Positions 1-61,659 of a stretch of 61,659 nt of DNA are shown one piece after another (positions within the stretch are counted from its first letter, which is position 1; the number at the start of each line of letters is the position of its first letter). The stretch covers positions 1-61,659 of the forward strand of contig JADLHA010000007.1 of the NCBI GenBank assembly GCA_020848995.1. Direction: 5' to 3'. Source of the stretch: Saprospiraceae bacterium (GTDB taxonomy: Bacteria; Bacteroidota; Bacteroidia; Chitinophagales; Saprospiraceae). The notes below the pieces were generated by a model, which saw only the letters and a program-made list of their open reading frames with translations, did not search any database and was not told the DNA's origin. A program made the position numbers and the translations under genes.

Positions 1-368
1 GCTTGGACATAAATATACTTATAGATCGTTTCGTGGCTTATACTCATCCCATACACCGTTTTTAACCAAACTGAAATCTGTTGGGGAGACCATCTGAGCC
101 TCAATTTAGTGTATATCGCCAACTTCAATTTCTGATTTTGGTCAATTTTTTGCTTAGGAGCGTGTGAATACCTCTGCCTTCTTTCGGCCTTTTGGTGGGC
201 CGAAAGGGCGAGGTATTCACCTTTTGATAGGTTACGCCTAATCTCTCTCCCAATCGTAGACGCTGATCGCCCTACATCCGATGCAATACACTGTAATGTA
301 TTTCCTAAGGCAAATAGGTGCGATATCCGTTCTCTCTCTTGAATAGTGATCCTTTTATATGTTTTCAT
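1..368 (-). CDS. IS30-family transposase, N-terminal part (cut by window edge)
   Basis: The complement of 366-368 is an ATG that opens a frame running to the window edge (about 122 codons). The product begins MKTYKRITIQERERISHL and continues with a helix-turn-helix that has the IS30 signature: ALGNTLQCIASDVGRSASTI, then GREIRRN, followed by an arginine-rich stretch (AERRQRYSHAPKQK) and an RWSPQQISVWLK segment. IS30 transposases bind the element ends through this N-terminal HTH and cut with a C-terminal DDE domain, which lies outside the window. No stop or frameshift is seen in the visible part, so the gene may be intact. The surrounding DNA is AT-rich compared with the rest of the window, which fits a mobile origin. 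The terminal inverted repeat could not be identified with confidence. Confidence 0.85.
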   Translation of the reverse strand, partial: MKTYKRITIQERERISHLFALGNTLQCIASDVGRSASTIGREIRRNLSKGEYLALSAHQKAERRQRYSHAPKQKIDQNQKLKLAIYTKLRLRWSPQQISVWLKTVYGMSISHETIYKYIYVQ

Positions 369-442
369 GGCAAAAATTAGGTAATTTTACGTACCTGATT
401 CTTGCATTAGCTACTTGAAGTCAAGATTTAATAATTTCTTCA

Positions 443-1084
443 TTGGCTCACGAGTACAATAAAAATTATAGTAATAATCACATTTCAGTATTAATTTTTT
501 CATTCAATTTGTTTATTATTATATATTTTATTTTTATTCTGACTAATGATTGTAGAAACGAATATTACTCTAATAGATTAAGCGCAATTAAGCTATTTAT
601 TATTCAATCTGTAGCTTGCATTATTCCATATATTATATTTCTATATTTAACTGATTTTCCAGATTTATCAGTAAGTCTCAAGATAGAAATTTATTCATTT
701 CTAATTTTGTCCCCCTTATTTTTCTATTTATATAAGAGAAAAAGATTCGGGTACTGTCTATTAGCTTGTATAATTATATTAACCGAATTAATTTTATTGG
801 AGTCAAAAGAAGTTGGGTACAACAAAATGGCCGAGTTAAACCAATTCCATAATGGTTTAAGTTCACTGGACCCAATTTTTAATGATGCCCATTTAAGCGC
901 GAGCTATACTTTCTTATGCTACAATGTTTCAGTTTCATTATTTTTTTTCTTATTGCCTTGGATTGTAAGTTTTTTTTATATCAAAAAATATGCAGAAAAG
1001 GAATTTAAGGAGATAATGATATCGGAAAATGAGTTTGGAAAGCTAGTTGAGGATTCAATTAACAATGCAATCGAATTTAAGTAA
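443..1084 (+). CDS. AT-rich hypothetical multi-pass membrane protein
   Basis: I do not recognise this 213-residue protein. Hydrophobic stretches at about residues 15-35, 48-68, 82-96, 104-120 and 155-178 suggest five membrane segments, with a charged C-terminal tail (KKYAEKEFKEIM). The only start available for the full frame is TTG at 443; no ATG lies near the N-terminus, so the true start may be different or the 5' end may have been lost when the neighbouring IS30 element arrived. Codon use is strongly AT-biased (line 481-540 is about 13% G+C by count), unlike every gene after 1583, which points to horizontal transfer. Nothing in the sequence shows a function. Confidence 0.5.
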   Translation: MAHEYNKNYSNNHISVLIFSFNLFIIIYFIFILTNDCRNEYYSNRLSAIKLFIIQSVACIIPYIIFLYLTDFPDLSVSLKIEIYSFLILSPLFFYLYKRKRFGYCLLACIIILTELILLESKEVGYNKMAELNQFHNGLSSLDPIFNDAHLSASYTFLCYNVSVSLFFFLLPWIVSFFYIKKYAEKEFKEIMISENEFGKLVEDSINNAIEFK

Positions 1085-1270
1085 AGAAGCTTTAATCTTG
1101 CAAAATATACATTTCAACCAAATTAGAAATTATTGTTATTCGAACCAATGAATTAAAATTATTGCACCTCGAGTTTTTGGTTTTTTCTTAAAAAAATAAC
1201 TCATTTCTAAAAATTCTTTGACGAGTCTGATGGTTCATTAAGCATCCTAGGAATATATGTGCAAATTATG

Positions 1271-1314
1271 TGCAAATAAAAAAGGAGCAATGGAAATATA
1301 TTCCATAACTCCTT
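1271..1314 (-). terminator. Rho-independent terminator downstream of tRNA-Pro
   Basis: Read on the minus strand, an outer stem AAGGAG/CTCCTT (1309-1314 with 1282-1287) and an inner stem ATGGAA/TTCCAT (1301-1306 with 1290-1295) form a long hairpin, followed directly by a TTTTTTATTT run (1272-1281). It lies 12 bp beyond the 3' end of the tRNA gene on the same strand. Confidence 0.7.
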
Positions 1315-1325
1315 GATTACTAGTG

Positions 1326-1399
1326 TCGGGGTGACTGGATTTGAACCAGCGACCACACGCCCCCCAGACGTGTGCGCTACCAGGCTGCGCTACACCCCG
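1326..1399 (-). tRNA. tRNA-Pro, anticodon GGG
   Basis: On the minus strand the 74-nt sequence folds as a full cloverleaf. The acceptor stem is CGGGGTG/CACCCCG with discriminator A, the D-arm is GCGCAGCCTGGTAGCGC, the anticodon stem is CACGT/GCGTG with the seven-base loop CTGGGGG (anticodon GGG), and the T-arm is GCTGG-TTCAAAT-CCAGT. The 3' CCA is not encoded (CAC follows the discriminator). The anticodon reads CCC/CCU proline codons. The gene sits at the junction between AT-rich DNA on its 3' side and normal-composition DNA on its 5' side. Confidence 0.95.
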
Positions 1400-1582
1400 A
1401 ATGCCGTCCCTGGGAAATGCACAGGCATGCAAGAGAAAATGTTGCCCTGGGGGAAAGGGCAATGGCGCAATCTCCCGAAAGGAACGCTGAATTTCGGGGC
1501 GAAATTAATGGAATTTTCCTCACCGGCCAAACGGCTAAATGGCTGCAACTTAGCGGAAGGTCATTTTGTATTTCCTTCAAAA

Positions 1583-2095
1583 TCAAGGCCAATCCCCTGC
1601 GTAATGCAAGGGCATGGTAGTCGACCGAGCCAGAAAATCGTATTTGAGGCGTATGATTTGCCGGAGGTGGAGGTAATCGTGTGCAAGCCAGTTGGTCAGT
1701 AGGAAAAAGGCGGAGAGCCTTCCGATCACTGGGTGGACGAGAAATGAATCCCAGTCGGGGTCGCTGAGACCTCGTAGCCAGTGAACCGACTTGCTGCGTT
1801 CGTTGAGAAACTCCTGGCATTTGTGCCCGTAATCTTGCGACCTATAGTCCCTCGAGGTGACCCAGCCTTTGGGGTCAATGGGTGCCAACTCTTCGGAAGA
1901 CCGGTGCAGAGCCTGATCCACGCGGTAGCGGAAGTCCTCCCGCTCTTCATCGACCAGGTGGCAAACTATTTCCAATAAGCACCACTTATGGTCCTCCGGC
2001 TTCCAGTCAGGAGGTACTTCATGATGCAAATCCAGTAAAGTGGAGAACACATTCCTGTTCCGGTCGAGCTGTCCAATGAGCTGGGTTGCCTGCAT
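1583..2095 (-). CDS. DinB-fold metal-dependent hydrolase-like protein
   Basis: The 170-residue protein has the DinB/YfiT four-helix-bundle pattern. It has the expected histidine triad, H46 (in CHLVDEER) and H139/H143 (in LAHDYLHLRQI), which in this family binds a divalent metal. The helix following H46 carries the usual acidic/arginine run (DEEREDFR). The family includes thiol-dependent transferases and hydrolases whose substrates are often unknown, so only the fold is assigned. The gene is transcribed toward the tRNA and divergently from the giant gene, with about 208 bp between the two starts. ATG at 2095 gives an N-terminus typical of the family. Confidence 0.8.
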   Translation of the reverse strand: MQATQLIGQLDRNRNVFSTLLDLHHEVPPDWKPEDHKWCLLEIVCHLVDEEREDFRYRVDQALHRSSEELAPIDPKGWVTSRDYRSQDYGHKCQEFLNERSKSVHWLRGLSDPDWDSFLVHPVIGRLSAFFLLTNWLAHDYLHLRQIIRLKYDFLARSTTMPLHYAGDWP

Positions 2096-2239
2096 AATAG
2101 CGCTAATTTACAGAAATTGTCCAACTCTTAGAGCCGCAAGATCAGATCAGAACGAAAATATTGACTGCCAAAGGTTTATAAGGGGAGCTGTTTTGAAAGA
2201 AAATGTGTGTCCGTGAAAGTAAATATTGAATAAGTGTGG

Positions 2240-2247
2240 TAAGTTTG
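2240..2247 (+). promoter_or_regulatory. Candidate Bacteroidota -7 element (TAAGTTTG) for the giant gene
   Basis: TAAGTTTG matches the Bacteroidota TAnnTTTG -7 consensus and lies 56 bp before the chosen ATG at 2304. No TTG is seen at the expected -33 spacing, so support is from the -7 element alone. Confidence 0.35.
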
Positions 2248-2303
2248 CCGAGTCTTTCCATACGAAGCTGGAAGGGCACATAGACGAACCTAACTCAAAT
2301 CTC

Positions 2304-5300
2304 ATGAAAAGACGCCAGCAGTCCTCTGCCGCAGGCATTTGTCCTGTTTTACGCATTGCTGTAATTTCCGTTTTATTTTTACTCACCACCCATTCGGCAA
2401 GTGCCCAAATCGACGTAAGCTCCTCAGGTGGAGCGCCAATGGGCTCTTATGCAACCCTTTCCGCTGCCTTCGACGCCATCAATGCGGGAACGCACACAGG
2501 GACAATTGCCATACTGGTCACGGGCAATACGACTGAGCCGGCTGCTGGGGCAATCCTCCAGGCCAGTGGGACGGGCTCTGCCAGTTACAGTTCAATTCTT
2601 ATCCAGCCATCGGGGGGTGCAGCGCGCACCATTTCCGGTGCAGCAACAGCAGGAACCGGCCTGGTGCAGCTCAATGGGGCAGATTACGTCACCTTCGACG
2701 GACTGAACACCGGAGGGAACAGCCTGACCATCCAGAACACTACCGTTTCTTCAACTTCGGGGACCAGTACGATCCATCTTCAGGGAGATGCCACATTCAA
2801 CACGTTTACCAACCTAAACGTAAACGGCGCCGGAACCATGGCCGTGGGAACCAATGGGGGCAATTTCTGGTTTGGAGCGTCTTCTGTGACGACGGGGCAG
2901 GACAACAACCTGATCTCCAATTGTAAGATCGGCCCGGTCGGGACGAACTATCCCACGAAAGGCGTTTACAGCAACGGTACTACGACCACCGCTGGCCAAT
3001 ACAATAGCAAAAACACGGTAACCAACTGCGAGATCTTCGACTACTTCGGCACCGCAGCACAGAGCGCCGGCATATACATTACTTCGGGAAGTACCGAATG
3101 GACCATTACCAACAACAAATTTTACCAAACCGTTTCCAAGACCCAGACTACCGGTTCCATCCATGCGGCCATACAAATCGGAAGTGCCAACGTCGATGGC
3201 TGTGTGATCACGGGCAACACCATCGGTTATGCCAACGCTGCCGGAACCGGAATGTACCAATGGGTAGGTGCTACTACCTCGTCTCGAATGGTGGGCATCT
3301 ACCTGTCTTCCCACGGCTCGACTCAAAAGACCATTATATCGAATAATACCATACAGAATATTTCTCTTTCGGGAACACTGGGAAGCACGACGGCAAGTTC
3401 AGCGTTTGTTGGCATTCAGATCTCTAGCGGCTGGTCTGATTGCAATAACAATACCATCGGCAGCTTAGATGGCACTAAAACCATTTTAATTGCCAATTCA
3501 AGTACCTCGACTTCGGAGGTTTATGGCATTTACTCCAGTGCTTCTATTGCTGCTGTGACCACGTTCAACAATAACTCCATTGGAGCAATTACCCATTCTA
3601 ACACCAACACTGCTGCATGTGGCTTAGTCGGACTTCGCGCAGGAAGTAGCTCTTTAAATGATCTGATTATTGAAGGCAACACATTTGGCAACTCTGGTGC
3701 AGAGCTAAAAACCATTAACAATTCCACAACGGCTTCCTTAAACGGCAATACGGTCATAGGAATTTATGTGTTGTCTTCCATTCATCAAATCAAAAACAAC
3801 CTCATTCGCAACTTGACGACCAACAACCAGTCGACCGGCACATCGACCTCTTCTTCCGTTCAGGGAATGTACATTTCCTCTGCAGCTTCGGGTTCCGTGG
3901 TTTCCGGCAACACCATCCATTCGTTGTCGAATACCTCCCCAGCGGCGAATGCCTGGGTAAACGGGATCACCATTAGCTCCTCAACGGCTCTGCTAACGGT
4001 TGAAAAGAACTTCATCCATTCTCTGGTCATTTCGGGGACCGGGTCGACTGCCACGATCAATGGAATGTACATCAACGGTGGTTCGACGCGCTTTGTCAAC
4101 AACATGATTCGTCTTGGAGTGGATGCTGCAGGAAATTCCATCACCAGTGGATTGGCCATAAACGGGATCAACGAAGTCGGTGGTACGGTGAGTACGTTTG
4201 TGCACAACTCCGTTTATGTTGGGGGAACCGGCGTGGCAACCCTTTCCAACAACACCCATGCCATCAACAGTACTCGCACATCAGGCGACAGAAAGTATGT
4301 AAATAATATTTTCTTCAATGCCCGTTCGAACAGTGGGTCAACCGGAAAGCATTACGCAATTAAGCTTGGAGGCACCGGGGTTAATCCCGCGGGCTTATTG
4401 AGCAATTTCAACGATCTTTTTGCCAACGGAACCGGTGGGAATGTTGGCTATTACGACCTGGCCGACCGGCTCACCTTGTCGGACTGGCGTACGGCCACCG
4501 GACAGGATTGCAATTCGGTGAGTGGGGATCCCCGCTTTGTTGCCCCCAATGGCACGGCTTCAACGGTTGATCTGCACATCGTCACCACCATGTTGCTCAC
4601 ACCCATTGAGAGCGCAGGTTCACACGATTATTCGGAGACAATTGATTTCGATGGCCAGGCGCGGGCATCGCTCACTCCGGTAGATATCGGAGCGGATGCC
4701 GGTTTCTTTTTGGTACTCGATCAATCGGGCCCTTCAATTTCAGTTACACCCCTGGAGGGCATATGCGGAACTGCCGACACAGCCTTAATAGGCGTTCACA
4801 TTACCGACGCAACTGGAGTTCCCGTTATGGGGTCTTTGGTTCCGCGCATCTATTACCGCAAAAACTCCGGTGCATGGGTCTCACGCGCGGGTATCCTTAC
4901 TTCGGGGAGTGCGACCGACGGTTACTGGCGCTTTAATCTGGTAATGGCTGATGTTGGCGGAATTGTGGTTGGCGATGTCATTGATTATTTTATCCTTGCC
5001 CAGGATGTTTCAGGCCCTCCCAACATCTCTTCGGCACCAGCCTGTGCTACGGCAAGCGACGTCAACACCCTCATCATTTCTCCCCCTGCGCCTTATACGG
5101 CAAGTGTCAAGGGTTCCATAAGTGGAACGTTCACTGTAGGGGTCGGGGGCGATTACACCACGCTTACAGCAGCTGTAGCCGATTACAACAGCAAGTGCCT
5201 CACCGGTCCCGTCGTCTTCCTGCTTACGGATGCTGCCTATCCTTCGGAAACCTTCCCGATCACCATCAACCAGGTTCCAGGTCAAAGCGCAGCCAATACC

Positions 5301-8300
5301 CTCACCATCCGGCCCAGCGTCGGCAATGTTGCCACCATTTCCGGAAGTTCGACCAGTTGCATCATCCGGTTTAATGGAGCGGACTGGGTCATTATAGATG
5401 GTTCGAATTTCGGAGGCACAGACAGGAGCCTGACGCTTTCCAATACCTCAACAAGTTCCAGTACCGCAGTTGTCTGTGTGCAGAGCCTCGGTACCGCCCT
5501 CGGCGCTACCCACGACGTAATCCGCAATTGCAACATCATCGCAGGGTCCACAACCGTCTCTTCCATTTTTGGAATTCATGTGGCAGGAACGACTGTGAGT
5601 ACCAGCGCAACGGGTGACGACAACGACTACCTGACCATTCAAAACAACAGCATTAAAAAGGCGTATTATGGCATATATGCAAGGGCGACGGCAACGGGTC
5701 GCAACGATTCGCTGAAAGTTCTCAACAACAGCATAGGGGCAAATGTAACGGCCGATCAAATTGGCAAATACGGTATGCAGCTGTTCGAAGCTGACCATGC
5801 CCTCATCTCCGGCAACGAAGTGTTCAATATTGTAGGAACGGTTACGAACCCTACCGGGATCAGGATTGAAGCCGGGATAGTCAATTCCTCAATTACCAAG
5901 AACAACATCCATAATCTATTTTATACGGGTTCAAGTGGTTACGGTGGAAAGGGCATAGACGTGGCTACCTCGGCAAATGCCAATGTCACCATCAGCAACA
6001 ACTTCGTGAGCAAGATGCGTGGCGACGGTTGGAGCACCTTCACATCGGATGCCATTGTGGGTATCCGGATACTGTCTCCTTCGACGGGAATCAATATCTA
6101 TAACAACTCGGTTTTGCTCGATGATCTGGTGTCGCGATCCTCATCATCGGACGTCAGCGCAGCACTCTACCTTCATGCCGCTGCCTCCTTGATGAACGTT
6201 AAGAACAACATCCTGATCAACAGGATTTCCAATATCACGGGTACGGCGAAAGCGTATGCCATGGCCTCCGATGCACCGGCTTCAGCTTTTATCAACATCG
6301 ACAACAACGATTACTATGCAAGTGGACCGCAGGGTGTGCTCGGCAGGAATTCAGCAGCTGCTGACATGGTCACCCTGGCAGATTGGAGGGCCTTTACGGG
6401 TAAAGACCTTCTCTCAGTGAGCGTAGAGCCAGAATTTGCGGACACAACTGACCTGCACCTCCCGGAGCTGCCTGAAAATGAATGTCTGAACCAGGCAGGC
6501 ATGGTCATACCAGGGATTGCTGAAGACATCGACGGAGAACCCCGCAATCCATCTAACCCGGACATCGGTGCCGACGAGTTCGATGGCGATGACCTGACCA
6601 TCACGGTGACGGAAACGTCTGGTACACCAAATGACAAGTTTATCTGTGCCGGTTCTTCTGGAACTCTGACCGTAGCTGGAGGCTCTTCCCATAAATGGAA
6701 TACCGGCGAAACGACGCCCGCCATCACCAAAGCTCCCTTTATTACGACAATTTATTATGACTCCGTCACGGTCGCTCCAGGTTGCCGTGTGGTCATGTAC
6801 GATACCTTAAAAGTATTGCTTGCTCCGAGTGCTGCTATCGCTCCTGCAATGAGCAATATCTGTGCGGGCGCTAGCCAGACCCTTACCGCTTCTGGCGGCA
6901 CAGCCTACCTGTGGGACAATGGTTCCACCAATCCCGTTCGCATAGTTACACCACTTACATCGACCAGCTACACGGTCACAGTAACCGGACCGAACGGTTG
7001 TACGGGCATCGCCGTTGCCAGTGTCGGCGTATTGCCTGCACCTGTTGCCAGCATCTCGGCTTCTTCCACCGTGATATGTTCCGGGAATACTTCCACACTG
7101 ACCGCTTCTGGAGGAGTGAGTTATCTATGGAGTACAGGTGCAACTGATGCATCTATTGACGTTAGCCCGACTTCCACAACGACCTATACGGTAACCGTCA
7201 CGGCAGCTAACGGGTGTACGGATGATGCTTCCATTACCATCACTGTTTTACCCGGGGTAAGCATTGCGGAGACCCATGTTGAACCCTCAACTTGTTTTTC
7301 ACTCGACGGCTCCATTAACCTTACGGTCAGCGGCCAGGCGCCTTTCCATTACAACTGGAGCACTCCGGATGGATCGGGGCTTGTCAACGGACAGGAGGAC
7401 CAAACCGGTCTGTCAGTAGGTTCGTATTTCGTGACCGTGACCTCTCTTGCAAATTATTGCACAGCCACTAAGGTCATCTCGCTCACGGGACCCGGCAATT
7501 GCGGCGGTTGCCCCAGCATGGGAAGTCTGCTCGTCAGTACAGGAGTCGTCTGTAAGACGACGGACTTTACGCTTACAGCCACGGGCCTTGCCGGCATGGG
7601 TTCGCAATATGGCATATTGTTTAAATATTCAGCCTCCCCTCTGATGGATCCTTATAGCGGAGGCACCACCCTGGGCATCGTTCCCAATGCCGGGCTCACC
7701 AACGGAGGAACTACGGCAGTGCTGACAACAGCTATCCCATCCGAGGACAGCTATTACCTCTATGCAATTCTCACTCCAACTCCGCCCAGCACCAATTGCA
7801 GACCCTCCGCATCCAACAACATCGTGGTACTGAAGTGCACTCCTGAAATCGATGACCCATGTGCCTGTAAGAACAACGCCACCACACTGACCAACGGCCA
7901 ATTCAATGAAACCATACTGATCAACGCACCCAGCGGACAATCCTGGCAAGTGGTCAGCAGCAGCGGTTTGTACCAATCGAACAGTCCGGCTCCCCCCGCA
8001 GCACCCATACCAATTCCCAACGGTACCCTGTTTACGGAAACTGCCCTTGGAGGCGGGGTGAGCAATTACACGCTAACGGGCGTTCATGTGGATGCCCTGG
8101 GATACAGCGCCACCTTCGGAAATGGCAGTCTGACCCCATCACTTGCCCACACTTGCTACTATCCCAATCCTGCAATCGTCGGACTTACCAATACGTATTG
8201 TGCCAATGATCCGGCGGTGCCGTTGGTTGGCAATGCTCAACTCGGAGACGGCTCGGGTCCGGCTTCAGGTGTTGGAACTTTTACCGTTAATGGCAATTCC

Positions 8301-11300
8301 ACTACCGTTTTCAATCCGGCAATTTTAGGGCCCGGTACTCATCTGGTCGTGTTCAGTTTTGACGCGGCTGACGATACCCCAACTGAAGAACATCCGGGTT
8401 GCACCCAGGCCGTGTCGAAGTCTGTGGTCGTCAATCCGGTACCGGTAGTCAATCAGGTAGCCAACCGCTATCTCTGTGTCGGCCAGTTATCCGCAGCCAT
8501 TGTGTTTACCGGAACGCCCGCGGGAGCCATTTATCAATGGACCCGGACACCGGCGGCCATCGGACTGGCAGCAACCAGCGGCTCCGGAAGTGTGCCCAGT
8601 TTTACTGCCACAAACAGCGGCAATACACCTTTGAGTTCGACCTTTACCGTAACGCCTTACTACACAAATGGCGGCATCACCTGTACCGGTACGCCCATGA
8701 CCTTTGTCATCGTAGTGAATCCTACACCGACGGTCAATCCGGTTGCTGATGTTCAATACTGCCATGGCGATTTGACGACCGCAATCAACTTTTCGGGCAG
8801 TGCACCAGGAACGGTTTACAATTGGACCCGTACCCCTGAGTCAATTGGATTGGCCGCGACCAGCGGAACGAACTCCGTACCTCCCTTTACGACGACGAAC
8901 CCGGGAACCACGCGCATTACGAGTACATTCACCGTCACTCCGGTGTTTACCAATGGAGGCACGAGTTGTACAGGAACGCCCATCACTTTCAGGATTTCTG
9001 TATTGCCTCAACCTGTTGCGCGGTGCAAGGACGCCACACTTTACCTCGATGCCAATGGACAGGCAGCATTGACCATTCCCGATATCGACAATGGTAGTAC
9101 TGCCTATACCCTCAGCCTAAGCAAAGAGGCCTATGACTGTGGAAATATTGGTACAAATACAGTAACCCTTACCGCAAGGGATTCGTGCGGGAAGAGTTCT
9201 TCCTGTAATGCAACAGTCATTGTACTGGATACAATCCGGCCGAGCCTTTGGTGCCCGAAAGACTGGACCGTCAACCTCGATCCGGGTGAGTGCACCAGGG
9301 CCATTGTTTTTGACGAACCCGAGGCCACAGACAATTGTGAAATTAGCGTCTCAACGGCAACGGGAAGTATTCAGACGACCTTTACCTCAAACAACCAGTT
9401 TGCCGGGAACATGTTCAACCTGACCAACATTTCAGGGGGTAGGATTACCATCAACTCTATGGCTGGGAACATCTCCGCAACGGTTGGTACCAACGTCATT
9501 GTCGAAGTGTACTATACTCCGAATACGTATATCGGCAAAGAAACGAATCCTGCTGCCTGGACTTCCCTTGGTGTTGCAAACGCTGCCTGTGCAGGGATCA
9601 ATCAACCAACTTTATTCAATATTGGCGGTCTGAGTTTGAATCCAGGCGAGACTTACGGGATCTATTTCCATTTGGTTAACTACACCGCGGGATCGATTGC
9701 CCTGCGTTATACCAACGGGACCGCAACGTACAACAACGGTGACCTGAGCCTTTTTGCCGGAGTTGGAAAAGCTACACCCGCCTTCACGGGCACCACGTTT
9801 GCAAGCAGGATCTGGAATGGAAGAATCAATTATTCCAAGCAAATCATTGTTGGAGCTCCTCCCACGGTCACTCAAACAGACAACTCGGGGTACAAAAACG
9901 GCGATTATTTCCCGAGAGGGACAACCTGTTTGTCCTTTGAGGCTACGGACTTTTCTGGCAATAAGTCGACATGCGAATTCTGCATTACCCTGGTGGATTA
10001 TCCAAATCCGAATGCCGAGCTGGCATGTCACGATCTCATACAGGTCAGTCTCGACGAAAACTGTTCGGCTACCATTGGCGCCGATGAAGTGCTGTCAGGC
10101 GGTCCGTATCGATGCTTTGAAGATTACCGCATCATCGTCCAGGATTGGATAACGGGTGCAGTTATCGATCGAAATGCGAGCTTGCGTGGATCCCAGGTAA
10201 GCTCTCAGGACATTGGAAGGCGATTGAAAGTAACGGTGATCGATACGGTAACGGGCAATAGTTGCTGGTCGATGGCAACCGTAGAAGACAAACTGGCACC
10301 ACAGATGGTCTGTCCATCGGATACGTGTATCGTTTGTGGCACCAGTGGTACCTCGCCGATCTTTATGGGAACTCCCAGGGTAACCGAGAACTGCGGCGGA
10401 TATTCGTTAAGCTACTCAGATCAAGTCGAACAGGGTGGATGTGGCGCTGGTTTTGAAGAACGCATCACACGCACCTGGGTAACGGAAGATGCATCTGGAA
10501 ATGTAAACACCTGCATACAGGTGATCACGGTGAGTCTGGCCACCCTCAATTCCATCGGCGTACCCCTGGATTACGACGATATTGAAGCTCCGGCGCTTGC
10601 CTGCGACGAAAAAATCAATCCGACGAAGGATTACACACCACACTTCCTGCCATATCCATATTGCGTCGATGGCTACCTGTTGGATTCTGCGCATTGGTTT
10701 GCCACAGGCGGCTTCCTGCCAAGTCCGAATGGAGACCTGGCTGGAGAACGGCTTCCGAGAACGCTGGGCTGGAATTGTCTGGACACGGGACTTTATATCG
10801 GGCACCCAAGCCCGTGGCCAATTTACTGGCCTGCGCACCCCAGCTGGAGACCCAATAATCCCGTTTGCTGGGGACCGGATGAAATCATCCAGTGGCAGGG
10901 CACAGGATATCCCTCGGGTAGCGGTTGTTCAAATCTGGGGATCACCTTCCAGGACGTCATTGCCAGCATTGCAAAACCCGAATGCGATGCGGGAGAAATT
11001 GGTTGCTACAAGTTATTGCGCCAATGGACCGTGATGGACTGGTGCACCGGTGAAGTGGGCGGCCACAACCAGGTGATCAAAGTCATCGACCGCAAAGGGC
11101 CGGAAATCCTGTACCCGGATACGGTAACAGCTGCTATGGATCCCTGGCGCTGCTTGGGAATCTGGGAGGTACCCAAACCCTGGTTGGTGGACAATTGCAG
11201 CAACGAATTGCACTATAGCGTAATTTGCATTACGGGCGTTGTCACCGGTAATGAACTGGATGGCTTCATCGTGTCTAACCTGGAAAGGGGTGTGAACGAA

Positions 11301-14300
11301 GTCATTATTGTTGCTGAGGATTGTTGCGGAAACGTGACGAAAAGGCGCGTTGCAGTCAATGTTGCCGACAATACTCCGCCGAATGCGGTTTGTGACCAAC
11401 GAACAATCGTAAGTTTGACAGGCAACCAAAGCCCGAATGAGAATTTTGGGAAAATCTTTGCCCGTGATTTTGATCAGGGCAGTTTCGATAACTGCTCGCC
11501 CCATGTATTCTTTAAAGTGATCCGCATGGAGCACCTTCGCGGAACAAACAATGGCAGCAACGCTGCCCAAGCTGATGACGGCGCCAATTGTGCCGGCGTC
11601 AACGGCGACGATAATGCGATACTTGAAGGCAACCAGATCTATTTTGACGATCACGTCAAATTCTGCTGCAGCGACGTTGGCAACACCATTCTGGTCGTCT
11701 TGCGGGTTTTTGATGTGGAGCCCGGAGATGGCCCCATTTTCCCTAACCGCATGAATCCGGGTGGCAACCTGTTTAACCGGTTCAGCGATTGCATGATTGA
11801 GGTGGAAGTTCAGGATAAAAGCGTTCCAACCGTTGTGGCTCCGCCAAACATCGTGGTAAGTTGTTGGTTCTGGTTCGATGTTGACAAACTGACGGATCCT
11901 AACGACCCGACTTTCGGAAGGGTTGTAAACGACCTGACTGCCAGAAAGAAGGTGGTAACGAGAGATCTGGTTTGCCACAATTACTGTTTGCGCAACGACA
12001 TCACGGGATATCCCGGTTTCGTTCCCGGAGCACCACCATCCAACCCACCTGCGTGGAATCGCGCCTGCGCGTTCTACCAGGAACTCTTTGATACTTCCCA
12101 TGCCGATCGCAAATACGAACTAACCTGGGGCTTCGACGGCACCGTATTGGGAGCATGTGGTACCAATTTCAGTATTTCCGTCAACGACAACCGCGAATGC
12201 GGACAGGGACAGCTGACGCGTACCGTCGTAGCACGTGGTCCCAACAACATCAGCGTAACACAAACTCAGACCATCTGGGTGGTAGACTGCGATCCTTTCT
12301 ATATAGACCGCGAAAATGCTTGCAATGGTGAAGACGACATCACCTGGCCAGGCAACTGCACGGGTCAGGCGACAACGATCACCGGATGCGGCGCTGACCT
12401 CAGCCCAGACAATCCGGCTCTTGGCCGCCCAATCGTTGAAAATAACTCGGATGACTTGTGCGCATTGATCAGCATAGAGTACGTAGACGAGGTATTTACC
12501 ATCGAGCCGGATGCATGCTTTAAGGTGCTTCGCCACTGGACCGTCATCGACTGGTGCCAGTACGATCCGAACCTCGATCTAAACAGAGGCCGCTGGGAAT
12601 ACTTGCAAATTATCAAGGTCACCGACAAGATTAAACCAGTGGTCAGCATCAACATCGGTGACTGCGAACCAGCAACCAAGACAAACGGCGTGTGCTATGG
12701 TCATATTACAATGAGTGCTACGGCTACTGACGATTGCAGCCCGCTGGATTGGCTGTTCTACGAATACAAAATCGATGCATTCAACGATGATCAGGGCAAG
12801 TATCCCGGATTTGACTTCATCGTAGGCCCCCTGACGCAGAAGGAGTTCGCAGCTGGCCGCGCTGCCAAATTCAACGACAATCCGCTGGCTGACTTCCCCG
12901 GCAATCCGTTTGACGCAAGCGGAACCTATCCGGTGGGGGTCCACAAGATCTGCTGGCATGTTGAAGACGGTTGCGGAAACGTTGGCATCAACTGCCAGTT
13001 GTTCGAGATTAAGGATTGCAAGGCACCTACGCCCTACTGCCACATTGGGGCCATCACCACGGTCATGCCTTCAAGCCAATGTGTTACGGTCTGGGCAAAA
13101 GACCTCGACGCCGGCAGTTTTGACAACTGTACAGAGAAGGAAGATCTCCGTATCTACTTCGGCGATTACGACAGCGACAGTTTGACGATTTGCTGCGAAG
13201 ATTTTGTAAACAACAAAGTCAATGACGAGTTGATCATTCCAGTGGTCATTTGCGTGGAGGACGAAGAGGGCAATAAAGACTGTTGTGAAACCACACTGGT
13301 TGTTCAGGATCCTCAGGACGTTTGCCCCAACGTAGGTACAGCAGCCCGAATCACCGGGGAGCTCATGACCCTGAACAACGATGGAGCCGCAAACGCCGAT
13401 GTCCAGCTACTCGACCGCCACATCATGATGAAACAAATGAAGACAACCGGAACCGGAAAGTATCTGTTCGGAGACCTCCCGTACGGTGCATCCCAGGAAT
13501 ACGTTGTCAAGCCAGGAAGAGATGATGATCCTCTCAATGGTGTTAGCACAGCAGATATCGTTAAGATCCAGCGCCACATTTTGGGAATAGAAGAACTCGA
13601 CAATCCATACAAACGGATTGCCGCTGATGTCAATCTGAGCAAATCGATCAGTACGTCGGACATTTCTGAAATCCGCAAATTGATCCTTGGCATTAACCCG
13701 AAATTTACCAATTCACCCAGTTGGACGTTCGTTCCGCAGAATTATGTGTTCCCCGACCCCTTGAAACCCTGGAACGCTCCAGACCAAGCGGTAGTACCGG
13801 TAACCGATGCGGTTGACGTCATTCAGAATTTTATTGCTGTTAAGGTGGGTGATGTGACGAACAATGCAAGAGGGAATAACCTGGCAGGAAGTAGCAGCCG
13901 CAATGGTGGGGCTCTCCATCTGGAAATGGGAGGAGACGTATTGAGGGCCGGTGAAGTTCACCGCATTGCTGTCCGGGCGGCTGATTTTAAAGGAATTACT
14001 GGTTATCAGTTCACCTTGCATTTCGATCCGGGAATGTTGCAATACGAAGGGTTCGCTCCTGGTCTGCTTGTATTGGAGGATGCAAATTTTGGAACAAGTC
14101 ATCTGGAGCAGGGCTACTTGTCAACGAGTTGGAACAGCAGTGTTCCTATGAGTGCTACCGGCGATGAGGAACTTTTTGCACTGTACTTCAGGGCATTGGC
14201 CGACGCAAATCCTTCGCGGGTATTTAGCATCGGTTCCGAAGTGACCACCGCGGAGGCATACCGTGCGGATTTGCAAGTTTTGGACGTTTTGCTGAATGTG

Positions 14301-14591
14301 CGCAATCGCGAGGGAGGAGTCGAAAACGCGATGTTCGAACTGTACCAGAATACTCCCAATCCGTTTACAGAAGAAACAGTGATTTCCTACCGGCTTCCCG
14401 AAGCTAGTCCGGTTACCCTGAGTGTCTACAACTTGGGCGGAAAAGTGCTTAGGGTCTTTGAACTCCAGGGGGGCAAGGGGATGAACACAATTAAGCTTAA
14501 CCGTGATGAAATCGGTGCTGCCGGCGTCATGTATTACCAACTCGATGCAGCCGGATTTACGGCAACCCGTAGGATGGCAATCGTCGAGTAA
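2304..14591 (+). CDS. Giant exported modular protein: beta-helix, PKD-like, HYR, dockerin-like, cohesin-like, T9SS sorting domain
   Basis: A 4,095-residue surface or secreted protein. ATG 2304 is chosen over an upstream in-frame TTG at 2226 because it starts a clean signal peptide (KRR, hydrophobic core, cleavage near ASA|Q35). Order of parts: right-handed beta-helix repeats at about 40-803, ending DIGADAG; an Ig-like linker; a second beta-helix at about 941-1431, ending DIGADEF; three Ig-like copies with ASGG-YLW cores (1446-1650); a SprB-like repeat (1651-1733); two 95-residue PKD-like repeats (2044-2233); a HYR domain from about 2309, interrupted by a roughly 165-residue module and resuming to about 2563; a long cysteine-rich DNC-containing region (2660-3670); a carboxypeptidase-regulatory-like segment; paired dockerin-like Ca-binding repeats (about 3745-3797); a cohesin-like domain (3866-3985); and a type IX sorting domain (4008-4095, with NTPNPF). 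Likely exported by T9SS and anchored or released; an adhesin or matrix role is inference. Confidence 0.9.
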   Translation: MKRRQQSSAAGICPVLRIAVISVLFLLTTHSASAQIDVSSSGGAPMGSYATLSAAFDAINAGTHTGTIAILVTGNTTEPAAGAILQASGTGSASYSSILIQPSGGAARTISGAATAGTGLVQLNGADYVTFDGLNTGGNSLTIQNTTVSSTSGTSTIHLQGDATFNTFTNLNVNGAGTMAVGTNGGNFWFGASSVTTGQDNNLISNCKIGPVGTNYPTKGVYSNGTTTTAGQYNSKNTVTNCEIFDYFGTAAQSAGIYITSGSTEWTITNNKFYQTVSKTQTTGSIHAAIQIGSANVDGCVITGNTIGYANAAGTGMYQWVGATTSSRMVGIYLSSHGSTQKTIISNNTIQNISLSGTLGSTTASSAFVGIQISSGWSDCNNNTIGSLDGTKTILIANSSTSTSEVYGIYSSASIAAVTTFNNNSIGAITHSNTNTAACGLVGLRAGSSSLNDLIIEGNTFGNSGAELKTINNSTTASLNGNTVIGIYVLSSIHQIKNNLIRNLTTNNQSTGTSTSSSVQGMYISSAASGSVVSGNTIHSLSNTSPAANAWVNGITISSSTALLTVEKNFIHSLVISGTGSTATINGMYINGGSTRFVNNMIRLGVDAAGNSITSGLAINGINEVGGTVSTFVHNSVYVGGTGVATLSNNTHAINSTRTSGDRKYVNNIFFNARSNSGSTGKHYAIKLGGTGVNPAGLLSNFNDLFANGTGGNVGYYDLADRLTLSDWRTATGQDCNSVSGDPRFVAPNGTASTVDLHIVTTMLLTPIESAGSHDYSETIDFDGQARASLTPVDIGADAGFFLVLDQSGPSISVTPLEGICGTADTALIGVHITDATGVPVMGSLVPRIYYRKNSGAWVSRAGILTSGSATDGYWRFNLVMADVGGIVVGDVIDYFILAQDVSGPPNISSAPACATASDVNTLIISPPAPYTASVKGSISGTFTVGVGGDYTTLTAAVADYNSKCLTGPVVFLLTDAAYPSETFPITINQVPGQSAANTLTIRPSVGNVATISGSSTSCIIRFNGADWVIIDGSNFGGTDRSLTLSNTSTSSSTAVVCVQSLGTALGATHDVIRNCNIIAGSTTVSSIFGIHVAGTTVSTSATGDDNDYLTIQNNSIKKAYYGIYARATATGRNDSLKVLNNSIGANVTADQIGKYGMQLFEADHALISGNEVFNIVGTVTNPTGIRIEAGIVNSSITKNNIHNLFYTGSSGYGGKGIDVATSANANVTISNNFVSKMRGDGWSTFTSDAIVGIRILSPSTGINIYNNSVLLDDLVSRSSSSDVSAALYLHAAASLMNVKNNILINRISNITGTAKAYAMASDAPASAFINIDNNDYYASGPQGVLGRNSAAADMVTLADWRAFTGKDLLSVSVEPEFADTTDLHLPELPENECLNQAGMVIPGIAEDIDGEPRNPSNPDIGADEFDGDDLTITVTETSGTPNDKFICAGSSGTLTVAGGSSHKWNTGETTPAITKAPFITTIYYDSVTVAPGCRVVMYDTLKVLLAPSAAIAPAMSNICAGASQTLTASGGTAYLWDNGSTNPVRIVTPLTSTSYTVTVTGPNGCTGIAVASVGVLPAPVASISASSTVICSGNTSTLTASGGVSYLWSTGATDASIDVSPTSTTTYTVTVTAANGCTDDASITITVLPGVSIAETHVEPSTCFSLDGSINLTVSGQAPFHYNWSTPDGSGLVNGQEDQTGLSVGSYFVTVTSLANYCTATKVISLTGPGNCGGCPSMGSLLVSTGVVCKTTDFTLTATGLAGMGSQYGILFKYSASPLMDPYSGGTTLGIVPNAGLTNGGTTAVLTTAIPSEDSYYLYAILTPTPPSTNCRPSASNNIVVLKCTPEIDDPCACKNNATTLTNGQFNETILINAPSGQSWQVVSSSGLYQSNSPAPPAAPIPIPNGTLFTETALGGGVSNYTLTGVHVDALGYSATFGNGSLTPSLAHTCYYPNPAIVGLTNTYCANDPAVPLVGNAQLGDGSGPASGVGTFTVNGNSTTVFNPAILGPGTHLVVFSFDAADDTPTEEHPGCTQAVSKSVVVNPVPVVNQVANRYLCVGQLSAAIVFTGTPAGAIYQWTRTPAAIGLAATSGSGSVPSFTATNSGNTPLSSTFTVTPYYTNGGITCTGTPMTFVIVVNPTPTVNPVADVQYCHGDLTTAINFSGSAPGTVYNWTRTPESIGLAATSGTNSVPPFTTTNPGTTRITSTFTVTPVFTNGGTSCTGTPITFRISVLPQPVARCKDATLYLDANGQAALTIPDIDNGSTAYTLSLSKEAYDCGNIGTNTVTLTARDSCGKSSSCNATVIVLDTIRPSLWCPKDWTVNLDPGECTRAIVFDEPEATDNCEISVSTATGSIQTTFTSNNQFAGNMFNLTNISGGRITINSMAGNISATVGTNVIVEVYYTPNTYIGKETNPAAWTSLGVANAACAGINQPTLFNIGGLSLNPGETYGIYFHLVNYTAGSIALRYTNGTATYNNGDLSLFAGVGKATPAFTGTTFASRIWNGRINYSKQIIVGAPPTVTQTDNSGYKNGDYFPRGTTCLSFEATDFSGNKSTCEFCITLVDYPNPNAELACHDLIQVSLDENCSATIGADEVLSGGPYRCFEDYRIIVQDWITGAVIDRNASLRGSQVSSQDIGRRLKVTVIDTVTGNSCWSMATVEDKLAPQMVCPSDTCIVCGTSGTSPIFMGTPRVTENCGGYSLSYSDQVEQGGCGAGFEERITRTWVTEDASGNVNTCIQVITVSLATLNSIGVPLDYDDIEAPALACDEKINPTKDYTPHFLPYPYCVDGYLLDSAHWFATGGFLPSPNGDLAGERLPRTLGWNCLDTGLYIGHPSPWPIYWPAHPSWRPNNPVCWGPDEIIQWQGTGYPSGSGCSNLGITFQDVIASIAKPECDAGEIGCYKLLRQWTVMDWCTGEVGGHNQVIKVIDRKGPEILYPDTVTAAMDPWRCLGIWEVPKPWLVDNCSNELHYSVICITGVVTGNELDGFIVSNLERGVNEVIIVAEDCCGNVTKRRVAVNVADNTPPNAVCDQRTIVSLTGNQSPNENFGKIFARDFDQGSFDNCSPHVFFKVIRMEHLRGTNNGSNAAQADDGANCAGVNGDDNAILEGNQIYFDDHVKFCCSDVGNTILVVLRVFDVEPGDGPIFPNRMNPGGNLFNRFSDCMIEVEVQDKSVPTVVAPPNIVVSCWFWFDVDKLTDPNDPTFGRVVNDLTARKKVVTRDLVCHNYCLRNDITGYPGFVPGAPPSNPPAWNRACAFYQELFDTSHADRKYELTWGFDGTVLGACGTNFSISVNDNRECGQGQLTRTVVARGPNNISVTQTQTIWVVDCDPFYIDRENACNGEDDITWPGNCTGQATTITGCGADLSPDNPALGRPIVENNSDDLCALISIEYVDEVFTIEPDACFKVLRHWTVIDWCQYDPNLDLNRGRWEYLQIIKVTDKIKPVVSINIGDCEPATKTNGVCYGHITMSATATDDCSPLDWLFYEYKIDAFNDDQGKYPGFDFIVGPLTQKEFAAGRAAKFNDNPLADFPGNPFDASGTYPVGVHKICWHVEDGCGNVGINCQLFEIKDCKAPTPYCHIGAITTVMPSSQCVTVWAKDLDAGSFDNCTEKEDLRIYFGDYDSDSLTICCEDFVNNKVNDELIIPVVICVEDEEGNKDCCETTLVVQDPQDVCPNVGTAARITGELMTLNNDGAANADVQLLDRHIMMKQMKTTGTGKYLFGDLPYGASQEYVVKPGRDDDPLNGVSTADIVKIQRHILGIEELDNPYKRIAADVNLSKSISTSDISEIRKLILGINPKFTNSPSWTFVPQNYVFPDPLKPWNAPDQAVVPVTDAVDVIQNFIAVKVGDVTNNARGNNLAGSSSRNGGALHLEMGGDVLRAGEVHRIAVRAADFKGITGYQFTLHFDPGMLQYEGFAPGLLVLEDANFGTSHLEQGYLSTSWNSSVPMSATGDEELFALYFRALADANPSRVFSIGSEVTTAEAYRADLQVLDVLLNVRNREGGVENAMFELYQNTPNPFTEETVISYRLPEASPVTLSVYNLGGKVLRVFELQGGKGMNTIKLNRDEIGAAGVMYYQLDAAGFTATRRMAIVE
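8433..9002 (+). repeat. Two tandem 95-codon PKD-like repeats inside the giant gene
   Basis: Unit 1 starts at the Asn codon of VNPVPVVNQVANRYLC (8433) and unit 2 at the matching Asn of VNPTPTVNPVADVQYC (8718). The following segment restarts at the corresponding Leu codon of VLPQPV at 9003, so the period is exactly 285 bp. Shared landmarks in both units are YxWTRTPxxIGLAATSG, STFTVTP and CTGTPxTF. These correspond to the PKD-like modules common in Bacteroidota T9SS cargo. Confidence 0.8.
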
Positions 14592-14627
14592 TTTAAAAAC
14601 GCATCTGTTGAATCAGAACATTGTAAA

Positions 14628-15020
14628 ATGAAGATTATGAAAAGTTATTTTGGAGGACTTTTGATTTTGTTGGCTTTTGTACTTCCTGTGGCCGGCCAAC
14701 AAGGGAATGTTCCGGAATTGGTTGATGTGATTGCCGCAGAGCGCTTGGTTGGCGCCGAATTGCAGAGCATTTCCCTTAAAGTTGACGAAATCATTGGCAA
14801 CGGGGGCAGTCCTGACGAAGCGCTCCGCGATCGGCAATCCCTTTACCGGGACTTGCATGAATTGCTCGCCAGCGGCAGGGTAGGGCTGACGACCTTTTCT
14901 GCTCTTGCCTCACAATGTAACTACCGGGGCTTTAAATCGGATGAGGAAGCCTATCAGGATTTTATTGACGGGCATTGGGATGAGAACCTGACTGAATTGG
15001 TCACGTTGTTGAAGCGTTGA
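14628..15020 (+). CDS. Small secreted protein of unknown function
   Basis: A 130-residue protein with an N-terminal signal peptide (KIMKSYF, then a hydrophobic LLILLAFVLPVAG core, probable cleavage near AGQ|Q). A second ATG three codons in (14637) is an equally good start. The mature part is short, acidic and predicted mainly helical, with a central DRQSLYRDLHELLASGRVGLTTF segment. I recognise no family. It begins 36 bp after the giant gene and is followed by a terminator, so it is probably the last gene of that transcript; a role beside the giant protein is possible but not shown. Confidence 0.65.
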   Translation: MKIMKSYFGGLLILLAFVLPVAGQQGNVPELVDVIAAERLVGAELQSISLKVDEIIGNGGSPDEALRDRQSLYRDLHELLASGRVGLTTFSALASQCNYRGFKSDEEAYQDFIDGHWDENLTELVTLLKR

Positions 15021-15074
15021 TCCCGTAAAGGCCAGCAAATAAGCCGGTTTCCATGGATGCCCTCCTTGGGCTAA

Positions 15075-15117
15075 AGCCCGCTGCCATTACCAGAATTGCA
15101 GCGGGCTGCCTATTTTT
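15075..15117 (+). terminator. Rho-independent terminator after the giant-gene operon
   Basis: A perfect 10-bp inverted repeat AGCCCGCTGC (15075-15084) / GCAGCGGGCT (15098-15107) with a 13-nt loop is followed by GCCTATTTTT. The final T-run overlaps a TATTTTTG promoter-like motif for the next gene. Confidence 0.8.
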
Positions 15118-15118
15118 G
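15111..15118 (+). promoter_or_regulatory. Candidate -7 element (TATTTTTG) overlapping the terminator tail
   Basis: TATTTTTG fits TAnnTTTG and ends 18 bp before the ATG at 15137. The upstream element at 21-bp spacing is TTA (15087-15089) rather than TTG. The same bases form the T-tract of the preceding terminator. Confidence 0.35.
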
Positions 15119-15136
15119 GGTGATTAATGCAGTCTG

Positions 15137-15802
15137 ATGTCCTTTCTGGATAAATTAAAGGCCGTTTTCATCGTTCCTGAGGGCAACAAGGGAAATGGAA
15201 AGAAAAGGGAAGCTGGTAGGGCAGTTCCTGCCCCTTCGTCCAGGGAATTGTCAGAAGCAGAGCGGCAGGCAGCTTTATCCGAAGATTCACAGTCAATGTT
15301 TCTGCAAATGCTTTCGGATGCCCTGGAACAGCAAAACGAGCCGGGATTCGATTACCTGGAATACCGGAAGGCCCTTCGCTCTGTTCAGGCTTTGGGCAAT
15401 CTGGACGAGGCGGGGTGTTACCGGACGGCATTTGCTGCAGCACAGGCACTCAATGTTACTGCCCCAAAACTCATCGACGCAGCCAGGCGATATGTGGGAA
15501 TCCTCGAACTGGAATTTCAAAAGTTCGAACAAACCGCACAGCAGTTCCTGGAAGCTGAGACTACCAAAAATGAACGCCTGGCAGAGCAGTTGCGCAGGAG
15601 TATCCAGGAAAAGGAAAAGGCCATTGAAACCCTGCAAAAGGAGCTCGACGAAGCAAAGCTTCAGCTTTCCGGGTCTGAAGGCGAGTTGGATTCAGCCAAA
15701 GCAAAGGTTGAGGTCAACAAGCGCGGATTTTCCCACGTCTACCAGCAGCTTTCCGGCCAAATACAGGCAGACATTCAAAACATGGAGCGCTATTTAAGCT
15801 GA
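15137..15802 (+). CDS. Coiled-coil protein of unknown function (module gene 1)
   Basis: A 221-residue cytoplasmic-looking protein with no signal peptide or membrane segment. The N-terminal 50 residues are basic and low-complexity (GKKREAGRAVPAP). Residues about 70-125 are helical, with a repeated-helix look (YRKALRSVQALGNLDEAGCYRTAFAAAQ). Residues about 130-200 form a long charged coiled coil (ETTKNERLAEQLRRSIQEKEKAIETLQKELDE). The tail (FSHVYQQLSGQIQADIQ) looks conserved in style. I do not recognise a family. It lies 25 bp upstream of a membrane-anchored coiled-coil gene on the same strand, so the two probably form an operon and may interact through their coiled coils (inference). Confidence 0.7.
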   Translation: MSFLDKLKAVFIVPEGNKGNGKKREAGRAVPAPSSRELSEAERQAALSEDSQSMFLQMLSDALEQQNEPGFDYLEYRKALRSVQALGNLDEAGCYRTAFAAAQALNVTAPKLIDAARRYVGILELEFQKFEQTAQQFLEAETTKNERLAEQLRRSIQEKEKAIETLQKELDEAKLQLSGSEGELDSAKAKVEVNKRGFSHVYQQLSGQIQADIQNMERYLS

Positions 15803-15827
15803 TGATTTCCTTAACATTGCCTGGCAT

Positions 15828-16844
15828 ATGAGCAAAATTGCAAAGAGCTTCTGGAAGAGACCGGAAGGCGTTACTGGAGCCCTGGTACTGGGTGGACTCA
15901 TCGGAGGAGGCGCATTTCTTCTGTCAAAAGGCATTCCGTTCCTGGTAAAGATGATGGCGAGCACCTTGTCTTTTGCCGCAATGCTGGCAGTACTTGGTGT
16001 CATCCTCTACATCGCTCTTGACCCCAAAATGCGAGCGCTCATCTTCTATGCTTATAAATCCGCAATGCGGTGGATTACCTCCCTGTTTATCAAAATTGAC
16101 CCCATCGATATTTTAAAAAACTACGTCGCCGACTTAAAGGATAATCTGGGAAAAATGAATCGCCAGATCACCCGGTTGAGAAGCCAGATGCACGTATTGC
16201 GCGAACAGATCCACCAGAACACTCGGCAGATTGACGATAGCCTCGGGGAAGCAGAAAGGGCAAGACAAGGCAACCAGCAAAAGGTCCTCGTGTTAAAATC
16301 GCGGCAGGCGGGCCGGCTTAAGGAGTCTAACTACAGACTGGAAGACTTATACGCCAAGATGCAGGTGCTTTACAGAATATTGGTTCGGATGTACGAACAT
16401 TCGGAAATTCTCGCGGAAGACATCAACAGTCAGGTCAGCATCAAAGAACAGGAGCGGGCGGCAATACGCGCCAGCCACTCGGCCATGAAATCTGCTATGA
16501 GCGTTATTTCAGGCGATAAAGACAAACGGGCAATTTTTGAAGAATCGCTGGAAGTCCTCGCAAACGACATCAGCGGGAAAGTGGGAGAGATGGAGCAGTT
16601 TATGGAGGTCTCTGAAAACTTTATGGCTTCGGTCGACCTCCAAAATGGGGTGTTTGAGGAGGAGGGTCTGAAAATGCTCGAAAAATGGGAAAAAGAGGGC
16701 ATTTCCAGTTTGTTGGGTGAGGAGAAGAGGGAATTGGTCAGTACAGATACCACGCTTCAGCTTCCAGATGCTCCAACCGGTGAGGAATTGCCATCCTCTG
16801 CCGAGCTGAAGAGCCGTTACGAAGAGCTGTTCCGCAAACCTTGA
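15828..16844 (+). CDS. Membrane-anchored coiled-coil protein of unknown function (module gene 2)
   Basis: A 338-residue protein. Residues about 16-70 hold two hydrophobic segments (GALVLGGLIGGGAFLL and STLSFAAMLAVLGVILYIAL). About 250 residues of mostly helical, charged coiled coil follow (for example MNRQITRLRSQMHVLREQI), and the acidic tail ends SRYEELFRKP. The layout, membrane hairpin plus long coiled coil, resembles scaffold or membrane-stress proteins of the PspA type in shape only; no motif justifies naming it. It follows the coiled-coil gene at 15137 by 25 bp. Its TGA stop lies inside the TTGA target duplication of the mobile element that starts at 16845, so the insertion left the reading frame intact. 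Confidence 0.7.
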   Translation: MSKIAKSFWKRPEGVTGALVLGGLIGGGAFLLSKGIPFLVKMMASTLSFAAMLAVLGVILYIALDPKMRALIFYAYKSAMRWITSLFIKIDPIDILKNYVADLKDNLGKMNRQITRLRSQMHVLREQIHQNTRQIDDSLGEAERARQGNQQKVLVLKSRQAGRLKESNYRLEDLYAKMQVLYRILVRMYEHSEILAEDINSQVSIKEQERAAIRASHSAMKSAMSVISGDKDKRAIFEESLEVLANDISGKVGEMEQFMEVSENFMASVDLQNGVFEEEGLKMLEKWEKEGISSLLGEEKRELVSTDTTLQLPDAPTGEELPSSAELKSRYEELFRKP

Positions 16845-17074
16845 GGGCACTTCTAAAAACCCCCTCTTGCGCCAGCCAGCCCGCACAGGCTCAAGCGCTC
16901 AATGAATTTAGCCTCACAATACTTCGTTGCAGCTCAGTCAGTTATCGGTCCACATAGCTTCCTTCGCTGCGCCTCGGCTTGTTTTGCTAAATTCATTCTG
17001 GCATCAACAGGGAGTGAAGAGAGGCAGCCCTTTTCATTCTGGCATCAAAATGGAGTTTTTAGAAGTGCCCTTGA
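16841..17074 (+). mobile_element. MITE-like element, copy A (226 bp plus TTGA target duplication)
   Basis: The element runs 16845-17070 and is bounded by perfect 16-bp terminal inverted repeats, GGGCACTTCTAAAAAC (16845-16860) and its complement (17055-17070). It is flanked by direct TTGA copies (16841-16844 and 17071-17074). Inside there is a 12-bp inverted repeat AATGAATTTAGC (16901-16912) / GCTAAATTCATT (16986-16997) and one and a half 41-bp units, marked by CATTCTGGCATCAA at 16994 and 17035. No convincing coding sequence is present. A second copy lies at the right end of the window in the opposite orientation. The cognate transposase is not in the window; the family is unknown to me. Confidence 0.85.
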
Positions 17075-17221
17075 ATTCCGTCAATTTCAGGCAATGAATG
17101 CAAATGAACATCCAGCTTATCCATCTATTGAGATGGGTGAGCTGACCGTCCGCCCGTGATTTATGAAGTAAAAGCTGCATTGTGGTAATTTTACACCGAA
17201 TATGGTAAGCATTTAAGAGCG

Positions 17222-18514
17222 ATGAGGATCTTCAAATTTGGCGGAGCATCCGTTAGAGATGCTGCGGGGTTTCGGAATGTAACTTCAATCATTCAGCGAT
17301 TTCGCGATGAGAAACCACTTGCCATTGTGGTTTCCGCAACGGGAAAGACCACAAACAAACTGGAAGACGTGGTGGCTGCAAAAAAGCATTCCGCTGCAGA
17401 TTCCCTTGCGTTGCTCGACGCCATTCGCCAGCATCATTACTCCATAGTAAAAGAGCTCTTCGGACAACTTCCGGCGGAGTTGGACCTGCATCTTCAGGAG
17501 CATTTTGTGGAAGCCGAATGGATTGTTGAGGAACAGCGGGAAATGCAAGACGATTACATCTACGATCAGGTGGTGAGTGTCGGCGAACTCGTTTCGAGCC
17601 GGATCCTCGCCGCCTGGATGATCCATGAGCACCTGGATGCCGTGTGGGTCGATGCGCGCGATCTGATCATCACCGATGAGAGCTACCGTCAGGCAAGGGT
17701 AAACTGGGATGAAACCAACCGCAGAATCAGCGATAAGCTTGCCGCTTCCTTACAGGCGGGTAAAGTCGCAGTGGTGCAGGGCTTTATTGGTTCTACCAAA
17801 GAGAACAATACCACGACGCTTGGCCGTGAAGGCTCAGATTATACAGCCGCTATACTCGCCAACGCACTGGATGCAAGCGGCATGTATATCTGGAAGGATG
17901 TACCCGGTGTCATGACGGCCGATCCGGATTTTTTCGAAAATGTTACGAAACTCGACCGGCTAAGCTACCGCGAAGCCATCGAAATGACCTATTACGGTTG
18001 TAAGGTCATTCATCCCAAAACAATCCAGCCAATTAAATTGAAGGGCATACCGCTTTACGTGAGGTCATTCCTAAACCCCGAGGAGGAAGGTACGGTCATA
18101 GCTGGCGACCTTGACCTTGAATATCCTCCGATCGTTGTGCTGGAAGGTAAACAGGCATTGTTACATTTTTCTTCAGCCGATTTGTCCTTTATTGCAGAGT
18201 ACCATCTTGCTTATCTGTTTGGCTTACTTGACAAATACAGGATTCAGGTAAACATGATGAGGAATTCGGCAATCTCTTTTACCGTTTGTGTGACGAATGA
18301 ACCCATCCGCATCCAACAGTTTGCGGCTGAACTGAATCCTATGTTCAAACTGGTCATTGATCCAGAGCTGGAATTGCTGACGGTGCGCCATGTTCAGGAG
18401 TCAATGCTCCCCGGTCTGGTGGAGGGGAAGATCGTTCTGCTGGAGGAGCGATTTAAAAACACAGTTCAAATGGTCATGAAGGCGTCAAAGCCCATTGTTC
18501 CCCGCAGGGGCTGA
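17222..18514 (+). CDS. lysC: Aspartate kinase
   Basis: Phosphorylates L-aspartate with ATP, the first step toward lysine (via diaminopimelate), threonine and methionine. The 430-residue protein has the amino-acid-kinase start KFGGASV (residues 5-11), the catalytic TLGREGSDYTAA segment near residue 201, then KDVPGVMTADP and MTYYGCKVIHPKTI, all characteristic of aspartokinases. The region after about residue 310 is compatible with ACT-type regulatory folding, implying amino-acid feedback control. There is no homoserine dehydrogenase domain, so it is monofunctional. ATG 17222 gives the canonical N-terminus. Its 3' end overlaps the convergent barstar gene by 30 bp. Confidence 0.92.
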   Translation: MRIFKFGGASVRDAAGFRNVTSIIQRFRDEKPLAIVVSATGKTTNKLEDVVAAKKHSAADSLALLDAIRQHHYSIVKELFGQLPAELDLHLQEHFVEAEWIVEEQREMQDDYIYDQVVSVGELVSSRILAAWMIHEHLDAVWVDARDLIITDESYRQARVNWDETNRRISDKLAASLQAGKVAVVQGFIGSTKENNTTTLGREGSDYTAAILANALDASGMYIWKDVPGVMTADPDFFENVTKLDRLSYREAIEMTYYGCKVIHPKTIQPIKLKGIPLYVRSFLNPEEEGTVIAGDLDLEYPPIVVLEGKQALLHFSSADLSFIAEYHLAYLFGLLDKYRIQVNMMRNSAISFTVCVTNEPIRIQQFAAELNPMFKLVIDPELELLTVRHVQESMLPGLVEGKIVLLEERFKNTVQMVMKASKPIVPRRG

Positions 18515-18952
18515 ACCGGATTCGGGCAGAAGATCATAGGGAATGTCCAGCGCATTTAATGTGCACGATGCGCTGTCCAAGGGGCGAATGCAAATTTCTA
18601 AATGTTTCGCTGGCCATTGGGAGGGCTCTTCCCTCGACACACATGCATCCCGTAGCACGCAAAGAAATTCTGGCAAGGTTTCCGGGCTTTCGGATAGCAA
18701 TTTCTCAAAGTGATCGATGAAAATGATCACGCGGTCCTGTTCAATCCAGGATAAGTCCAGCAGTACGTCGTATAGTGCATCGAGATTGTTGCCAAAATAT
18801 TCGGGGAAGCTCAGCTTTAACGCTAAGCTGGAGTACAAATCTGCCATTGTTTTGCAACAACTGCCGTCGATGTTCGCCAGAAAAGCAGCTCCGGATGGCG
18901 ATGCATCTGGGATCTGTCCCGGCCTGAGAAGGTGAAAGAATGGTTGACTCAT
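18485..18952 (-). CDS. Barstar-family ribonuclease inhibitor
   Basis: A 155-residue cytoplasmic inhibitor that would bind and block the barnase-type RNase encoded just upstream. The barstar core is plain: IDGSCCKTMADLYSSL, then FPEYFGNNLDALYDVL. Residues matching barstar Y29, N33, D35 and D39, which contact barnase, are present; W38 is Tyr here. The protein is longer than Bacillus barstar (about 90 residues), with extra sequence at both ends. The ATG at 18952 overlaps the RNase stop codon as ATGA, a coupling typical of toxin-antitoxin or immunity pairs; an in-frame upstream start at 18994 would lie inside the RNase gene and is less likely. Confidence 0.88.
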   Translation of the reverse strand: MSQPFFHLLRPGQIPDASPSGAAFLANIDGSCCKTMADLYSSLALKLSFPEYFGNNLDALYDVLLDLSWIEQDRVIIFIDHFEKLLSESPETLPEFLCVLRDACVSREEPSQWPAKHLEICIRPLDSASCTLNALDIPYDLLPESGSAPAGNNGL

Positions 18953-19425
18953 CGCAGACGGTGAAAACTTTGATAATGATCTTTTGTGTACCATGCGGAG
19001 CGATCCGATCCGGTGACCAGTCTTTCCGCGCCTCGAGGCTTACCCGGAACCCTTGGCTTGACGTCCCATTCGCGGTATTCAATTGTCTTCCCATCGGGTC
19101 CAGCGAGGGGAAGTCTTTGCTCGCGGTTGAAAAAGGTCCTCCCCCCAACATACCCGGTAGGAGCCTGTTCTGTCTGGTCAATCGCGTTTAGAACTTCCAA
19201 TACATAAGAGGCAACATGGTCGTCGGCTAGTCGCTTACCGGATCCCGGTATGCCTGACGGGACCTCACTTCGATCGGCTGCACCCGGATGAGCCTTTGAA
19301 GCGCTTCGGTGTTGAAGAAACCAGATGCCAATGGCCAGAAAGCAAGCAAACAAAATCAGAAGAAGCCGTTGCCGGAAATGCGACGATTGGCTTGGGTGCA
19401 GAGCCTTTGGTCGGGATTGGATCAA
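18949..19425 (-). CDS. Barnase-type guanyl-specific ribonuclease, N-terminally membrane-targeted
   Basis: With the TTG start at 19425 the product is 158 residues. It has a positive N-region (RQR), one hydrophobic segment (LLLILFACFLAIGIWFL), a linker, then a microbial RNase domain: GGRTFFNREQRLP, YREWDV, RGAERLV and KDHYQSFHRLR. E119, R131, R135 and H150 match barnase E73, R83, R87 and H102 with nearly the same spacing, so it should cleave RNA. The N-terminus would send it across, or anchor it in, the inner membrane. The TTG overlaps the TGA of the upstream RND gene (TTGA), suggesting coupled translation; a longer form from 19536 is possible but would overlap the pump gene by 115 bp. The downstream inhibitor gene overlaps by 4 bp. 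Confidence 0.85.
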   Translation of the reverse strand: MIQSRPKALHPSQSSHFRQRLLLILFACFLAIGIWFLQHRSASKAHPGAADRSEVPSGIPGSGKRLADDHVASYVLEVLNAIDQTEQAPTGYVGGRTFFNREQRLPLAGPDGKTIEYREWDVKPRVPGKPRGAERLVTGSDRSAWYTKDHYQSFHRLR

Positions 19426-22400
19426 CGCAGCCAGGTTCTGATTCTCTCCCGCAGCCGGTAAGACATAATGTACATCGATGGAACGACCAGCAGGGTTAGG
19501 AACGTCGAAGTGATCAGACCAAAGATGATGGTCCATGCCAGGGGACCCCAGAAGGCAACGTTATCGCCGCCAAGGAAAAATTTGGGATCCAGGTCGCTGA
19601 ACAGCGTTGCAAAATCAATGTTCACGCCAATGGCCAGGGGTATGAGGCCAAGTATGGTCGCCAGGGCAGTCAGTACCACCGGTGTGATCCTCGTAGCCCC
19701 TCCGTTGACGACCGCTTCTTCCAGGGGTTCACCCCTCTGTCTCAACTCATCGATAAACTCAATGAGGATGATGCCGTTTCGAACGACGATGCCAGCCAGC
19801 GAAAAGATGCCCACGCCGGTCATGACAGCACTGAGCGTAATGTTGAAGAAACCAAATCCAAAGTTGATCCCAATCAGACAAAACAGCACCGTGCTGAATA
19901 TGATGAAGGGCTTCCCGACTGAGTTGAATTGGGTGACCAGAATCAGAAACATCAAAGCGAGTGCAGCGCCAAAGGCAAGGCCCAGAAAATCAATGGTCTC
20001 CTGGAGCTCTTCCTGCTCACCGGCAAATGAAATTTCGTATCCCTCGGGGATGTCCATCTGTGACGTCATTTCGCGAATGTCCTGGATAATGGCTCCGGGA
20101 TTGAAGCCACTGAGCACGTCGGAACCAAGCGTCACTACGCGCTTTTGATTTTTGCGGTTGATGCTCGATAGTGAATTGCCGTAACGGATGGTAGCCACGG
20201 ATGAAATCGGTATTTGCTTGAACTGCCCGGATGACAAATCCATGAAGGCAATTTCGAGGTTGAGAAGTTCTTCAAGCTGGTTGCGGTCGGCTTCCCGGAT
20301 GCGCAGTTGGATGGGATATTCGTCGTTTTTATCTCGGAATTTCGAAACTTCTTTTCCAAACAGGGCAGTTCTGAGTTCAGCACCGATTTGTGCAAGGGTG
20401 ATCCCTTCGCGCTGAGCCTTTTCTTCGTCGATGTCAATGATGATCTCCGGTTTGCTGATCTGGAGATCAGATTTTAAGCCGTCGATGCCCTCTATCCCAT
20501 TTTCCTCAACCCCGCGCACGATGCTTTTTGCGATGCCGTCCAGTACGTCAAAATCGTCCCCGCTGATCTCAATGCTGATGGGTTTACCAACAGGAGGTCC
20601 GTTTCGTTCTTTTTCAACGGCGATTTCCGCCCCGGGTACTCCGTTTTGGAATTCTCTCCTCAGTGCATCTAAAACCTCAGTGGTCGATCGCCCGTTTCGA
20701 TCCGCAAACCGAACGAAAGCGACACTGACTTTGCTTTTATGGGGTGTGGCAACGCGATCGGGATTATCCTGGTCTCCTGCACCCAGCCCTACATTAGAGA
20801 TCACGGAAGATACAATGGGATTGTCTCTTCCAATGACTTTGTAAACGCGTTGCTCGATGATGTTGGTAACCGAATCGGTAACCCTGGCATCAGTGCCTAT
20901 GGGCATTTTGCAATATACAAAAGCGAAGTTAGGTTCGGATTCCGGAAAGGTCTCAACCTGCGGATTTGTAGACGTATAGTAGATAAAACTCAAAAACAGC
21001 AATGCAAAAACCGATAAAGTCACCAAAAAGGGTCTGTAGCCGGCAATGAGCCGACTCAGCAGCGACTTATAGGAATTGAGTACCCAAGGCCACCATCTCG
21101 CTTGAAAAATAAAAATGGCTTTTTGCAGAGCGAAATGGTATAGCAATATGAGCAGGATGCAGAAAACTGCGAGATTTCCCAGCCCGCGCCCCATTCCAAA
21201 ATAACCGATCAGCGCAATGCTGATCAGAACGATAAAGGCTTTGCGGTAATGATTTAGCGATGACTTATGTCCTGGCGCATCGTCGTACTTCATAAAAGAA
21301 ACAGCAAAGACGGGATTCATGGCAAAGGCCACAAGGAGAGAAGCGCCAAGGGTGATGATGAGGGTTACCGGAAGATGGTACATGAACTTTCCAATGATTC
21401 CTGGCCAGAACAGCAACGGAAAAAATGGCATCAGGGTCGTGAGGGTTCCTGAAAAAACGGGTTGGAAAACCTCCGCCGCAGCAGTCTTTGCCGCTTGTAC
21501 AATGTTCATCTCTCGATGCTTGTGAAAGATGCGGTGTGTGTTTTCTATTACGACAATGGCATCATCGACAATGATGCCAAGGGCCAGGAGCAGTGAAAAC
21601 AATACGATCACATTGAGGGTCATGTCGAGAGTGGGCATGAGCAGAAAGGCGATCGCGCAGGAAAGCGGTGCCGCGATGCCAACAAAAAAGGCATTGGTAA
21701 ATCCCATGAAAAACATCAGCACGACGACAACGAAAATAAAGCCAAGAATGACCGTATTGACCAGGTCGTGTAGCTGAACGCGCGTGTTCTCTGACGTGTC
21801 ACCGGTTACTTCGACTACGAGACCCGGAGGGAAACGGTTGGCTTTGTATTCATCGAGGATTTCGTAAATTTTATCCGTCGCTGAAATGAGATTTTCACCA
21901 CTGCGCTTAATGACATTGAGCGTAATGACAGGTTTGTTGTCGAGTCTCGCGAAATCCTGCTTTTCCTTAAACCCGTCGATTACGCGCGCAATGTCTTTGA
22001 GAAATACGGTATGGCCCTGGAACGACCGGATAATGACTTCACCTATCTCTTCCGGCCGGTTGAATTCTCCGGTTACGCGCACATTCCTGCGAAGCTCGTC
22101 AATGCGGAGCTCCCCGGCTGAAATGTTCAGGTTCTGCCTTGCCATTGCTCCCTCGATGTCTCCAAGGGTAATGCCGAGCGCATTCATGCGGTAAAGATCT
22201 ACTTCGATCTGAATCTCCCGCTCGACGGCGCCGATGATGTCAACCCGGGTGATTTCTTTGTTGCTTTCAATCCGGTCCTTTAACTGTTCCGCATAAAGCT
22301 TAAGCTTGTCGAGCGGAAATTCGCCTGCTATGTTGATGTTGAGTATGGGGATCTCGCTGAAATCAAACTCCTGAACCTGTGGGTCGTCTTTTAAGTCCGT

Positions 22401-22784
22401 CGGTAAATCGCTTTTTGCCTTGTCCACTGCGTCAGAAACGCGCTGTTTACACATTTTGGGATCCATGTCGGTATTGAATTCCGCAATGATCAGCGAGAAA
22501 TCTGCAACGGAATTGCTTTTGATGCGCTTGATCCCGTTGATCGATTTGAGCTGCTTTTCGATGGGCTTGGCAATCAGATTCTCTATGTCCTGGGGAGAAG
22601 CACCTGGGTATATGGTAGAGACCGAAATGGTCGGTATGACGATGTCAGGGAATAGCTCTTTGGGAATTCGCTGGTAGGAAATGAGCCCCGCAATCGAAAT
22701 GAGCAGGATAATTACGTAAACGCTGGTTGAATTGCGTATACACCATTCGGTAAATGCGAGCCTTTTTCTATTGTGCGTTTCCAT
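19422..22784 (-). CDS. RND-family efflux permease (HAE-type)
   Basis: A 1,120-residue inner-membrane pump that would export drugs or other amphiphiles using the proton gradient, together with the adaptor encoded upstream. Seen: TM1 and the porter-domain start ELFPDIVIPTISVST...YPGASPQDIE, the TM4 proton-relay motif ALGIIVDDAIVVIENTHR with paired Asp, and the matching C-terminal repeat (FSLAGIVVRNGIILIEF). It is longer than the usual 1,020-1,050 residues because of an extra hydrophobic region between about residues 505 and 575, adding roughly two membrane segments; such extended forms are familiar in Bacteroidota. Gene order is adaptor, pump, RNase, barstar. No TolC-type outer-membrane gene is nearby. 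Confidence 0.92.
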   Translation of the reverse strand: METHNRKRLAFTEWCIRNSTSVYVIILLISIAGLISYQRIPKELFPDIVIPTISVSTIYPGASPQDIENLIAKPIEKQLKSINGIKRIKSNSVADFSLIIAEFNTDMDPKMCKQRVSDAVDKAKSDLPTDLKDDPQVQEFDFSEIPILNINIAGEFPLDKLKLYAEQLKDRIESNKEITRVDIIGAVEREIQIEVDLYRMNALGITLGDIEGAMARQNLNISAGELRIDELRRNVRVTGEFNRPEEIGEVIIRSFQGHTVFLKDIARVIDGFKEKQDFARLDNKPVITLNVIKRSGENLISATDKIYEILDEYKANRFPPGLVVEVTGDTSENTRVQLHDLVNTVILGFIFVVVVLMFFMGFTNAFFVGIAAPLSCAIAFLLMPTLDMTLNVIVLFSLLLALGIIVDDAIVVIENTHRIFHKHREMNIVQAAKTAAAEVFQPVFSGTLTTLMPFFPLLFWPGIIGKFMYHLPVTLIITLGASLLVAFAMNPVFAVSFMKYDDAPGHKSSLNHYRKAFIVLISIALIGYFGMGRGLGNLAVFCILLILLYHFALQKAIFIFQARWWPWVLNSYKSLLSRLIAGYRPFLVTLSVFALLFLSFIYYTSTNPQVETFPESEPNFAFVYCKMPIGTDARVTDSVTNIIEQRVYKVIGRDNPIVSSVISNVGLGAGDQDNPDRVATPHKSKVSVAFVRFADRNGRSTTEVLDALRREFQNGVPGAEIAVEKERNGPPVGKPISIEISGDDFDVLDGIAKSIVRGVEENGIEGIDGLKSDLQISKPEIIIDIDEEKAQREGITLAQIGAELRTALFGKEVSKFRDKNDEYPIQLRIREADRNQLEELLNLEIAFMDLSSGQFKQIPISSVATIRYGNSLSSINRKNQKRVVTLGSDVLSGFNPGAIIQDIREMTSQMDIPEGYEISFAGEQEELQETIDFLGLAFGAALALMFLILVTQFNSVGKPFIIFSTVLFCLIGINFGFGFFNITLSAVMTGVGIFSLAGIVVRNGIILIEFIDELRQRGEPLEEAVVNGGATRITPVVLTALATILGLIPLAIGVNIDFATLFSDLDPKFFLGGDNVAFWGPLAWTIIFGLITSTFLTLLVVPSMYIMSYRLRERIRTWLR

Positions 22785-22802
22785 GGGTATTTATATTTGG
22801 GA

Positions 22803-23945
22803 TCAAAGCGTAATCATCTGACCATCGACCAATTCGCTGTATCCACTTACGATGACCTTGTCGCCAGGCAAAAGCCCTTCTGAGATTTCTGTTTGCCCCT
22901 GGTAGGCAATTCCGGCAACGACTGTCCTCCGGCGGGCAAACCAAAAGCCATTGGATTCTTCGGCCACAAGAACGTATTGTTCACCGCTAATGGACGTTTG
23001 GATCAGGTTTGACGATACGACCAAAGCGCCTGGAACATTACGGGAATTTACTTTGAGGCGAACGGCCTGGTTGTTGTGGAACGTTACGCCGTTGGAGGGA
23101 ATCCCAACCTCGATTGAAAAAGTTCTCGTTCTGGGAGAAATGTAATTCGAACAATAATTTATTCGCGAAGAGAGCTCCAAGCCTCGTTCCGGAATTTCAA
23201 CGAGGACTTTATCGCCCTGTTTGACTTCTGCGATGTAGCGATCGCTGATGTTAGCCTTGATCTTCATTTTCTGGTTGTTCACCACGCGGATACCCTGCAT
23301 ACCCGGATTGGCCATCTCGCCCAGTTTTAACAATACCTGATCCACAACCCCGCTAACCGGAGCGCGAATGGTGGTCATCGCCAACTGTGCCTCCAGGGTT
23401 TTCAATTTTTGCTCGAGCTGCTCTTTTCCGTTTTTCGCCTGCAGGTACTGCAACTCCGAACCGATTTGCTGATCCCAAAGCTTTTGCTGCTTCTCGAAAA
23501 CGGTTGTCGCCAGAGCAAGTCCCGTCTTTACCTCTTCCAGCCCTTTGCGCAGAGCTGAAGCGTCGAGACTGGCCAGCACTTTCCCCTGGGTAACCCGGTC
23601 CCCCTCTCTCACGTATATAGCGGCTACAACCCCAGGCATTTGTGGCGATACCAACAGATTCAGGTCGGACTCAACAAGGCCCTGTACATCGATGAAGTAG
23701 GCAAAATTTTGTTTTTTCAGGGTATCGACCTGAACCAAACGAGCTTTTTTGGTAGAACCTGTACTGTCGCTGGATGCAATCTGCAATTCCAGTTGCCGGA
23801 TCTGCTGGTTGAGCTGCTTCGCCTGCTCCCGCAAGGATGCCAGTTGCTGCCTGGGATCACCGGGTTCCGGACTGGATTTGCAGGCGATTATGGCCATCGC
23901 CAAGCCAGTTACAACAACAAAAAACCTGAGTCTTTTTGCAATCAT
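22803..23945 (-). CDS. RND efflux periplasmic adaptor lipoprotein (HlyD/MFP family)
   Basis: The 380-residue adaptor links the RND pump to an outer-membrane channel. ATG 23945 is chosen because it starts a lipoprotein signal with the lipobox around residues 18-22 (AIIAC, Cys22); the frame extends 15 codons upstream without support. A coiled-coil hairpin (QLASLREQAKQLNQQIRQLELQ and LEQKLKTLEAQ) is followed by lipoyl-like halves (VREGDRVTQGKVLASLDAS and TTIRAPVSGVVDQVLLKLGEM) and a beta-barrel domain ending PGDKVIVSGYSELVDGQMI. The pump gene follows 18 bp downstream, so they form one transcript. Confidence 0.9.
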   Translation of the reverse strand: MIAKRLRFFVVVTGLAMAIIACKSSPEPGDPRQQLASLREQAKQLNQQIRQLELQIASSDSTGSTKKARLVQVDTLKKQNFAYFIDVQGLVESDLNLLVSPQMPGVVAAIYVREGDRVTQGKVLASLDASALRKGLEEVKTGLALATTVFEKQQKLWDQQIGSELQYLQAKNGKEQLEQKLKTLEAQLAMTTIRAPVSGVVDQVLLKLGEMANPGMQGIRVVNNQKMKIKANISDRYIAEVKQGDKVLVEIPERGLELSSRINYCSNYISPRTRTFSIEVGIPSNGVTFHNNQAVRLKVNSRNVPGALVVSSNLIQTSISGEQYVLVAEESNGFWFARRRTVVAGIAYQGQTEISEGLLPGDKVIVSGYSELVDGQMITL

Positions 23946-24151
23946 AGTTTGTGCATTGTACTGTGGAGTGGAAATCTTGCCGTATACCACCCCATTTTAT
24001 GACGGAAGAGGGCGGTCACAGCGGTTTTTGATCATTGAAAATGTAAAAGTAACGGCAATAGCTGCTTTGGATTCTTAATGAATCGTAAATATTCCTCAAT
24101 GCAATGCAATTGAAGATTCCGGATTTTAGCCTATGGACGGGATCCCCGTTT

Positions 24152-24607
24152 TTAGTCCAATGGATCTGGTCTGGAAGGGTAGGCCGGAAAAACAGGTATA
24201 AAATGACTTTGTCTGGTCTGGAAATCAATTTCTGCCAGCAGGAGCAGACTTCCATTGCTGATACCGAGGTATGGGCATTGGAGGGCCAGATTGTAAGCAC
24301 CGGCCTGCTCCACCACCTCTTGTTGCAAAGGGGTACCAGGGGCTTTGCACTCAAAGAGCATCCAGGGCCGGAGGTCTCGGGAATAAATGACTACATCAAA
24401 TCGCCGCATCCGTCCAAAAATGGAAATCTTGCGCTCCACCGCGATGCTACGGCCGGGTATCCCAAGACGAACCAACCAAACGAGCAGACATTGACGCACC
24501 GTCTCTTCGGGGGTTTCGACCAGCCACTTCCTGCGAACGGGATCGAAGACCTTTCCGTCCTTTCGCACGAGTTGTGCGGCAAATGAGAGGAGATTGTCTT
24601 GTTGCAT
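24152..24607 (-). CDS. Stand-alone HSDR_N-type nuclease-like protein
   Basis: A 151-residue protein matching the N-terminal nuclease-like domain of type I restriction R subunits: FDPVRRKWLVETPEETVRQ, then FGRMRRFDVVIYSRD and MLFECKAPGTPLQQEV, ending QCPYLGISNG. The D, E and K of the PD-(D/E)xK layout (RRFDVV and ECK) are present. No helicase, methylase or specificity subunit is near, so it is not a restriction system as it stands; such free-standing copies occur widely in Bacteroidota and their role is unknown. ATG 24607 is preferred over an in-frame TTG at 24637. It is divergent from the methyltransferase gene at 24692. Confidence 0.8.
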   Translation of the reverse strand: MQQDNLLSFAAQLVRKDGKVFDPVRRKWLVETPEETVRQCLLVWLVRLGIPGRSIAVERKISIFGRMRRFDVVIYSRDLRPWMLFECKAPGTPLQQEVVEQAGAYNLALQCPYLGISNGSLLLLAEIDFQTRQSHFIPVFPAYPSRPDPLD

Positions 24608-24676
24608 TCCGCCTTGACGCCCTTGAACAAAACGCAAGATAGAACATATTACAAAATAGTATATGTATTAAATCTT

Positions 24677-24684
24677 TATATTTG
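24677..24684 (+). promoter_or_regulatory. Candidate -7 element (TATATTTG)
   Basis: TATATTTG matches TAnnTTTG and lies 7 bp before the ATG at 24692, so the transcript would be nearly leaderless. No clear TTG is found at the -33 position; the intervening DNA is AT-rich. Confidence 0.4.
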
Positions 24685-24691
24685 TCCTGGA

Positions 24692-25564
24692 ATGTCAGTC
24701 AAGGTCAGTTTGGAAGTCGCCGGTGGCCCGGCGCCTGGATGTGCCTCACAATGGGGCGAAATTTGGCATCAAATGCACAGGGAATGCAAAGTGGATTCAT
24801 GTCTGTTTACCCGCAGCATGCCCAAGACCCTTTACCAATTCTGGCAGCGGGCTTATGCCCAGGACCTGATTTCATTTGCTCACAGGCAAGGCTGCAAATC
24901 ATTTCTTGAGCTCGGTTGCGGTCGCGCCACGACAAGCATGTACCTCGCAGACAGTGGCCAACACAACATTACCCTGGTAGATCTTTCTGAGGAAGCACGG
25001 AATCTTGCAGAATCAAATTTTTCCCGGATGGGACTTCGCTTTCCACCCTTTTTTCTGGCTGACGTTCGGGCGACGGGGCTTCCAACAGGCCATTTCGACT
25101 GCATTTACAATATCGGATTGCTCGAGCATTTCGACGACCCTTCAGAAGTGTTAAAAGAAACGTACCGGTTATTGAAACCGGGTGGGGTCATCTTTATGCC
25201 CATTTTTCCGCAAAGGACTCCCGCGCTTGCATTTGTTTTGCGAGCTGTCTTTAATCCGCTATCCTTTGTAAAACGCTTGTGGGGGAGAGGAAGTTCCGGT
25301 GAACATCACATCACGAGGGCTTATGCAACCGGCAGATATTATGAAAACTTATGCCAAGACGCCGGTTTTGCTTGGAGTGAATGCATGCATTACAACCCCT
25401 TCCCAAAAGTCGTTCGCGACTGCGCTTACGAACGCAAACTGGTGCTTTCTGCCTATCGTCTGGCAGAACGGATCCGCAACCGGAAATTCCGCGATTTTTC
25501 TTTCCGTACCAATGGTTTTTCGTCAGTCGGCTTTTTGTTGATTGCCGGGAAGCAGGTCCGGTAA
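24692..25564 (+). CDS. SAM-dependent class I methyltransferase
   Basis: A 290-residue methyltransferase of the Methyltransf_11/25 type. The SAM-binding motif I is FLELGCGRATTSMYLA. It is followed by the acidic residue at the end of strand 2 (ITLVDLSEEA), motif II/III (ADVRATGLPTGHFDCIYNIGLLEHF) and LLKPGGVIFM. The start MSVKV at 24692 is the first ATG after the promoter motif; the frame is open upstream to 24599 but overlaps the divergent gene. It is the first gene of the polysaccharide locus, 10 bp before the flippase, so it may methylate a sugar or the chain end; the substrate cannot be read from the sequence. Confidence 0.85.
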   Translation: MSVKVSLEVAGGPAPGCASQWGEIWHQMHRECKVDSCLFTRSMPKTLYQFWQRAYAQDLISFAHRQGCKSFLELGCGRATTSMYLADSGQHNITLVDLSEEARNLAESNFSRMGLRFPPFFLADVRATGLPTGHFDCIYNIGLLEHFDDPSEVLKETYRLLKPGGVIFMPIFPQRTPALAFVLRAVFNPLSFVKRLWGRGSSGEHHITRAYATGRYYENLCQDAGFAWSECMHYNPFPKVVRDCAYERKLVLSAYRLAERIRNRKFRDFSFRTNGFSSVGFLLIAGKQVR

Positions 25565-25574
25565 ATGACCCGCC

Positions 25575-26885
25575 TTGACGCATTTCCGACACGCCGCACG
25601 CAACGTTCTCACCAAGCTAACGGTAGCCATCATCGCTTTTGGTGTTTCCATTTTTATCCCGCGCCTGTTGGGGGCCGGACACTATGGTTATTATGCTTTT
25701 TTAACGGTGAGCATCGGTTTCCTGATCCCGCTTACTTCCATGGGCCTTGGCGCAGGGTTCATTTACCTGCTGGCCAGCCGGCGCTACAAAATGGAGCAGG
25801 CGGTACAATCCCAGATCCTTCTTGCATCGGCCATAGGCGCGGCAAACGCGATCTTTCTTCTGGTCGCCTGGCTTTTCGAATTTCCCAAGGCGCTTTTTTT
25901 ACAAATGACTGTATCGGAGTGGATCGTTCTGGCCATCTGTTCCTTTTCTCAGACCATCAGTTATTTTGCCGGGCGCATGTGGACAGGACTTTCCGAATTC
26001 AGAAAGTTGAATGCCATTGATCTTTTTGGAAGCCTTTCCGCTCCAATCAGTCTGTTCATCTGCTATTACCTGACCGGCAGTGAAGAACGCAATTACATTT
26101 TATACGCCTTGCTCATCCATTCCATCGCCATGCTCGCTGCCAACGCCTGGTTTGTCAAAGGAATGCAGTGGATGCCCACCTGGAATGCCGGTTTTGTCAG
26201 GGAAGCTTTCCAATACGGCGCCAAATCCTGGTTTGGGGATATGGCACTTCGTGCAAACCTCCGACTCGACCAGCTTATCCTCGGATCCGTTTCGCCCATT
26301 TCTTCTCTCGGGGTGTACAGCGCAGCGGTCAAACTCTCTGAACTCATATGGTATATTCCGGATGCAGTGGGTCCTGTGCTGTACAATAAAATTGCATCCA
26401 CTCCATCCGGAGGCCAGCAATTGCAATTGCTTGGCCGCGTACATCGTCTGTTGTTCTCAGGATGCACTGTAGTATCGATCCTATGGGCTGCTGCAGTGGT
26501 CTGGGTACTCATCCCTTTTGTGCTGGGTCCGGAATTCCAACCCGCGGTATGGCCCTTTCTCTGGCTGATGCCGGGTACCGTACTGCTCATTTCAACAAAA
26601 GTGTTGACCAAGCTTTATTCTGCAGGTGGTAACGTGCAATGGACGAGCCAGATCACCATCGCAGGCAGCATGATGTCGGCCTTGCTCTATTTGATCTTAA
26701 TTCCCTGGAAAGGCATTATGGGTGCGGCCATCGCCTCTTCGGTGGGATATTTTGCCATGGGCATGGTTTGTTGGTTATACGCCATGAAGCATTATCATCT
26801 AAATCCGGTGCAATATTTTGTGTTGCGCTGGTCTGACATCAGATGGCTTGGTGATCAGATTAAAAACGCACTCTGCATAGCATGA
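25575..26885 (+). CDS. Polysaccharide flippase, Wzx/MATE-like
   Basis: A 436-residue protein with about 12 membrane segments and the family's opening pattern (NVLTKLTVAIIAFGVSIFIPRLLGAGHYGYY, where GAxxYG is typical). It would flip lipid-linked oligosaccharide units across the inner membrane. The start is TTG at 25575, because an in-frame TGA at 25566 closes anything upstream; an ATG at 25565 is in another frame. The stop overlaps the next start (ATGA at 26882), so translation is probably coupled to the O-antigen ligase/polymerase gene. Confidence 0.85.
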   Translation: MTHFRHAARNVLTKLTVAIIAFGVSIFIPRLLGAGHYGYYAFLTVSIGFLIPLTSMGLGAGFIYLLASRRYKMEQAVQSQILLASAIGAANAIFLLVAWLFEFPKALFLQMTVSEWIVLAICSFSQTISYFAGRMWTGLSEFRKLNAIDLFGSLSAPISLFICYYLTGSEERNYILYALLIHSIAMLAANAWFVKGMQWMPTWNAGFVREAFQYGAKSWFGDMALRANLRLDQLILGSVSPISSLGVYSAAVKLSELIWYIPDAVGPVLYNKIASTPSGGQQLQLLGRVHRLLFSGCTVVSILWAAAVVWVLIPFVLGPEFQPAVWPFLWLMPGTVLLISTKVLTKLYSAGGNVQWTSQITIAGSMMSALLYLILIPWKGIMGAAIASSVGYFAMGMVCWLYAMKHYHLNPVQYFVLRWSDIRWLGDQIKNALCIA

Positions 26886-28201
26886 TGCAACGATCATCGC
26901 AGATTATCACTCGTCAAACCAGTATGGGCCCCGCTTGGCCCGATCGCGTGATCATGAAACTGTTTATGCTGTATGTCTTCCTCCTTCCTTTCGAAAATGT
27001 ACTGGAAGTGGTTTGGGGCATTGATACACCTTACCGGCCTCATCGTCTGTTGGCCCTGGCATGTGGTTTTTTGGTGCTCATCAGCCGGCCTCTGAATTCC
27101 ATTCAGGTAAGCAAGAATGACCTGCGGCTTGTTGGAATGTTCCTTGCAGGCTGTATACCAACCGCCGTTGCCTGGTTTGAAAACCGGCTTGATTCCAGTG
27201 CATTCTTACTAACAACCTATCAACTGTTCGTCATTTTTTGGGTTTATTTCCTGATCAAAAATGTTGCGGATTATAAAAAGCAAATTCATAAAATGCTCAA
27301 TGTCTTTTGCACGGCCAGCGCCATCAATGGGGGGTATATGATCTGGCTCTTTTTGTCGCAAGACATTGGCAGGCAGAGTGGTTTTATGGATAATCCCAAT
27401 TATGCTGCATTTACATTGGTAGTATCCTTGTCTTTTTTCTTATTGGAACTCACCAGGTCTGATAAGGAGATAGACTTGATCCAGAGCGTTCTTAAAGTCG
27501 CAGCCATCGGAATTTCATTTGCCGGTATTTTTGTTTCTGGATCAAGGGGAGGCCTGGTCATACTGGTACTTGCAGTGGTTTTACTGCTTGCTACGGCCGG
27601 AAGTTTGAAAAAATTATTTAAGGGGTTTGGGATTGCAGGGCTCATGATTCTGTTGATAAGCCGGACGGAAAGTGGAAGGCAATACTGGGCGGTAATCCCC
27701 GTCCTCAATCGCATTGAAATGCTGTCCAATCGCGAGGAGGCAAGAACGACATTGTGGAAACAAGGTTGGGTGGCTTTTGTCGATTCAGGCTGCATGGGAC
27801 TTGGAATTGAACAATTCAAAAACCCGATAAATTACAACCGCTACGTTCAAACTACGCAAAATCCCGTCGTAGCATCCCAGCAGGGCTTGGTGCTGCACAA
27901 CGATTACCTTGCGGTATTGTACGAATATGGTCCGTTCGCCTTCCTGTTTTATTTAGCATTCTGTTTGTGGATCCTGCGGAACCTGCTGTCAAGGCCCATG
28001 ACACCGGCTGCTCGCGTGGGTTTGATCCTCTTCTGCTGCGTTCTTGCATTTTCCCTGTTCGCGACAACATTTCAGTCACATGCGGTATGGTTCGTCGTGC
28101 TCGCCTGCAGCCTCCTCGCACAAGCATCATGGCGTTCAAGGCGCATGCCTGTCCAGACCAGCAGGGAGATCGACACGCATCAGTTTGGACCAGGCAAATA
28201 G
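26882..28201 (+). CDS. O-antigen ligase/polymerase family protein (Wzy_C-type)
   Basis: A 439-residue inner-membrane protein with about 11 hydrophobic segments and the Wzy_C signature region: SGFMDNPNYAAFTLV, then FVSGSRGGLVILVLAVVLL and the periplasmic loop GWVAFVDSGCMGLGIEQFKN...VLHNDYLAVLYEYGPFAFLF. The family includes WaaL ligases and Wzy polymerases, and the two cannot be separated from sequence alone; a flippase directly upstream favours a Wzx/Wzy-type pathway. The start overlaps the flippase stop by 4 bp. The C-terminal 21 codons overlap the convergent asparagine-synthase gene by 66 bp. Confidence 0.85.
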   Translation: MMQRSSQIITRQTSMGPAWPDRVIMKLFMLYVFLLPFENVLEVVWGIDTPYRPHRLLALACGFLVLISRPLNSIQVSKNDLRLVGMFLAGCIPTAVAWFENRLDSSAFLLTTYQLFVIFWVYFLIKNVADYKKQIHKMLNVFCTASAINGGYMIWLFLSQDIGRQSGFMDNPNYAAFTLVVSLSFFLLELTRSDKEIDLIQSVLKVAAIGISFAGIFVSGSRGGLVILVLAVVLLLATAGSLKKLFKGFGIAGLMILLISRTESGRQYWAVIPVLNRIEMLSNREEARTTLWKQGWVAFVDSGCMGLGIEQFKNPINYNRYVQTTQNPVVASQQGLVLHNDYLAVLYEYGPFAFLFYLAFCLWILRNLLSRPMTPAARVGLILFCCVLAFSLFATTFQSHAVWFVVLACSLLAQASWRSRRMPVQTSREIDTHQFGPGK

Positions 28202-30037
28202 TTGGATGATCACCCAAAGCTGATGGCTGCTTTTGTATATGCTCAGGCCAGTCGTTGAATGCTGTTGCGCAATGCGTTGTTTTACCAACGCGAATGCTTT
28301 TCTGCGATCAAAAAGTTCGAAGAGTGGATGGTCTTCCTCCAACAGGTGTAACGCTTGTGAGAAAAACTCCTCATTCAGGTATTTGTGGAGCGGGAGGCTG
28401 AAGCCTCTTTTTGGCAACCGCGATATATCCGAAGGCAGCCATCTTTTGGCAAGCTGTCGCAAGATCCATTTGGTTTGATTTCCCCGTAGAAGCATGCGAT
28501 CAGGAAATGAGGCCGACATCATAAACAATGACCTGTCGAGAAAGGGTGCTCTGATTTCTAACGAATGTCGCATACTCATGCGATCCACCTTGACCAGCAT
28601 GTCTCCCGGCATGACGTATCGGGTTCTGAACCACATGAGCTGACGAAGTTTCGACCATTGATGAAATTTCATGGGTGTGCTATGAACCAGAAATCGTTCA
28701 TCCGTAAGACGAATGAGTTGAGAGCGCTCTTCCTGGTCGAACAGCTCATAAAGTCTGTAACAAAATTCTGCGGGCGAGATCATTGCATACTCCAGGCTCT
28801 TGCGAATGCCGCGCAGGGGATCTGCCATGAATTGAACGTGGTCAGGGATGCCGTGTAGCAAATTCAGCGCGAACTTCCTGAAAACCGGGGAACAGGTTCG
28901 CAATTTGTCGACCAGAATTCCCCATCGAAAATCGCGGTATCCACCAAAAAGTTCGTCGCCGCCGTCTCCCGACAAAGCGACTTTAACATGCTTGCTCACT
29001 TCGCGTGCAAGCAAATAACTTGGAATAGCGGAGGAATCAACAAAGGGCTGGCCGGTATGTAAAAGGATGTCATGAAATATTTCTGCGTCGTATTGCTGAT
29101 TGGGTACCGCGATTTCATGGTGCCGGCTTCCGATATGACGGGCGACCTGTCGGGCCTGAGGGCTTTCATCAAAACCTGCCTCTTCAAAGCGGACAGTGAA
29201 GGTGTCGATGGGCGTTGATGACAGCGATTGCATAATGGCTGAAATCAACCCGGAATCAATCCCTCCGGAGAGGTAGCTTCCTATGGGCACATCGCTCACC
29301 ATTTGCTGTTCTACGGAGGCTTGCAGGGCATTGCTGGTCTGTTTTAATGCTTCGGCATCCGTCCACTGCCCGGGAACCACTGGGTAATCCACCTGGAAAT
29401 AATCGTGAATCGATAAATTCCTTCCGTCAAAAATGGCCCACTGGCCAGGAGAGAGTTCTTTGATACCCTGATAGAGGGTATCCGGATGAAGGGTATATCC
29501 GAAGGTGAGCAGCTGTTGCAACCCGTTCAGGTCCAGGATCCGGGAAATGCCCGGGAATTCCAACAATGCGCGCAATTCACTGGCAAACGCAAACTGGCTG
29601 TCGAGATGCCAATAATACAGCGGCTTTTCCCCGAAACGGTCGCGGGCGAGCAGAAGCGTGTCATTCCGTGTGTCGAGCAGACAAAAAGCAAACATCCCTT
29701 CGAGCTGACCAACAAAATCACATCCTAGATCTTCATACAGGTGGACAAGAACTTCGGTATCCGATTCCGTGCGAAAGGTATGCCCCCTCATTTGTAACTG
29801 ATCGCGCAGCTTGCGGTAGTTGTAAATCTCGCCGTTGAGAACGACCGCTATGCATTTATCCTCATTCCATATGGGCTGGTTACCCTGCTCAATATCGATG
29901 ATGGAAAGCCGTCGCATGCCAATCGAGTATTTCCCAAAGGATCGACCTTCGTGATCGGGTCCGCGGTGATGCAATTGATCCAGCATGGCACGCATTGGAG
30001 CTTCGTGGTTACCGGTAAATCCGCAAATTCCGCACAT
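28136..30037 (-). CDS. asnB: Asparagine synthase (glutamine-hydrolysing) family protein, copy 1
   Basis: A 633-residue two-domain amidotransferase. The N-terminal class II glutaminase begins with catalytic Cys2 (MCGICGFTG), with RRLSIID and LNGEIYNY. The synthetase domain has the ATP PP-loop SGGIDSG (residues 257-263) and LSGDGGDELFGGY. Both halves look active. In polysaccharide clusters such enzymes often amidate hexuronic acids rather than make asparagine, and the nearby UDP-glucuronate epimerase-like gene makes that plausible here. It is transcribed against the flanking operons; its 3' end overlaps the O-antigen gene by 66 bp. A second copy lies at 32963 with the same length. Confidence 0.88.
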   Translation of the reverse strand: MCGICGFTGNHEAPMRAMLDQLHHRGPDHEGRSFGKYSIGMRRLSIIDIEQGNQPIWNEDKCIAVVLNGEIYNYRKLRDQLQMRGHTFRTESDTEVLVHLYEDLGCDFVGQLEGMFAFCLLDTRNDTLLLARDRFGEKPLYYWHLDSQFAFASELRALLEFPGISRILDLNGLQQLLTFGYTLHPDTLYQGIKELSPGQWAIFDGRNLSIHDYFQVDYPVVPGQWTDAEALKQTSNALQASVEQQMVSDVPIGSYLSGGIDSGLISAIMQSLSSTPIDTFTVRFEEAGFDESPQARQVARHIGSRHHEIAVPNQQYDAEIFHDILLHTGQPFVDSSAIPSYLLAREVSKHVKVALSGDGGDELFGGYRDFRWGILVDKLRTCSPVFRKFALNLLHGIPDHVQFMADPLRGIRKSLEYAMISPAEFCYRLYELFDQEERSQLIRLTDERFLVHSTPMKFHQWSKLRQLMWFRTRYVMPGDMLVKVDRMSMRHSLEIRAPFLDRSLFMMSASFPDRMLLRGNQTKWILRQLAKRWLPSDISRLPKRGFSLPLHKYLNEEFFSQALHLLEEDHPLFELFDRRKAFALVKQRIAQQHSTTGLSIYKSSHQLWVIIQLFAWSKLMRVDLPAGLDRHAP

Positions 30038-30315
30038 GATGCCGGGTGTATTGAATTGAGTTTAGCTACATTCCCCGCACAGCGGGGTGCGCAATAATCC
30101 CATCTTTGGAAAGCACAAAAGCAGGGCGGCGCCAAAGGATTTTTTCCGGAAGGTGCAACAAGCAGGGAATTCTGTAAGGACTTCCGGTGGTGGTTATCTC
30201 CATTTGTGCGCAAAAATACATATTTTTACACATTATATATAATTATCATGCGTTTAGCAGGTATGCAACCGGTTTTTTGTCGCCCCAATTGTTTGATAGT
30301 AAGTCAATTGAATTG

Positions 30316-31326
30316 ATGGAGTCCGTATTGTTGACCGGAGGGGCTGGCTTCATTGGGTACCACCTTGCGGGACAGCTGATCGAAAATTCCGGGTTGGAGG
30401 TTTTTATGATCGACAACCTCAATGCGTATTACGATCCTTCGCTCAAAATCAAACGCCTTCAGCAACTTGGCTTTGACAGTTTTTCCGGGTCAACCTGGGC
30501 GAGTTCACAACGATCCACCAGACTGCACTTCTGCAGGGTTGACATTGCAGATGAATCGGCTATGGAAACGGCTCTTGGAGGATTGAAAGCAGATGCCGTC
30601 ATCCACCTGGCAGCACAGGCAGGCGTGCGCTATAGTTTTGATGCGCCGCGTACTTACATCGATTCAAACCTAAGGGGTTTTTACAACGTAATGGAGTGGG
30701 CCAACCGATGGACAGTCAGGCATTTCATTTTTGCCAGCAGCAGCAGCGTATATGGCGCAAATCAGAGCGTTCCCTTTAACGAAGGCGATTCCATTATGCA
30801 GCCGCTCAACCTGTATGCTGCTACCAAAGGAGCCAATGAATTGCTGGCGTATGCCAATGCAAGTCTTTACAGAATACCGACAACAGGACTGCGCTTTTTT
30901 ACAGTTTACGGTACATATGGAAGGCCTGACATGGCCTATTACAAATTTGCACAGGCCATTTTGCAGGATCTCCCCATCGACGTACATAATAACGGCCGGA
31001 TGAAACGCGATTTTACTTTCGTCGATGACATAACCAGGGCGATTGCGATGTTGCTGGTCACTCCCCCCAGTTGCACTCCACCGTATGAAATTTACAATCT
31101 TGGCAACAACCGGCCGGTTGACTTGATGCAATTTATACACATTCTTGAAGAATGTCTGGGAAAGAAGGCCAAAATGAACATGGTCAGCGATTCCCGTGGG
31201 GAAATGCTGGTAACTTGTGCAGACATCCAAAAACTTGAACGCGCCATTGGCTATTCTCCCGCCACTGAACTCGAGATTGGATTGCAAAAGTTTGTCGATT
31301 GGTTTATGGAAGAGCAAGCGCTTTAA
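30316..31326 (+). CDS. NAD-dependent epimerase, UDP-glucuronate 4-epimerase-like
   Basis: A 336-residue extended short-chain dehydrogenase that would interconvert UDP-GlcA and UDP-GalA. It has the NAD motif TGGAGFIG (residues 7-14), DNLNAYYDPSLKIKRL (typical of UDP-glucuronate epimerases), the catalytic YxxxK at Y167/K171 in LYAATKGANE, and RFFTVYGTYGRPDMAYYKF. ATG 30316 is chosen because it places the Rossmann motif at the very N-terminus; 43 codons of open frame upstream show no conserved feature. The upstream 278 bp is AT-rich near 30214-30250 but contains no clear promoter consensus. Next gene 10 bp downstream. Confidence 0.88.
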   Translation: MESVLLTGGAGFIGYHLAGQLIENSGLEVFMIDNLNAYYDPSLKIKRLQQLGFDSFSGSTWASSQRSTRLHFCRVDIADESAMETALGGLKADAVIHLAAQAGVRYSFDAPRTYIDSNLRGFYNVMEWANRWTVRHFIFASSSSVYGANQSVPFNEGDSIMQPLNLYAATKGANELLAYANASLYRIPTTGLRFFTVYGTYGRPDMAYYKFAQAILQDLPIDVHNNGRMKRDFTFVDDITRAIAMLLVTPPSCTPPYEIYNLGNNRPVDLMQFIHILEECLGKKAKMNMVSDSRGEMLVTCADIQKLERAIGYSPATELEIGLQKFVDWFMEEQAL

Positions 31327-31336
31327 AACAGGTAGT

Positions 31337-31873
31337 ATGCGCTGGAAATTGGTGATTGATATGTTCCGCTTTCAGTTTATAAAACGATTCACAGGCCAAA
31401 AACTCCGGTCTGGTGGTTGGAATGCGCTTGGAGCCGGTTCGGTGTTCAGGCTGGCTGGAACCTTGGAAATAGGATACCGCAGTTCTTTTGGCAGAATGGC
31501 TTACGTGCACGTTCTGGGCTCCTTAAAAATTGGCTCCCATTGCTTTATCAACGACTCCGTTCGAATGGTTTGCCATGATCGAATCGAATTGGGAGACAAT
31601 GTCCTCATTGCTTCGGGTGTGTCGATGTACGATCACGACCACAAAAGCGAGCTTCGCGCAGGTAAACTGGTCTTTGAAGGATATACAACCGCGCCCATTC
31701 AGATAGGTAGTAACGTATGGATTGGCGATAAAGCCATTTTGTTGAAGGGCGTTACCATCGGAGACAATACCATCATTGGCGCCGGATCCGTCGTCACTTC
31801 CAATATTCCCGCAAACTGCGTTGCCGCAGGTAACCCCTGCAGGAAAATTAGGGAAATCAACGAGATGCAATGA
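31337..31873 (+). CDS. Hexapeptide-repeat acyltransferase (left-handed beta-helix)
   Basis: A 178-residue protein, probably a sugar O-acetyltransferase of the WcaF/maltose-acetyltransferase type using acetyl-CoA. Successive hexapeptide turns are seen (IGYRSSFGRMAYV, IGSHCFINDSVRM, LGDNVLIASGVSM, IGSNVWIGDKAILL, KGVTIGDNTIIGAGSVVTSNI), and the active-site-type His is in YDHDH. ATG 31337 is preferred because everything upstream in frame overlaps the epimerase. The stop overlaps the start of the glycosyltransferase by 4 bp (ATGATG region at 31870). Confidence 0.87.
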   Translation: MRWKLVIDMFRFQFIKRFTGQKLRSGGWNALGAGSVFRLAGTLEIGYRSSFGRMAYVHVLGSLKIGSHCFINDSVRMVCHDRIELGDNVLIASGVSMYDHDHKSELRAGKLVFEGYTTAPIQIGSNVWIGDKAILLKGVTIGDNTIIGAGSVVTSNIPANCVAAGNPCRKIREINEMQ

Positions 31874-32961
31874 TGCCTGCTCACTCCGCGGGAAGGGAAA
31901 TAAGCTTTTTGCTCATCGGCCCCGTCTTCCGTCAAAGACTGCGCGACATAGGTGGAACTGCCATAAGTTTTGACCGCTTCTGCAATTTTATGAGGACTTC
32001 AAAATTTCCTTGTTCAATTGTGGCTACCAACCATTTTAGAAAAGTGCGGTTGGATGTTCTCAATTTCGTTGCTACGCTTGCGCATGTTGTGATGAACCTA
32101 CCCAGAATAGACATCATCGTTGCTCACTTTAGTCCGGGAGGGGCCATGTTCCTGGGGCCATTTGTTTACTTGCTCGCTAGGCTCACCGGGAAGCGCATCG
32201 CATTCCGGATCTTTGGCGGCAACCTGAATGAATATCACCGCAAATTGCCGGACTGGAAGCGGTATTTCCTCGAGCGATTTGCCTGCCGTACCGACCTATT
32301 GCTGCTTCAAACCAGGGAGCTCGTGAACTATTTCTCTCCATTGGCGCATAAGGTGAGCTTCCTGCCAACATGCAGGCCCCGCCATCAAGGAACTGCGCCG
32401 AGAAGCATCTACAGTAAGCGCCTGGTTTACATTGGGCAGATCATACAGGCAAAGGGCATTGACCTCGTGCTGGAATTGCGATCGATGCTGCCTTCCGAAT
32501 ACCAGCTCGACCTCTACGGGCCCATACTTGAAAAAAGGTACGAGGGGCTTCGCCAGGAAGTGTTTTACAAAGGGATGCTCACGCCAGAAACCGTGCGCGA
32601 CGTCCTCTGCAATTACGACGTTTTACTTTTCCCGACGGCCCATCCGGGGGAAGGTTATCCCGGGATCGTGTTAGAAGCCTTGTTGCAGGGAATCCCGGTC
32701 GTTGCATCGCGATGGGGGAGCCTGGGTGAGATCATACACCACAATGACAATGGAATGTTGATCGAAAGCCGCGATCCCTCAGTTTGGCTGCATGAAATCC
32801 TCCGGATGGATCCGGAACGTTATCAACAGATGAGTCTCAGCGCATGGCAAAGCGCTGCACCTTTCGATCAGGAATTGGTATATGAGGACCTCCTGCGCCA
32901 GTTACTTTCCTTAAAGGACCCCGCTTCTCAGTGCATCACTTCAGGCAAATTGAACCATTGA
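31870..32961 (+). CDS. Glycosyltransferase family 4-type
   Basis: A 363-residue GT-B glycosyltransferase that would add a sugar from a nucleotide donor to the growing lipid-linked unit on the cytoplasmic side. The C-terminal donor-binding half is clear: RLVYIGQIIQAKGIDLVL, YDVLLFPTAHPGEGYPGIVLEALLQGIPVVASRWG. The EX7E motif of GT4 enzymes falls at GEGYPGIVLE. The N-terminal acceptor half is less typical (LIGPVFRQRLRDIGGTAIS). Starts 4 bp inside the acyltransferase stop; the next gene follows after one base. Confidence 0.85.
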   Translation: MMPAHSAGREISFLLIGPVFRQRLRDIGGTAISFDRFCNFMRTSKFPCSIVATNHFRKVRLDVLNFVATLAHVVMNLPRIDIIVAHFSPGGAMFLGPFVYLLARLTGKRIAFRIFGGNLNEYHRKLPDWKRYFLERFACRTDLLLLQTRELVNYFSPLAHKVSFLPTCRPRHQGTAPRSIYSKRLVYIGQIIQAKGIDLVLELRSMLPSEYQLDLYGPILEKRYEGLRQEVFYKGMLTPETVRDVLCNYDVLLFPTAHPGEGYPGIVLEALLQGIPVVASRWGSLGEIIHHNDNGMLIESRDPSVWLHEILRMDPERYQQMSLSAWQSAAPFDQELVYEDLLRQLLSLKDPASQCITSGKLNH

Positions 32962-32962
32962 T

Positions 32963-34864
32963 ATGTGTGGAATTGCTGGGATAGTAAGCGAGGATCCAAT
33001 GGTACTCGACCGGCTGGACGGGACGCTCATACGGCATCGAGGACCCGACGACGAAGGAACTTACCGGGACGGGCGCATTCACCTGCAGCATTTCCGTCTT
33101 GCCATACAAGACCTGAGCGTCAACGCGCACCAGCCCATGTGTTCTGCCGATGGCCGCTACGTGCTCATATTCAATGGCGAAATTTACAACCATCGCGACA
33201 TTCGCACCTGCCTTCCGGATACCCTGGTTTACCGATCTACGAGCGACACAGAAACGGTTTTGCAGGCAGTCATCCATTGGGGTACTTCCGCATTCGCCAG
33301 ATTCAACGGCATTTTTGCGCTCGCCGTATACGACCGCCTGGAACGAAAACTCGTTCTGGCAAGAGACCACTTTGGAATAAAACCTTTGTATTGGGCACGA
33401 CTTGCCGGGGGGATTGCCTTTGCCTCAGAGCTCAAAGCACTGATGGGCCTTCCCGGCCTGGATACAAGTCCCGATCCTGGCGCCCTGAGCGCTTACATCC
33501 AATGCCTTTGGTCACCCGGTGAACGAACACCCGTTCGCTCGGTACGTAAGCTGTCTCCCGGAACCTGGATGGAAATTAAGTGCGAACATCCGTTCGTTAG
33601 TATTTCGGAAAAGTATTATCAATTGCCCTTTGCGATTGCAGATGATAGGCGCAGATCTTTGGAGTCATGGGTAGAAGAATTGGACGAACGTTTGTATGCC
33701 TCGGTGGGACGCCAGTTGCTGTCAGATGTTCCAGTGGGTTTGTTTGTTTCGGGAGGCCTTGATTCCAGCCTGCTCGCGGCAATGGTTCGGAGGCATCGGC
33801 CCGGATTGTCCATTCGGGGGTATACGGTCGCCAACGCGTTCGGACAGAATGAGGGCTTCGCAGATGATCTTCCATTCGCACAAAGGGTGGCTAAGCGATT
33901 GGATATTGATCTCGTACCGGTGTCTGTTCAGCCTTCTATGATGGAGGACCTCGACGACATGGTGTGGTCACTCGACGAGCCGCAAGCCGACCTGGCTCCT
34001 TTGCTGGTGTCGGCAATCGCTGAACAATCCAGAAGGGGTGGGATTCCCGTGCTGCTGAGTGGCACGGGTGGAGATGATTTATTCAGCGGCTACCGGCGCC
34101 ACCAGGCCATGGCCTTTGACCAGCTGATTGCTCGCATTCCACGACCAGCAAGGCGACTCCTGGGTACGCTGATGAAGGTCCTGCCGGAAGGCAGCCCCAC
34201 ATTCAGAAGATGGTCTCGGTACTCATCCGGAATCGATTTCCAATCGTTGGATCATCGCATCGTTGGATATTACGATTGGCTCAGTGGGGAAGAGACGCGT
34301 CGTCTGTTTGCTGCAACGGATGATCCGGAATGGAAATCTCAGGACGTTCACGAGGGATTCAAACAGGCGCTGTCGGAACTCCCTCCTTCGCTCTCGCCTT
34401 TGTCACGTCAGTTGTACCTGGAATTGCGATTTTTCCTGCCCGACCACAACCTGAATTATACGGACAAAATGGGGATGAAGCACGGCGTTGAGATCCGCGT
34501 GCCCTATCTCGATCCTGACCTCGTCGGGTTCAGCTGCCGAATCCCGGATGCAATGAAAATGAAAGGGCTCACGACAAAATACCTTTTGCGCAAAGTAGCT
34601 GAACGCTACCTTTCCAAAGACGTGATCTACCGGAGTAAAACCGGATTCGGGGGGCCGGTACGGCAATGGGTAAAAGGTGGGCTTCAACAGAGCATGTTGC
34701 GGGAATTCGATCCTATTCATCTGAAACGGCAGGGGATCTTCGACTCCAAGGCAGTCTGGGATCTCGTAAATAAAAATGCTACCGGGCAGCGCGATGTGGC
34801 TTACCCCATCTTCGCACTCTTGGCCATACAGTCCTGGTTGAGGCAGTTCACGCCTCAGACCTGA
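32963..34864 (+). CDS. asnB: Asparagine synthase (glutamine-hydrolysing) family protein, copy 2
   Basis: A 633-residue AsnB paralogue in the polysaccharide operon. Cys2 (MCGIAGIV), FNGEIYNH and the PP-loop SGGLDSS (residues 263-269), plus LSGTGGDDLFSGY and the C-terminal GMKHGVEIRVPYLD, indicate working glutaminase and synthetase sites. Its place inside the operon, one base after a glycosyltransferase and downstream of an epimerase and acyltransferase, suggests amidation of a uronic acid (inference) rather than housekeeping asparagine synthesis. The 3' end overlaps the convergent gene by 17 bp. It is clearly diverged from copy 1, so the two may act on different sugars. Confidence 0.88.
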   Translation: MCGIAGIVSEDPMVLDRLDGTLIRHRGPDDEGTYRDGRIHLQHFRLAIQDLSVNAHQPMCSADGRYVLIFNGEIYNHRDIRTCLPDTLVYRSTSDTETVLQAVIHWGTSAFARFNGIFALAVYDRLERKLVLARDHFGIKPLYWARLAGGIAFASELKALMGLPGLDTSPDPGALSAYIQCLWSPGERTPVRSVRKLSPGTWMEIKCEHPFVSISEKYYQLPFAIADDRRRSLESWVEELDERLYASVGRQLLSDVPVGLFVSGGLDSSLLAAMVRRHRPGLSIRGYTVANAFGQNEGFADDLPFAQRVAKRLDIDLVPVSVQPSMMEDLDDMVWSLDEPQADLAPLLVSAIAEQSRRGGIPVLLSGTGGDDLFSGYRRHQAMAFDQLIARIPRPARRLLGTLMKVLPEGSPTFRRWSRYSSGIDFQSLDHRIVGYYDWLSGEETRRLFAATDDPEWKSQDVHEGFKQALSELPPSLSPLSRQLYLELRFFLPDHNLNYTDKMGMKHGVEIRVPYLDPDLVGFSCRIPDAMKMKGLTTKYLLRKVAERYLSKDVIYRSKTGFGGPVRQWVKGGLQQSMLREFDPIHLKRQGIFDSKAVWDLVNKNATGQRDVAYPIFALLAIQSWLRQFTPQT

Positions 34865-36305
34865 TGGCATTCCTACCTAAAGACGGCTCTTCAAATTCCG
34901 CAAGCCACTTGTCGATGGTCACCGCAACGCGGTCCGTTGCTTCTCCGGAAGCAGGTCCACAGGCACTTTGCCTTGCGGCGCAGGCTGCGGTGTAGTGCGT
35001 TTCCGGTTCTTCTAAATAACTGTTGACCTTGTTTTGAAGGTCTTCGTAACTGACGGCAACTTCGGTGCCGCCGCTCGCTACAAATTTGCGGATGTGCGTG
35101 TAATCGAGCAGACGCCTCGCCGATTGCCAGTAGGGGAGTGCTTCCTGCCCGTCGAACATGGGGGCTATGTTGCCTTTGCCCGACATCAGGGCATCGATGG
35201 AGAGGGTAGAGCACGAATTGATACACACCAGACAACCACTCAGCGCAGCCGATAACAGGCGCATGTCTTCGTGTTCCATACTCCAGGGAAGATGACTCTT
35301 GGCCAGCAGCGGGTAAAAGATGCGTATCCGGGGGGACTCCAGCTTTTTAAGCCTTTGTAACCATCCGGGATCCGCCATCCAGCCCATAACATTCTGTGGG
35401 TGTGGCCGGACTAACATTTGTATGTCTGGACCCCATAGGCCCGATTGGATTCCTGAGGCAAGGTGCTCGACGATGTCAATTTCCCTGGGTGCAAATCGAG
35501 GACTGCTCATGCCGAAAACCAGATAGGGCTTGGAAGGATCCATCCCTGTTTTCCGGATCAGCTCAATGCGTTCCGGATCGTTTTGCATCTGGTGGTGCAG
35601 GTCAAAGTGTGGGACGCCGCATGCCTCGACGCACTTCTCCGGGATGCCGTAATGCGAGATGAATTCATCGACCATCACAGGCCCCCAGGCGATGTAGCGA
35701 TCTGCCAGCGAGTAGAATCGTCCTTTGCATGTGATGTTGTCCCAGCTGAGCAAATGGATGGCGGTAGGAATTTTCCCAATGCGTGCATTGTGCAGCAAAA
35801 TGCCTTCGCGAGCATTGACCGGGTAGGTTGACACGATGAGACCAGCCCTGAGCTCCTTCAGCAGCCGTAAAGCCCGACGGTCTCTGAGCAACAGCTGCTC
35901 CGCTGCTCCAAAGGCCTTTTGGAAAGCAGGCACCCGCGTAAAGACGGCCTGGATCATCATCAGAATCCGGGGAATGATCCGGAAAATCAACTTGCCTTGC
36001 CGCAAATGAACTTCGTAGTAATGTTTTTCGTAAAGCGCCGCATTGGAACGCAGGTCTTCCAGGAAATAGCTGCGGTAGAGGCCGTAATTTGTCTTCCAGA
36101 TCCATTTGCCGGACGAGAAGGGATGCAAGCCAATGCCATGCAGGTTGCAATATTCCCGGAGCACGGGATCGCTGTCGTCGGGTGGTATGATACAGACTTC
36201 CCTGCCAAGCGCCCGTAGCTTACCCAAAAGACCCGTTTGCAGCAACATGCGGGCGGCAAAACCGTGAGACACTACGTAGGCGATCTTACCGGTTGCGTTT
36301 GGCAT
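34848..36305 (-). CDS. Predicted GT-B-like surface-polysaccharide protein
   Basis: A 485-residue soluble protein with the layout of a GT-B enzyme related to families that hold polysaccharide glycosyltransferases and glycerophosphotransferases. Landmarks are an N-terminal Rossmann-like start (AYVVSHGFAARMLLQTGLL), the mid-region HLLSWDNITCKGRFY and GIPEKCVEACGVPHFDLHHQ, and a late INSCSTLSIDALMSGKG segment typical of donor-binding halves. The exact reaction cannot be read. It is convergent with asnB copy 2 (17-bp overlap) and divergent from gldA (199 bp apart), so it is the right edge of the polysaccharide locus. Confidence 0.65.
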   Translation of the reverse strand: MPNATGKIAYVVSHGFAARMLLQTGLLGKLRALGREVCIIPPDDSDPVLREYCNLHGIGLHPFSSGKWIWKTNYGLYRSYFLEDLRSNAALYEKHYYEVHLRQGKLIFRIIPRILMMIQAVFTRVPAFQKAFGAAEQLLLRDRRALRLLKELRAGLIVSTYPVNAREGILLHNARIGKIPTAIHLLSWDNITCKGRFYSLADRYIAWGPVMVDEFISHYGIPEKCVEACGVPHFDLHHQMQNDPERIELIRKTGMDPSKPYLVFGMSSPRFAPREIDIVEHLASGIQSGLWGPDIQMLVRPHPQNVMGWMADPGWLQRLKKLESPRIRIFYPLLAKSHLPWSMEHEDMRLLSAALSGCLVCINSCSTLSIDALMSGKGNIAPMFDGQEALPYWQSARRLLDYTHIRKFVASGGTEVAVSYEDLQNKVNSYLEEPETHYTAACAARQSACGPASGEATDRVAVTIDKWLAEFEEPSLGRNAIRSEA

Positions 36306-36481
36306 GGCTCACAAAGATGCAAAGATTCCCAGCCCGGACAAGCAAAGGTCCGTTTGGGCCGGGCAGCCGGGCCACCTTAAAAAGAGTTGGACACCTGGGT
36401 CAAAAGGCCTGAGTTTCAACCGGTACCGGTTAACTCCGGGGCATTGTCAGGTCTTGCCTATCTGAAAATCATCGCCCGGCT

Positions 36482-36489
36482 TATTTTTG
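36482..36489 (+). promoter_or_regulatory. Candidate -7 element (TATTTTTG) for gldA
   Basis: TATTTTTG matches TAnnTTTG, 15 bp before the ATG at 36505. The nearest upstream TTG (36454-36456) is 25 bp away, a little longer than the usual spacing. Confidence 0.4.
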
Positions 36490-36504
36490 TCCCAAATTCC
36501 GCGC

Positions 36505-37428
36505 ATGGACGTTCGCATTGAAAACCTGACCAAGCGCTACGGCGCCCAGTTGGCCGTCGACCGCATTTCTTTTGAAATCCGGTCGGGCGAGATCGTTGGA
36601 TTTCTTGGCCCCAACGGAGCCGGAAAAACGACGACCATGAAGATGCTCACCCAATACCTGCCGCCCGACGATGGCCGGATATGGTATGGCAAAACCTCTG
36701 GCGCCGACACCAGCATTCGCCGAAGCATCGGCTACCTGCCTGAACACAACCCTCTGTACGAGGACATGCCGGTGATCGATTACCTCGGATTTATGGCAGC
36801 CCTCCAAGGCGTTGCCACTTCCGGAATCCCCGACCGAATCCGCGAAATGGTGAGGCTTTGTGGTCTGGACGTCGAAAAACACAAGAAAATCGGCGAGCTG
36901 TCTAAAGGTTACCGCCAACGGGTGGGCCTTGCGCAAGCCATCATCCATAATCCCGACATACTGATCCTGGACGAACCCACCACCGGCCTCGACCCAAACC
37001 AGATCGTAGAGATCCGCGAACTCATCCGCAAACTTGGAAAGGAAAAAACGGTGATCCTGAGCACCCATATCCTTCCGGAAGTCGAGGCAACCTGCGATCG
37101 CATCCTCATCATCAACAAGGGCCGCATCGTTGCCGATGGCAGCGTTGCCGAGCTCAGAGCACAATCCGAAGGCAGACAGTGGCTGCAACTCCGCATCGAT
37201 TGCGACCCCGACAAGGACGTGATCGCCATCCTCTCCTCCTTGCCCACCGTTGAAGGGGCGCGATGGCTAAACGGTCCCAACGGATCCATCGAACTGCAAA
37301 GCAAACCCGGCATGAGCTCAAACCGCGCTGTTTTTCAGGCATGTGTTGACAACGGCCTCGTACTGCTGGAGATGATACCCGGAGAAACAAAGCTGGAAGA
37401 TATTTTTAGAGACCTCACCTTGAATTGA
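36505..37428 (+). CDS. gldA: Gliding motility ABC transporter ATP-binding protein GldA
   Basis: A 307-residue ATPase of the Gld ABC transporter, which in Flavobacterium johnsoniae is needed for gliding. It has Walker A GPNGAGKTT (residues 35-43), the signature LSKGYRQRVGLAQA and Walker B ILILDEPTTGLDP, followed by an H-loop STHILPEVE and a C-terminal regulatory extension. The ATG at 36505 gives the family N-terminus (MDVRIENLTKRYG); an in-frame TTG at 36487 overlaps the promoter motif. gldF follows after 19 bp. Assignment as GldA rather than a generic ATPase depends on the gldF and gldG neighbours. Confidence 0.88.
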   Translation: MDVRIENLTKRYGAQLAVDRISFEIRSGEIVGFLGPNGAGKTTTMKMLTQYLPPDDGRIWYGKTSGADTSIRRSIGYLPEHNPLYEDMPVIDYLGFMAALQGVATSGIPDRIREMVRLCGLDVEKHKKIGELSKGYRQRVGLAQAIIHNPDILILDEPTTGLDPNQIVEIRELIRKLGKEKTVILSTHILPEVEATCDRILIINKGRIVADGSVAELRAQSEGRQWLQLRIDCDPDKDVIAILSSLPTVEGARWLNGPNGSIELQSKPGMSSNRAVFQACVDNGLVLLEMIPGETKLEDIFRDLTLN

Positions 37429-37447
37429 TCACTTCAAATCTTTACAC

Positions 37448-38170
37448 ATGCGCGCTGCGGTTCTGATCATAGCCAGGAAGGAGTTGAGCGGATTATTTGA
37501 TTCACTCACGGCCTACATCCTCATCATTGCATTTCTGGGATTCAGCGGTTTCTTTACCTGGATTTCCGGGTCTGATATTTTCCTACGCAAAGAGGCTGAC
37601 CTCGCGGTGTTCTTTGGAGTTTCCCAATGGACCCTTTTCTTTTTCATTCCAGCGATAACAATGAAAATGATCGCCGAAGAAAATAAGTCGGGAACCATAG
37701 AACTGCTGCTGACCAAAGCCATAACTCCCCGCCAGGTGATCATGGGCAAATTTCTTGCCTGTCTGTCTTTGATCGCCATAACCCTGGCATTCACTGCAAG
37801 CTATTACGTGACCGTGAGCCAGCTTGGCAACATGGATCATGGCGCTACCCTGAGTGGTTACCTCGGATTGCTACTGCTCAGTGCAGCCTACATTTCAATT
37901 GGCTTGTTGGCCAGCAGTCTGACCAACAACCAGATCATTGCATTTCTGTTGGCACTGCTCATGGGGGTCTTTTTTCATTTTCTATTCGACATGATGGCTT
38001 ATGGCTCGCGGGGCGTGATTGCCGGTCTGCTCAGTTCGCTGAGCGCAAGCCGGCATTTCGATTCTCTGTCTCGGGGCGTAATCGATTCCAAAGATCTTTT
38101 GTTTTTTATCAGCCTGTCTGTTGCTGGCCTCTACCTCGCTGAAGGATTTCTCGCCAAACGGGCAAAATAA
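37448..38170 (+). CDS. gldF: Gliding motility ABC transporter permease GldF
   Basis: A 240-residue inner-membrane permease with six hydrophobic segments (for example YILIIAFLGFSGFFTWI, WTLFFFIPAITMKM, LIAITLAFTASYYV, GLLLLSAAYISIGLLA, IIAFLLALLMGVFFHFLF and FFISLSVAGLYLA). The cytoplasmic coupling motif EENKSGTIELLLTKAITPRQVIMGKF is the usual contact site with the ATPase. It pairs with GldA and GldG and lies 8 bp before gldG. Confidence 0.9.
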   Translation: MRAAVLIIARKELSGLFDSLTAYILIIAFLGFSGFFTWISGSDIFLRKEADLAVFFGVSQWTLFFFIPAITMKMIAEENKSGTIELLLTKAITPRQVIMGKFLACLSLIAITLAFTASYYVTVSQLGNMDHGATLSGYLGLLLLSAAYISIGLLASSLTNNQIIAFLLALLMGVFFHFLFDMMAYGSRGVIAGLLSSLSASRHFDSLSRGVIDSKDLLFFISLSVAGLYLAEGFLAKRAK

Positions 38171-38178
38171 ACTGTGCA

Positions 38179-39675
38179 ATGCTGAAATCGAGAATCAACC
38201 AGATCGCTTTCGTACTCATCGCCTTTGTCGGCATTAACTACCTGGGGCGATACCTGTTTTTGCGCCTTGACCTGACGGAAAACAAGGCGTTCACACTCTC
38301 GCCGGCAACAAAGCAGACCCTTCGCGAGCTCGAAGATCCGGTTGAGGTGACGGCTTACTTTTCTTCAAACCTTCCCATCGACATCGCCAAGTCGCAGGAA
38401 GAACTCGACAAATTGCTCAACGAGTATGCCAACCTTTCAAAAGGCAAACTGACTTACCGGTTCGTCGATCCAAATTCCGGAGGCACCTCAGAAGAAGAGG
38501 CCAACAAAGAAGGCATACGGCCGGTCATGATCAACGTCCGTGAGAAGGACCAGGCCAGACAACAAAAGGCGTACCTCGGTGCAGTCATCAAAGCGGGTGA
38601 GGCAAAGGAGGTCATCCCGGTGATCCAGCCGGGCATAGCCATGGAATACGCATTTACGACGGGAATTAAGAAACTGGTTGGCAAAAACAAACCAGCCGTT
38701 GGCTTTATCCAGAGCTATGGTGCGGCCTCACTGCAGGAACTTGCACAGGCCTACCAGGAATTGAGCATATTATACCAGGTGTCGCCGGTTTATGCTCTTG
38801 CTGACACCACCGACCTCAGCAAATTCAAAACCCTGGTGATGATCCGGCCAACAGACAGCATTCCTCCACATGTGTTTGACCAAATCGATCGCTATCTTGG
38901 TCAGGGTGGTCATTTCCTGCTGGCTTACAATCAGGTCGACGCAAACATGCAATATGGCGTGGCAAACGCCACAAACAGCAGCATAAAGAACTGGCTCGCG
39001 ACCAAAGGGCTCAACGTAGAAGATGCGCTGGTTCGCGACGTCCGCTGTGGCCAGGTAAATGTGACGCAGCAGCAGGGTTTCTTTTCATTTTCCACCCCGG
39101 TACAGTTTCCTTACCTGCCGCTGTTGCAAAAATTTCCAGCTCACCCCGTTACTAAGGGACTGGAACAGGTTTTGCTCGAATTTGCCAGTCCGATGCAATT
39201 TGCCAATCACCCGGAATGGGACTATACCCCATTGCTCACGAGTTCGGAGCGCGCATCGCGGGAGGCAGTTCCCCTTCAGTTCGATGTTCAACGCAATTGG
39301 ACCGACGCCGATTTCACCGAAAAAAATGTACCCCTCGCTGCATTGCTGAGCGCGAAGCAAGCTGGAGGTGGCAGCCTGGTGGTCATATCCGATGGCGATT
39401 TTGCTGTGAACGGTCAGGATCAGCGCCGGCAAAATGAAGACAACATCAGTTTACTGGTAAACGGGATCGATTTTCTGAGCGACGATACCGGACTGATCGA
39501 TCTCAGGACTAAATCGGTTGAAACCCGTCCCATCGAAGAGTTGAGCGATTCCAAGAGAACCGCACTTAAGTACCTCAATTTTCTGTTGCCTATCGGACTG
39601 GTTGTTTTGTATGGCATCTACCGGCACAGTAAAAACCGGAACCTTCGCATGCGCAGGATGGAGGAGCGCTATTGA
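38179..39675 (+). CDS. gldG: Gliding motility ABC transporter auxiliary protein GldG
   Basis: A 498-residue protein anchored by N-terminal (IAFVLIAFVGINYLGRYLFL) and C-terminal (LNFLLPIGLVVLYGIY) membrane segments with a large periplasmic domain between. The start of that domain, LDLTENKAFTLSPATKQTLREL, and the segment MEYAFTTGIKKL...KPAVGFIQSYG are typical of GldG and the related ABC auxiliary family. It is thought to act with GldA and GldF. Its stop TGA overlaps the TTG start of the PolX-PHP gene (TTGA), so the downstream gene may be coupled to it although unrelated in function. Confidence 0.88.
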   Translation: MLKSRINQIAFVLIAFVGINYLGRYLFLRLDLTENKAFTLSPATKQTLRELEDPVEVTAYFSSNLPIDIAKSQEELDKLLNEYANLSKGKLTYRFVDPNSGGTSEEEANKEGIRPVMINVREKDQARQQKAYLGAVIKAGEAKEVIPVIQPGIAMEYAFTTGIKKLVGKNKPAVGFIQSYGAASLQELAQAYQELSILYQVSPVYALADTTDLSKFKTLVMIRPTDSIPPHVFDQIDRYLGQGGHFLLAYNQVDANMQYGVANATNSSIKNWLATKGLNVEDALVRDVRCGQVNVTQQQGFFSFSTPVQFPYLPLLQKFPAHPVTKGLEQVLLEFASPMQFANHPEWDYTPLLTSSERASREAVPLQFDVQRNWTDADFTEKNVPLAALLSAKQAGGGSLVVISDGDFAVNGQDQRRQNEDNISLLVNGIDFLSDDTGLIDLRTKSVETRPIEELSDSKRTALKYLNFLLPIGLVVLYGIYRHSKNRNLRMRRMEERY

Positions 39676-41327
39676 CGGCATTTTCAAACGTTTTGAACTC
39701 AGTTACTAACCGGGAAATCGCTTCCATGTTTCATGAGCTTGCCCAGCTCATGGAACTGCATGGCGAAAATCCATTTAAGCACAGGTCCTATGCAAGTGCA
39801 AGCCAACTGATCCGGAAAATGGATGCGCCCGCATTGGAATGCTCGGTCGAGGAGCTTCTTTCGCTCCAGGGGATCGGAACGGCCATCGCAACCAAGATCC
39901 GCGAAATAGGAGACACCGGCTCGCTGGCCTTGCTCGAAAAGTTCCGGAGCATGACGCCGCCCGGCGTTCGCGAATTGCTCAGGGTAAAAGGTCTTGGTCC
40001 CGCTAAGGTGCGCACCATCTGGTGCGAAATGGGCATCGAGACTCCCGGGGAGTTGGCTTATGCCTGCGAGGAAAACCGCCTCGCCGCTTCAAAGGGATTT
40101 GGGCAAAAGCTCCAGGAAACCATCCGTCAGGGCCTGGCGTTTGCGATGGAGCATACTGGAAAATTCCTGTACAGTACCCTGCGTTCAGAAGCTGAAACTT
40201 TGATTAGAGCGTTGAGAACATCCAACCCGGGGGTCAGCATTGAATGCTGTGGGGAACTTCGACGTGCCGAATTGACGCTGAAGTCGATCGAACTGCTCAT
40301 CGCATCGCCGGAATGGGTTATGCCCGGGGACCTGTGCTTAGAGCATGGAGATCAATACGTTTGGAGGGGGCGCTTCCCCGTTCGAGTTTATGTTTGCGAT
40401 CAAATGTTGTTTGGTTACGAACTCGCCCGACGAACCTCGGGAAGCGAAGTTTTTGTGCATAATTATCTGCAGCCTCTCGCAAAACTTGAGTTTTCCGACG
40501 AAAAGGCTCTGTTCGAAGCGAATGGCTTGAACTGGATACCTCCTGAATGCCGGGACCTTAGCCAGTACGGTCAATTTGATGCGACAAAGCTGGTTGACGC
40601 AGGCTCCATCCATGGAGTGATCCACACCCATAGCGTTTACAGCGATGGGGTTTGCAGTATAGAACAGCTTGCGCAGGAATGCATGCGGCTGGGATATACT
40701 TACCTGGTCGTTTCAGATCATTCGCGGTCTGCATTTTATGCCAACGGACTGAGCATTGAACGCGTTGAGCAGCAATGGCGTGAAATCGACCGGCTCAACG
40801 TTGCTCTGGCGCCTTTCAGAATTTTTAAGTCGATCGAATCCGACATCCTTCCCGACGGATCGCTTGACTACCCTGACGATGTGCTGGATGGCTTCGACCT
40901 CGTCATTGCCTCCGTCCACAGCCAGATGAACATGGATGAACAACAGGCAACTGAACGCCTGCTGCGCGCCATCAATCATCCACGTACGCGCATTCTGGGC
41001 CATATGACGGGAAGACTCCTCCTTTCGAGACGGGGATATCCCCTCCAGATTTCCAGGATCATAGAGGCCTGCTCCGCCTGCGGGGTTTGCATTGAACTCA
41101 ACGCAAACCCCATGCGGCTCGACATCGACTGGCACTGGATCCCGGAGGCGATGCAAAAAAATGTGCTCATCTCGATCAACCCCGATGCACACAACCTCAG
41201 CGGTATTGGCGACATCGCGTATGGCGTGACCGCTGCCCGAAAGGGAGGATTAGTGAAAAATTTATGTTTGAATTGTAATAGTCTTTCAGAATTTATTTCT
41301 TGGTTAGGGCAAAAGGGCAACTTTTAA
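39672..41327 (+). CDS. polX: PolX-PHP family protein with degenerate polymerase site
   Basis: A 551-residue homologue of bacterial PolX, which joins a family X polymerase to a PHP 3'-5' exonuclease. The N-terminal 8-kDa-like region (TNREIASMFHELAQLMELHGENPF) and two HhH motifs (LQGIGTAIATKI, VKGLGPAKVRTI) are intact. The palm is not: where PolX has GDxD, this protein has KSIE (204-207), and the later DLR is PVR, so the metal-binding aspartates appear lost. The PHP domain keeps its ligands: H318-T-H320 in HTHSVYSDG, SDHS, ESD, ASVHS, GHMTG and NPDAH. It may therefore be a nuclease without polymerase activity. The TTG at 39672 is needed to include the conserved N-terminus; TTG 39693 is an alternative. 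Confidence 0.85.
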   Translation: MTAFSNVLNSVTNREIASMFHELAQLMELHGENPFKHRSYASASQLIRKMDAPALECSVEELLSLQGIGTAIATKIREIGDTGSLALLEKFRSMTPPGVRELLRVKGLGPAKVRTIWCEMGIETPGELAYACEENRLAASKGFGQKLQETIRQGLAFAMEHTGKFLYSTLRSEAETLIRALRTSNPGVSIECCGELRRAELTLKSIELLIASPEWVMPGDLCLEHGDQYVWRGRFPVRVYVCDQMLFGYELARRTSGSEVFVHNYLQPLAKLEFSDEKALFEANGLNWIPPECRDLSQYGQFDATKLVDAGSIHGVIHTHSVYSDGVCSIEQLAQECMRLGYTYLVVSDHSRSAFYANGLSIERVEQQWREIDRLNVALAPFRIFKSIESDILPDGSLDYPDDVLDGFDLVIASVHSQMNMDEQQATERLLRAINHPRTRILGHMTGRLLLSRRGYPLQISRIIEACSACGVCIELNANPMRLDIDWHWIPEAMQKNVLISINPDAHNLSGIGDIAYGVTAARKGGLVKNLCLNCNSLSEFISWLGQKGNF

Positions 41328-41431
41328 TAATTGTTAACATTACGTTTGAAATACAATAAACGGCCTTCCAGGTTAGGAGCTCTAACTTTACACTTCCATT
41401 TGTTGACAAAAACTAAAATCATCTATTCATC

Positions 41432-41962
41432 ATGAAAAAACTGAAGTTGTTTTCGTTTGCAGTGCTTGCCTGCGGCCTTGCCCTGAGCGCTTGTAAGTCA
41501 GACAAGGCAGACGCTGCTGAATCCACCACTGATGCCAGCATCACCGATCCTGGAGCCTCGGCGGTTCCAGCTGCAGATGCAGCAGCTGCGCCAACCGGGC
41601 CTACAACGACCATTGAATTTGAGGAAATGGTCTTTGACTGGGGTGAGATCAAAGAAGGCGAACACGTAAAATATTCCTACAAATTCAAAAACACCGGCTC
41701 TGAGCCTCTTATCATTGCTGATGCTAAGGGCAGCTGCGGATGCACCGTTCCGGATTGGCCGCGCGAGCCGATTGCTCCCGGTGCGAGCGGTGAGATCAAA
41801 GTTGAGTTTGATTCTAAGGGCAAGGGAAGTGACGATGGCCAAAAGCAGACCAAAAAAGTTACCGTAACTGCAAATACCAATCCACCCCAAACCTACCTCA
41901 CCATTACAGGTGTTGTAAAGAAGGACCCGAACGCCAAACCGGCATCTGCTCCTGCTAACTAA
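41432..41962 (+). CDS. DUF1573-domain lipoprotein
   Basis: A 176-residue lipoprotein with signal KKLKLFSFAVLACGLALSAC (lipobox LSAC), an Ala/Ser-rich linker to about residue 60, and one DUF1573 Ig-like domain: FDWGEIKEGEHVKYSYKFKNTG, the signature GSCGCTVPDWPREPIAPG, then IKVEFDSKGK. DUF1573 proteins are common in Bacteroidota; the domain resembles MSP/ASPM-type folds, function unknown. Single gene flanked by its own downstream terminator. Confidence 0.88.
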   Translation: MKKLKLFSFAVLACGLALSACKSDKADAAESTTDASITDPGASAVPAADAAAAPTGPTTTIEFEEMVFDWGEIKEGEHVKYSYKFKNTGSEPLIIADAKGSCGCTVPDWPREPIAPGASGEIKVEFDSKGKGSDDGQKQTKKVTVTANTNPPQTYLTITGVVKKDPNAKPASAPAN

Positions 41963-41983
41963 CGGAAAACTTTTATCCAAAGC

Positions 41984-42016
41984 AAAACCCGCACGCAACT
42001 CCCGTGCGGGTTTTTT
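41984..42016 (+). terminator. Rho-independent terminator
   Basis: AAAACCCGCACG (41984-41995) pairs perfectly with CGTGCGGGTTTT (42003-42014) around a 7-nt loop and runs into TTTTTTG. It ends the DUF1573 transcript about 15 bp before the ubiA-type start, so the next gene must be expressed from a very close promoter or by read-through. Confidence 0.88.
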
Positions 42017-42030
42017 GTTTCTTTGCTGCC

Positions 42031-42903
42031 ATGGCAGGCATGAACGCATACCTCTCTCTCGTCAAATTCAGCCATACGGTATTTGCCTTGCCTTTTGCGG
42101 CCATTGGGTTTACCATTGGCCTGCATTCGGGTGCTGGATATCCACTCGACCTGCGTCTGTTGATCCTCGTGATCCTGTGCATGGTCACCGCACGAAATGC
42201 AGCGATGGCTTTTAACCGTTGGGCAGACCGGAAGATCGACTTTATAAATCCCAGGACGACAGGACGTGAAATTCCCTCTGGTAGAATTTCAGCCAGGAAC
42301 GCACTCATCTTTACGGCAATCAATGCACTGGCGTTTTGGGTTTCGGCTTACCTGATCAATTTCGTATGCTTTTTGCTGGCACCGGTCGCACTGGCCATCA
42401 TCCTTGGGTATAGTTATACAAAGCGCTTCTCCTGGTTATGCCATCTTTTTCTTGGTCTGGGCCTCTCATTGGCGCCGGTTGGAGCGTTTCTCGCCGTCCA
42501 TGGTTCGTTGGAGTGGCTCCCCGTGCTCTATGCCATCGCTGTCGTCTCCTGGGTTGCAGGCTTCGACATCATCTACGCCCTTCAGGACATCGATTTTGAC
42601 AAGTCCCACCAACTGCAATCGATTCCTGCCCGGTTCGGCCTGAAAGGGGCCTTGTGGATATCGGCAATTTTGCACACTGTATGTGCACTTGCAATCCTTT
42701 GGGCAGCCTGGCTGCTCCACAGAAACTACGGCCTCAACGATGGCATTTACATTGGAAGCGTCCTGTTTATTTTGCTGCTGGCATTTCAGCACATTGTGAT
42801 TGGCCGCGGAGACCTCAGCAAAGTCAATATGGCATTTTTTACCACCAACGGAATGGCCAGTATTGCCCTTGCCGCTGCCGTGATTTTCGATTTCTATTGT
42901 TGA
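42031..42903 (+). CDS. UbiA-family prenyltransferase
   Basis: A 290-residue inner-membrane protein with about eight membrane segments. Both Asp-rich Mg-prenyl-diphosphate motifs are present: NRWADRKIDFINPRT and DIIYALQDIDFDKSHQL. The family transfers polyprenyl chains to aromatic acceptors; in Bacteroidota a copy of this type serves menaquinone synthesis, either classical or the futalosine route (MqnP). The sequence does not separate these. Start is ATG 42031 or 42040 (MNAYLSLVKFSHTVFALPFA is the conserved opening); an earlier GTG at 42004 lies within the terminator and is rejected. Overlaps rdgB tail-to-tail by 10 bp. Confidence 0.88.
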   Translation: MAGMNAYLSLVKFSHTVFALPFAAIGFTIGLHSGAGYPLDLRLLILVILCMVTARNAAMAFNRWADRKIDFINPRTTGREIPSGRISARNALIFTAINALAFWVSAYLINFVCFLLAPVALAIILGYSYTKRFSWLCHLFLGLGLSLAPVGAFLAVHGSLEWLPVLYAIAVVSWVAGFDIIYALQDIDFDKSHQLQSIPARFGLKGALWISAILHTVCALAILWAAWLLHRNYGLNDGIYIGSVLFILLLAFQHIVIGRGDLSKVNMAFFTTNGMASIALAAAVIFDFYC

Positions 42904-43478
42904 CGGGTCAGGAACTGAAGCATTGCCCGAATGGCCATGGTGCGGTGGCTCTTTGAACGCTTGACAGCCGGATCCAGTTCGCCAAAGGTTTGGTCAAATC
43001 CCTCCGGGATGAACAGCGGGTCGTACCCAAATCCAAAGTGGCCGCGGATGCATTCAGCAAGTTGGCCGGCGATCACCCCCTCGAAAAAATGTCGCGTTGA
43101 GTCAGGCAATACGCAGGCAATGACTGTCCGAAACCGGGCTTCTCGCGGCAGCCCTTCCATTTGTTTGAGCAGAAAAACCATGTTGGAGGTATCGTCCGTT
43201 GGCGTTCCTGCAAAACGCGCCGAAAGGACACCCGGCCTCCCCCCGAGCGCCGCCACTTCCAATCCGCTATCGTCCGCGATGCAAAGTCCTCCGGTGCGCT
43301 TATATAGAAAGTTTGCCTTGATGAATGCATTCTCCTCGAGGGTAGTCCCCGTTTCTTCGATCTCTTCAAAATAACCGAGTTCAGCGAGGGTAACCAGCTC
43401 GAAGGGTTCAGGTAAAACCGCACGGATTTCAGCTGCTTTGGCGGGGTTGCCCGATGCAAAATAAAGAGTTTGCTTCAT
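42894..43478 (-). CDS. rdgB: Non-canonical purine NTP pyrophosphatase, RdgB/HAM1
   Basis: A 194-residue house-cleaning enzyme that converts dITP, XTP and ITP to monophosphates so that they are not built into nucleic acids. Signature motifs are FASGNPAKAAEI at the start, ENAFIKANFLYKRTGGLCIADDSGLEVAALGGRPGVLSARFAG in the middle and GFGYDPLFIPEGFDQTFGEL near the end. Length is normal for the family. Probably co-transcribed with the upstream gene at 43519, which ends 40 bp before it. Confidence 0.95.
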   Translation of the reverse strand: MKQTLYFASGNPAKAAEIRAVLPEPFELVTLAELGYFEEIEETGTTLEENAFIKANFLYKRTGGLCIADDSGLEVAALGGRPGVLSARFAGTPTDDTSNMVFLLKQMEGLPREARFRTVIACVLPDSTRHFFEGVIAGQLAECIRGHFGFGYDPLFIPEGFDQTFGELDPAVKRSKSHRTMAIRAMLQFLTRQQ

Positions 43479-43518
43479 GCACAGTGTGAATTAGCATTCA
43501 GGATGCCCTCAGGAGGCG

Positions 43519-43956
43519 CTAAGGGGCAGGCTTGATCCCGTACAGCACTTGCAGGGTTCCCCAAAGCTTGGCTTTATACCCCGTCCTCGCCTGATGCGAA
43601 AGTGCTTCAACAAATGCAAAGGACAGATTCTCCAGCCGGTAAACCTCGTAAAGATTCAAATCCCCCTGAAAGGAAAACACCGAAAAGGGCAGCCCGAGGA
43701 ACAACAGTTTTTGAGGGTTTCCACTTGGGCTGGCACAAAAGCGAACGCGATTTCCGCTGTTAAGTCCAACGACCTGAGCGGTTAAGCCTTCCTGCTGGTG
43801 AACAGATTGCAGAATCTTCTCCAATAGTTGGCGATTCGGTGCTAACTCTTCTTCCGGCAGTAGGAAGTAATGATCAATTCCTTCAACTGCGTAATGCACA
43901 AATTCCTCGGCTTCCGGAATCTCGTAGCTTACCCTGGTACTGAAATAGCGCTTCAC
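43519..43956 (-). CDS. Small conserved-looking protein of unknown function
   Basis: A 145-residue soluble protein with no signal peptide. The central part (PQKLLFLGLPFSVFSFQGDLNLYEVYRL) is alpha/beta-like, and the end (LENLSFAFVEALSHQARTGYKAKLWGTLQVLYGI) has a K-x-K-LW-x-x-L pattern. That ending resembles small Bacteroidota proteins that may be related to the DNA polymerase III psi subunit, but this is a weak impression, not an assignment. It is expressed upstream of rdgB on the minus strand and divergently from ilvE, 93 bp away. Confidence 0.6.
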   Translation of the reverse strand: MKRYFSTRVSYEIPEAEEFVHYAVEGIDHYFLLPEEELAPNRQLLEKILQSVHQQEGLTAQVVGLNSGNRVRFCASPSGNPQKLLFLGLPFSVFSFQGDLNLYEVYRLENLSFAFVEALSHQARTGYKAKLWGTLQVLYGIKPAP

Positions 43957-44026
43957 AACAATTCTGTCCTGGCCTCGGTTAATGATAAATAGGGTGCTAA
44001 AATTAACCAGGCCCGGACTAATTTAA

Positions 44027-44034
44027 TAACTTTG
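44027..44034 (+). promoter_or_regulatory. Candidate promoter -7 element (TAACTTTG) for ilvE
   Basis: TAACTTTG matches TAnnTTTG and ends 15 bp before the ilvE ATG. A TTA (44003-44005) stands at 21-bp spacing in place of the -33 TTG. Confidence 0.5.
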
Positions 44035-44049
44035 TAAAAACCACCAGGG

Positions 44050-45129
44050 ATGGACTATAAAATCAGCATTGATAGAACCAAGCACTCCAGGCTTGCGGAA
44101 GTGGATTTTAACAATATACCATTTGGTAAGGTCTTCGCTGACCATATGTTTGTTGCTGATTTTGATGGAAAACAATGGAAAAATTTTTCAATCCGGCCAT
44201 TGGAACGCTTGCTTTTTCATCCTGCGACGATGGCCTGGCACTACGGGCAGGCCATATTTGAAGGCATGAAGGCATCGGTCTCCTCCGAAGGGATTCCAAT
44301 GTTGTTCAGGCCAGAAGACCATGCCCGGAGGTTCAATGCCTCCGCTCAGCGCATGTGCATGCCGGCATTTCCCACAGACCTGTTCGTTGATGCGTTGAGT
44401 CGCCTCGTGTGGCTCGACCGGGAATGGATACCAAGAAACGAGGAATCAGCCCTATACATCCGCCCCGTTATGATGGCAACCGATGAGTTTGTAGGCGTCC
44501 GCTCCTCCGACACCTTCAAAATGATGATCATGAACCTCCCTTCGGGACCATATTACGCAAAACCCGTGTCCTTGCTGGTAGAAGAGAAATACGTACGCGC
44601 GGTGGACGGTGGTGTTGGCGAGGCTAAGGCCGCCGGTAACTACGGTGCTTCTCTGTATCCAACAAAACTCGCCAAGGAAAGAGGTTACGACCAGGTGATC
44701 TGGATGGATGCTCACGAATTCAAATACATCCAGGAGGTTGGCACCATGAACATATTCTTCGTTTTGAAAGACCGCGTCGTAACCCCCAACCTGAGTGGCA
44801 CCATCCTAAAGGGCATCACCCGCGACAGCCTCATTACCCTGATGCGCGAAAGGGGATACACCGTGGAGGAAAGACCTCTTACGATGGAAGAGATTCATGC
44901 CGCCTATAGGAAGGGTGACCTGGTTGAAGCATTCGGAGCCGGTACGGCAGCTGTGGTTGCCCACGTCGACCGCATTGGTTACAAAGGAGAAGACCTGATC
45001 CTTGACCAACAAAACTGGGAACTCTCCAGGTCTCTGAAAGCCGAGATTAACGGAATCCGATCCGGAAGGATCCAGGATCGCCATGGCTGGATCCACCCCG
45101 TCAAAGTCGAAGAGTCGGTTGCCATATGA
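44050..45129 (+). CDS. ilvE: Branched-chain amino acid aminotransferase
   Basis: A 359-residue class IV PLP aminotransferase that interconverts leucine, isoleucine and valine with their 2-oxo acids, using glutamate. The PLP lysine is K193 in GEAKAAGNYGASL, a context typical of the 350-residue bacterial/eukaryotic-type BCATs. Other family marks are YGQAIFEGMKA near the start, YIRPVMMATDE, EVGTMNIFFV and the late FGAGTAAVVAHV. ATG 44050 follows a good promoter motif. It is a single-gene unit with a weak hairpin after it. Confidence 0.94.
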   Translation: MDYKISIDRTKHSRLAEVDFNNIPFGKVFADHMFVADFDGKQWKNFSIRPLERLLFHPATMAWHYGQAIFEGMKASVSSEGIPMLFRPEDHARRFNASAQRMCMPAFPTDLFVDALSRLVWLDREWIPRNEESALYIRPVMMATDEFVGVRSSDTFKMMIMNLPSGPYYAKPVSLLVEEKYVRAVDGGVGEAKAAGNYGASLYPTKLAKERGYDQVIWMDAHEFKYIQEVGTMNIFFVLKDRVVTPNLSGTILKGITRDSLITLMRERGYTVEERPLTMEEIHAAYRKGDLVEAFGAGTAAVVAHVDRIGYKGEDLILDQQNWELSRSLKAEINGIRSGRIQDRHGWIHPVKVEESVAI

Positions 45130-45170
45130 ACACCTTCGACGCCTTCCCGAATGGAGAAGGTGTCTTTCCT
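45130..45170 (+). terminator. Weak terminator-like hairpin after ilvE
   Basis: ACACCTTC (45130-45137) can pair with GAAGGTGT (45156-45163) across an 18-nt loop, followed by CTTTCCTT. The T-tract is broken and the loop is long, so termination here is uncertain. Confidence 0.4.
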
Positions 45171-45213
45171 TAAATAGGCACGAAGGATATACCCATTGCC
45201 CCAGGGGCTGAGC

Positions 45214-45975
45214 TCAACGGTCGTTTGCTTTGATCATACGCCGATGTACCAGTTGTTTGCCATCAGAGGCAATGAACAGGTATGCGCCCGGTTTCCAGTG
45301 ACGCGCCGGCAGTCTCAGGCTGAAGAATCCATTTTCTGAGTAAAGGCTTCCTCGTTCGATGACCTGCCCTAGCAGATCACTGACCTGAAATTCAATCGAT
45401 CCCGTTCCTGCAGCTTCCAAAACGATGCTTGCGACATCCGTGAATGGGTTGGGGGATACCTTGACTGAAAACGCCTTTGCCCGTTGCGGTTCCACGACAT
45501 CAACCGGGTCTTGAAGTTTTTCAGCCGCAAAGCGAATTTCGGAAAGGCCACCACACTCGCCTCCATGGGTACTCAGCGAGGTAAGCAGGATGTAACGGGC
45601 AGAGGAAATGGGGACGTCCTCCCAGGCAGCACCTTCGTAGCGGTTATGCCCGGGTGCACGTTCGAGTGCGATCGATCCTGCCGAACGCCAGGCAACGGAA
45701 TCCTCAGAGTAATCAATGCTAATTTCCCGCATCCCCCAGTCCAAACGGTCCGGGTCATTCAGGTTCCAGCATTTGATCTGGTGAATGCGATAATGCTTGT
45801 TCAGATCAAAAAGGATCCAGTGACTGGAATCCCTTGCAGGGTTGGGATTGGGCTTTGGAGAACACGAGATCCAGGCATCTGTCCAATTGGTTGAGTGCCT
45901 CTCCGGGAAGCACTGGGCAGAAAGTACCAGGGTAATGAAGCTAAAGCAGAGGGTTATCAGTGGTCGTATGGACAT
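45214..45975 (-). CDS. Secreted discoidin-like protein with T9SS sorting domain
   Basis: A 253-residue exported protein. The signal peptide is IRPLITLCFSFITLVLSAQ. Residues about 25-150 resemble an F5/8 type C (discoidin) ligand-binding domain: SSHWILFDLNKHYRIHQIKCWN, then ISIDYSEDSVAWRSAGSIAL and SARYILLTS. The last 85 residues are a type A T9SS sorting domain (VSPNPFTDVASIVLEAAG, VSDLLGQVIERG, GAYLFIASDGKQLVHRRMIK). It starts 3 bp after the DUF1501 gene stop and so belongs to that operon. Carbohydrate or protein binding at the surface is likely but unproven. Confidence 0.8.
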   Translation of the reverse strand: MSIRPLITLCFSFITLVLSAQCFPERHSTNWTDAWISCSPKPNPNPARDSSHWILFDLNKHYRIHQIKCWNLNDPDRLDWGMREISIDYSEDSVAWRSAGSIALERAPGHNRYEGAAWEDVPISSARYILLTSLSTHGGECGGLSEIRFAAEKLQDPVDVVEPQRAKAFSVKVSPNPFTDVASIVLEAAGTGSIEFQVSDLLGQVIERGSLYSENGFFSLRLPARHWKPGAYLFIASDGKQLVHRRMIKANDR

Positions 45976-45978
45976 GGC

Positions 45979-47382
45979 TTACATTTTTAGAAAACCGATT
46001 GGTGCATTTGAAGACTGGGGGTCGTAAAACCGTTCGAGGTTGGGGAATAAGTAGGACAGGTCGCTTTTTGCAGCGCCCATCCACAAGGCAAATTCAGCAA
46101 AGTATTGGTCTGCCGAAGTCGTTGGAATGATGACGCCGTCGTATACATTGAGCGCACCATTCGGCGCCAGCAGCGGATACTGACCGAAGATCCTTTTGCC
46201 GATTACCGCACCCCCCATGACCAGTGCATTACCGCCCCAGGCATGGTCGGAACCGTTGCCGTTGGAGGTGAGGGAACGCCCGAACTCCGACATGGTAAAG
46301 GTGGTCACCTGGTCTGTCAGGCCGAGTTCTGTCATCGCCTGGTAAAATTCCCATAGTGCATCGTCGGCGACTCCCAGCATTTCCGTTTGGCTTTGGAGGA
46401 CTTCGTCGTGATGGTCCCATCCCTGAAAGTCGATAAAAAAGATCTGCCGGCGAAATCCGAGGGTTTCGTGTGCCGAAATGATGCGAGCCACCATCTCAAA
46501 GGATTTCGAGATGTAGTTGTCAGAAAATGCCGTTTGCAAGGGGGGAGCCTGCTCCAGTGCACTGGAAAAAAGCCGGTGACCATCGCGCGATTTGCGGATG
46601 ACGTCGATGTACGTTTGTTGGAATGCATCGGAGTAGTGGTGATCGATCAGGGAGTCCAGCGCAATTCCACGCGCGCGGTTGAAATAGTCGTACATCCCGT
46701 TTGCACCATACCCTTCGATACCCAGACTTCCACGCTCGGGATCAATGACAAACTCCACGGTCTCGTTGCCAGTCTGAAACACATTTGTTCCGGCAAGCGA
46801 AATGTTCATTGAGATTTCACCAACGCTGTTGGTGTCGTGCACGAGGTCTGCAAGGCGACCACCCCAGCCAATGGTCGATCTCCGGTCTGCAAGCGACGAC
46901 TGCCATTGCTGGCTCTGGTCGGAGTGCGACAACAATCCCAGGGGAAGATTGGCCGTTCCGGTATAAAAGGGATCCTTTTCAGTGGGTTCCAGCAATGTGC
47001 CTACGTTACTAACAAACGTTAGTTTGTCATTCTGGAAAAGACTCTGGCAGCGGGGCATTGAAGGGTGCAGGCCAAAAGTCCTGCCAGGAGTATTGTTATT
47101 GGAGATTTGCAACAACTCGGTTTTTGGGATGGCCAGGTTGCCGCGGGATTTCTGATAGTCGCTGTATTCTTTGTTGCTCATGGGGACGAGCATGTTGAAG
47201 GAATCGTTCCCCCCGGAGAGCATCAGGCAAACCAACGCCCGGTATGATGGGTCGTAGGAGAGATTGCCCGAAGCAAGTGCGTTGATCCCCTTCAGATGCA
47301 GGAGTGCATTTACCAGGGAAGTGCTGCCAAGTGCGGCACAACTTGCCTGGCCTAAAAATTGTCTGCGAGTGGTCTTTTTCAT
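45979..47382 (-). CDS. DUF1501 protein with Tat-type signal
   Basis: A 467-residue exported protein. The N-terminus TRRQFLGQASCAALGS is a twin-arginine signal, so it is probably folded before export. The body matches DUF1501: LMLSGGNDSFNMLVP, FGLHPSMPRCQSLFQND, VSNVGTLLEPTEK, and late FTMSEFGRSLTSNGNGSDHAWGGNALVMGG. DUF1501 is related to the alkaline-phosphatase/sulfatase superfamily; its function is not established. Genes for DUF1501 and DUF1800 proteins are regularly adjacent, as here (9 bp), which suggests joint action. Confidence 0.88.
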   Translation of the reverse strand: MKKTTRRQFLGQASCAALGSTSLVNALLHLKGINALASGNLSYDPSYRALVCLMLSGGNDSFNMLVPMSNKEYSDYQKSRGNLAIPKTELLQISNNNTPGRTFGLHPSMPRCQSLFQNDKLTFVSNVGTLLEPTEKDPFYTGTANLPLGLLSHSDQSQQWQSSLADRRSTIGWGGRLADLVHDTNSVGEISMNISLAGTNVFQTGNETVEFVIDPERGSLGIEGYGANGMYDYFNRARGIALDSLIDHHYSDAFQQTYIDVIRKSRDGHRLFSSALEQAPPLQTAFSDNYISKSFEMVARIISAHETLGFRRQIFFIDFQGWDHHDEVLQSQTEMLGVADDALWEFYQAMTELGLTDQVTTFTMSEFGRSLTSNGNGSDHAWGGNALVMGGAVIGKRIFGQYPLLAPNGALNVYDGVIIPTTSADQYFAEFALWMGAAKSDLSYLFPNLERFYDPQSSNAPIGFLKM

Positions 47383-47391
47383 GTCCTTGCC

Positions 47392-49197
47392 TTATTTGAA
47401 AATGGCGTAATCCGGAGAAATCATGACCAGGTAGATGGCCATTCGAACGCGTTCCCTTCGGTAATTTCCATTGATGAACTTTTCGATGGCCTTCCGGATG
47501 ATGCTTCGCGTGCGGTCACTGAGTTGGCCATGCGTCAGCAGGATGTCGAGTTGGTTGATCAGGACTTCTGCATCCTGAGCAAGTGCTTCCAATTCGGAAA
47601 GATTCATAATGGCATAAGGATCATCCGGTTCCCAACTCGCCATGACATAGTTGTTTATGGCCCAACTGTCGACCAGATTGAGGTATCCGATGCTGGTCCG
47701 TGCATTGTGGATCTGGAATTCCGGACCTACCAGCCCGAGCTGATCGAGCGGACCTCGCGGACGAAAAAAGGGAGAGAAAAAGTTGAAGACAGAGGGTGAA
47801 GCCAGGGGAAGCTGACCCGTGGATAACCAAAAGTCGTATCCCGTATTCCAGAAACGGCCGTAATACTGTTCGACGTCGATGGCACGGCAAAAATGGGTAT
47901 ACCGCAACAGGGGCTCGCGCAATTGTCCATTCCTTGAATCCTGAAGAGCTTCACAGGTCCGTGCCTCCGGGTCGAGTAAGATGGCCCGGATAACAGCGCC
48001 AAGATTGCCGCGAACTCCGAGTCCATCGTCGGCAAATACGGCAGCGACCCTGCCCACGTATTCCGGAGTGGGGTTGGATTTGATCATCCGCTGGATGAGC
48101 TGCTTGCAGATAAATGGACCGGTGTTGGGGTGGTGGAATAGGGCATCGAGCGCAAGTTCAATGTCCTCCATGCCACTGGATCCGGGAGGAATTTCCGTTC
48201 CATTTACCAGGTACTTGGGCCCCGGTTCGTGCCAGCGCTCGTACATGCGCATTGGGGCCGTCATGTCGGCAAAGTAAATTCCCATGCCGAAAATGGCAGT
48301 GTCGAGATACATATTGGGCACGACTTTCGATATGCCCAGTCCCGTAAAAACTTTGGCCAGTTCCTTAATGTCCCGTTGGTTGTAACTGGCGATGGACCGC
48401 CCCGCCGAGTCCAGTTTGTGGCTCCCATCGGGGTTGAGTTCGTACAGGCCAATGCTGAAGAGCTGCATGATCTCCCGTGCAAAATTTTCATCGGGGTGGG
48501 TGTTTTCTACCGTATCGGTTTTGGGATTGTTGAGATGACTCAGGTAGTATCCCATGGCCGGATGCAAGGCCACGTCCCGCAGCAGTTCCCGGTAATTGCC
48601 AAAGGCATTGCGCTTGAAGATGTCGTAATAACTCGCTATCCCTTCCCCGTATCCCTGCAAATCCGATTCGATCGATACCACAAAAATCTCGCTGAGCGCA
48701 AAAGCAACGCGTTGCCTTAACCGGTCGTTGTATAGCATGTGCTGATTCCACCACGCGTATTGTATCTGCAGCCAGTTGGCATACATCGGCGCATCGATGG
48801 AATCGCCTCCCGTGAGGTAGTGCCATTCGATGACTTCCTTAAGGACCTCGCGAGTTTCCTCCAGCATCGTCCGGTAGGGAAGGGCCATCTGACGGTCAAT
48901 CCATGTTCCGAAATCTGCACCAGCCAAACTCCTGATTTCCTCATAGGGGGAACCAAGCGTAGCCTGGTAAAGGAAGCGGCTCGCTTCACATTGCGGACCG
49001 ATCAAACCATCGCCGTTAAACGCGACGTCTGCCGGGCAACTGTCCTTCCGGTTAAAGGGTTGCCAGTTCTCGCTTGAGTACACTTCGATCTCGGGATGGC
49101 TCGCACCTCCAAGGATCTGCACCTGAGCAGTCGTCCAGGTAAAAGTCAAAGATCCGAAAATCATTAAACCGGCTCTGACAGAACATCTTTTGATCAT
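47392..49197 (-). CDS. DUF1800 protein, exported
   Basis: A 601-residue protein starting at ATG 49197 (IKRCSVRAGLMIFGSLTFTWTTAQ signal); the TTG at 49212 is less likely. DUF1800 marks are ASRFLYQATLGSPYEEIRSL, the helical core LRQRVAFALSEIFVVS, and LNNPKTDTVENTHPDENFAREIMQLFSIGLYELNPDG, followed by FTGLG and the C-terminal ASPSVFNFFSPFFRPRGPLD. Function is unknown; the family is exported and pairs with DUF1501. First gene of a three-gene minus-strand operon (DUF1800, DUF1501, discoidin-like) with a good promoter just upstream. Confidence 0.87.
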   Translation of the reverse strand: MIKRCSVRAGLMIFGSLTFTWTTAQVQILGGASHPEIEVYSSENWQPFNRKDSCPADVAFNGDGLIGPQCEASRFLYQATLGSPYEEIRSLAGADFGTWIDRQMALPYRTMLEETREVLKEVIEWHYLTGGDSIDAPMYANWLQIQYAWWNQHMLYNDRLRQRVAFALSEIFVVSIESDLQGYGEGIASYYDIFKRNAFGNYRELLRDVALHPAMGYYLSHLNNPKTDTVENTHPDENFAREIMQLFSIGLYELNPDGSHKLDSAGRSIASYNQRDIKELAKVFTGLGISKVVPNMYLDTAIFGMGIYFADMTAPMRMYERWHEPGPKYLVNGTEIPPGSSGMEDIELALDALFHHPNTGPFICKQLIQRMIKSNPTPEYVGRVAAVFADDGLGVRGNLGAVIRAILLDPEARTCEALQDSRNGQLREPLLRYTHFCRAIDVEQYYGRFWNTGYDFWLSTGQLPLASPSVFNFFSPFFRPRGPLDQLGLVGPEFQIHNARTSIGYLNLVDSWAINNYVMASWEPDDPYAIMNLSELEALAQDAEVLINQLDILLTHGQLSDRTRSIIRKAIEKFINGNYRRERVRMAIYLVMISPDYAIFK

Positions 49198-49216
49198 ACG
49201 CGAAAAATTCAACTGC

Positions 49217-49249
49217 TAAATGTAAGTCCTGGATTGGATCACCGCCAAA
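49217..49249 (-). promoter_or_regulatory. Promoter for the DUF1800-DUF1501-discoidin operon
   Basis: On the minus strand a TTTG (-33; 49246-49249) is followed after exactly 21 bp by TACATTTA (-7; 49217-49224), one base from TAnnTTTG. The ATG at 49197 is 19 bp downstream of the -7 element. Confidence 0.5.
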
Positions 49250-49440
49250 CCATTTTGAGCAATTTGTCAAAAAATCAGGGATTCCCCGGAGACTTGGTAT
49301 GCTTCATATCAGTAGAAACCCTGAACAAAGTGCACTCCTCATCAAAGCCCATTCCAGGTAAAATCATGAGCATAATACTCCTTCTTGGCGGTTGAATGTT
49401 AAAATTGAAGCGGCAGGTAAGTCGTTACCGGCAAATCCCG

Positions 49441-49448
49441 TAACTTTG
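49441..49448 (+). promoter_or_regulatory. Candidate -7 element (TAACTTTG)
   Basis: TAACTTTG, identical to the ilvE motif, lies 26 bp before the ATG at 49475. No TTG occurs at the preferred -33 spacing. Confidence 0.4.
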
Positions 49449-49474
49449 ACCAGTCACCCTTTAACTTACCCGAT

Positions 49475-52400
49475 ATGAGAAATTTCGCGAACCGTATATG
49501 CGCTCTGACGCTCTTGGCCTTGATGTCCGTTTCAGTCCAAGGTCAGCTGTACGAGCATCTTAGCGGACCCTATGGAGGCGGTGCTAAAATGTACGAAGGC
49601 CGCAATGGAATTTTGTTTCAATATTCCGGCACATCAAGAGTGTTCTACCGGTCACTCGACGGAGGAACAAATTGGCAACTTGCGAGCCTGCCGACCAATG
49701 CTACTTCGGGCATTTTTTCCGTAGGTGCAGACGGCAGTTTATTCCTTCTTTTTTATAACGAAATTTTCAAATCGTCTGATAATGGGCTGTCCTGGGGCAA
49801 AATCAACCTGCCTCCCTTGCCATCAGTTGAAAAAGTCACTTCTTTGTCGGATGGTACCCTGTTATGCTTTGGTGATGTTTTCATCTACCGCAGTACCAAC
49901 AACGGACAGGATTGGACGCTGACTAATTTTGCTGGTGGAATTTTTGAAGCATTCCATCCTTCCCAACGGCCGGGGTGGGTCTTTGCAACTACTCTGGAAG
50001 AAATATTTCTATCCGTGGATGCCGGTCAAACCTGGTCAAGATTTTACAGAGACTACGCCCTGATACCTTTTGTCGATTTTGCGGAGAGTGCAACAGCAGG
50101 TTTCTTTTTTTCGGGTGATGATTTTATCCTGCATCTGGATTCCCTTGGAAAACTTGTGCTAAAAACAACCGTGCGTAAGTCGACGAATGGACCTGTGCAA
50201 ATGGCCCTCTCTAAAAACGGACGGCTGTTTGCTGTCGAAGACAAGACTGCTTATTATTCGGATGATTATGGAAAAACCTGGAATGATTTCTCTGATCAAG
50301 GAATAGACCTGGCACACTTTCAATATTTTTTTTCAAGTCGTTCCGGAACGATGTTCGGCATTCGACAGAATGGAAGTCTCTATCGTTCTGACGACAATGG
50401 GGTCGATTGGGCCTTTAGCGCCTTTGGCCTGCAGGATGCTTGGGTGCGCGAACTGGATTTCCTCAATGACCGGGAAATAATGGCGCGTACCAGCGACGGA
50501 TTGTTCTACTCCTCTGACAAAGGAAAGAAATGGAATTTGCTCGCAGTGCTCCTGGGAAATGTTGTCGACGATGTGCCGCGCGAGCGGGTAGCTATTGACG
50601 GAAGTGGCAACACGGCCTATTTTCTGGATGCAACCGGATTGTATCGCATAGACAAACCTGGAACGAACCCCGTACACATTCCGGCTGCCTTGTTCAATAC
50701 AAAACGCAGCTTTTCATTGCACGTACACCCGCTCACGTCAACCCTGTTTGCATGGGACGAGGCGGGATTCTACCGGTCGGAAAATGCCGGTACCCAATGG
50801 CAAGATCTGGGAATGGCAGGGATTCGGCAGGTTTATTCGTTCCCCTCGGGCGAAATGATCGCCATATCCGAGTCTGCCATTCTGAGGTCGGTCGACGATG
50901 GAAATCTGTGGGATCGCATTCATGTCTTTACGGACAAAATTTCTTTGTGCTCAAATCTGGCTACAAATGGGTATAGCCGGGCCTTCTTTATTGCCTTTGA
51001 TTTGGGCGGAGAAAGCATCCTCTACCGCAGCGACGATCGTGGCATGAGCTGGAATGGCCGGCAGGTAGCTGGTGACCAGGGGCTTCCGTTGAACCCGGCA
51101 GCAAGAATTGCATCCAGCCTGACCGGACAACTCTTTGCGACCGATGTCATTGCCGACCGGATACAAACGGTCCCTCCCGGAGGGAATGCTTTTAAAAGAT
51201 ATGGCGACGTACTGGAAAACATCAGGGGAATCTTCCTGGCCCCGGGTGGGCAACTTTATATGTGCACAGATTTTAGAGGCCTGTACCGTTCAATCCTGCC
51301 AGTCGCAGGTGGAAAAATACTGCAGGGAGTGGTCTATAAAGATGATGACAAGGATTGCCAGTTCTCCTCAGGAGAAATCCCGGTTGCGGGTGCTCTGGTT
51401 GAAGCTGACAACGGAAACGAACGACTGTTCGCTTTGTCAGACCGCCTTGGGCGGTATTATCTGCCACTGAACAACGGGAATTATGCGCTGCGCGTGCAGT
51501 CGCAGACGAGCTACTGGTTGAGCTGTATTGAAACGGTTGACGCGGCTTCTTATGATTTTTCAGTCGAGAAAACACTGGGCATCCAGACACAAACGACATG
51601 TCCCTACTTGCAGGTCGATGTTCAGGCGGCCTTTTTGAGAAGGTGTTTCTCCTCCTATTTATTTGTCAGCTATCAAAACGCCGGCACGCAGACTGCGAAT
51701 GATGCATGGATAGAAATAGAGCTCGATCCCTACCTCGATTTCAAATCGACCACAGGACCCCTCACCAGCCGTTCGGGGAATACGCTCCGTTTTGACCTGG
51801 GCAATGTGGATATCAATACAGGTGCCGATTTTTCGATCGAGGTTATGGTCCGGTGCGATGCCATTCCGGGTCAGGCTCATTGTGTCCGTGCGCACATTTA
51901 CCCCGATAGCCTGTGTAAAGCGCCTTCATTTGCACACATCGTTCAGAGTGCAGTCTGTGACGGGGATCGCTTGCTGTTCAAGCTGCACAACGACGGAAAT
52001 GCCGCTATGGCTGCACCGCTAAACTGGTACGTTGTCGACCGCAAGGAATCGGCTAAATCCATCGCCACCATTGCTTCGGGTACGTTTCAGCTGGACGCCG
52101 GAGAACGCTGGGAGTCGACCACGTTGGCACGGTCACACCTGCTGTTCGTTGCTGCTCAGGATCCTACCTATCCGAACGCCGGGCCCCTGCAAACAGAGGT
52201 CGTAGCCTGTGGCCTACAGCTCCCACCGGGATCGTTCCCGGTCCGCATCAGCAGGCTTGACGAGGCTGACCCCTTCGAATCCATACTCTGCCTCAATAAC
52301 CGGGGCAGTTTTGATCCCAATGACATCACGGGCTATCCCATTGGGATCACGGAGAGAAAGTACATAGCAACGGATCAGGAACTCGAATACCTCATTCGCT

Positions 52401-53011
52401 TCCAAAACACCGGTACGGATACGGCCTTCAGTGTGCGAATCGAAAATCCCATTCGCACGGATCTTTTTGACCTGTCTTCACTGGTACTTGGGTCTGCATC
52501 CCATCCCTGCACCATGAACCTTGAAGCTTCGGGAACGTTGATTTTCAGCTTCCCTGGAATCCAACTGCCCGATTCGTCCGTGAATGAACCTGGATCTCAC
52601 GGCTTTATTCAATACCGCATCCGTCCGGCCGCACAAGTCAAGGAGGGAACGCAACTGCTCAATGATGCCCAAATATTTTTTGATTTCAACCCGGGGGTAA
52701 ATACGAATACCGATTTTCACACACTGGGTTTGCCCATTCCGGTCAATCTAAGACCTGCGGATGCGCACCGACGTGAACAAATGTTCGTATCGCCCAATCC
52801 GGCAAGTGGAACCGCTATCTTGCATTTGCCTGGCGGCATTTCAGGGATGTTGCGGGTAATCAATGCTTCCGGAAAAATCGTATGGCAATCCTTCGCATCC
52901 GGGGGCGAATCGTGGCTGGCACTGCCCGAATTGGAATGTGGCCTGTACTGGGTGAATTTCGATGCCGCGAAGGGTCGGTCAATGCGAAGCGCATTTTCTG
53001 TTCAGCGCTAA
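49475..53011 (+). CDS. Secreted Asp-box beta-propeller protein with T9SS sorting domain
   Basis: A 1,178-residue exported protein. After the signal peptide (NRICALTLLALMSVSVQGQ), residues about 40-600 hold at least ten Asp-box turns (SLDGGTNWQL, SSDNGLSWGK, STNNGQDWTL, SVDAGQTWSR, SDDYGKTWND, SDDNGVDWAF, SSDKGKKWNL, SENAGTQWQD, SVDDGNLWDR, SDDRGMSWNG), the fold of sialidase/VPS10-type propellers, without the catalytic residues of a sialidase being evident. Then an SdrD-B-like domain (about 612-680, VVYKDDDKDCQF), a conserved-repeat region (about 946-1090, SFDPNDI...YLIRFQNTGTDTA) and a type A sorting domain (1103-1178, VSPNPASGTAIL). Probably a surface or secreted binding protein. Confidence 0.85.
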   Translation: MRNFANRICALTLLALMSVSVQGQLYEHLSGPYGGGAKMYEGRNGILFQYSGTSRVFYRSLDGGTNWQLASLPTNATSGIFSVGADGSLFLLFYNEIFKSSDNGLSWGKINLPPLPSVEKVTSLSDGTLLCFGDVFIYRSTNNGQDWTLTNFAGGIFEAFHPSQRPGWVFATTLEEIFLSVDAGQTWSRFYRDYALIPFVDFAESATAGFFFSGDDFILHLDSLGKLVLKTTVRKSTNGPVQMALSKNGRLFAVEDKTAYYSDDYGKTWNDFSDQGIDLAHFQYFFSSRSGTMFGIRQNGSLYRSDDNGVDWAFSAFGLQDAWVRELDFLNDREIMARTSDGLFYSSDKGKKWNLLAVLLGNVVDDVPRERVAIDGSGNTAYFLDATGLYRIDKPGTNPVHIPAALFNTKRSFSLHVHPLTSTLFAWDEAGFYRSENAGTQWQDLGMAGIRQVYSFPSGEMIAISESAILRSVDDGNLWDRIHVFTDKISLCSNLATNGYSRAFFIAFDLGGESILYRSDDRGMSWNGRQVAGDQGLPLNPAARIASSLTGQLFATDVIADRIQTVPPGGNAFKRYGDVLENIRGIFLAPGGQLYMCTDFRGLYRSILPVAGGKILQGVVYKDDDKDCQFSSGEIPVAGALVEADNGNERLFALSDRLGRYYLPLNNGNYALRVQSQTSYWLSCIETVDAASYDFSVEKTLGIQTQTTCPYLQVDVQAAFLRRCFSSYLFVSYQNAGTQTANDAWIEIELDPYLDFKSTTGPLTSRSGNTLRFDLGNVDINTGADFSIEVMVRCDAIPGQAHCVRAHIYPDSLCKAPSFAHIVQSAVCDGDRLLFKLHNDGNAAMAAPLNWYVVDRKESAKSIATIASGTFQLDAGERWESTTLARSHLLFVAAQDPTYPNAGPLQTEVVACGLQLPPGSFPVRISRLDEADPFESILCLNNRGSFDPNDITGYPIGITERKYIATDQELEYLIRFQNTGTDTAFSVRIENPIRTDLFDLSSLVLGSASHPCTMNLEASGTLIFSFPGIQLPDSSVNEPGSHGFIQYRIRPAAQVKEGTQLLNDAQIFFDFNPGVNTNTDFHTLGLPIPVNLRPADAHRREQMFVSPNPASGTAILHLPGGISGMLRVINASGKIVWQSFASGGESWLALPELECGLYWVNFDAAKGRSMRSAFSVQR

Positions 53012-53331
53012 ACCCAGATGAATTTAAATACGGTCCTAAGAAAAGTTGATCAGACCAACTCTGCAATGAAAGGTGCCAGCCTCTGAAAGTGGAACGAAGC
53101 AGCATAAGCACTTGCGACAAAAAGAGCAGGATCGACAAAATGTCAGACGGCTTGGACTGAAGGTTTTTTATGAAGAATTGGTTGCAGGCAATTTTCTGTT
53201 TTGAAAGAGGAATCAGTAAAACACCAGGATTCAACAAGCGCGATGGATTCAGCCATTCAGATGCCATGAGACCTTTTATGGGTATGGAAGGGCGTCGCAG
53301 GGCTCGTTCGGATCACCGAAAATTCAATCTT
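53012..53331. other. Intergenic region without recognised features
   Basis: These 320 bp separate two T9SS cargo genes. The frame of the downstream peptidase is open back to 53170, but that stretch has no conserved sequence and precedes a proper signal peptide, so I treat it as non-coding. No TAnnTTTG motif or convincing terminator was seen; there is only a small AGTTG/CAACT hairpin near 53046-53062. Confidence 0.5.
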
Positions 53332-55287
53332 ATGCAGAGAACACTTTTTTTTACATCGTTTATTTTATTTTGGGCATTTGTGGGCTTTTCCCAAGAAGCA
53401 ACCGAGTGCATTGCAGAATGCGAAAAGCAACAGCATGCGCAGTGGTTGGCGCCCCCGCAACGATTGGCCGCCCACAACGGCAATTTTGTTTACCACAGGT
53501 GTCAGTGGACCATTGACCCTGCAGTAAAATACATCGAAGGAAGTGTTACAACGCACTTTATTCCCTTTACGTCCATTGACTTTGTCGAGTTTGACCTGAA
53601 GTCGGAACTGATGGTAGACAGCGTAAAAAGGGGCTCTGTCCGGCTTTCCCATATGCATCAGGGCGATATCCTGACCGTGCAGTTTCCGGCAAGGCTTCCC
53701 GGCGGCCGCATGGATTCGGTAACCGTGTTTTACCAGGGCGTTCCTGCCAATTCCGGATTCGGATCTTTCGTCCAGGCAGAACACGACTCAGTTCCCATCA
53801 TCTGGACGCTTTCTGAGCCTTATGGGGCAAGGGACTGGTGGCCGTGCAAGCAGAGTTTGATGGATAAGATTGACTCCATGGACGTGCTGATCTCAACGCC
53901 TGCCGGCTACCGTGCGGCCAGCAACGGCATACTCGTTTCGGAAACCGGGAGCGCTTCGACAAAGGTATTTCACTGGAAGGAGCGCTATCCGATAGCCACT
54001 TACCTGGTTTGCCTTGCCGTGACCAATTTTGCAGAATACTCAGAGCGCGTAGCTTTTGGTCCCGATACGGTTGACATGCTGAACTACATTTGGCCAGAAG
54101 ACCTGGAATCGGCCAGACCCAAAATTGCCAAGGTCAATAGCCAGATGCAACTGTACCAGAGTCTTTTTGGACTTTACCCCTTCAACAAAGAGAAATACGG
54201 CCACGTCCAGATGGGATGGGGTGGAGGGATGGAACACCAGACCTTTACATTCGTTGGGGGATTTAACTTTGAATTGCTCGCCCACGAACTGGCCCATCAG
54301 TGGTTTGGCGATGCGGTAACTTGCGGATCGTGGGAAGATATCTGGCTGAATGAGGGCTTTGCAACCTATTTGTCAGGACTGTGTTACGAACACCTGCTGC
54401 CCGACAGATGGAAGCCATTTTTGCAAGGACGCATCGACGCGATTACCAGTGTTCCGGATGGCTCGGTTCGATGTACAGACACCACAGACATCAATCGCAT
54501 CTTCAATGGAAGATTGTCTTATTCCAAAGGGGCAATGATCCTGCATACGCTTCGATGGGTCATAGGGGACAGCGCCTTTTTTGCGGGAATCCGGAATTAC
54601 CTGAACGACGCGCACATTGCTTACGGGTTTGCGCTGACGTCACAATTTCAAAGACACATGGAATGGGCTGCCGGTCGGTCACTCCAATGGTATTTTGACG
54701 ACTGGTATGTTGGAGAAGGCTTTCCTTCCTACAACATTGAATGGTCCCAAAATGCAAACAATGAAATCAGCTTGTTGGTATTCCAGGATCAGAACCATCC
54801 ATCTGTGGCGTTTTATGAACTTCCCATTCCGGTAAAATTGAAGGGCGACAATAGAGACACAGTGCTGGTCTTACAACACGATTATTCCGGACAACAGTTT
54901 TCATTCAGACTGGATTTTAAGGTGGACAGTTTGATGTTTGATCCCGAAAAGTGGATTATTTCTGCAAACAACAGGGTGATCACCGCGATTGAGACCGTTT
55001 CCGGAAGAGAGGGTGTACTGCGCGCATATCCCAACCCGGCAAGAAGCAGGGTATTCCTGGAATGGGAGGCACGCAGTGGCAGCGAAGTCGTGTTGGTGGT
55101 GAGGCAACTTGCAGGTCAGGTCGTCGCCATTTCACAACGCGCAAGCATCCCGGGCTTGAATCGCTTGGAATTTTCTACAGAGGGGTGGCATGGTGGAATC
55201 TATTCGGCAGAGCTCCGGTGTGTTTCAGGAACGACGATGGGAAACCGCAGTCGCCCGATCCACTTCGCAGTGTTGCCGAGGCCCTGA
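53332..55287 (+). CDS. M1 family metallopeptidase with T9SS sorting domain
   Basis: A 651-residue secreted aminopeptidase-type enzyme. ATG 53332 starts the signal peptide QRTLFFTSFILFWAFVGFSQ. The zinc site is HELAHQWFGD with H318, E319 and H322, and E341 in WLNEGFATY gives the HExxH-X18-E pattern; the substrate-binding GxMEN equivalent is GGGMEH. The N-terminal beta domain (WTIDPAVKYIEGSVTTHF) and the helical Tyr region (GRLSYSKGAMILHTLRWVIGD) are present. From about residue 563 there is a type A sorting domain (LRAYPNPARSRVFLEW). It would trim peptides outside the cell; the ERAP-like C-terminal domain of long M1 enzymes is absent. Confidence 0.92.
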   Translation: MQRTLFFTSFILFWAFVGFSQEATECIAECEKQQHAQWLAPPQRLAAHNGNFVYHRCQWTIDPAVKYIEGSVTTHFIPFTSIDFVEFDLKSELMVDSVKRGSVRLSHMHQGDILTVQFPARLPGGRMDSVTVFYQGVPANSGFGSFVQAEHDSVPIIWTLSEPYGARDWWPCKQSLMDKIDSMDVLISTPAGYRAASNGILVSETGSASTKVFHWKERYPIATYLVCLAVTNFAEYSERVAFGPDTVDMLNYIWPEDLESARPKIAKVNSQMQLYQSLFGLYPFNKEKYGHVQMGWGGGMEHQTFTFVGGFNFELLAHELAHQWFGDAVTCGSWEDIWLNEGFATYLSGLCYEHLLPDRWKPFLQGRIDAITSVPDGSVRCTDTTDINRIFNGRLSYSKGAMILHTLRWVIGDSAFFAGIRNYLNDAHIAYGFALTSQFQRHMEWAAGRSLQWYFDDWYVGEGFPSYNIEWSQNANNEISLLVFQDQNHPSVAFYELPIPVKLKGDNRDTVLVLQHDYSGQQFSFRLDFKVDSLMFDPEKWIISANNRVITAIETVSGREGVLRAYPNPARSRVFLEWEARSGSEVVLVVRQLAGQVVAISQRASIPGLNRLEFSTEGWHGGIYSAELRCVSGTTMGNRSRPIHFAVLPRP

Positions 55288-55428
55288 TTCCTGAAGTGCT
55301 GATTCATGGTTCTTCGCGGAAGATCGCCGCACTCATATCCAGACCGGATCGGGGCTTGCGGATCAACCCGCGCAGGCAATGCTATGGGGTTTTCTGAATC
55401 GCGTATATAAAAGCTTACCACCCTGAAT

Positions 55429-55456
55429 AAAAATGCCCCCGTGGTCAGCGGGGGCA
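55429..55456 (-). terminator. Rho-independent terminator of ftsK
   Basis: On the minus strand TGCCCCCG (55449-55456) pairs with CGGGGGCA (55434-55441) across a 7-nt loop and is followed by a TTTTTATT run (55426-55433). It lies 55 bp after the ftsK stop. Confidence 0.85.
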
Positions 55457-55510
55457 AGGCTACTATCATTCTCAGTGGCAAATGCCAGGTATCAGCGATT
55501 GGGGGAAGGT

Positions 55511-57991
55511 CTAGTTTTTTGGCGTGGAGATGCCCAGACGGGAGAGCAGTTCTTCCAGTTCCATTTCTGTGAAGAGCAGCACTTCGCGGGGTTTGCTGCC
55601 TTCGGCGGCGCCAACCACACCGAGTTGTTCGAGCTGATCCATGATCCTGCCAGCTCGATTGTACCCGAGCTTCATGCGACGCTGGATCATGCTCGTACTT
55701 CCGTGCTGCGACTGTACGACCAGTCGCGCAGCTTCAGGAAGCATGTCATCAACATCTCCGAGGTCAAAACCGGATTGTCCGTCGCCGCCCTCATCTCCCT
55801 TGAATTCCGGCAGAAGGTAGGGTGATCCATAGCCCGGTTGCGTGGCAATGTGTTTCATGACGCGCTCGACTTCGATGGTATCGACATAGGCACATTGAAG
55901 GCGGATCAAATCGGAGCCGACGTTGTAGAGCATGTCGCCCCGGCCAATGAGCCGCTCGGCACCCCCACAGTCGAGTATGGTCCGTGAGTCGATGTTGGAG
56001 GAGACCTTGAAAGCTATCCTTCCGGGGAAATTGGCCTTGATCAGACCGGTGATGATCTTTACCGAAGGGCGCTGCGTGGCGATGATCAGGTGAATGCCTA
56101 CCGCCCTTGCCAGTTGTGCAAGCCTGCCGAGGGGCAGCTCCACTTCCTTTCCTGCGGTCATGATCAGATCTGCAAATTCGTCGATCACCAGCACGATGTA
56201 AGGCAAAAAACGGTGGCCTTTCTCGGGGTTGAGCTTGCGACGGTTGAATTTGTCGTTGTATTCACCGATGTTGCGCACCCGGGCACCCTTGAGCAACTCG
56301 TAACGCTGGTCCATTTCAATGCACAATGAGTTGAGGGTGTAAATGACGCGCGAAGTGTCGGTGATGATGGCTTCATCGGAATTGGGCAGCTGCGCAAGAA
56401 AGTGCTTGGCAATTTCAGAGTAAATGGGAAGCTCGACTTTCTTGGGGTCGATGAGCACGAGCTTGACTTCAGATGGATGCTTGCGGTAGAGTAAAGACAG
56501 CAGGATGGCGTTGATGCCAACGGACTTGCCCTGACCGGTAGCGCCAGCGATCAAGAGGTGGGGCATCTTCGTCAGGTCGGCGACAATCACTTCATTGGAA
56601 ATGTTTTTGCCGAGCGCAATGGGAAGTTCGACCTTGGGGTCGTTGAACTTTTCCGTGCGCAGCAATTCTTTCAACGGCACCGTCTGGCGGTTTTTGTTGG
56701 CAACTTCTATGCCGATCGTTCCCCTTCCAGGAATGGGAGCAATGATGCGGATGCCCTGCGCCGAGAGGCTTAAGGCAATGTCGTCTTCCAGACTTTTGAT
56801 CCTGGATATGCGAACGCCTGGAGCAGGCACAATTTCGTAAAGGGTAACCGTTGGGCCAATGGTCGCTTTGATCTTTTGAATTTCGATTTTGTAGTGCAGG
56901 AGGGTGGCGATGATGAGGTTTTTGTTGGTCTCCAGCTCCTCCCGGTCGATTTCAAATTTGAGGTCAGCATAGTCATTGAGCAAATCCAGGGTGGGGGCCT
57001 TGTACCTGGATAGGCTGGCGCGTGGGTCAAACGGCTCCAAATCGACCTCTTCGGTGCGATCATCCTCATCTGTACCGGCTGATCCCACTGCTGGAAGGTC
57101 TTTAAATAGAGTTGGCTGAGGGTGCCCGCAAAGCATGGGCTCGGCGTCTTCCGCGGTTTCAATTTCAAGGGTGCAGGATTGACCTGGAGATGCCTGTTCC
57201 GGAGCCAACGCAGCCAGGGCATCGTCCGGGGGAGGGTAATCGCTCCAGTCGACCATGAGGGGTGGCTGCTGAGGGGTCGGCGACGCGGTCGTCCTCAGAA
57301 AGGATTCAGAACTCGGATTGGAATCGCGTCCATCCCGCTCGCCGGGGCGCGTAAAGCGCAACCAATCGACGTTCCAAAGCGAAGAGGCCGCCGTGTGCCC
57401 GACGGCACTGCTCTGCAAAGCCTGCAGGGTTGGATTGTAGTACCAAACCATCAAGGCCAACACGCCAAAAAGCAGCAGCAAGCCGGCACCAATGGGGCCC
57501 ATGAACCCCTCCATCCAGGCAACGTAATGTGCCCCGAAGGCACCCCCAAAGGGAAAATCAAACCGGTGAAAGGCATAGTGTAATATGGTGGCAACCATAG
57601 ACATGATGACCACCGCGTGGGTGGAAAAACGCAACAGCGACAACCAGCCACGGCGATGGAGCAGACAATATCCAAGATAGACGAGAACCGGTATGAGACA
57701 GAAAGCGGCTAGCCCAAAACCGTAGTAAAACAAGCCGTGCGATGCCAGCGCGCCGAGCTTCCCCATCCAATTGTCGACCGGCACATTGGGTTTGAACAGG
57801 ATGTGCCAGGAATGGCCGAGCAAACGGTCCTGGTCCGCTTTCCAGCTAAAGAAATAAGAGACCGATGAAATGGTGAGAAACAGGGTGGTCATGAAGCAAA
57901 GCACCGCTGCAATTTTTGTCAATCGTTCGTCTTGAAGGCTTTCCCGGAAAAGCTCCCCGGTACTCCTTTTGCTCCGTTTGGACCGCGCCAT
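55511..57991 (-). CDS. ftsK: DNA translocase FtsK
   Basis: An 826-residue division-site ATPase that pumps chromosome ends toward dif before cytokinesis. Four or five N-terminal membrane segments (residues about 30-190) are followed by a variable linker and the motor: beta domain (IRIIAPIPGRGTIGIEVANK), Walker A GATGQGKSVG, Walker B VLVIDEFADLI, then RLAQLARAVGIHLIIATQRPSVKIITGLIKANFPGRIAFKVSS. The C-terminal winged-helix gamma domain that reads KOPS/XerD is present (GSTSMIQRRMKLGYNRAGRIMDQLEQLGVV). ATG 57991 (MARSKRSKRS) is preferred over an upstream in-frame start at 58045 that lies in AT-rich DNA. Confidence 0.94.
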   Translation of the reverse strand: MARSKRSKRSTGELFRESLQDERLTKIAAVLCFMTTLFLTISSVSYFFSWKADQDRLLGHSWHILFKPNVPVDNWMGKLGALASHGLFYYGFGLAAFCLIPVLVYLGYCLLHRRGWLSLLRFSTHAVVIMSMVATILHYAFHRFDFPFGGAFGAHYVAWMEGFMGPIGAGLLLLFGVLALMVWYYNPTLQALQSSAVGHTAASSLWNVDWLRFTRPGERDGRDSNPSSESFLRTTASPTPQQPPLMVDWSDYPPPDDALAALAPEQASPGQSCTLEIETAEDAEPMLCGHPQPTLFKDLPAVGSAGTDEDDRTEEVDLEPFDPRASLSRYKAPTLDLLNDYADLKFEIDREELETNKNLIIATLLHYKIEIQKIKATIGPTVTLYEIVPAPGVRISRIKSLEDDIALSLSAQGIRIIAPIPGRGTIGIEVANKNRQTVPLKELLRTEKFNDPKVELPIALGKNISNEVIVADLTKMPHLLIAGATGQGKSVGINAILLSLLYRKHPSEVKLVLIDPKKVELPIYSEIAKHFLAQLPNSDEAIITDTSRVIYTLNSLCIEMDQRYELLKGARVRNIGEYNDKFNRRKLNPEKGHRFLPYIVLVIDEFADLIMTAGKEVELPLGRLAQLARAVGIHLIIATQRPSVKIITGLIKANFPGRIAFKVSSNIDSRTILDCGGAERLIGRGDMLYNVGSDLIRLQCAYVDTIEVERVMKHIATQPGYGSPYLLPEFKGDEGGDGQSGFDLGDVDDMLPEAARLVVQSQHGSTSMIQRRMKLGYNRAGRIMDQLEQLGVVGAAEGSKPREVLLFTEMELEELLSRLGISTPKN

Positions 57992-58040
57992 AGTCTTTGG
58001 TGGATTGTATATGAATGATGGCGCTAAAGTAATTCCATTT

Positions 58041-58190
58041 AACATATTATAAAAAAATTTAATTTGTTTTATTTAGATAATGTGATAATTAAATATTATT
58101 AAAATATATAATATAAATTGTATTTTTTATATATGTTATTATTTTAATATATATATCAATTCATTATCAATCTTATTGATATGTTAAATC
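58041..58190. other. Extremely AT-rich intergenic block
   Basis: By direct count only 14 of 150 bases are G or C, in an otherwise balanced region. It contains runs such as AATATATAATATAAATTG and a palindrome ATCAATcttATTGAT near 58166-58180, and separates divergent ftsK and the saccharopine-dehydrogenase-like gene. No coding potential. Confidence 0.8.
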
Positions 58191-58224
58191 CCCCGGTCCC
58201 GCATCGTCCTGGCTGCCGGCAATT

Positions 58225-58232
58225 TATTTTTG
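58225..58232 (+). promoter_or_regulatory. Candidate -7 element (TATTTTTG)
   Basis: TATTTTTG matches TAnnTTTG and ends 18 bp before the ATG at 58251. No TTG is visible at the -33 spacing; the AT-rich block lies further upstream. Confidence 0.4.
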
Positions 58233-58250
58233 CGCAGCAACAACTGGGGT

Positions 58251-59414
58251 ATGGATTACGTCAAACACAAAGTCATCATTGCCGGAGCCGGAGGCATTGG
58301 CCGGGCTGCTGGGCTCATCATGGCCGAACAGGCCGATTTCGATTGCGAGATCTTCATCGGTGACCTCCACCGCTCCATTTCCGACGAGGCGGCCGACTGG
58401 ATCCGGAAGGGGGCCTCGAGCCTGGTGCAAATTGAAACCTTTCAGCTCCATCCCTCCGAAGTTACCGAACACCTGGACTACGTCCTTCGCTCTGCCGACA
58501 TCCTGCTCGACTGTTTACCGGGATCCGAAGCCCCGCGAATGGCGGAGTTTGCCAAAAAATACCAACTCCATTACGTAAACCTCACCGAGTGCGTTTCGGA
58601 GTCACAGCAGGTCATGGAAATCGCCAGGGATGCTTCTACGGGATTCATCCTGCAATCTGGCCTGGCCCCTGGTTACATCGACGTGTTGGCCCACCACCTG
58701 TTCAAGGAGTTTGCCGCAGAGTTCGGAGACCAGCATGTTGAGCACATCTCCATGAAAGTTGGCGCCCTGCCGCGGACGACGACTGCCCCCCATTTTTACG
58801 GATTTACCTGGAGCCCCATTGGCGTGGCGACCGAATACCTCAAGGACGCGGTCATCATCCGGAACGGGCTCAAAACCACATGCCCCTCTCTTTCCGAGAC
58901 GGGAACCCTGATCATCGACGGCATCCGCTACGAGGATGATTTTACCAGCGGTGGCGCTGCCGACCTGCCGGATTTCTTCACTGGAAAGGTGCGCTCCCTC
59001 GATTACAAGACCATCCGCTACCCCGGACACTTTGATTGGGTGCGTGCCCAGCTTGGAGGCATACAGGGAACCGAAGACCAGGTCAAGGCGCTGATGGATT
59101 GCATGGCAGTAAGCGTGCCCCACGCCGAAGAAGACATGATCATTCTCTACGTCTCCGTTCGGGGAAGGGATGCAAAAGGGGTGTTGCGCATCAAGGAGCG
59201 CAGCCTGAAAATCGAACCGAGCTACGTGGGAAGCCACCGGCTAAAAGCCATCCAAACGGCGACTGCAGCCCCCATGCTCGAAGCCGCCAGGATGTTACTT
59301 ACCGGAAAGTACACAGGGCCTATCCTGCAGTCACAGATTGACACAGAGGCTTTTCTTCAGGGAAGTTTTGTGCAGTCCATCTACCAGTTGCGGCGCTCAC
59401 GCGAATTCGCATGA
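58251..59414 (+). CDS. Saccharopine dehydrogenase-like NAD(P)-dependent oxidoreductase
   Basis: A 387-residue enzyme with an N-terminal Rossmann motif (VIIAGAGGIGRAAGLIM) and the family's CLPGSEAPRMAEFAKKYQLHYVNLTE segment, followed by FILQSGLAPGYIDVLAHHLF. This matches the saccharopine dehydrogenase/lysine dehydrogenase group. It could act in lysine breakdown or a related imino-acid reaction; no partner gene nearby settles this. ATG 58251 is chosen over TTG 58230, which overlaps the promoter motif and lacks conservation. Confidence 0.82.
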   Translation: MDYVKHKVIIAGAGGIGRAAGLIMAEQADFDCEIFIGDLHRSISDEAADWIRKGASSLVQIETFQLHPSEVTEHLDYVLRSADILLDCLPGSEAPRMAEFAKKYQLHYVNLTECVSESQQVMEIARDASTGFILQSGLAPGYIDVLAHHLFKEFAAEFGDQHVEHISMKVGALPRTTTAPHFYGFTWSPIGVATEYLKDAVIIRNGLKTTCPSLSETGTLIIDGIRYEDDFTSGGAADLPDFFTGKVRSLDYKTIRYPGHFDWVRAQLGGIQGTEDQVKALMDCMAVSVPHAEEDMIILYVSVRGRDAKGVLRIKERSLKIEPSYVGSHRLKAIQTATAAPMLEAARMLLTGKYTGPILQSQIDTEAFLQGSFVQSIYQLRRSREFA

Positions 59415-59556
59415 ACGCCTGTAAGTTTGAATCCTGAGCCGGAATCCGGCTTTAGGCATTTAAATGGTTGAAATTTCCAAGGCAACAGCCCAAAGTAGAA
59501 CTATTTGACCTTGTGCGGTCGTTATCCATTTGACCTTTTGTCAATTCTACTTTTCT

Positions 59557-61329
59557 ATGGAATCAAATATTTTGAAGGGGGGAGAATTTCTCCTGCGCGA
59601 CAGCGATTACAAGACCAATTTCATACCAGAGGACCTCAGCGACGAACAGCGCATGATGGGGGAGGCCGTTCGCGATTTTGTGGAGGGGGAAGTGGTCCCC
59701 GGAGGGTACAAACTGGAGAATCAGGTTGCCCTTTTAGAAAAGGCCGCACAACTGGGAATGCTTGGACTCCACATTCCGGAACGATACGGCGGATCCCCTG
59801 CCGACCAATACAGCATTTGCCGGGTGCTGGAAGAGTTGGGAAAAGGCGATGCTTCTTTCAATACCTCTTTTGCTGCCCATACGGGCATCGGCATGCTTCC
59901 CATCTTCTATTTCGGTACCGAGGCCTTACGCCAGGCTTACCTGCCCGGAATGTGCAACGGTAGCATCAAGGCTTCCTATTGCCTGACGGAACCCGGTTCA
60001 GGTTCAGATGCGCTGGCTGCGAAATCTCTGGCAGTGCTCAGTGCGGATGGAACGCATTACCTGCTGAACGGACAAAAAATTTGGATTACCAACGCTGGCT
60101 TTGCAGACCTGTTCATCGTATTTGCCCAGGTCGACGGTAACCAGTTTACAGGATTTTTGGTCAACGGAAATGCAGAGGGCATCAGTCTGGGTGAAGAAGA
60201 ACACAAACTCGGCATTCAAGGCTCCTCGACGCGCCAGGTGTTTTTCGACAATGTCCGCGTTCCGGTTGAACATGTGCTGGGAAAAGTGGGGTTTGGACAC
60301 CAGATCGCCTTCAACGTGTTGAATATCGGCCGTTACAAACTGGGTGTGCTGACTATGGGCGGTGCCAAAAAAGTACTTTCACAGGCCGTGGCTTACGCCA
60401 ACCAGCGCGTACAATTCGGAAAGCCGATTTCCAACTACGGCGCCATCCGCTACAAACTCGCCGAGTCTGCCGTCCGGATTTTTGCTACGGAGTCTGCAGC
60501 CTATCGCATAGCAGACCTCCTCGAAGACCGCCAAAGAGCTTTGCTCGCAGAAGGTAGGGACGAAGCAACCGCCATGTTGGAAGCTGCCCGCGAGTATGCA
60601 GTTGAGTGCGCGATCCTCAAAGTAGCTGGATCAGAACTCATCGATTACGTCGTCGACGAGGCCGTTCAGGTACACGGAGGCAATGGATTCAGCGAAGAGT
60701 ATCCCCTAGCAAGGGCTTATCGCGATGCACGCATCAACCGGATTTACGAAGGCACCAATGAGATCAACCGCCTGCTCATTTTCAATATGTTGCTCAAGAA
60801 GGCCCTCGGAGGAGAACTTGACCTCACAGGTCCGGCATGGGAAGTCCAAAAAGAACTGACGGGCTTGCCGGCAAACGCATTCCCTGAAGGGCCATACCCG
60901 TTGGAATCCCGCACGGTATCTGAGTTCCGCAAGCTGGTCCTCCTCGTTGCGGGTGCCGCAGTTAAATATCAACTCGATGGAAAACACGATTTGCGCGAGC
61001 AGCAGGAGATCCTGATCAACCTCTCGGATATGACAATTGACCTCTTTCTGGCGGAATCTGTGTTAATGCGCATAAAAAAAATTGGCGAGCTCCAGGATGA
61101 TGTCCAAAAGGCCAATGTCGAAAACCTGATGAAAGTTTTTTTCTGGAGCGCACAACAGAGGATGATCGTTCATGCCCAGGATGCATTGTGTTCATTCTCC
61201 TCCGGCGACGAACTCCGCATTCTGCTTCTGGGGATCAAGCGATTCACCCGCTATGAACCCATCAACCCCAAGCAATTGCGGGATGCCATCGCGGGTCGCC
61301 TCGTTCAGGCAAATGCTTACTGTTTTTAG
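59557..61329 (+). CDS. Acyl-CoA dehydrogenase family protein
   Basis: A 590-residue FAD enzyme that would form a 2,3-trans-enoyl-CoA from acyl-CoA. Family marks are YCLTEPGSGSDALAAKSLAV (FAD and substrate loop), KIWITNAGFADLFIVFAQV, VQFGKPISNYGAIRYKLAE, and the region VQVHGGNGFSEEYPLARAYRDARINRIYEGTNEINRLLI that carries the catalytic base (EGTNEI). It is longer than short-chain enzymes (about 380 residues), with a C-terminal extension of roughly 170 residues as in the very-long-chain-type enzymes, so long-chain acyl-CoA is likely. ATG 59557 is the first ATG giving a normal N-terminus. It ends just before the second MITE-like copy. Confidence 0.9.
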   Translation: MESNILKGGEFLLRDSDYKTNFIPEDLSDEQRMMGEAVRDFVEGEVVPGGYKLENQVALLEKAAQLGMLGLHIPERYGGSPADQYSICRVLEELGKGDASFNTSFAAHTGIGMLPIFYFGTEALRQAYLPGMCNGSIKASYCLTEPGSGSDALAAKSLAVLSADGTHYLLNGQKIWITNAGFADLFIVFAQVDGNQFTGFLVNGNAEGISLGEEEHKLGIQGSSTRQVFFDNVRVPVEHVLGKVGFGHQIAFNVLNIGRYKLGVLTMGGAKKVLSQAVAYANQRVQFGKPISNYGAIRYKLAESAVRIFATESAAYRIADLLEDRQRALLAEGRDEATAMLEAAREYAVECAILKVAGSELIDYVVDEAVQVHGGNGFSEEYPLARAYRDARINRIYEGTNEINRLLIFNMLLKKALGGELDLTGPAWEVQKELTGLPANAFPEGPYPLESRTVSEFRKLVLLVAGAAVKYQLDGKHDLREQQEILINLSDMTIDLFLAESVLMRIKKIGELQDDVQKANVENLMKVFFWSAQQRMIVHAQDALCSFSSGDELRILLLGIKRFTRYEPINPKQLRDAIAGRLVQANAYCF

Positions 61330-61347
61330 CAAAGGGTTCAGACATAA

Positions 61348-61659
61348 GGGTACTTCTAAAACCTCCCTGTTGATGCCAGAATGAAAAGGGCTGCCTCCCT
61401 CTACTCCCTGTTGATGCCAGAATGAAAAGGGCTGCCTCCCTCCACTCCCTGTTGATGCCAGAATGAAAAGGGCTGCCTCCCTCCACTCCCTGTTGATGCC
61501 AGAATGAATAGGGCTGCCTCCCTTCACTCCCTGTTGATGCCAGAATGAAAAGGGCTGCCTCCCTCCATTCCCTGTTGATGCCAGAATGAATTTAGCAAAA
61601 CAAGCCGAGGCGCAGCGAAGGAAGCTATGTGGAGCGATAACTGACTGAGCTGCAACGAA
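61348..61659 (-). mobile_element. MITE-like element, copy B (cut by window edge, inverted relative to copy A)
   Basis: The left end is GGGTACTTCTAAAAC (61348-61362), one substitution and one missing A compared with the inverted repeat of copy A. After six 41-bp units, 61579-61659 is nearly identical to the complement of copy A (one difference seen, a C/G change in the TGGAsCG stretch). The element runs off the window, so the right end and target duplication cannot be seen. It is placed 18 bp after the acyl-CoA dehydrogenase stop. No gene is encoded. Confidence 0.8.
61363..61590. repeat. 41-bp tandem repeat, six copies, inside element B
   Basis: Units begin at 61363, 61404, 61445, 61486, 61527 and 61568, each starting CTCCCTGTTGATGCCAGAAT (the last starts TTCCC), with a few base changes in the spacer part (CTCTA, CTCCA, CTTCA). 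The last unit runs into the conserved core. The period of 41 is not a multiple of three, so open frames crossing it are incidental. Copy A has only about one and a half units. Confidence 0.9.

Follow-up and report, generated by a model that had tools for sequence, protein, structure and literature searches.

A Saprospiraceae element family with two internal tandem arrays, very probably a non-autonomous IS5-type MITE

A 226-bp element situated directly behind a stop codon in a stretch of 61 659 nucleotides of Saprospiraceae DNA (the whole of the analysed stretch, positions 1 to 61 659 of contig JADLHA010000007.1 in assembly GCA_020848995.1, is referred to here as the window) is an insertion that carries a 4-bp target duplication, and it belongs to a family in which two internal units, A and B, have been amplified in tandem. 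The element is very probably a non-autonomous IS5-type MITE moved in trans, with units A and B amplified in tandem within many of its copies. Judging from the sequences compared, the family is apparently orphaned in the genome that contains the window. An IS5-family transposase acting in trans would recognize the GGGCACTTCTAAAAAC ends and insert the element at a T(T/A)(A/T)A-like site, where a cut staggered by 4 bp would account for the 4-bp duplication.

Structure and surroundings of the window copy

The window copy, its two neighbouring genes and a second member of the family at the right end of the window have the following coordinates.

15828..16844, + strand: upstream ORF, 338 aa, with its stop inside the target duplication; 86.8% DNA identity to the sister species
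16841..16844, no strand: left TTGA of the 4-bp target duplication, including the TGA stop of the upstream ORF; a single ATGA at the empty site of the sister species
16845..16860, + strand: left terminal inverted repeat GGGCACTTCTAAAAAC, from sequence reading and the end scan
16859..16988, + strand: unit A, single in the window copy (query positions 19-148); in tandem with a 148-bp period in other copies
16901..16912, + strand: left arm of the internal 12-bp inverted repeat, AATGAATTTAGC
16986..16997, + strand: right arm of the internal 12-bp inverted repeat, GCTAAATTCATT
16992..17056, + strand: unit B region, equal to one 41-bp B unit (24-nt repeat present twice, 41 bp apart, 92%)
17055..17070, − strand: right terminal inverted repeat GTTTTTAGAAGTGCCC
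17071..17074, no strand: right TTGA of the target duplication
17222..18514, + strand: downstream aspartate kinase gene, TIGR00657 above its cut-off
61348..61659, − strand: second family member, truncated where the contig stops; comprises the right end, a B array of 41-bp units (5.6 copies by TRF) and part of an A unit

The element proper (16845-17070) extends to 234 bp when both TTGA copies are included. The 16-bp perfect ends, the TTGA on either side and the 226-bp body described in the initial annotation proved to be exact on reading the sequence, and the internal 12-bp inverted repeat that it mentioned was located at the positions given above. The terminal arms reach 26 nt at 88% identity, and for the internal inverted repeat arms of 19 nt at 84% can be aligned. 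The same annotation had described the body as being without a gene and the left TTGA as containing the stop of the upstream gene; no gene was seen in the 226 bp, in which one forward frame has a stop-free stretch of 71 codons, and the TGA is indeed that of the ORF at 15828-16844. Since the insertion site is the TTGA over this stop codon, neither neighbour is broken. With one A and one B, the window copy represents the basic unit A1B1. It is also the sole pair in the window that combines a 16-bp perfect inverted repeat within 400 bp with identical 4-bp flanks, and 30 shuffles of single bases in 1-kb blocks yielded no such pair at 16 or 12 bp and one in total at 10 bp.

The upstream ORF gave no Pfam or NCBIfam match at E 0.001. 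The aspartate kinase gene, compared on its own, aligned in other congeners at 65-69%. Elsewhere in the window, positions 2226-14591 form one ORF of 4121 codons.

Copies, ends and distribution of the family

Further copies, which had been expected of a mobile element, were found in abundance: 77 blastn pieces fall in 40 places of the window genome, halves at contig ends being counted apart. The 15-bp end has 33 exact matches in this genome and 99 sites at two or fewer mismatches, compared with eight for a reversed control pattern. A search with the body in 60 genomes, including that of the window, gave matches in the window genome and in a sister species only, the latter being one of eight congeners searched, of which the other seven gave no match; a search of a plasmid collection gave no match to the element.

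Both ends could be placed for 32 elements of the window genome, which measure 118 to 697 bp with the boundaries given, the right boundaries being off by some bases in four of them (L015, L023:6928, L049 and L054). Identical 4-bp flanks are present in 15 of the 32 (an unfiltered count), compared with 11.4% when the flanks of different elements are re-paired, and the four elements with displaced boundaries are among the 17 that have no perfect 4-bp duplication. T is the first base in 54 of the 64 flanks and A the last, again in 54 of 64; TTAA is among the commonest duplications, and TTGA, TGTA, TAAA and TTTA are used too. Another set, of 35 pairs, had been selected beforehand to have no more than one mismatch between the flanks; it counts one locus of the sister species twice (L089 and L170), and its 20 of 35 is not to be read as a rate. 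Ends of the CCTCGAATAACC type flank both sides of copies L020, L031 and L033, so that the two ends seem to change together.

Some elements have other interiors. In the sister species, L172:1705-2759 shares the ends of the family but encloses another internal tandem repeat and a stretch of N, and one of its frames, itself repetitive, stays open for 269 codons. In the window genome, the larger members L049 from position 2053 (roughly 650 bp) and L050:2060-2756 (697 bp) hold a block with a palindrome of the GTTACTTTCTTTTGC type, a close form of which is present in L172.

The distribution and folding of the copies also bear on a reading of the family as a BOX-like regulatory repeat, kept for a role in RNA or DNA such as a terminator, mRNA stability or phase variation, with mobility only in its past. 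As assessed by a simple ORF method, none of the 32 copies lies inside an ORF and ten overlap an ORF edge (the neighbouring genes are in tandem at 19 copies, convergent at eight, divergent at three and unplaced at two); this would suit such a role, but gene avoidance also follows from selection against gene damage. The window copy is predicted to fold to −84.5 and −93.9 kcal/mol on its two strands, figures with no shuffled control behind them, whereas an alignment of 26 copies gives next to no consensus structure (−2.0 kcal/mol), which is itself weak evidence because the presence of B units shifts the right ends between columns, leaving even the terminal repeats unable to pair. The layout is a further point of resemblance: in the available text of PMC3049150, the BOX elements of streptococci have fixed ends, a variable number of tandem inner modules and many scattered copies, and BOX-type elements of S. 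suis can hold a second inner module, boxD. The present family agrees with this published description in its modular interior between fixed ends and its scattered copies, but differs from it in having two amplified units in a fixed order, the larger of which covers most of the element body. An Rfam search of the window, in which a tRNA was the only match, and the differing occupancy of sites between the two sister species both count against a BOX-like role, which is considered to be unlikely, and a mobile IS5-type MITE remains the preferred reading.

Tandem arrays and contig ends

In other members of the family A is repeated with a period of 148 bp and B with a period of 41 bp, and in the copies read the A array lies towards the left end and the B array towards the right, with the exception of L044, at the start of contig C25, in which a right-type end is followed by A units. 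Six tandem B units are readable in L021, and a complete array of 1087 bp in the sister species (contig C5, 48431-49517) contains six A and four B units. In the latter, units 4 and 6 are identical and units 3 and 5 are 96% alike, an alternating likeness that points to the duplication of a two-unit block. The mean identity of units within an array (0.917 for 29 pairs; 0.926 for the 17 pairs of adjacent units) is only slightly above that between arrays (0.896 for 813 pairs in the window genome and 0.889 for 303 pairs in the sister species, where one locus enters twice as L089 and L170), and local homogenization is therefore weak overall. The arrays probably grew when neighbouring units recombined unequally or slipped during replication, and array-bearing copies would then have spread by transposition.

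A 23-bp G-rich linker is common to both arrays in opposite orientation, reading CAGGGAGTGGAGGGAGGCAGCCC in B and as its complement at the A–A junctions. A likeness between this linker and the terminal repeat was considered and dropped, GGGC being all that the two share.

Repeated adjacent insertions, instead of growth in place, would also place units next to one another, and two elements do lie side by side at one locus (L041:2050-2419); the A–A and B–B junctions that were read, on the other hand, hold the linker and no ends, which makes such an origin of the arrays quite improbable. It is also quite improbable that the arrays constitute a device with which a mobile element builds satellite-like blocks at dozens of sites, with growth driven by the linker and with structured spacers or binding sites as the outcome. 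On that reading, as the same linker occurs in opposite orientation in both arrays, growth may be driven by this tract, through fork stalling or slippage, and the long arrays may serve as chromosome-wide structured spacers or binding sites.

At least 24 of the 104 contig ends of the window genome (52 contigs), including the right end of the window, fall inside elements of the family. These are the starts of contigs C13, C24, C25, C31, C32, C33, C38, C41, C43, C45, C47 and C51 and the ends of C7, C8, C10, C13, C19, C23, C31, C33, C36, C40, C45 and C48. The half element at the right end of the window and the half with which C24 starts have the same flank, TTAT in element orientation, and in the sister species both flanks are found in one contig, 18 bp apart and without an element; the window contig therefore most likely continues into C24 through an unassembled array.

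The contig ends at C23 and C31 look like halves of one element, with the same 4-bp flank and a single contig of the sister species spanning both; the sister species carries a 95-bp element near this site, which is either the same or an independent insertion. A further repeat with many copies (matched over about 126 bp at 98-100% identity) is situated at the end of C41 and the start of C38 in the sister species and at the end of C18 and the start of C19 in the window genome, occurs elsewhere in both genomes as well, and is perhaps an unassembled insertion sequence.

Elements with the same ends and their transposases

A scan for exact ends in a collection of species genomes gave at least 110 loci, six of those listed being from the sister species; by arithmetic estimate, chance would give about 15 of the loci listed. 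Among the matches listed, the end is present in Bacteroidetes, Ignavibacteria, Spirochaetes, several Proteobacteria, Campylobacterales, Nitrospirales and others, and since many of the end-bearing records are MAGs, some of these taxon assignments may be wrong. A partner end (five or fewer mismatches, within 1.8 kb) together with identical 4-bp flanks accompanies 50 of the 110 loci listed and is missing from the other 60, a count that has no control. TTAA is the commonest flank of the 50 paired loci listed (15 loci). Their lengths are 68-279 bp in 46 cases, 695 bp in one and 1259-1282 bp in three, the commonest length of the paired elements listed being 97 bp (7 of 50).

The three long elements, L105, L110 and L182 (1279, 1259 and 1282 bp), originate from Bacteroidetes and Ignavibacteria MAGs and have TTAA on both sides, with zero, one and zero mismatches, respectively, in the second end. 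For the proteins of L105 and L110 (346 and 341 aa), the two covered by the profile scan, the NCBIfam model NF033581 ('IS5 family transposase', cut-off 140) gives 278.5 and 283.8 bits, and both proteins match PF05598 and PF01609; L182 is 67% identical to L105 by tblastn. As IS5-family transposases are encoded in elements with the same ends, the transposase family, which the initial annotation had left open, can be assigned. The window element resembles these three at its ends, which are the same over 16 bp (with one mismatch in L110), and in its 4-bp duplication, and differs from them in having no transposase gene. Other mini-elements (for example L096, L125, L139 and L163), with Spirochaetes, Pseudomonas, Alphaproteobacteria and Sulfurimonas among the matches listed, have the same end.

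Of 150 genomes from the taxonomic family of the window, 11 match the protein of L105 at E 0.001, and the match is strong in two of these (G017 and G021, E about 1e-97); the element in G017 (L207) is 1268 bp long with ends GGGCACCTCTATTAAC and GTTTTTAGAGGTGCCC. The assembly of the window genome contains neither a PF01609 (DDE_Tnp_1) match nor a match to the L105 protein, and as this assembly is a draft with many gaps at repeats the missing transposase is weak evidence. A relic is found in the sister species, where a 58-residue C-terminal match to the L105 protein (41% identical) lies beside an end GGGAACCTCGAACAACC and is cut by another repeat; a second GGGAACCTCGAACAACC end stops at the end of contig C65. 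The autonomous insertion sequence with the same ends that had been proposed as a check thus exists in three other genomes, with an IS5-family transposase in the two tested, and was not found in the window genome. On the strength of these sequence comparisons, an IS5-type transposase is likely to have moved the window copy, and its source would now be missing from the window genome or lie in an unassembled part of it.

Transposases of the IS1380/piggyBac type are linked to TTAA, and TTAA is among the commonest duplications of the family. It is nevertheless very improbable that an unrelated TTAA-preferring transposase of this type is the mover: PF13701 has no matches in the window genome, the elements that share its ends and duplication encode IS5-family transposases, and the four other duplications named above also occur.

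Filled and empty sites

In the sister species, a congener that is 83.5-87% identical across the DNA of the window locus, gene order is the same but no element separates the two genes, and a single ATGA stands where the window has TTGA twice. Its empty site reads ...AAACCATGA followed by ACGCCGGCAATTTCAGG, whereas the window reads ...AAACCTTGA, the element and TTGAATTCCGTCAATTTCAGG. The empty site that had been anticipated in a relative was thus present, although its letters differ by substitutions from the predicted CCTTGAATTC. This comparison identifies the window element as a real insertion. Filled and empty sites can also be paired for the array on contig C5 of the sister species (TAAA), which is empty on C52 of the window genome, for an element on C3 of the window genome (TATA, with TATC as the right copy), which is empty in the sister species, and for an element on C49 of the window genome (TGTA) within another repeat, where the relative without the element reads TGCA. 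At a fifth site, the right end of the window, the sister species is without the element and 18 bp at the junction do not align. An ancestral non-mobile repeat deleted in the sister species, to which the presence of the family in just two genomes of the genus might point, is scarcely credible, as deletion would need the exact removal of the element and one 4-bp copy and as the four comparisons of this kind differ in direction between the two genomes.

At L020/L092 the two genomes are 95.5% identical over 4.1 kb that include one element, and fully identical over 330 bp around it, in contrast to about 84-87% at the window locus; this reflects either recent exchange or strong conservation.

The copies, the empty site and the partner elements elsewhere support the initial reading of a non-autonomous DNA transposon, or MITE. 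The window copy combines small size and no transposase gene (one array-bearing copy of the sister species being 1087 bp long) with perfect 16-bp terminal inverted repeats, a target duplication and empty site at its own locus (15 of 32 duplications being perfect in the family) and many copies (77 pieces in 40 places, and 99 end sites), and the ends and duplication that it has in common with elements encoding an IS5-family transposase characterize it as an IS5-family derivative.

Relation to known elements and significance

The kind of element described here is already known. BrickBuilt and MITEPgRS/MITE464 from Porphyromonas gingivalis are published IS5-type MITEs with an internal minisatellite; according to the available text of PMC4596501, the minisatellite units are of 23 nt, or 41 nt in MITEPgRS, and BrickBuilt contains 1 to 22.8 repeats, is intergenic, coincides with gaps in unfinished genomes and has irregular duplications. 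The present MITEs, too, come from Bacteroidetes, have IS5-family-like ends and enclose a minisatellite, the copy number of which is variable in the family; the window copy has one unit of each kind. They differ from those published elements, as far as described there, in their ends, GGGCACTTCTAAAAAC as opposed to the GAGACC/GAGACT types (compared by eye with Table 2 of PMC4596501), and in having two arrays of different unit length per element, and from BrickBuilt in their common 4-bp duplications; the 41-nt unit of MITEPgRS and the 41-bp B unit have the same length.

BrickBuilt is also named in a review on MITEs of prokaryotes (PMC10969869), the available text of which contains no word beginning with 'tandem'. 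The 14-bp end string has no occurrence in the literature searched, and a query for Saprospiraceae with 'miniature inverted-repeat' returned, in the text accessible to it, a bioreactor study only. Other literature searches brought up PMC4596501 with two further P. gingivalis papers, work on Drosophila and Anopheles, and a general review. As far as the literature searched goes, the suggestion of a possibly undescribed element in this lineage holds and, to the same extent, the family, its two-array layout and its opposed linkers are new.

The family provides a second Bacteroidetes lineage with minisatellite-bearing IS5-type MITEs, in this case with two amplified units to an element, and explains roughly one in four contig ends in the assembly of the window genome. 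As one transposon end with 4-bp duplications is found on mini-elements across many phyla, the question of what mobilizes them becomes directly testable.
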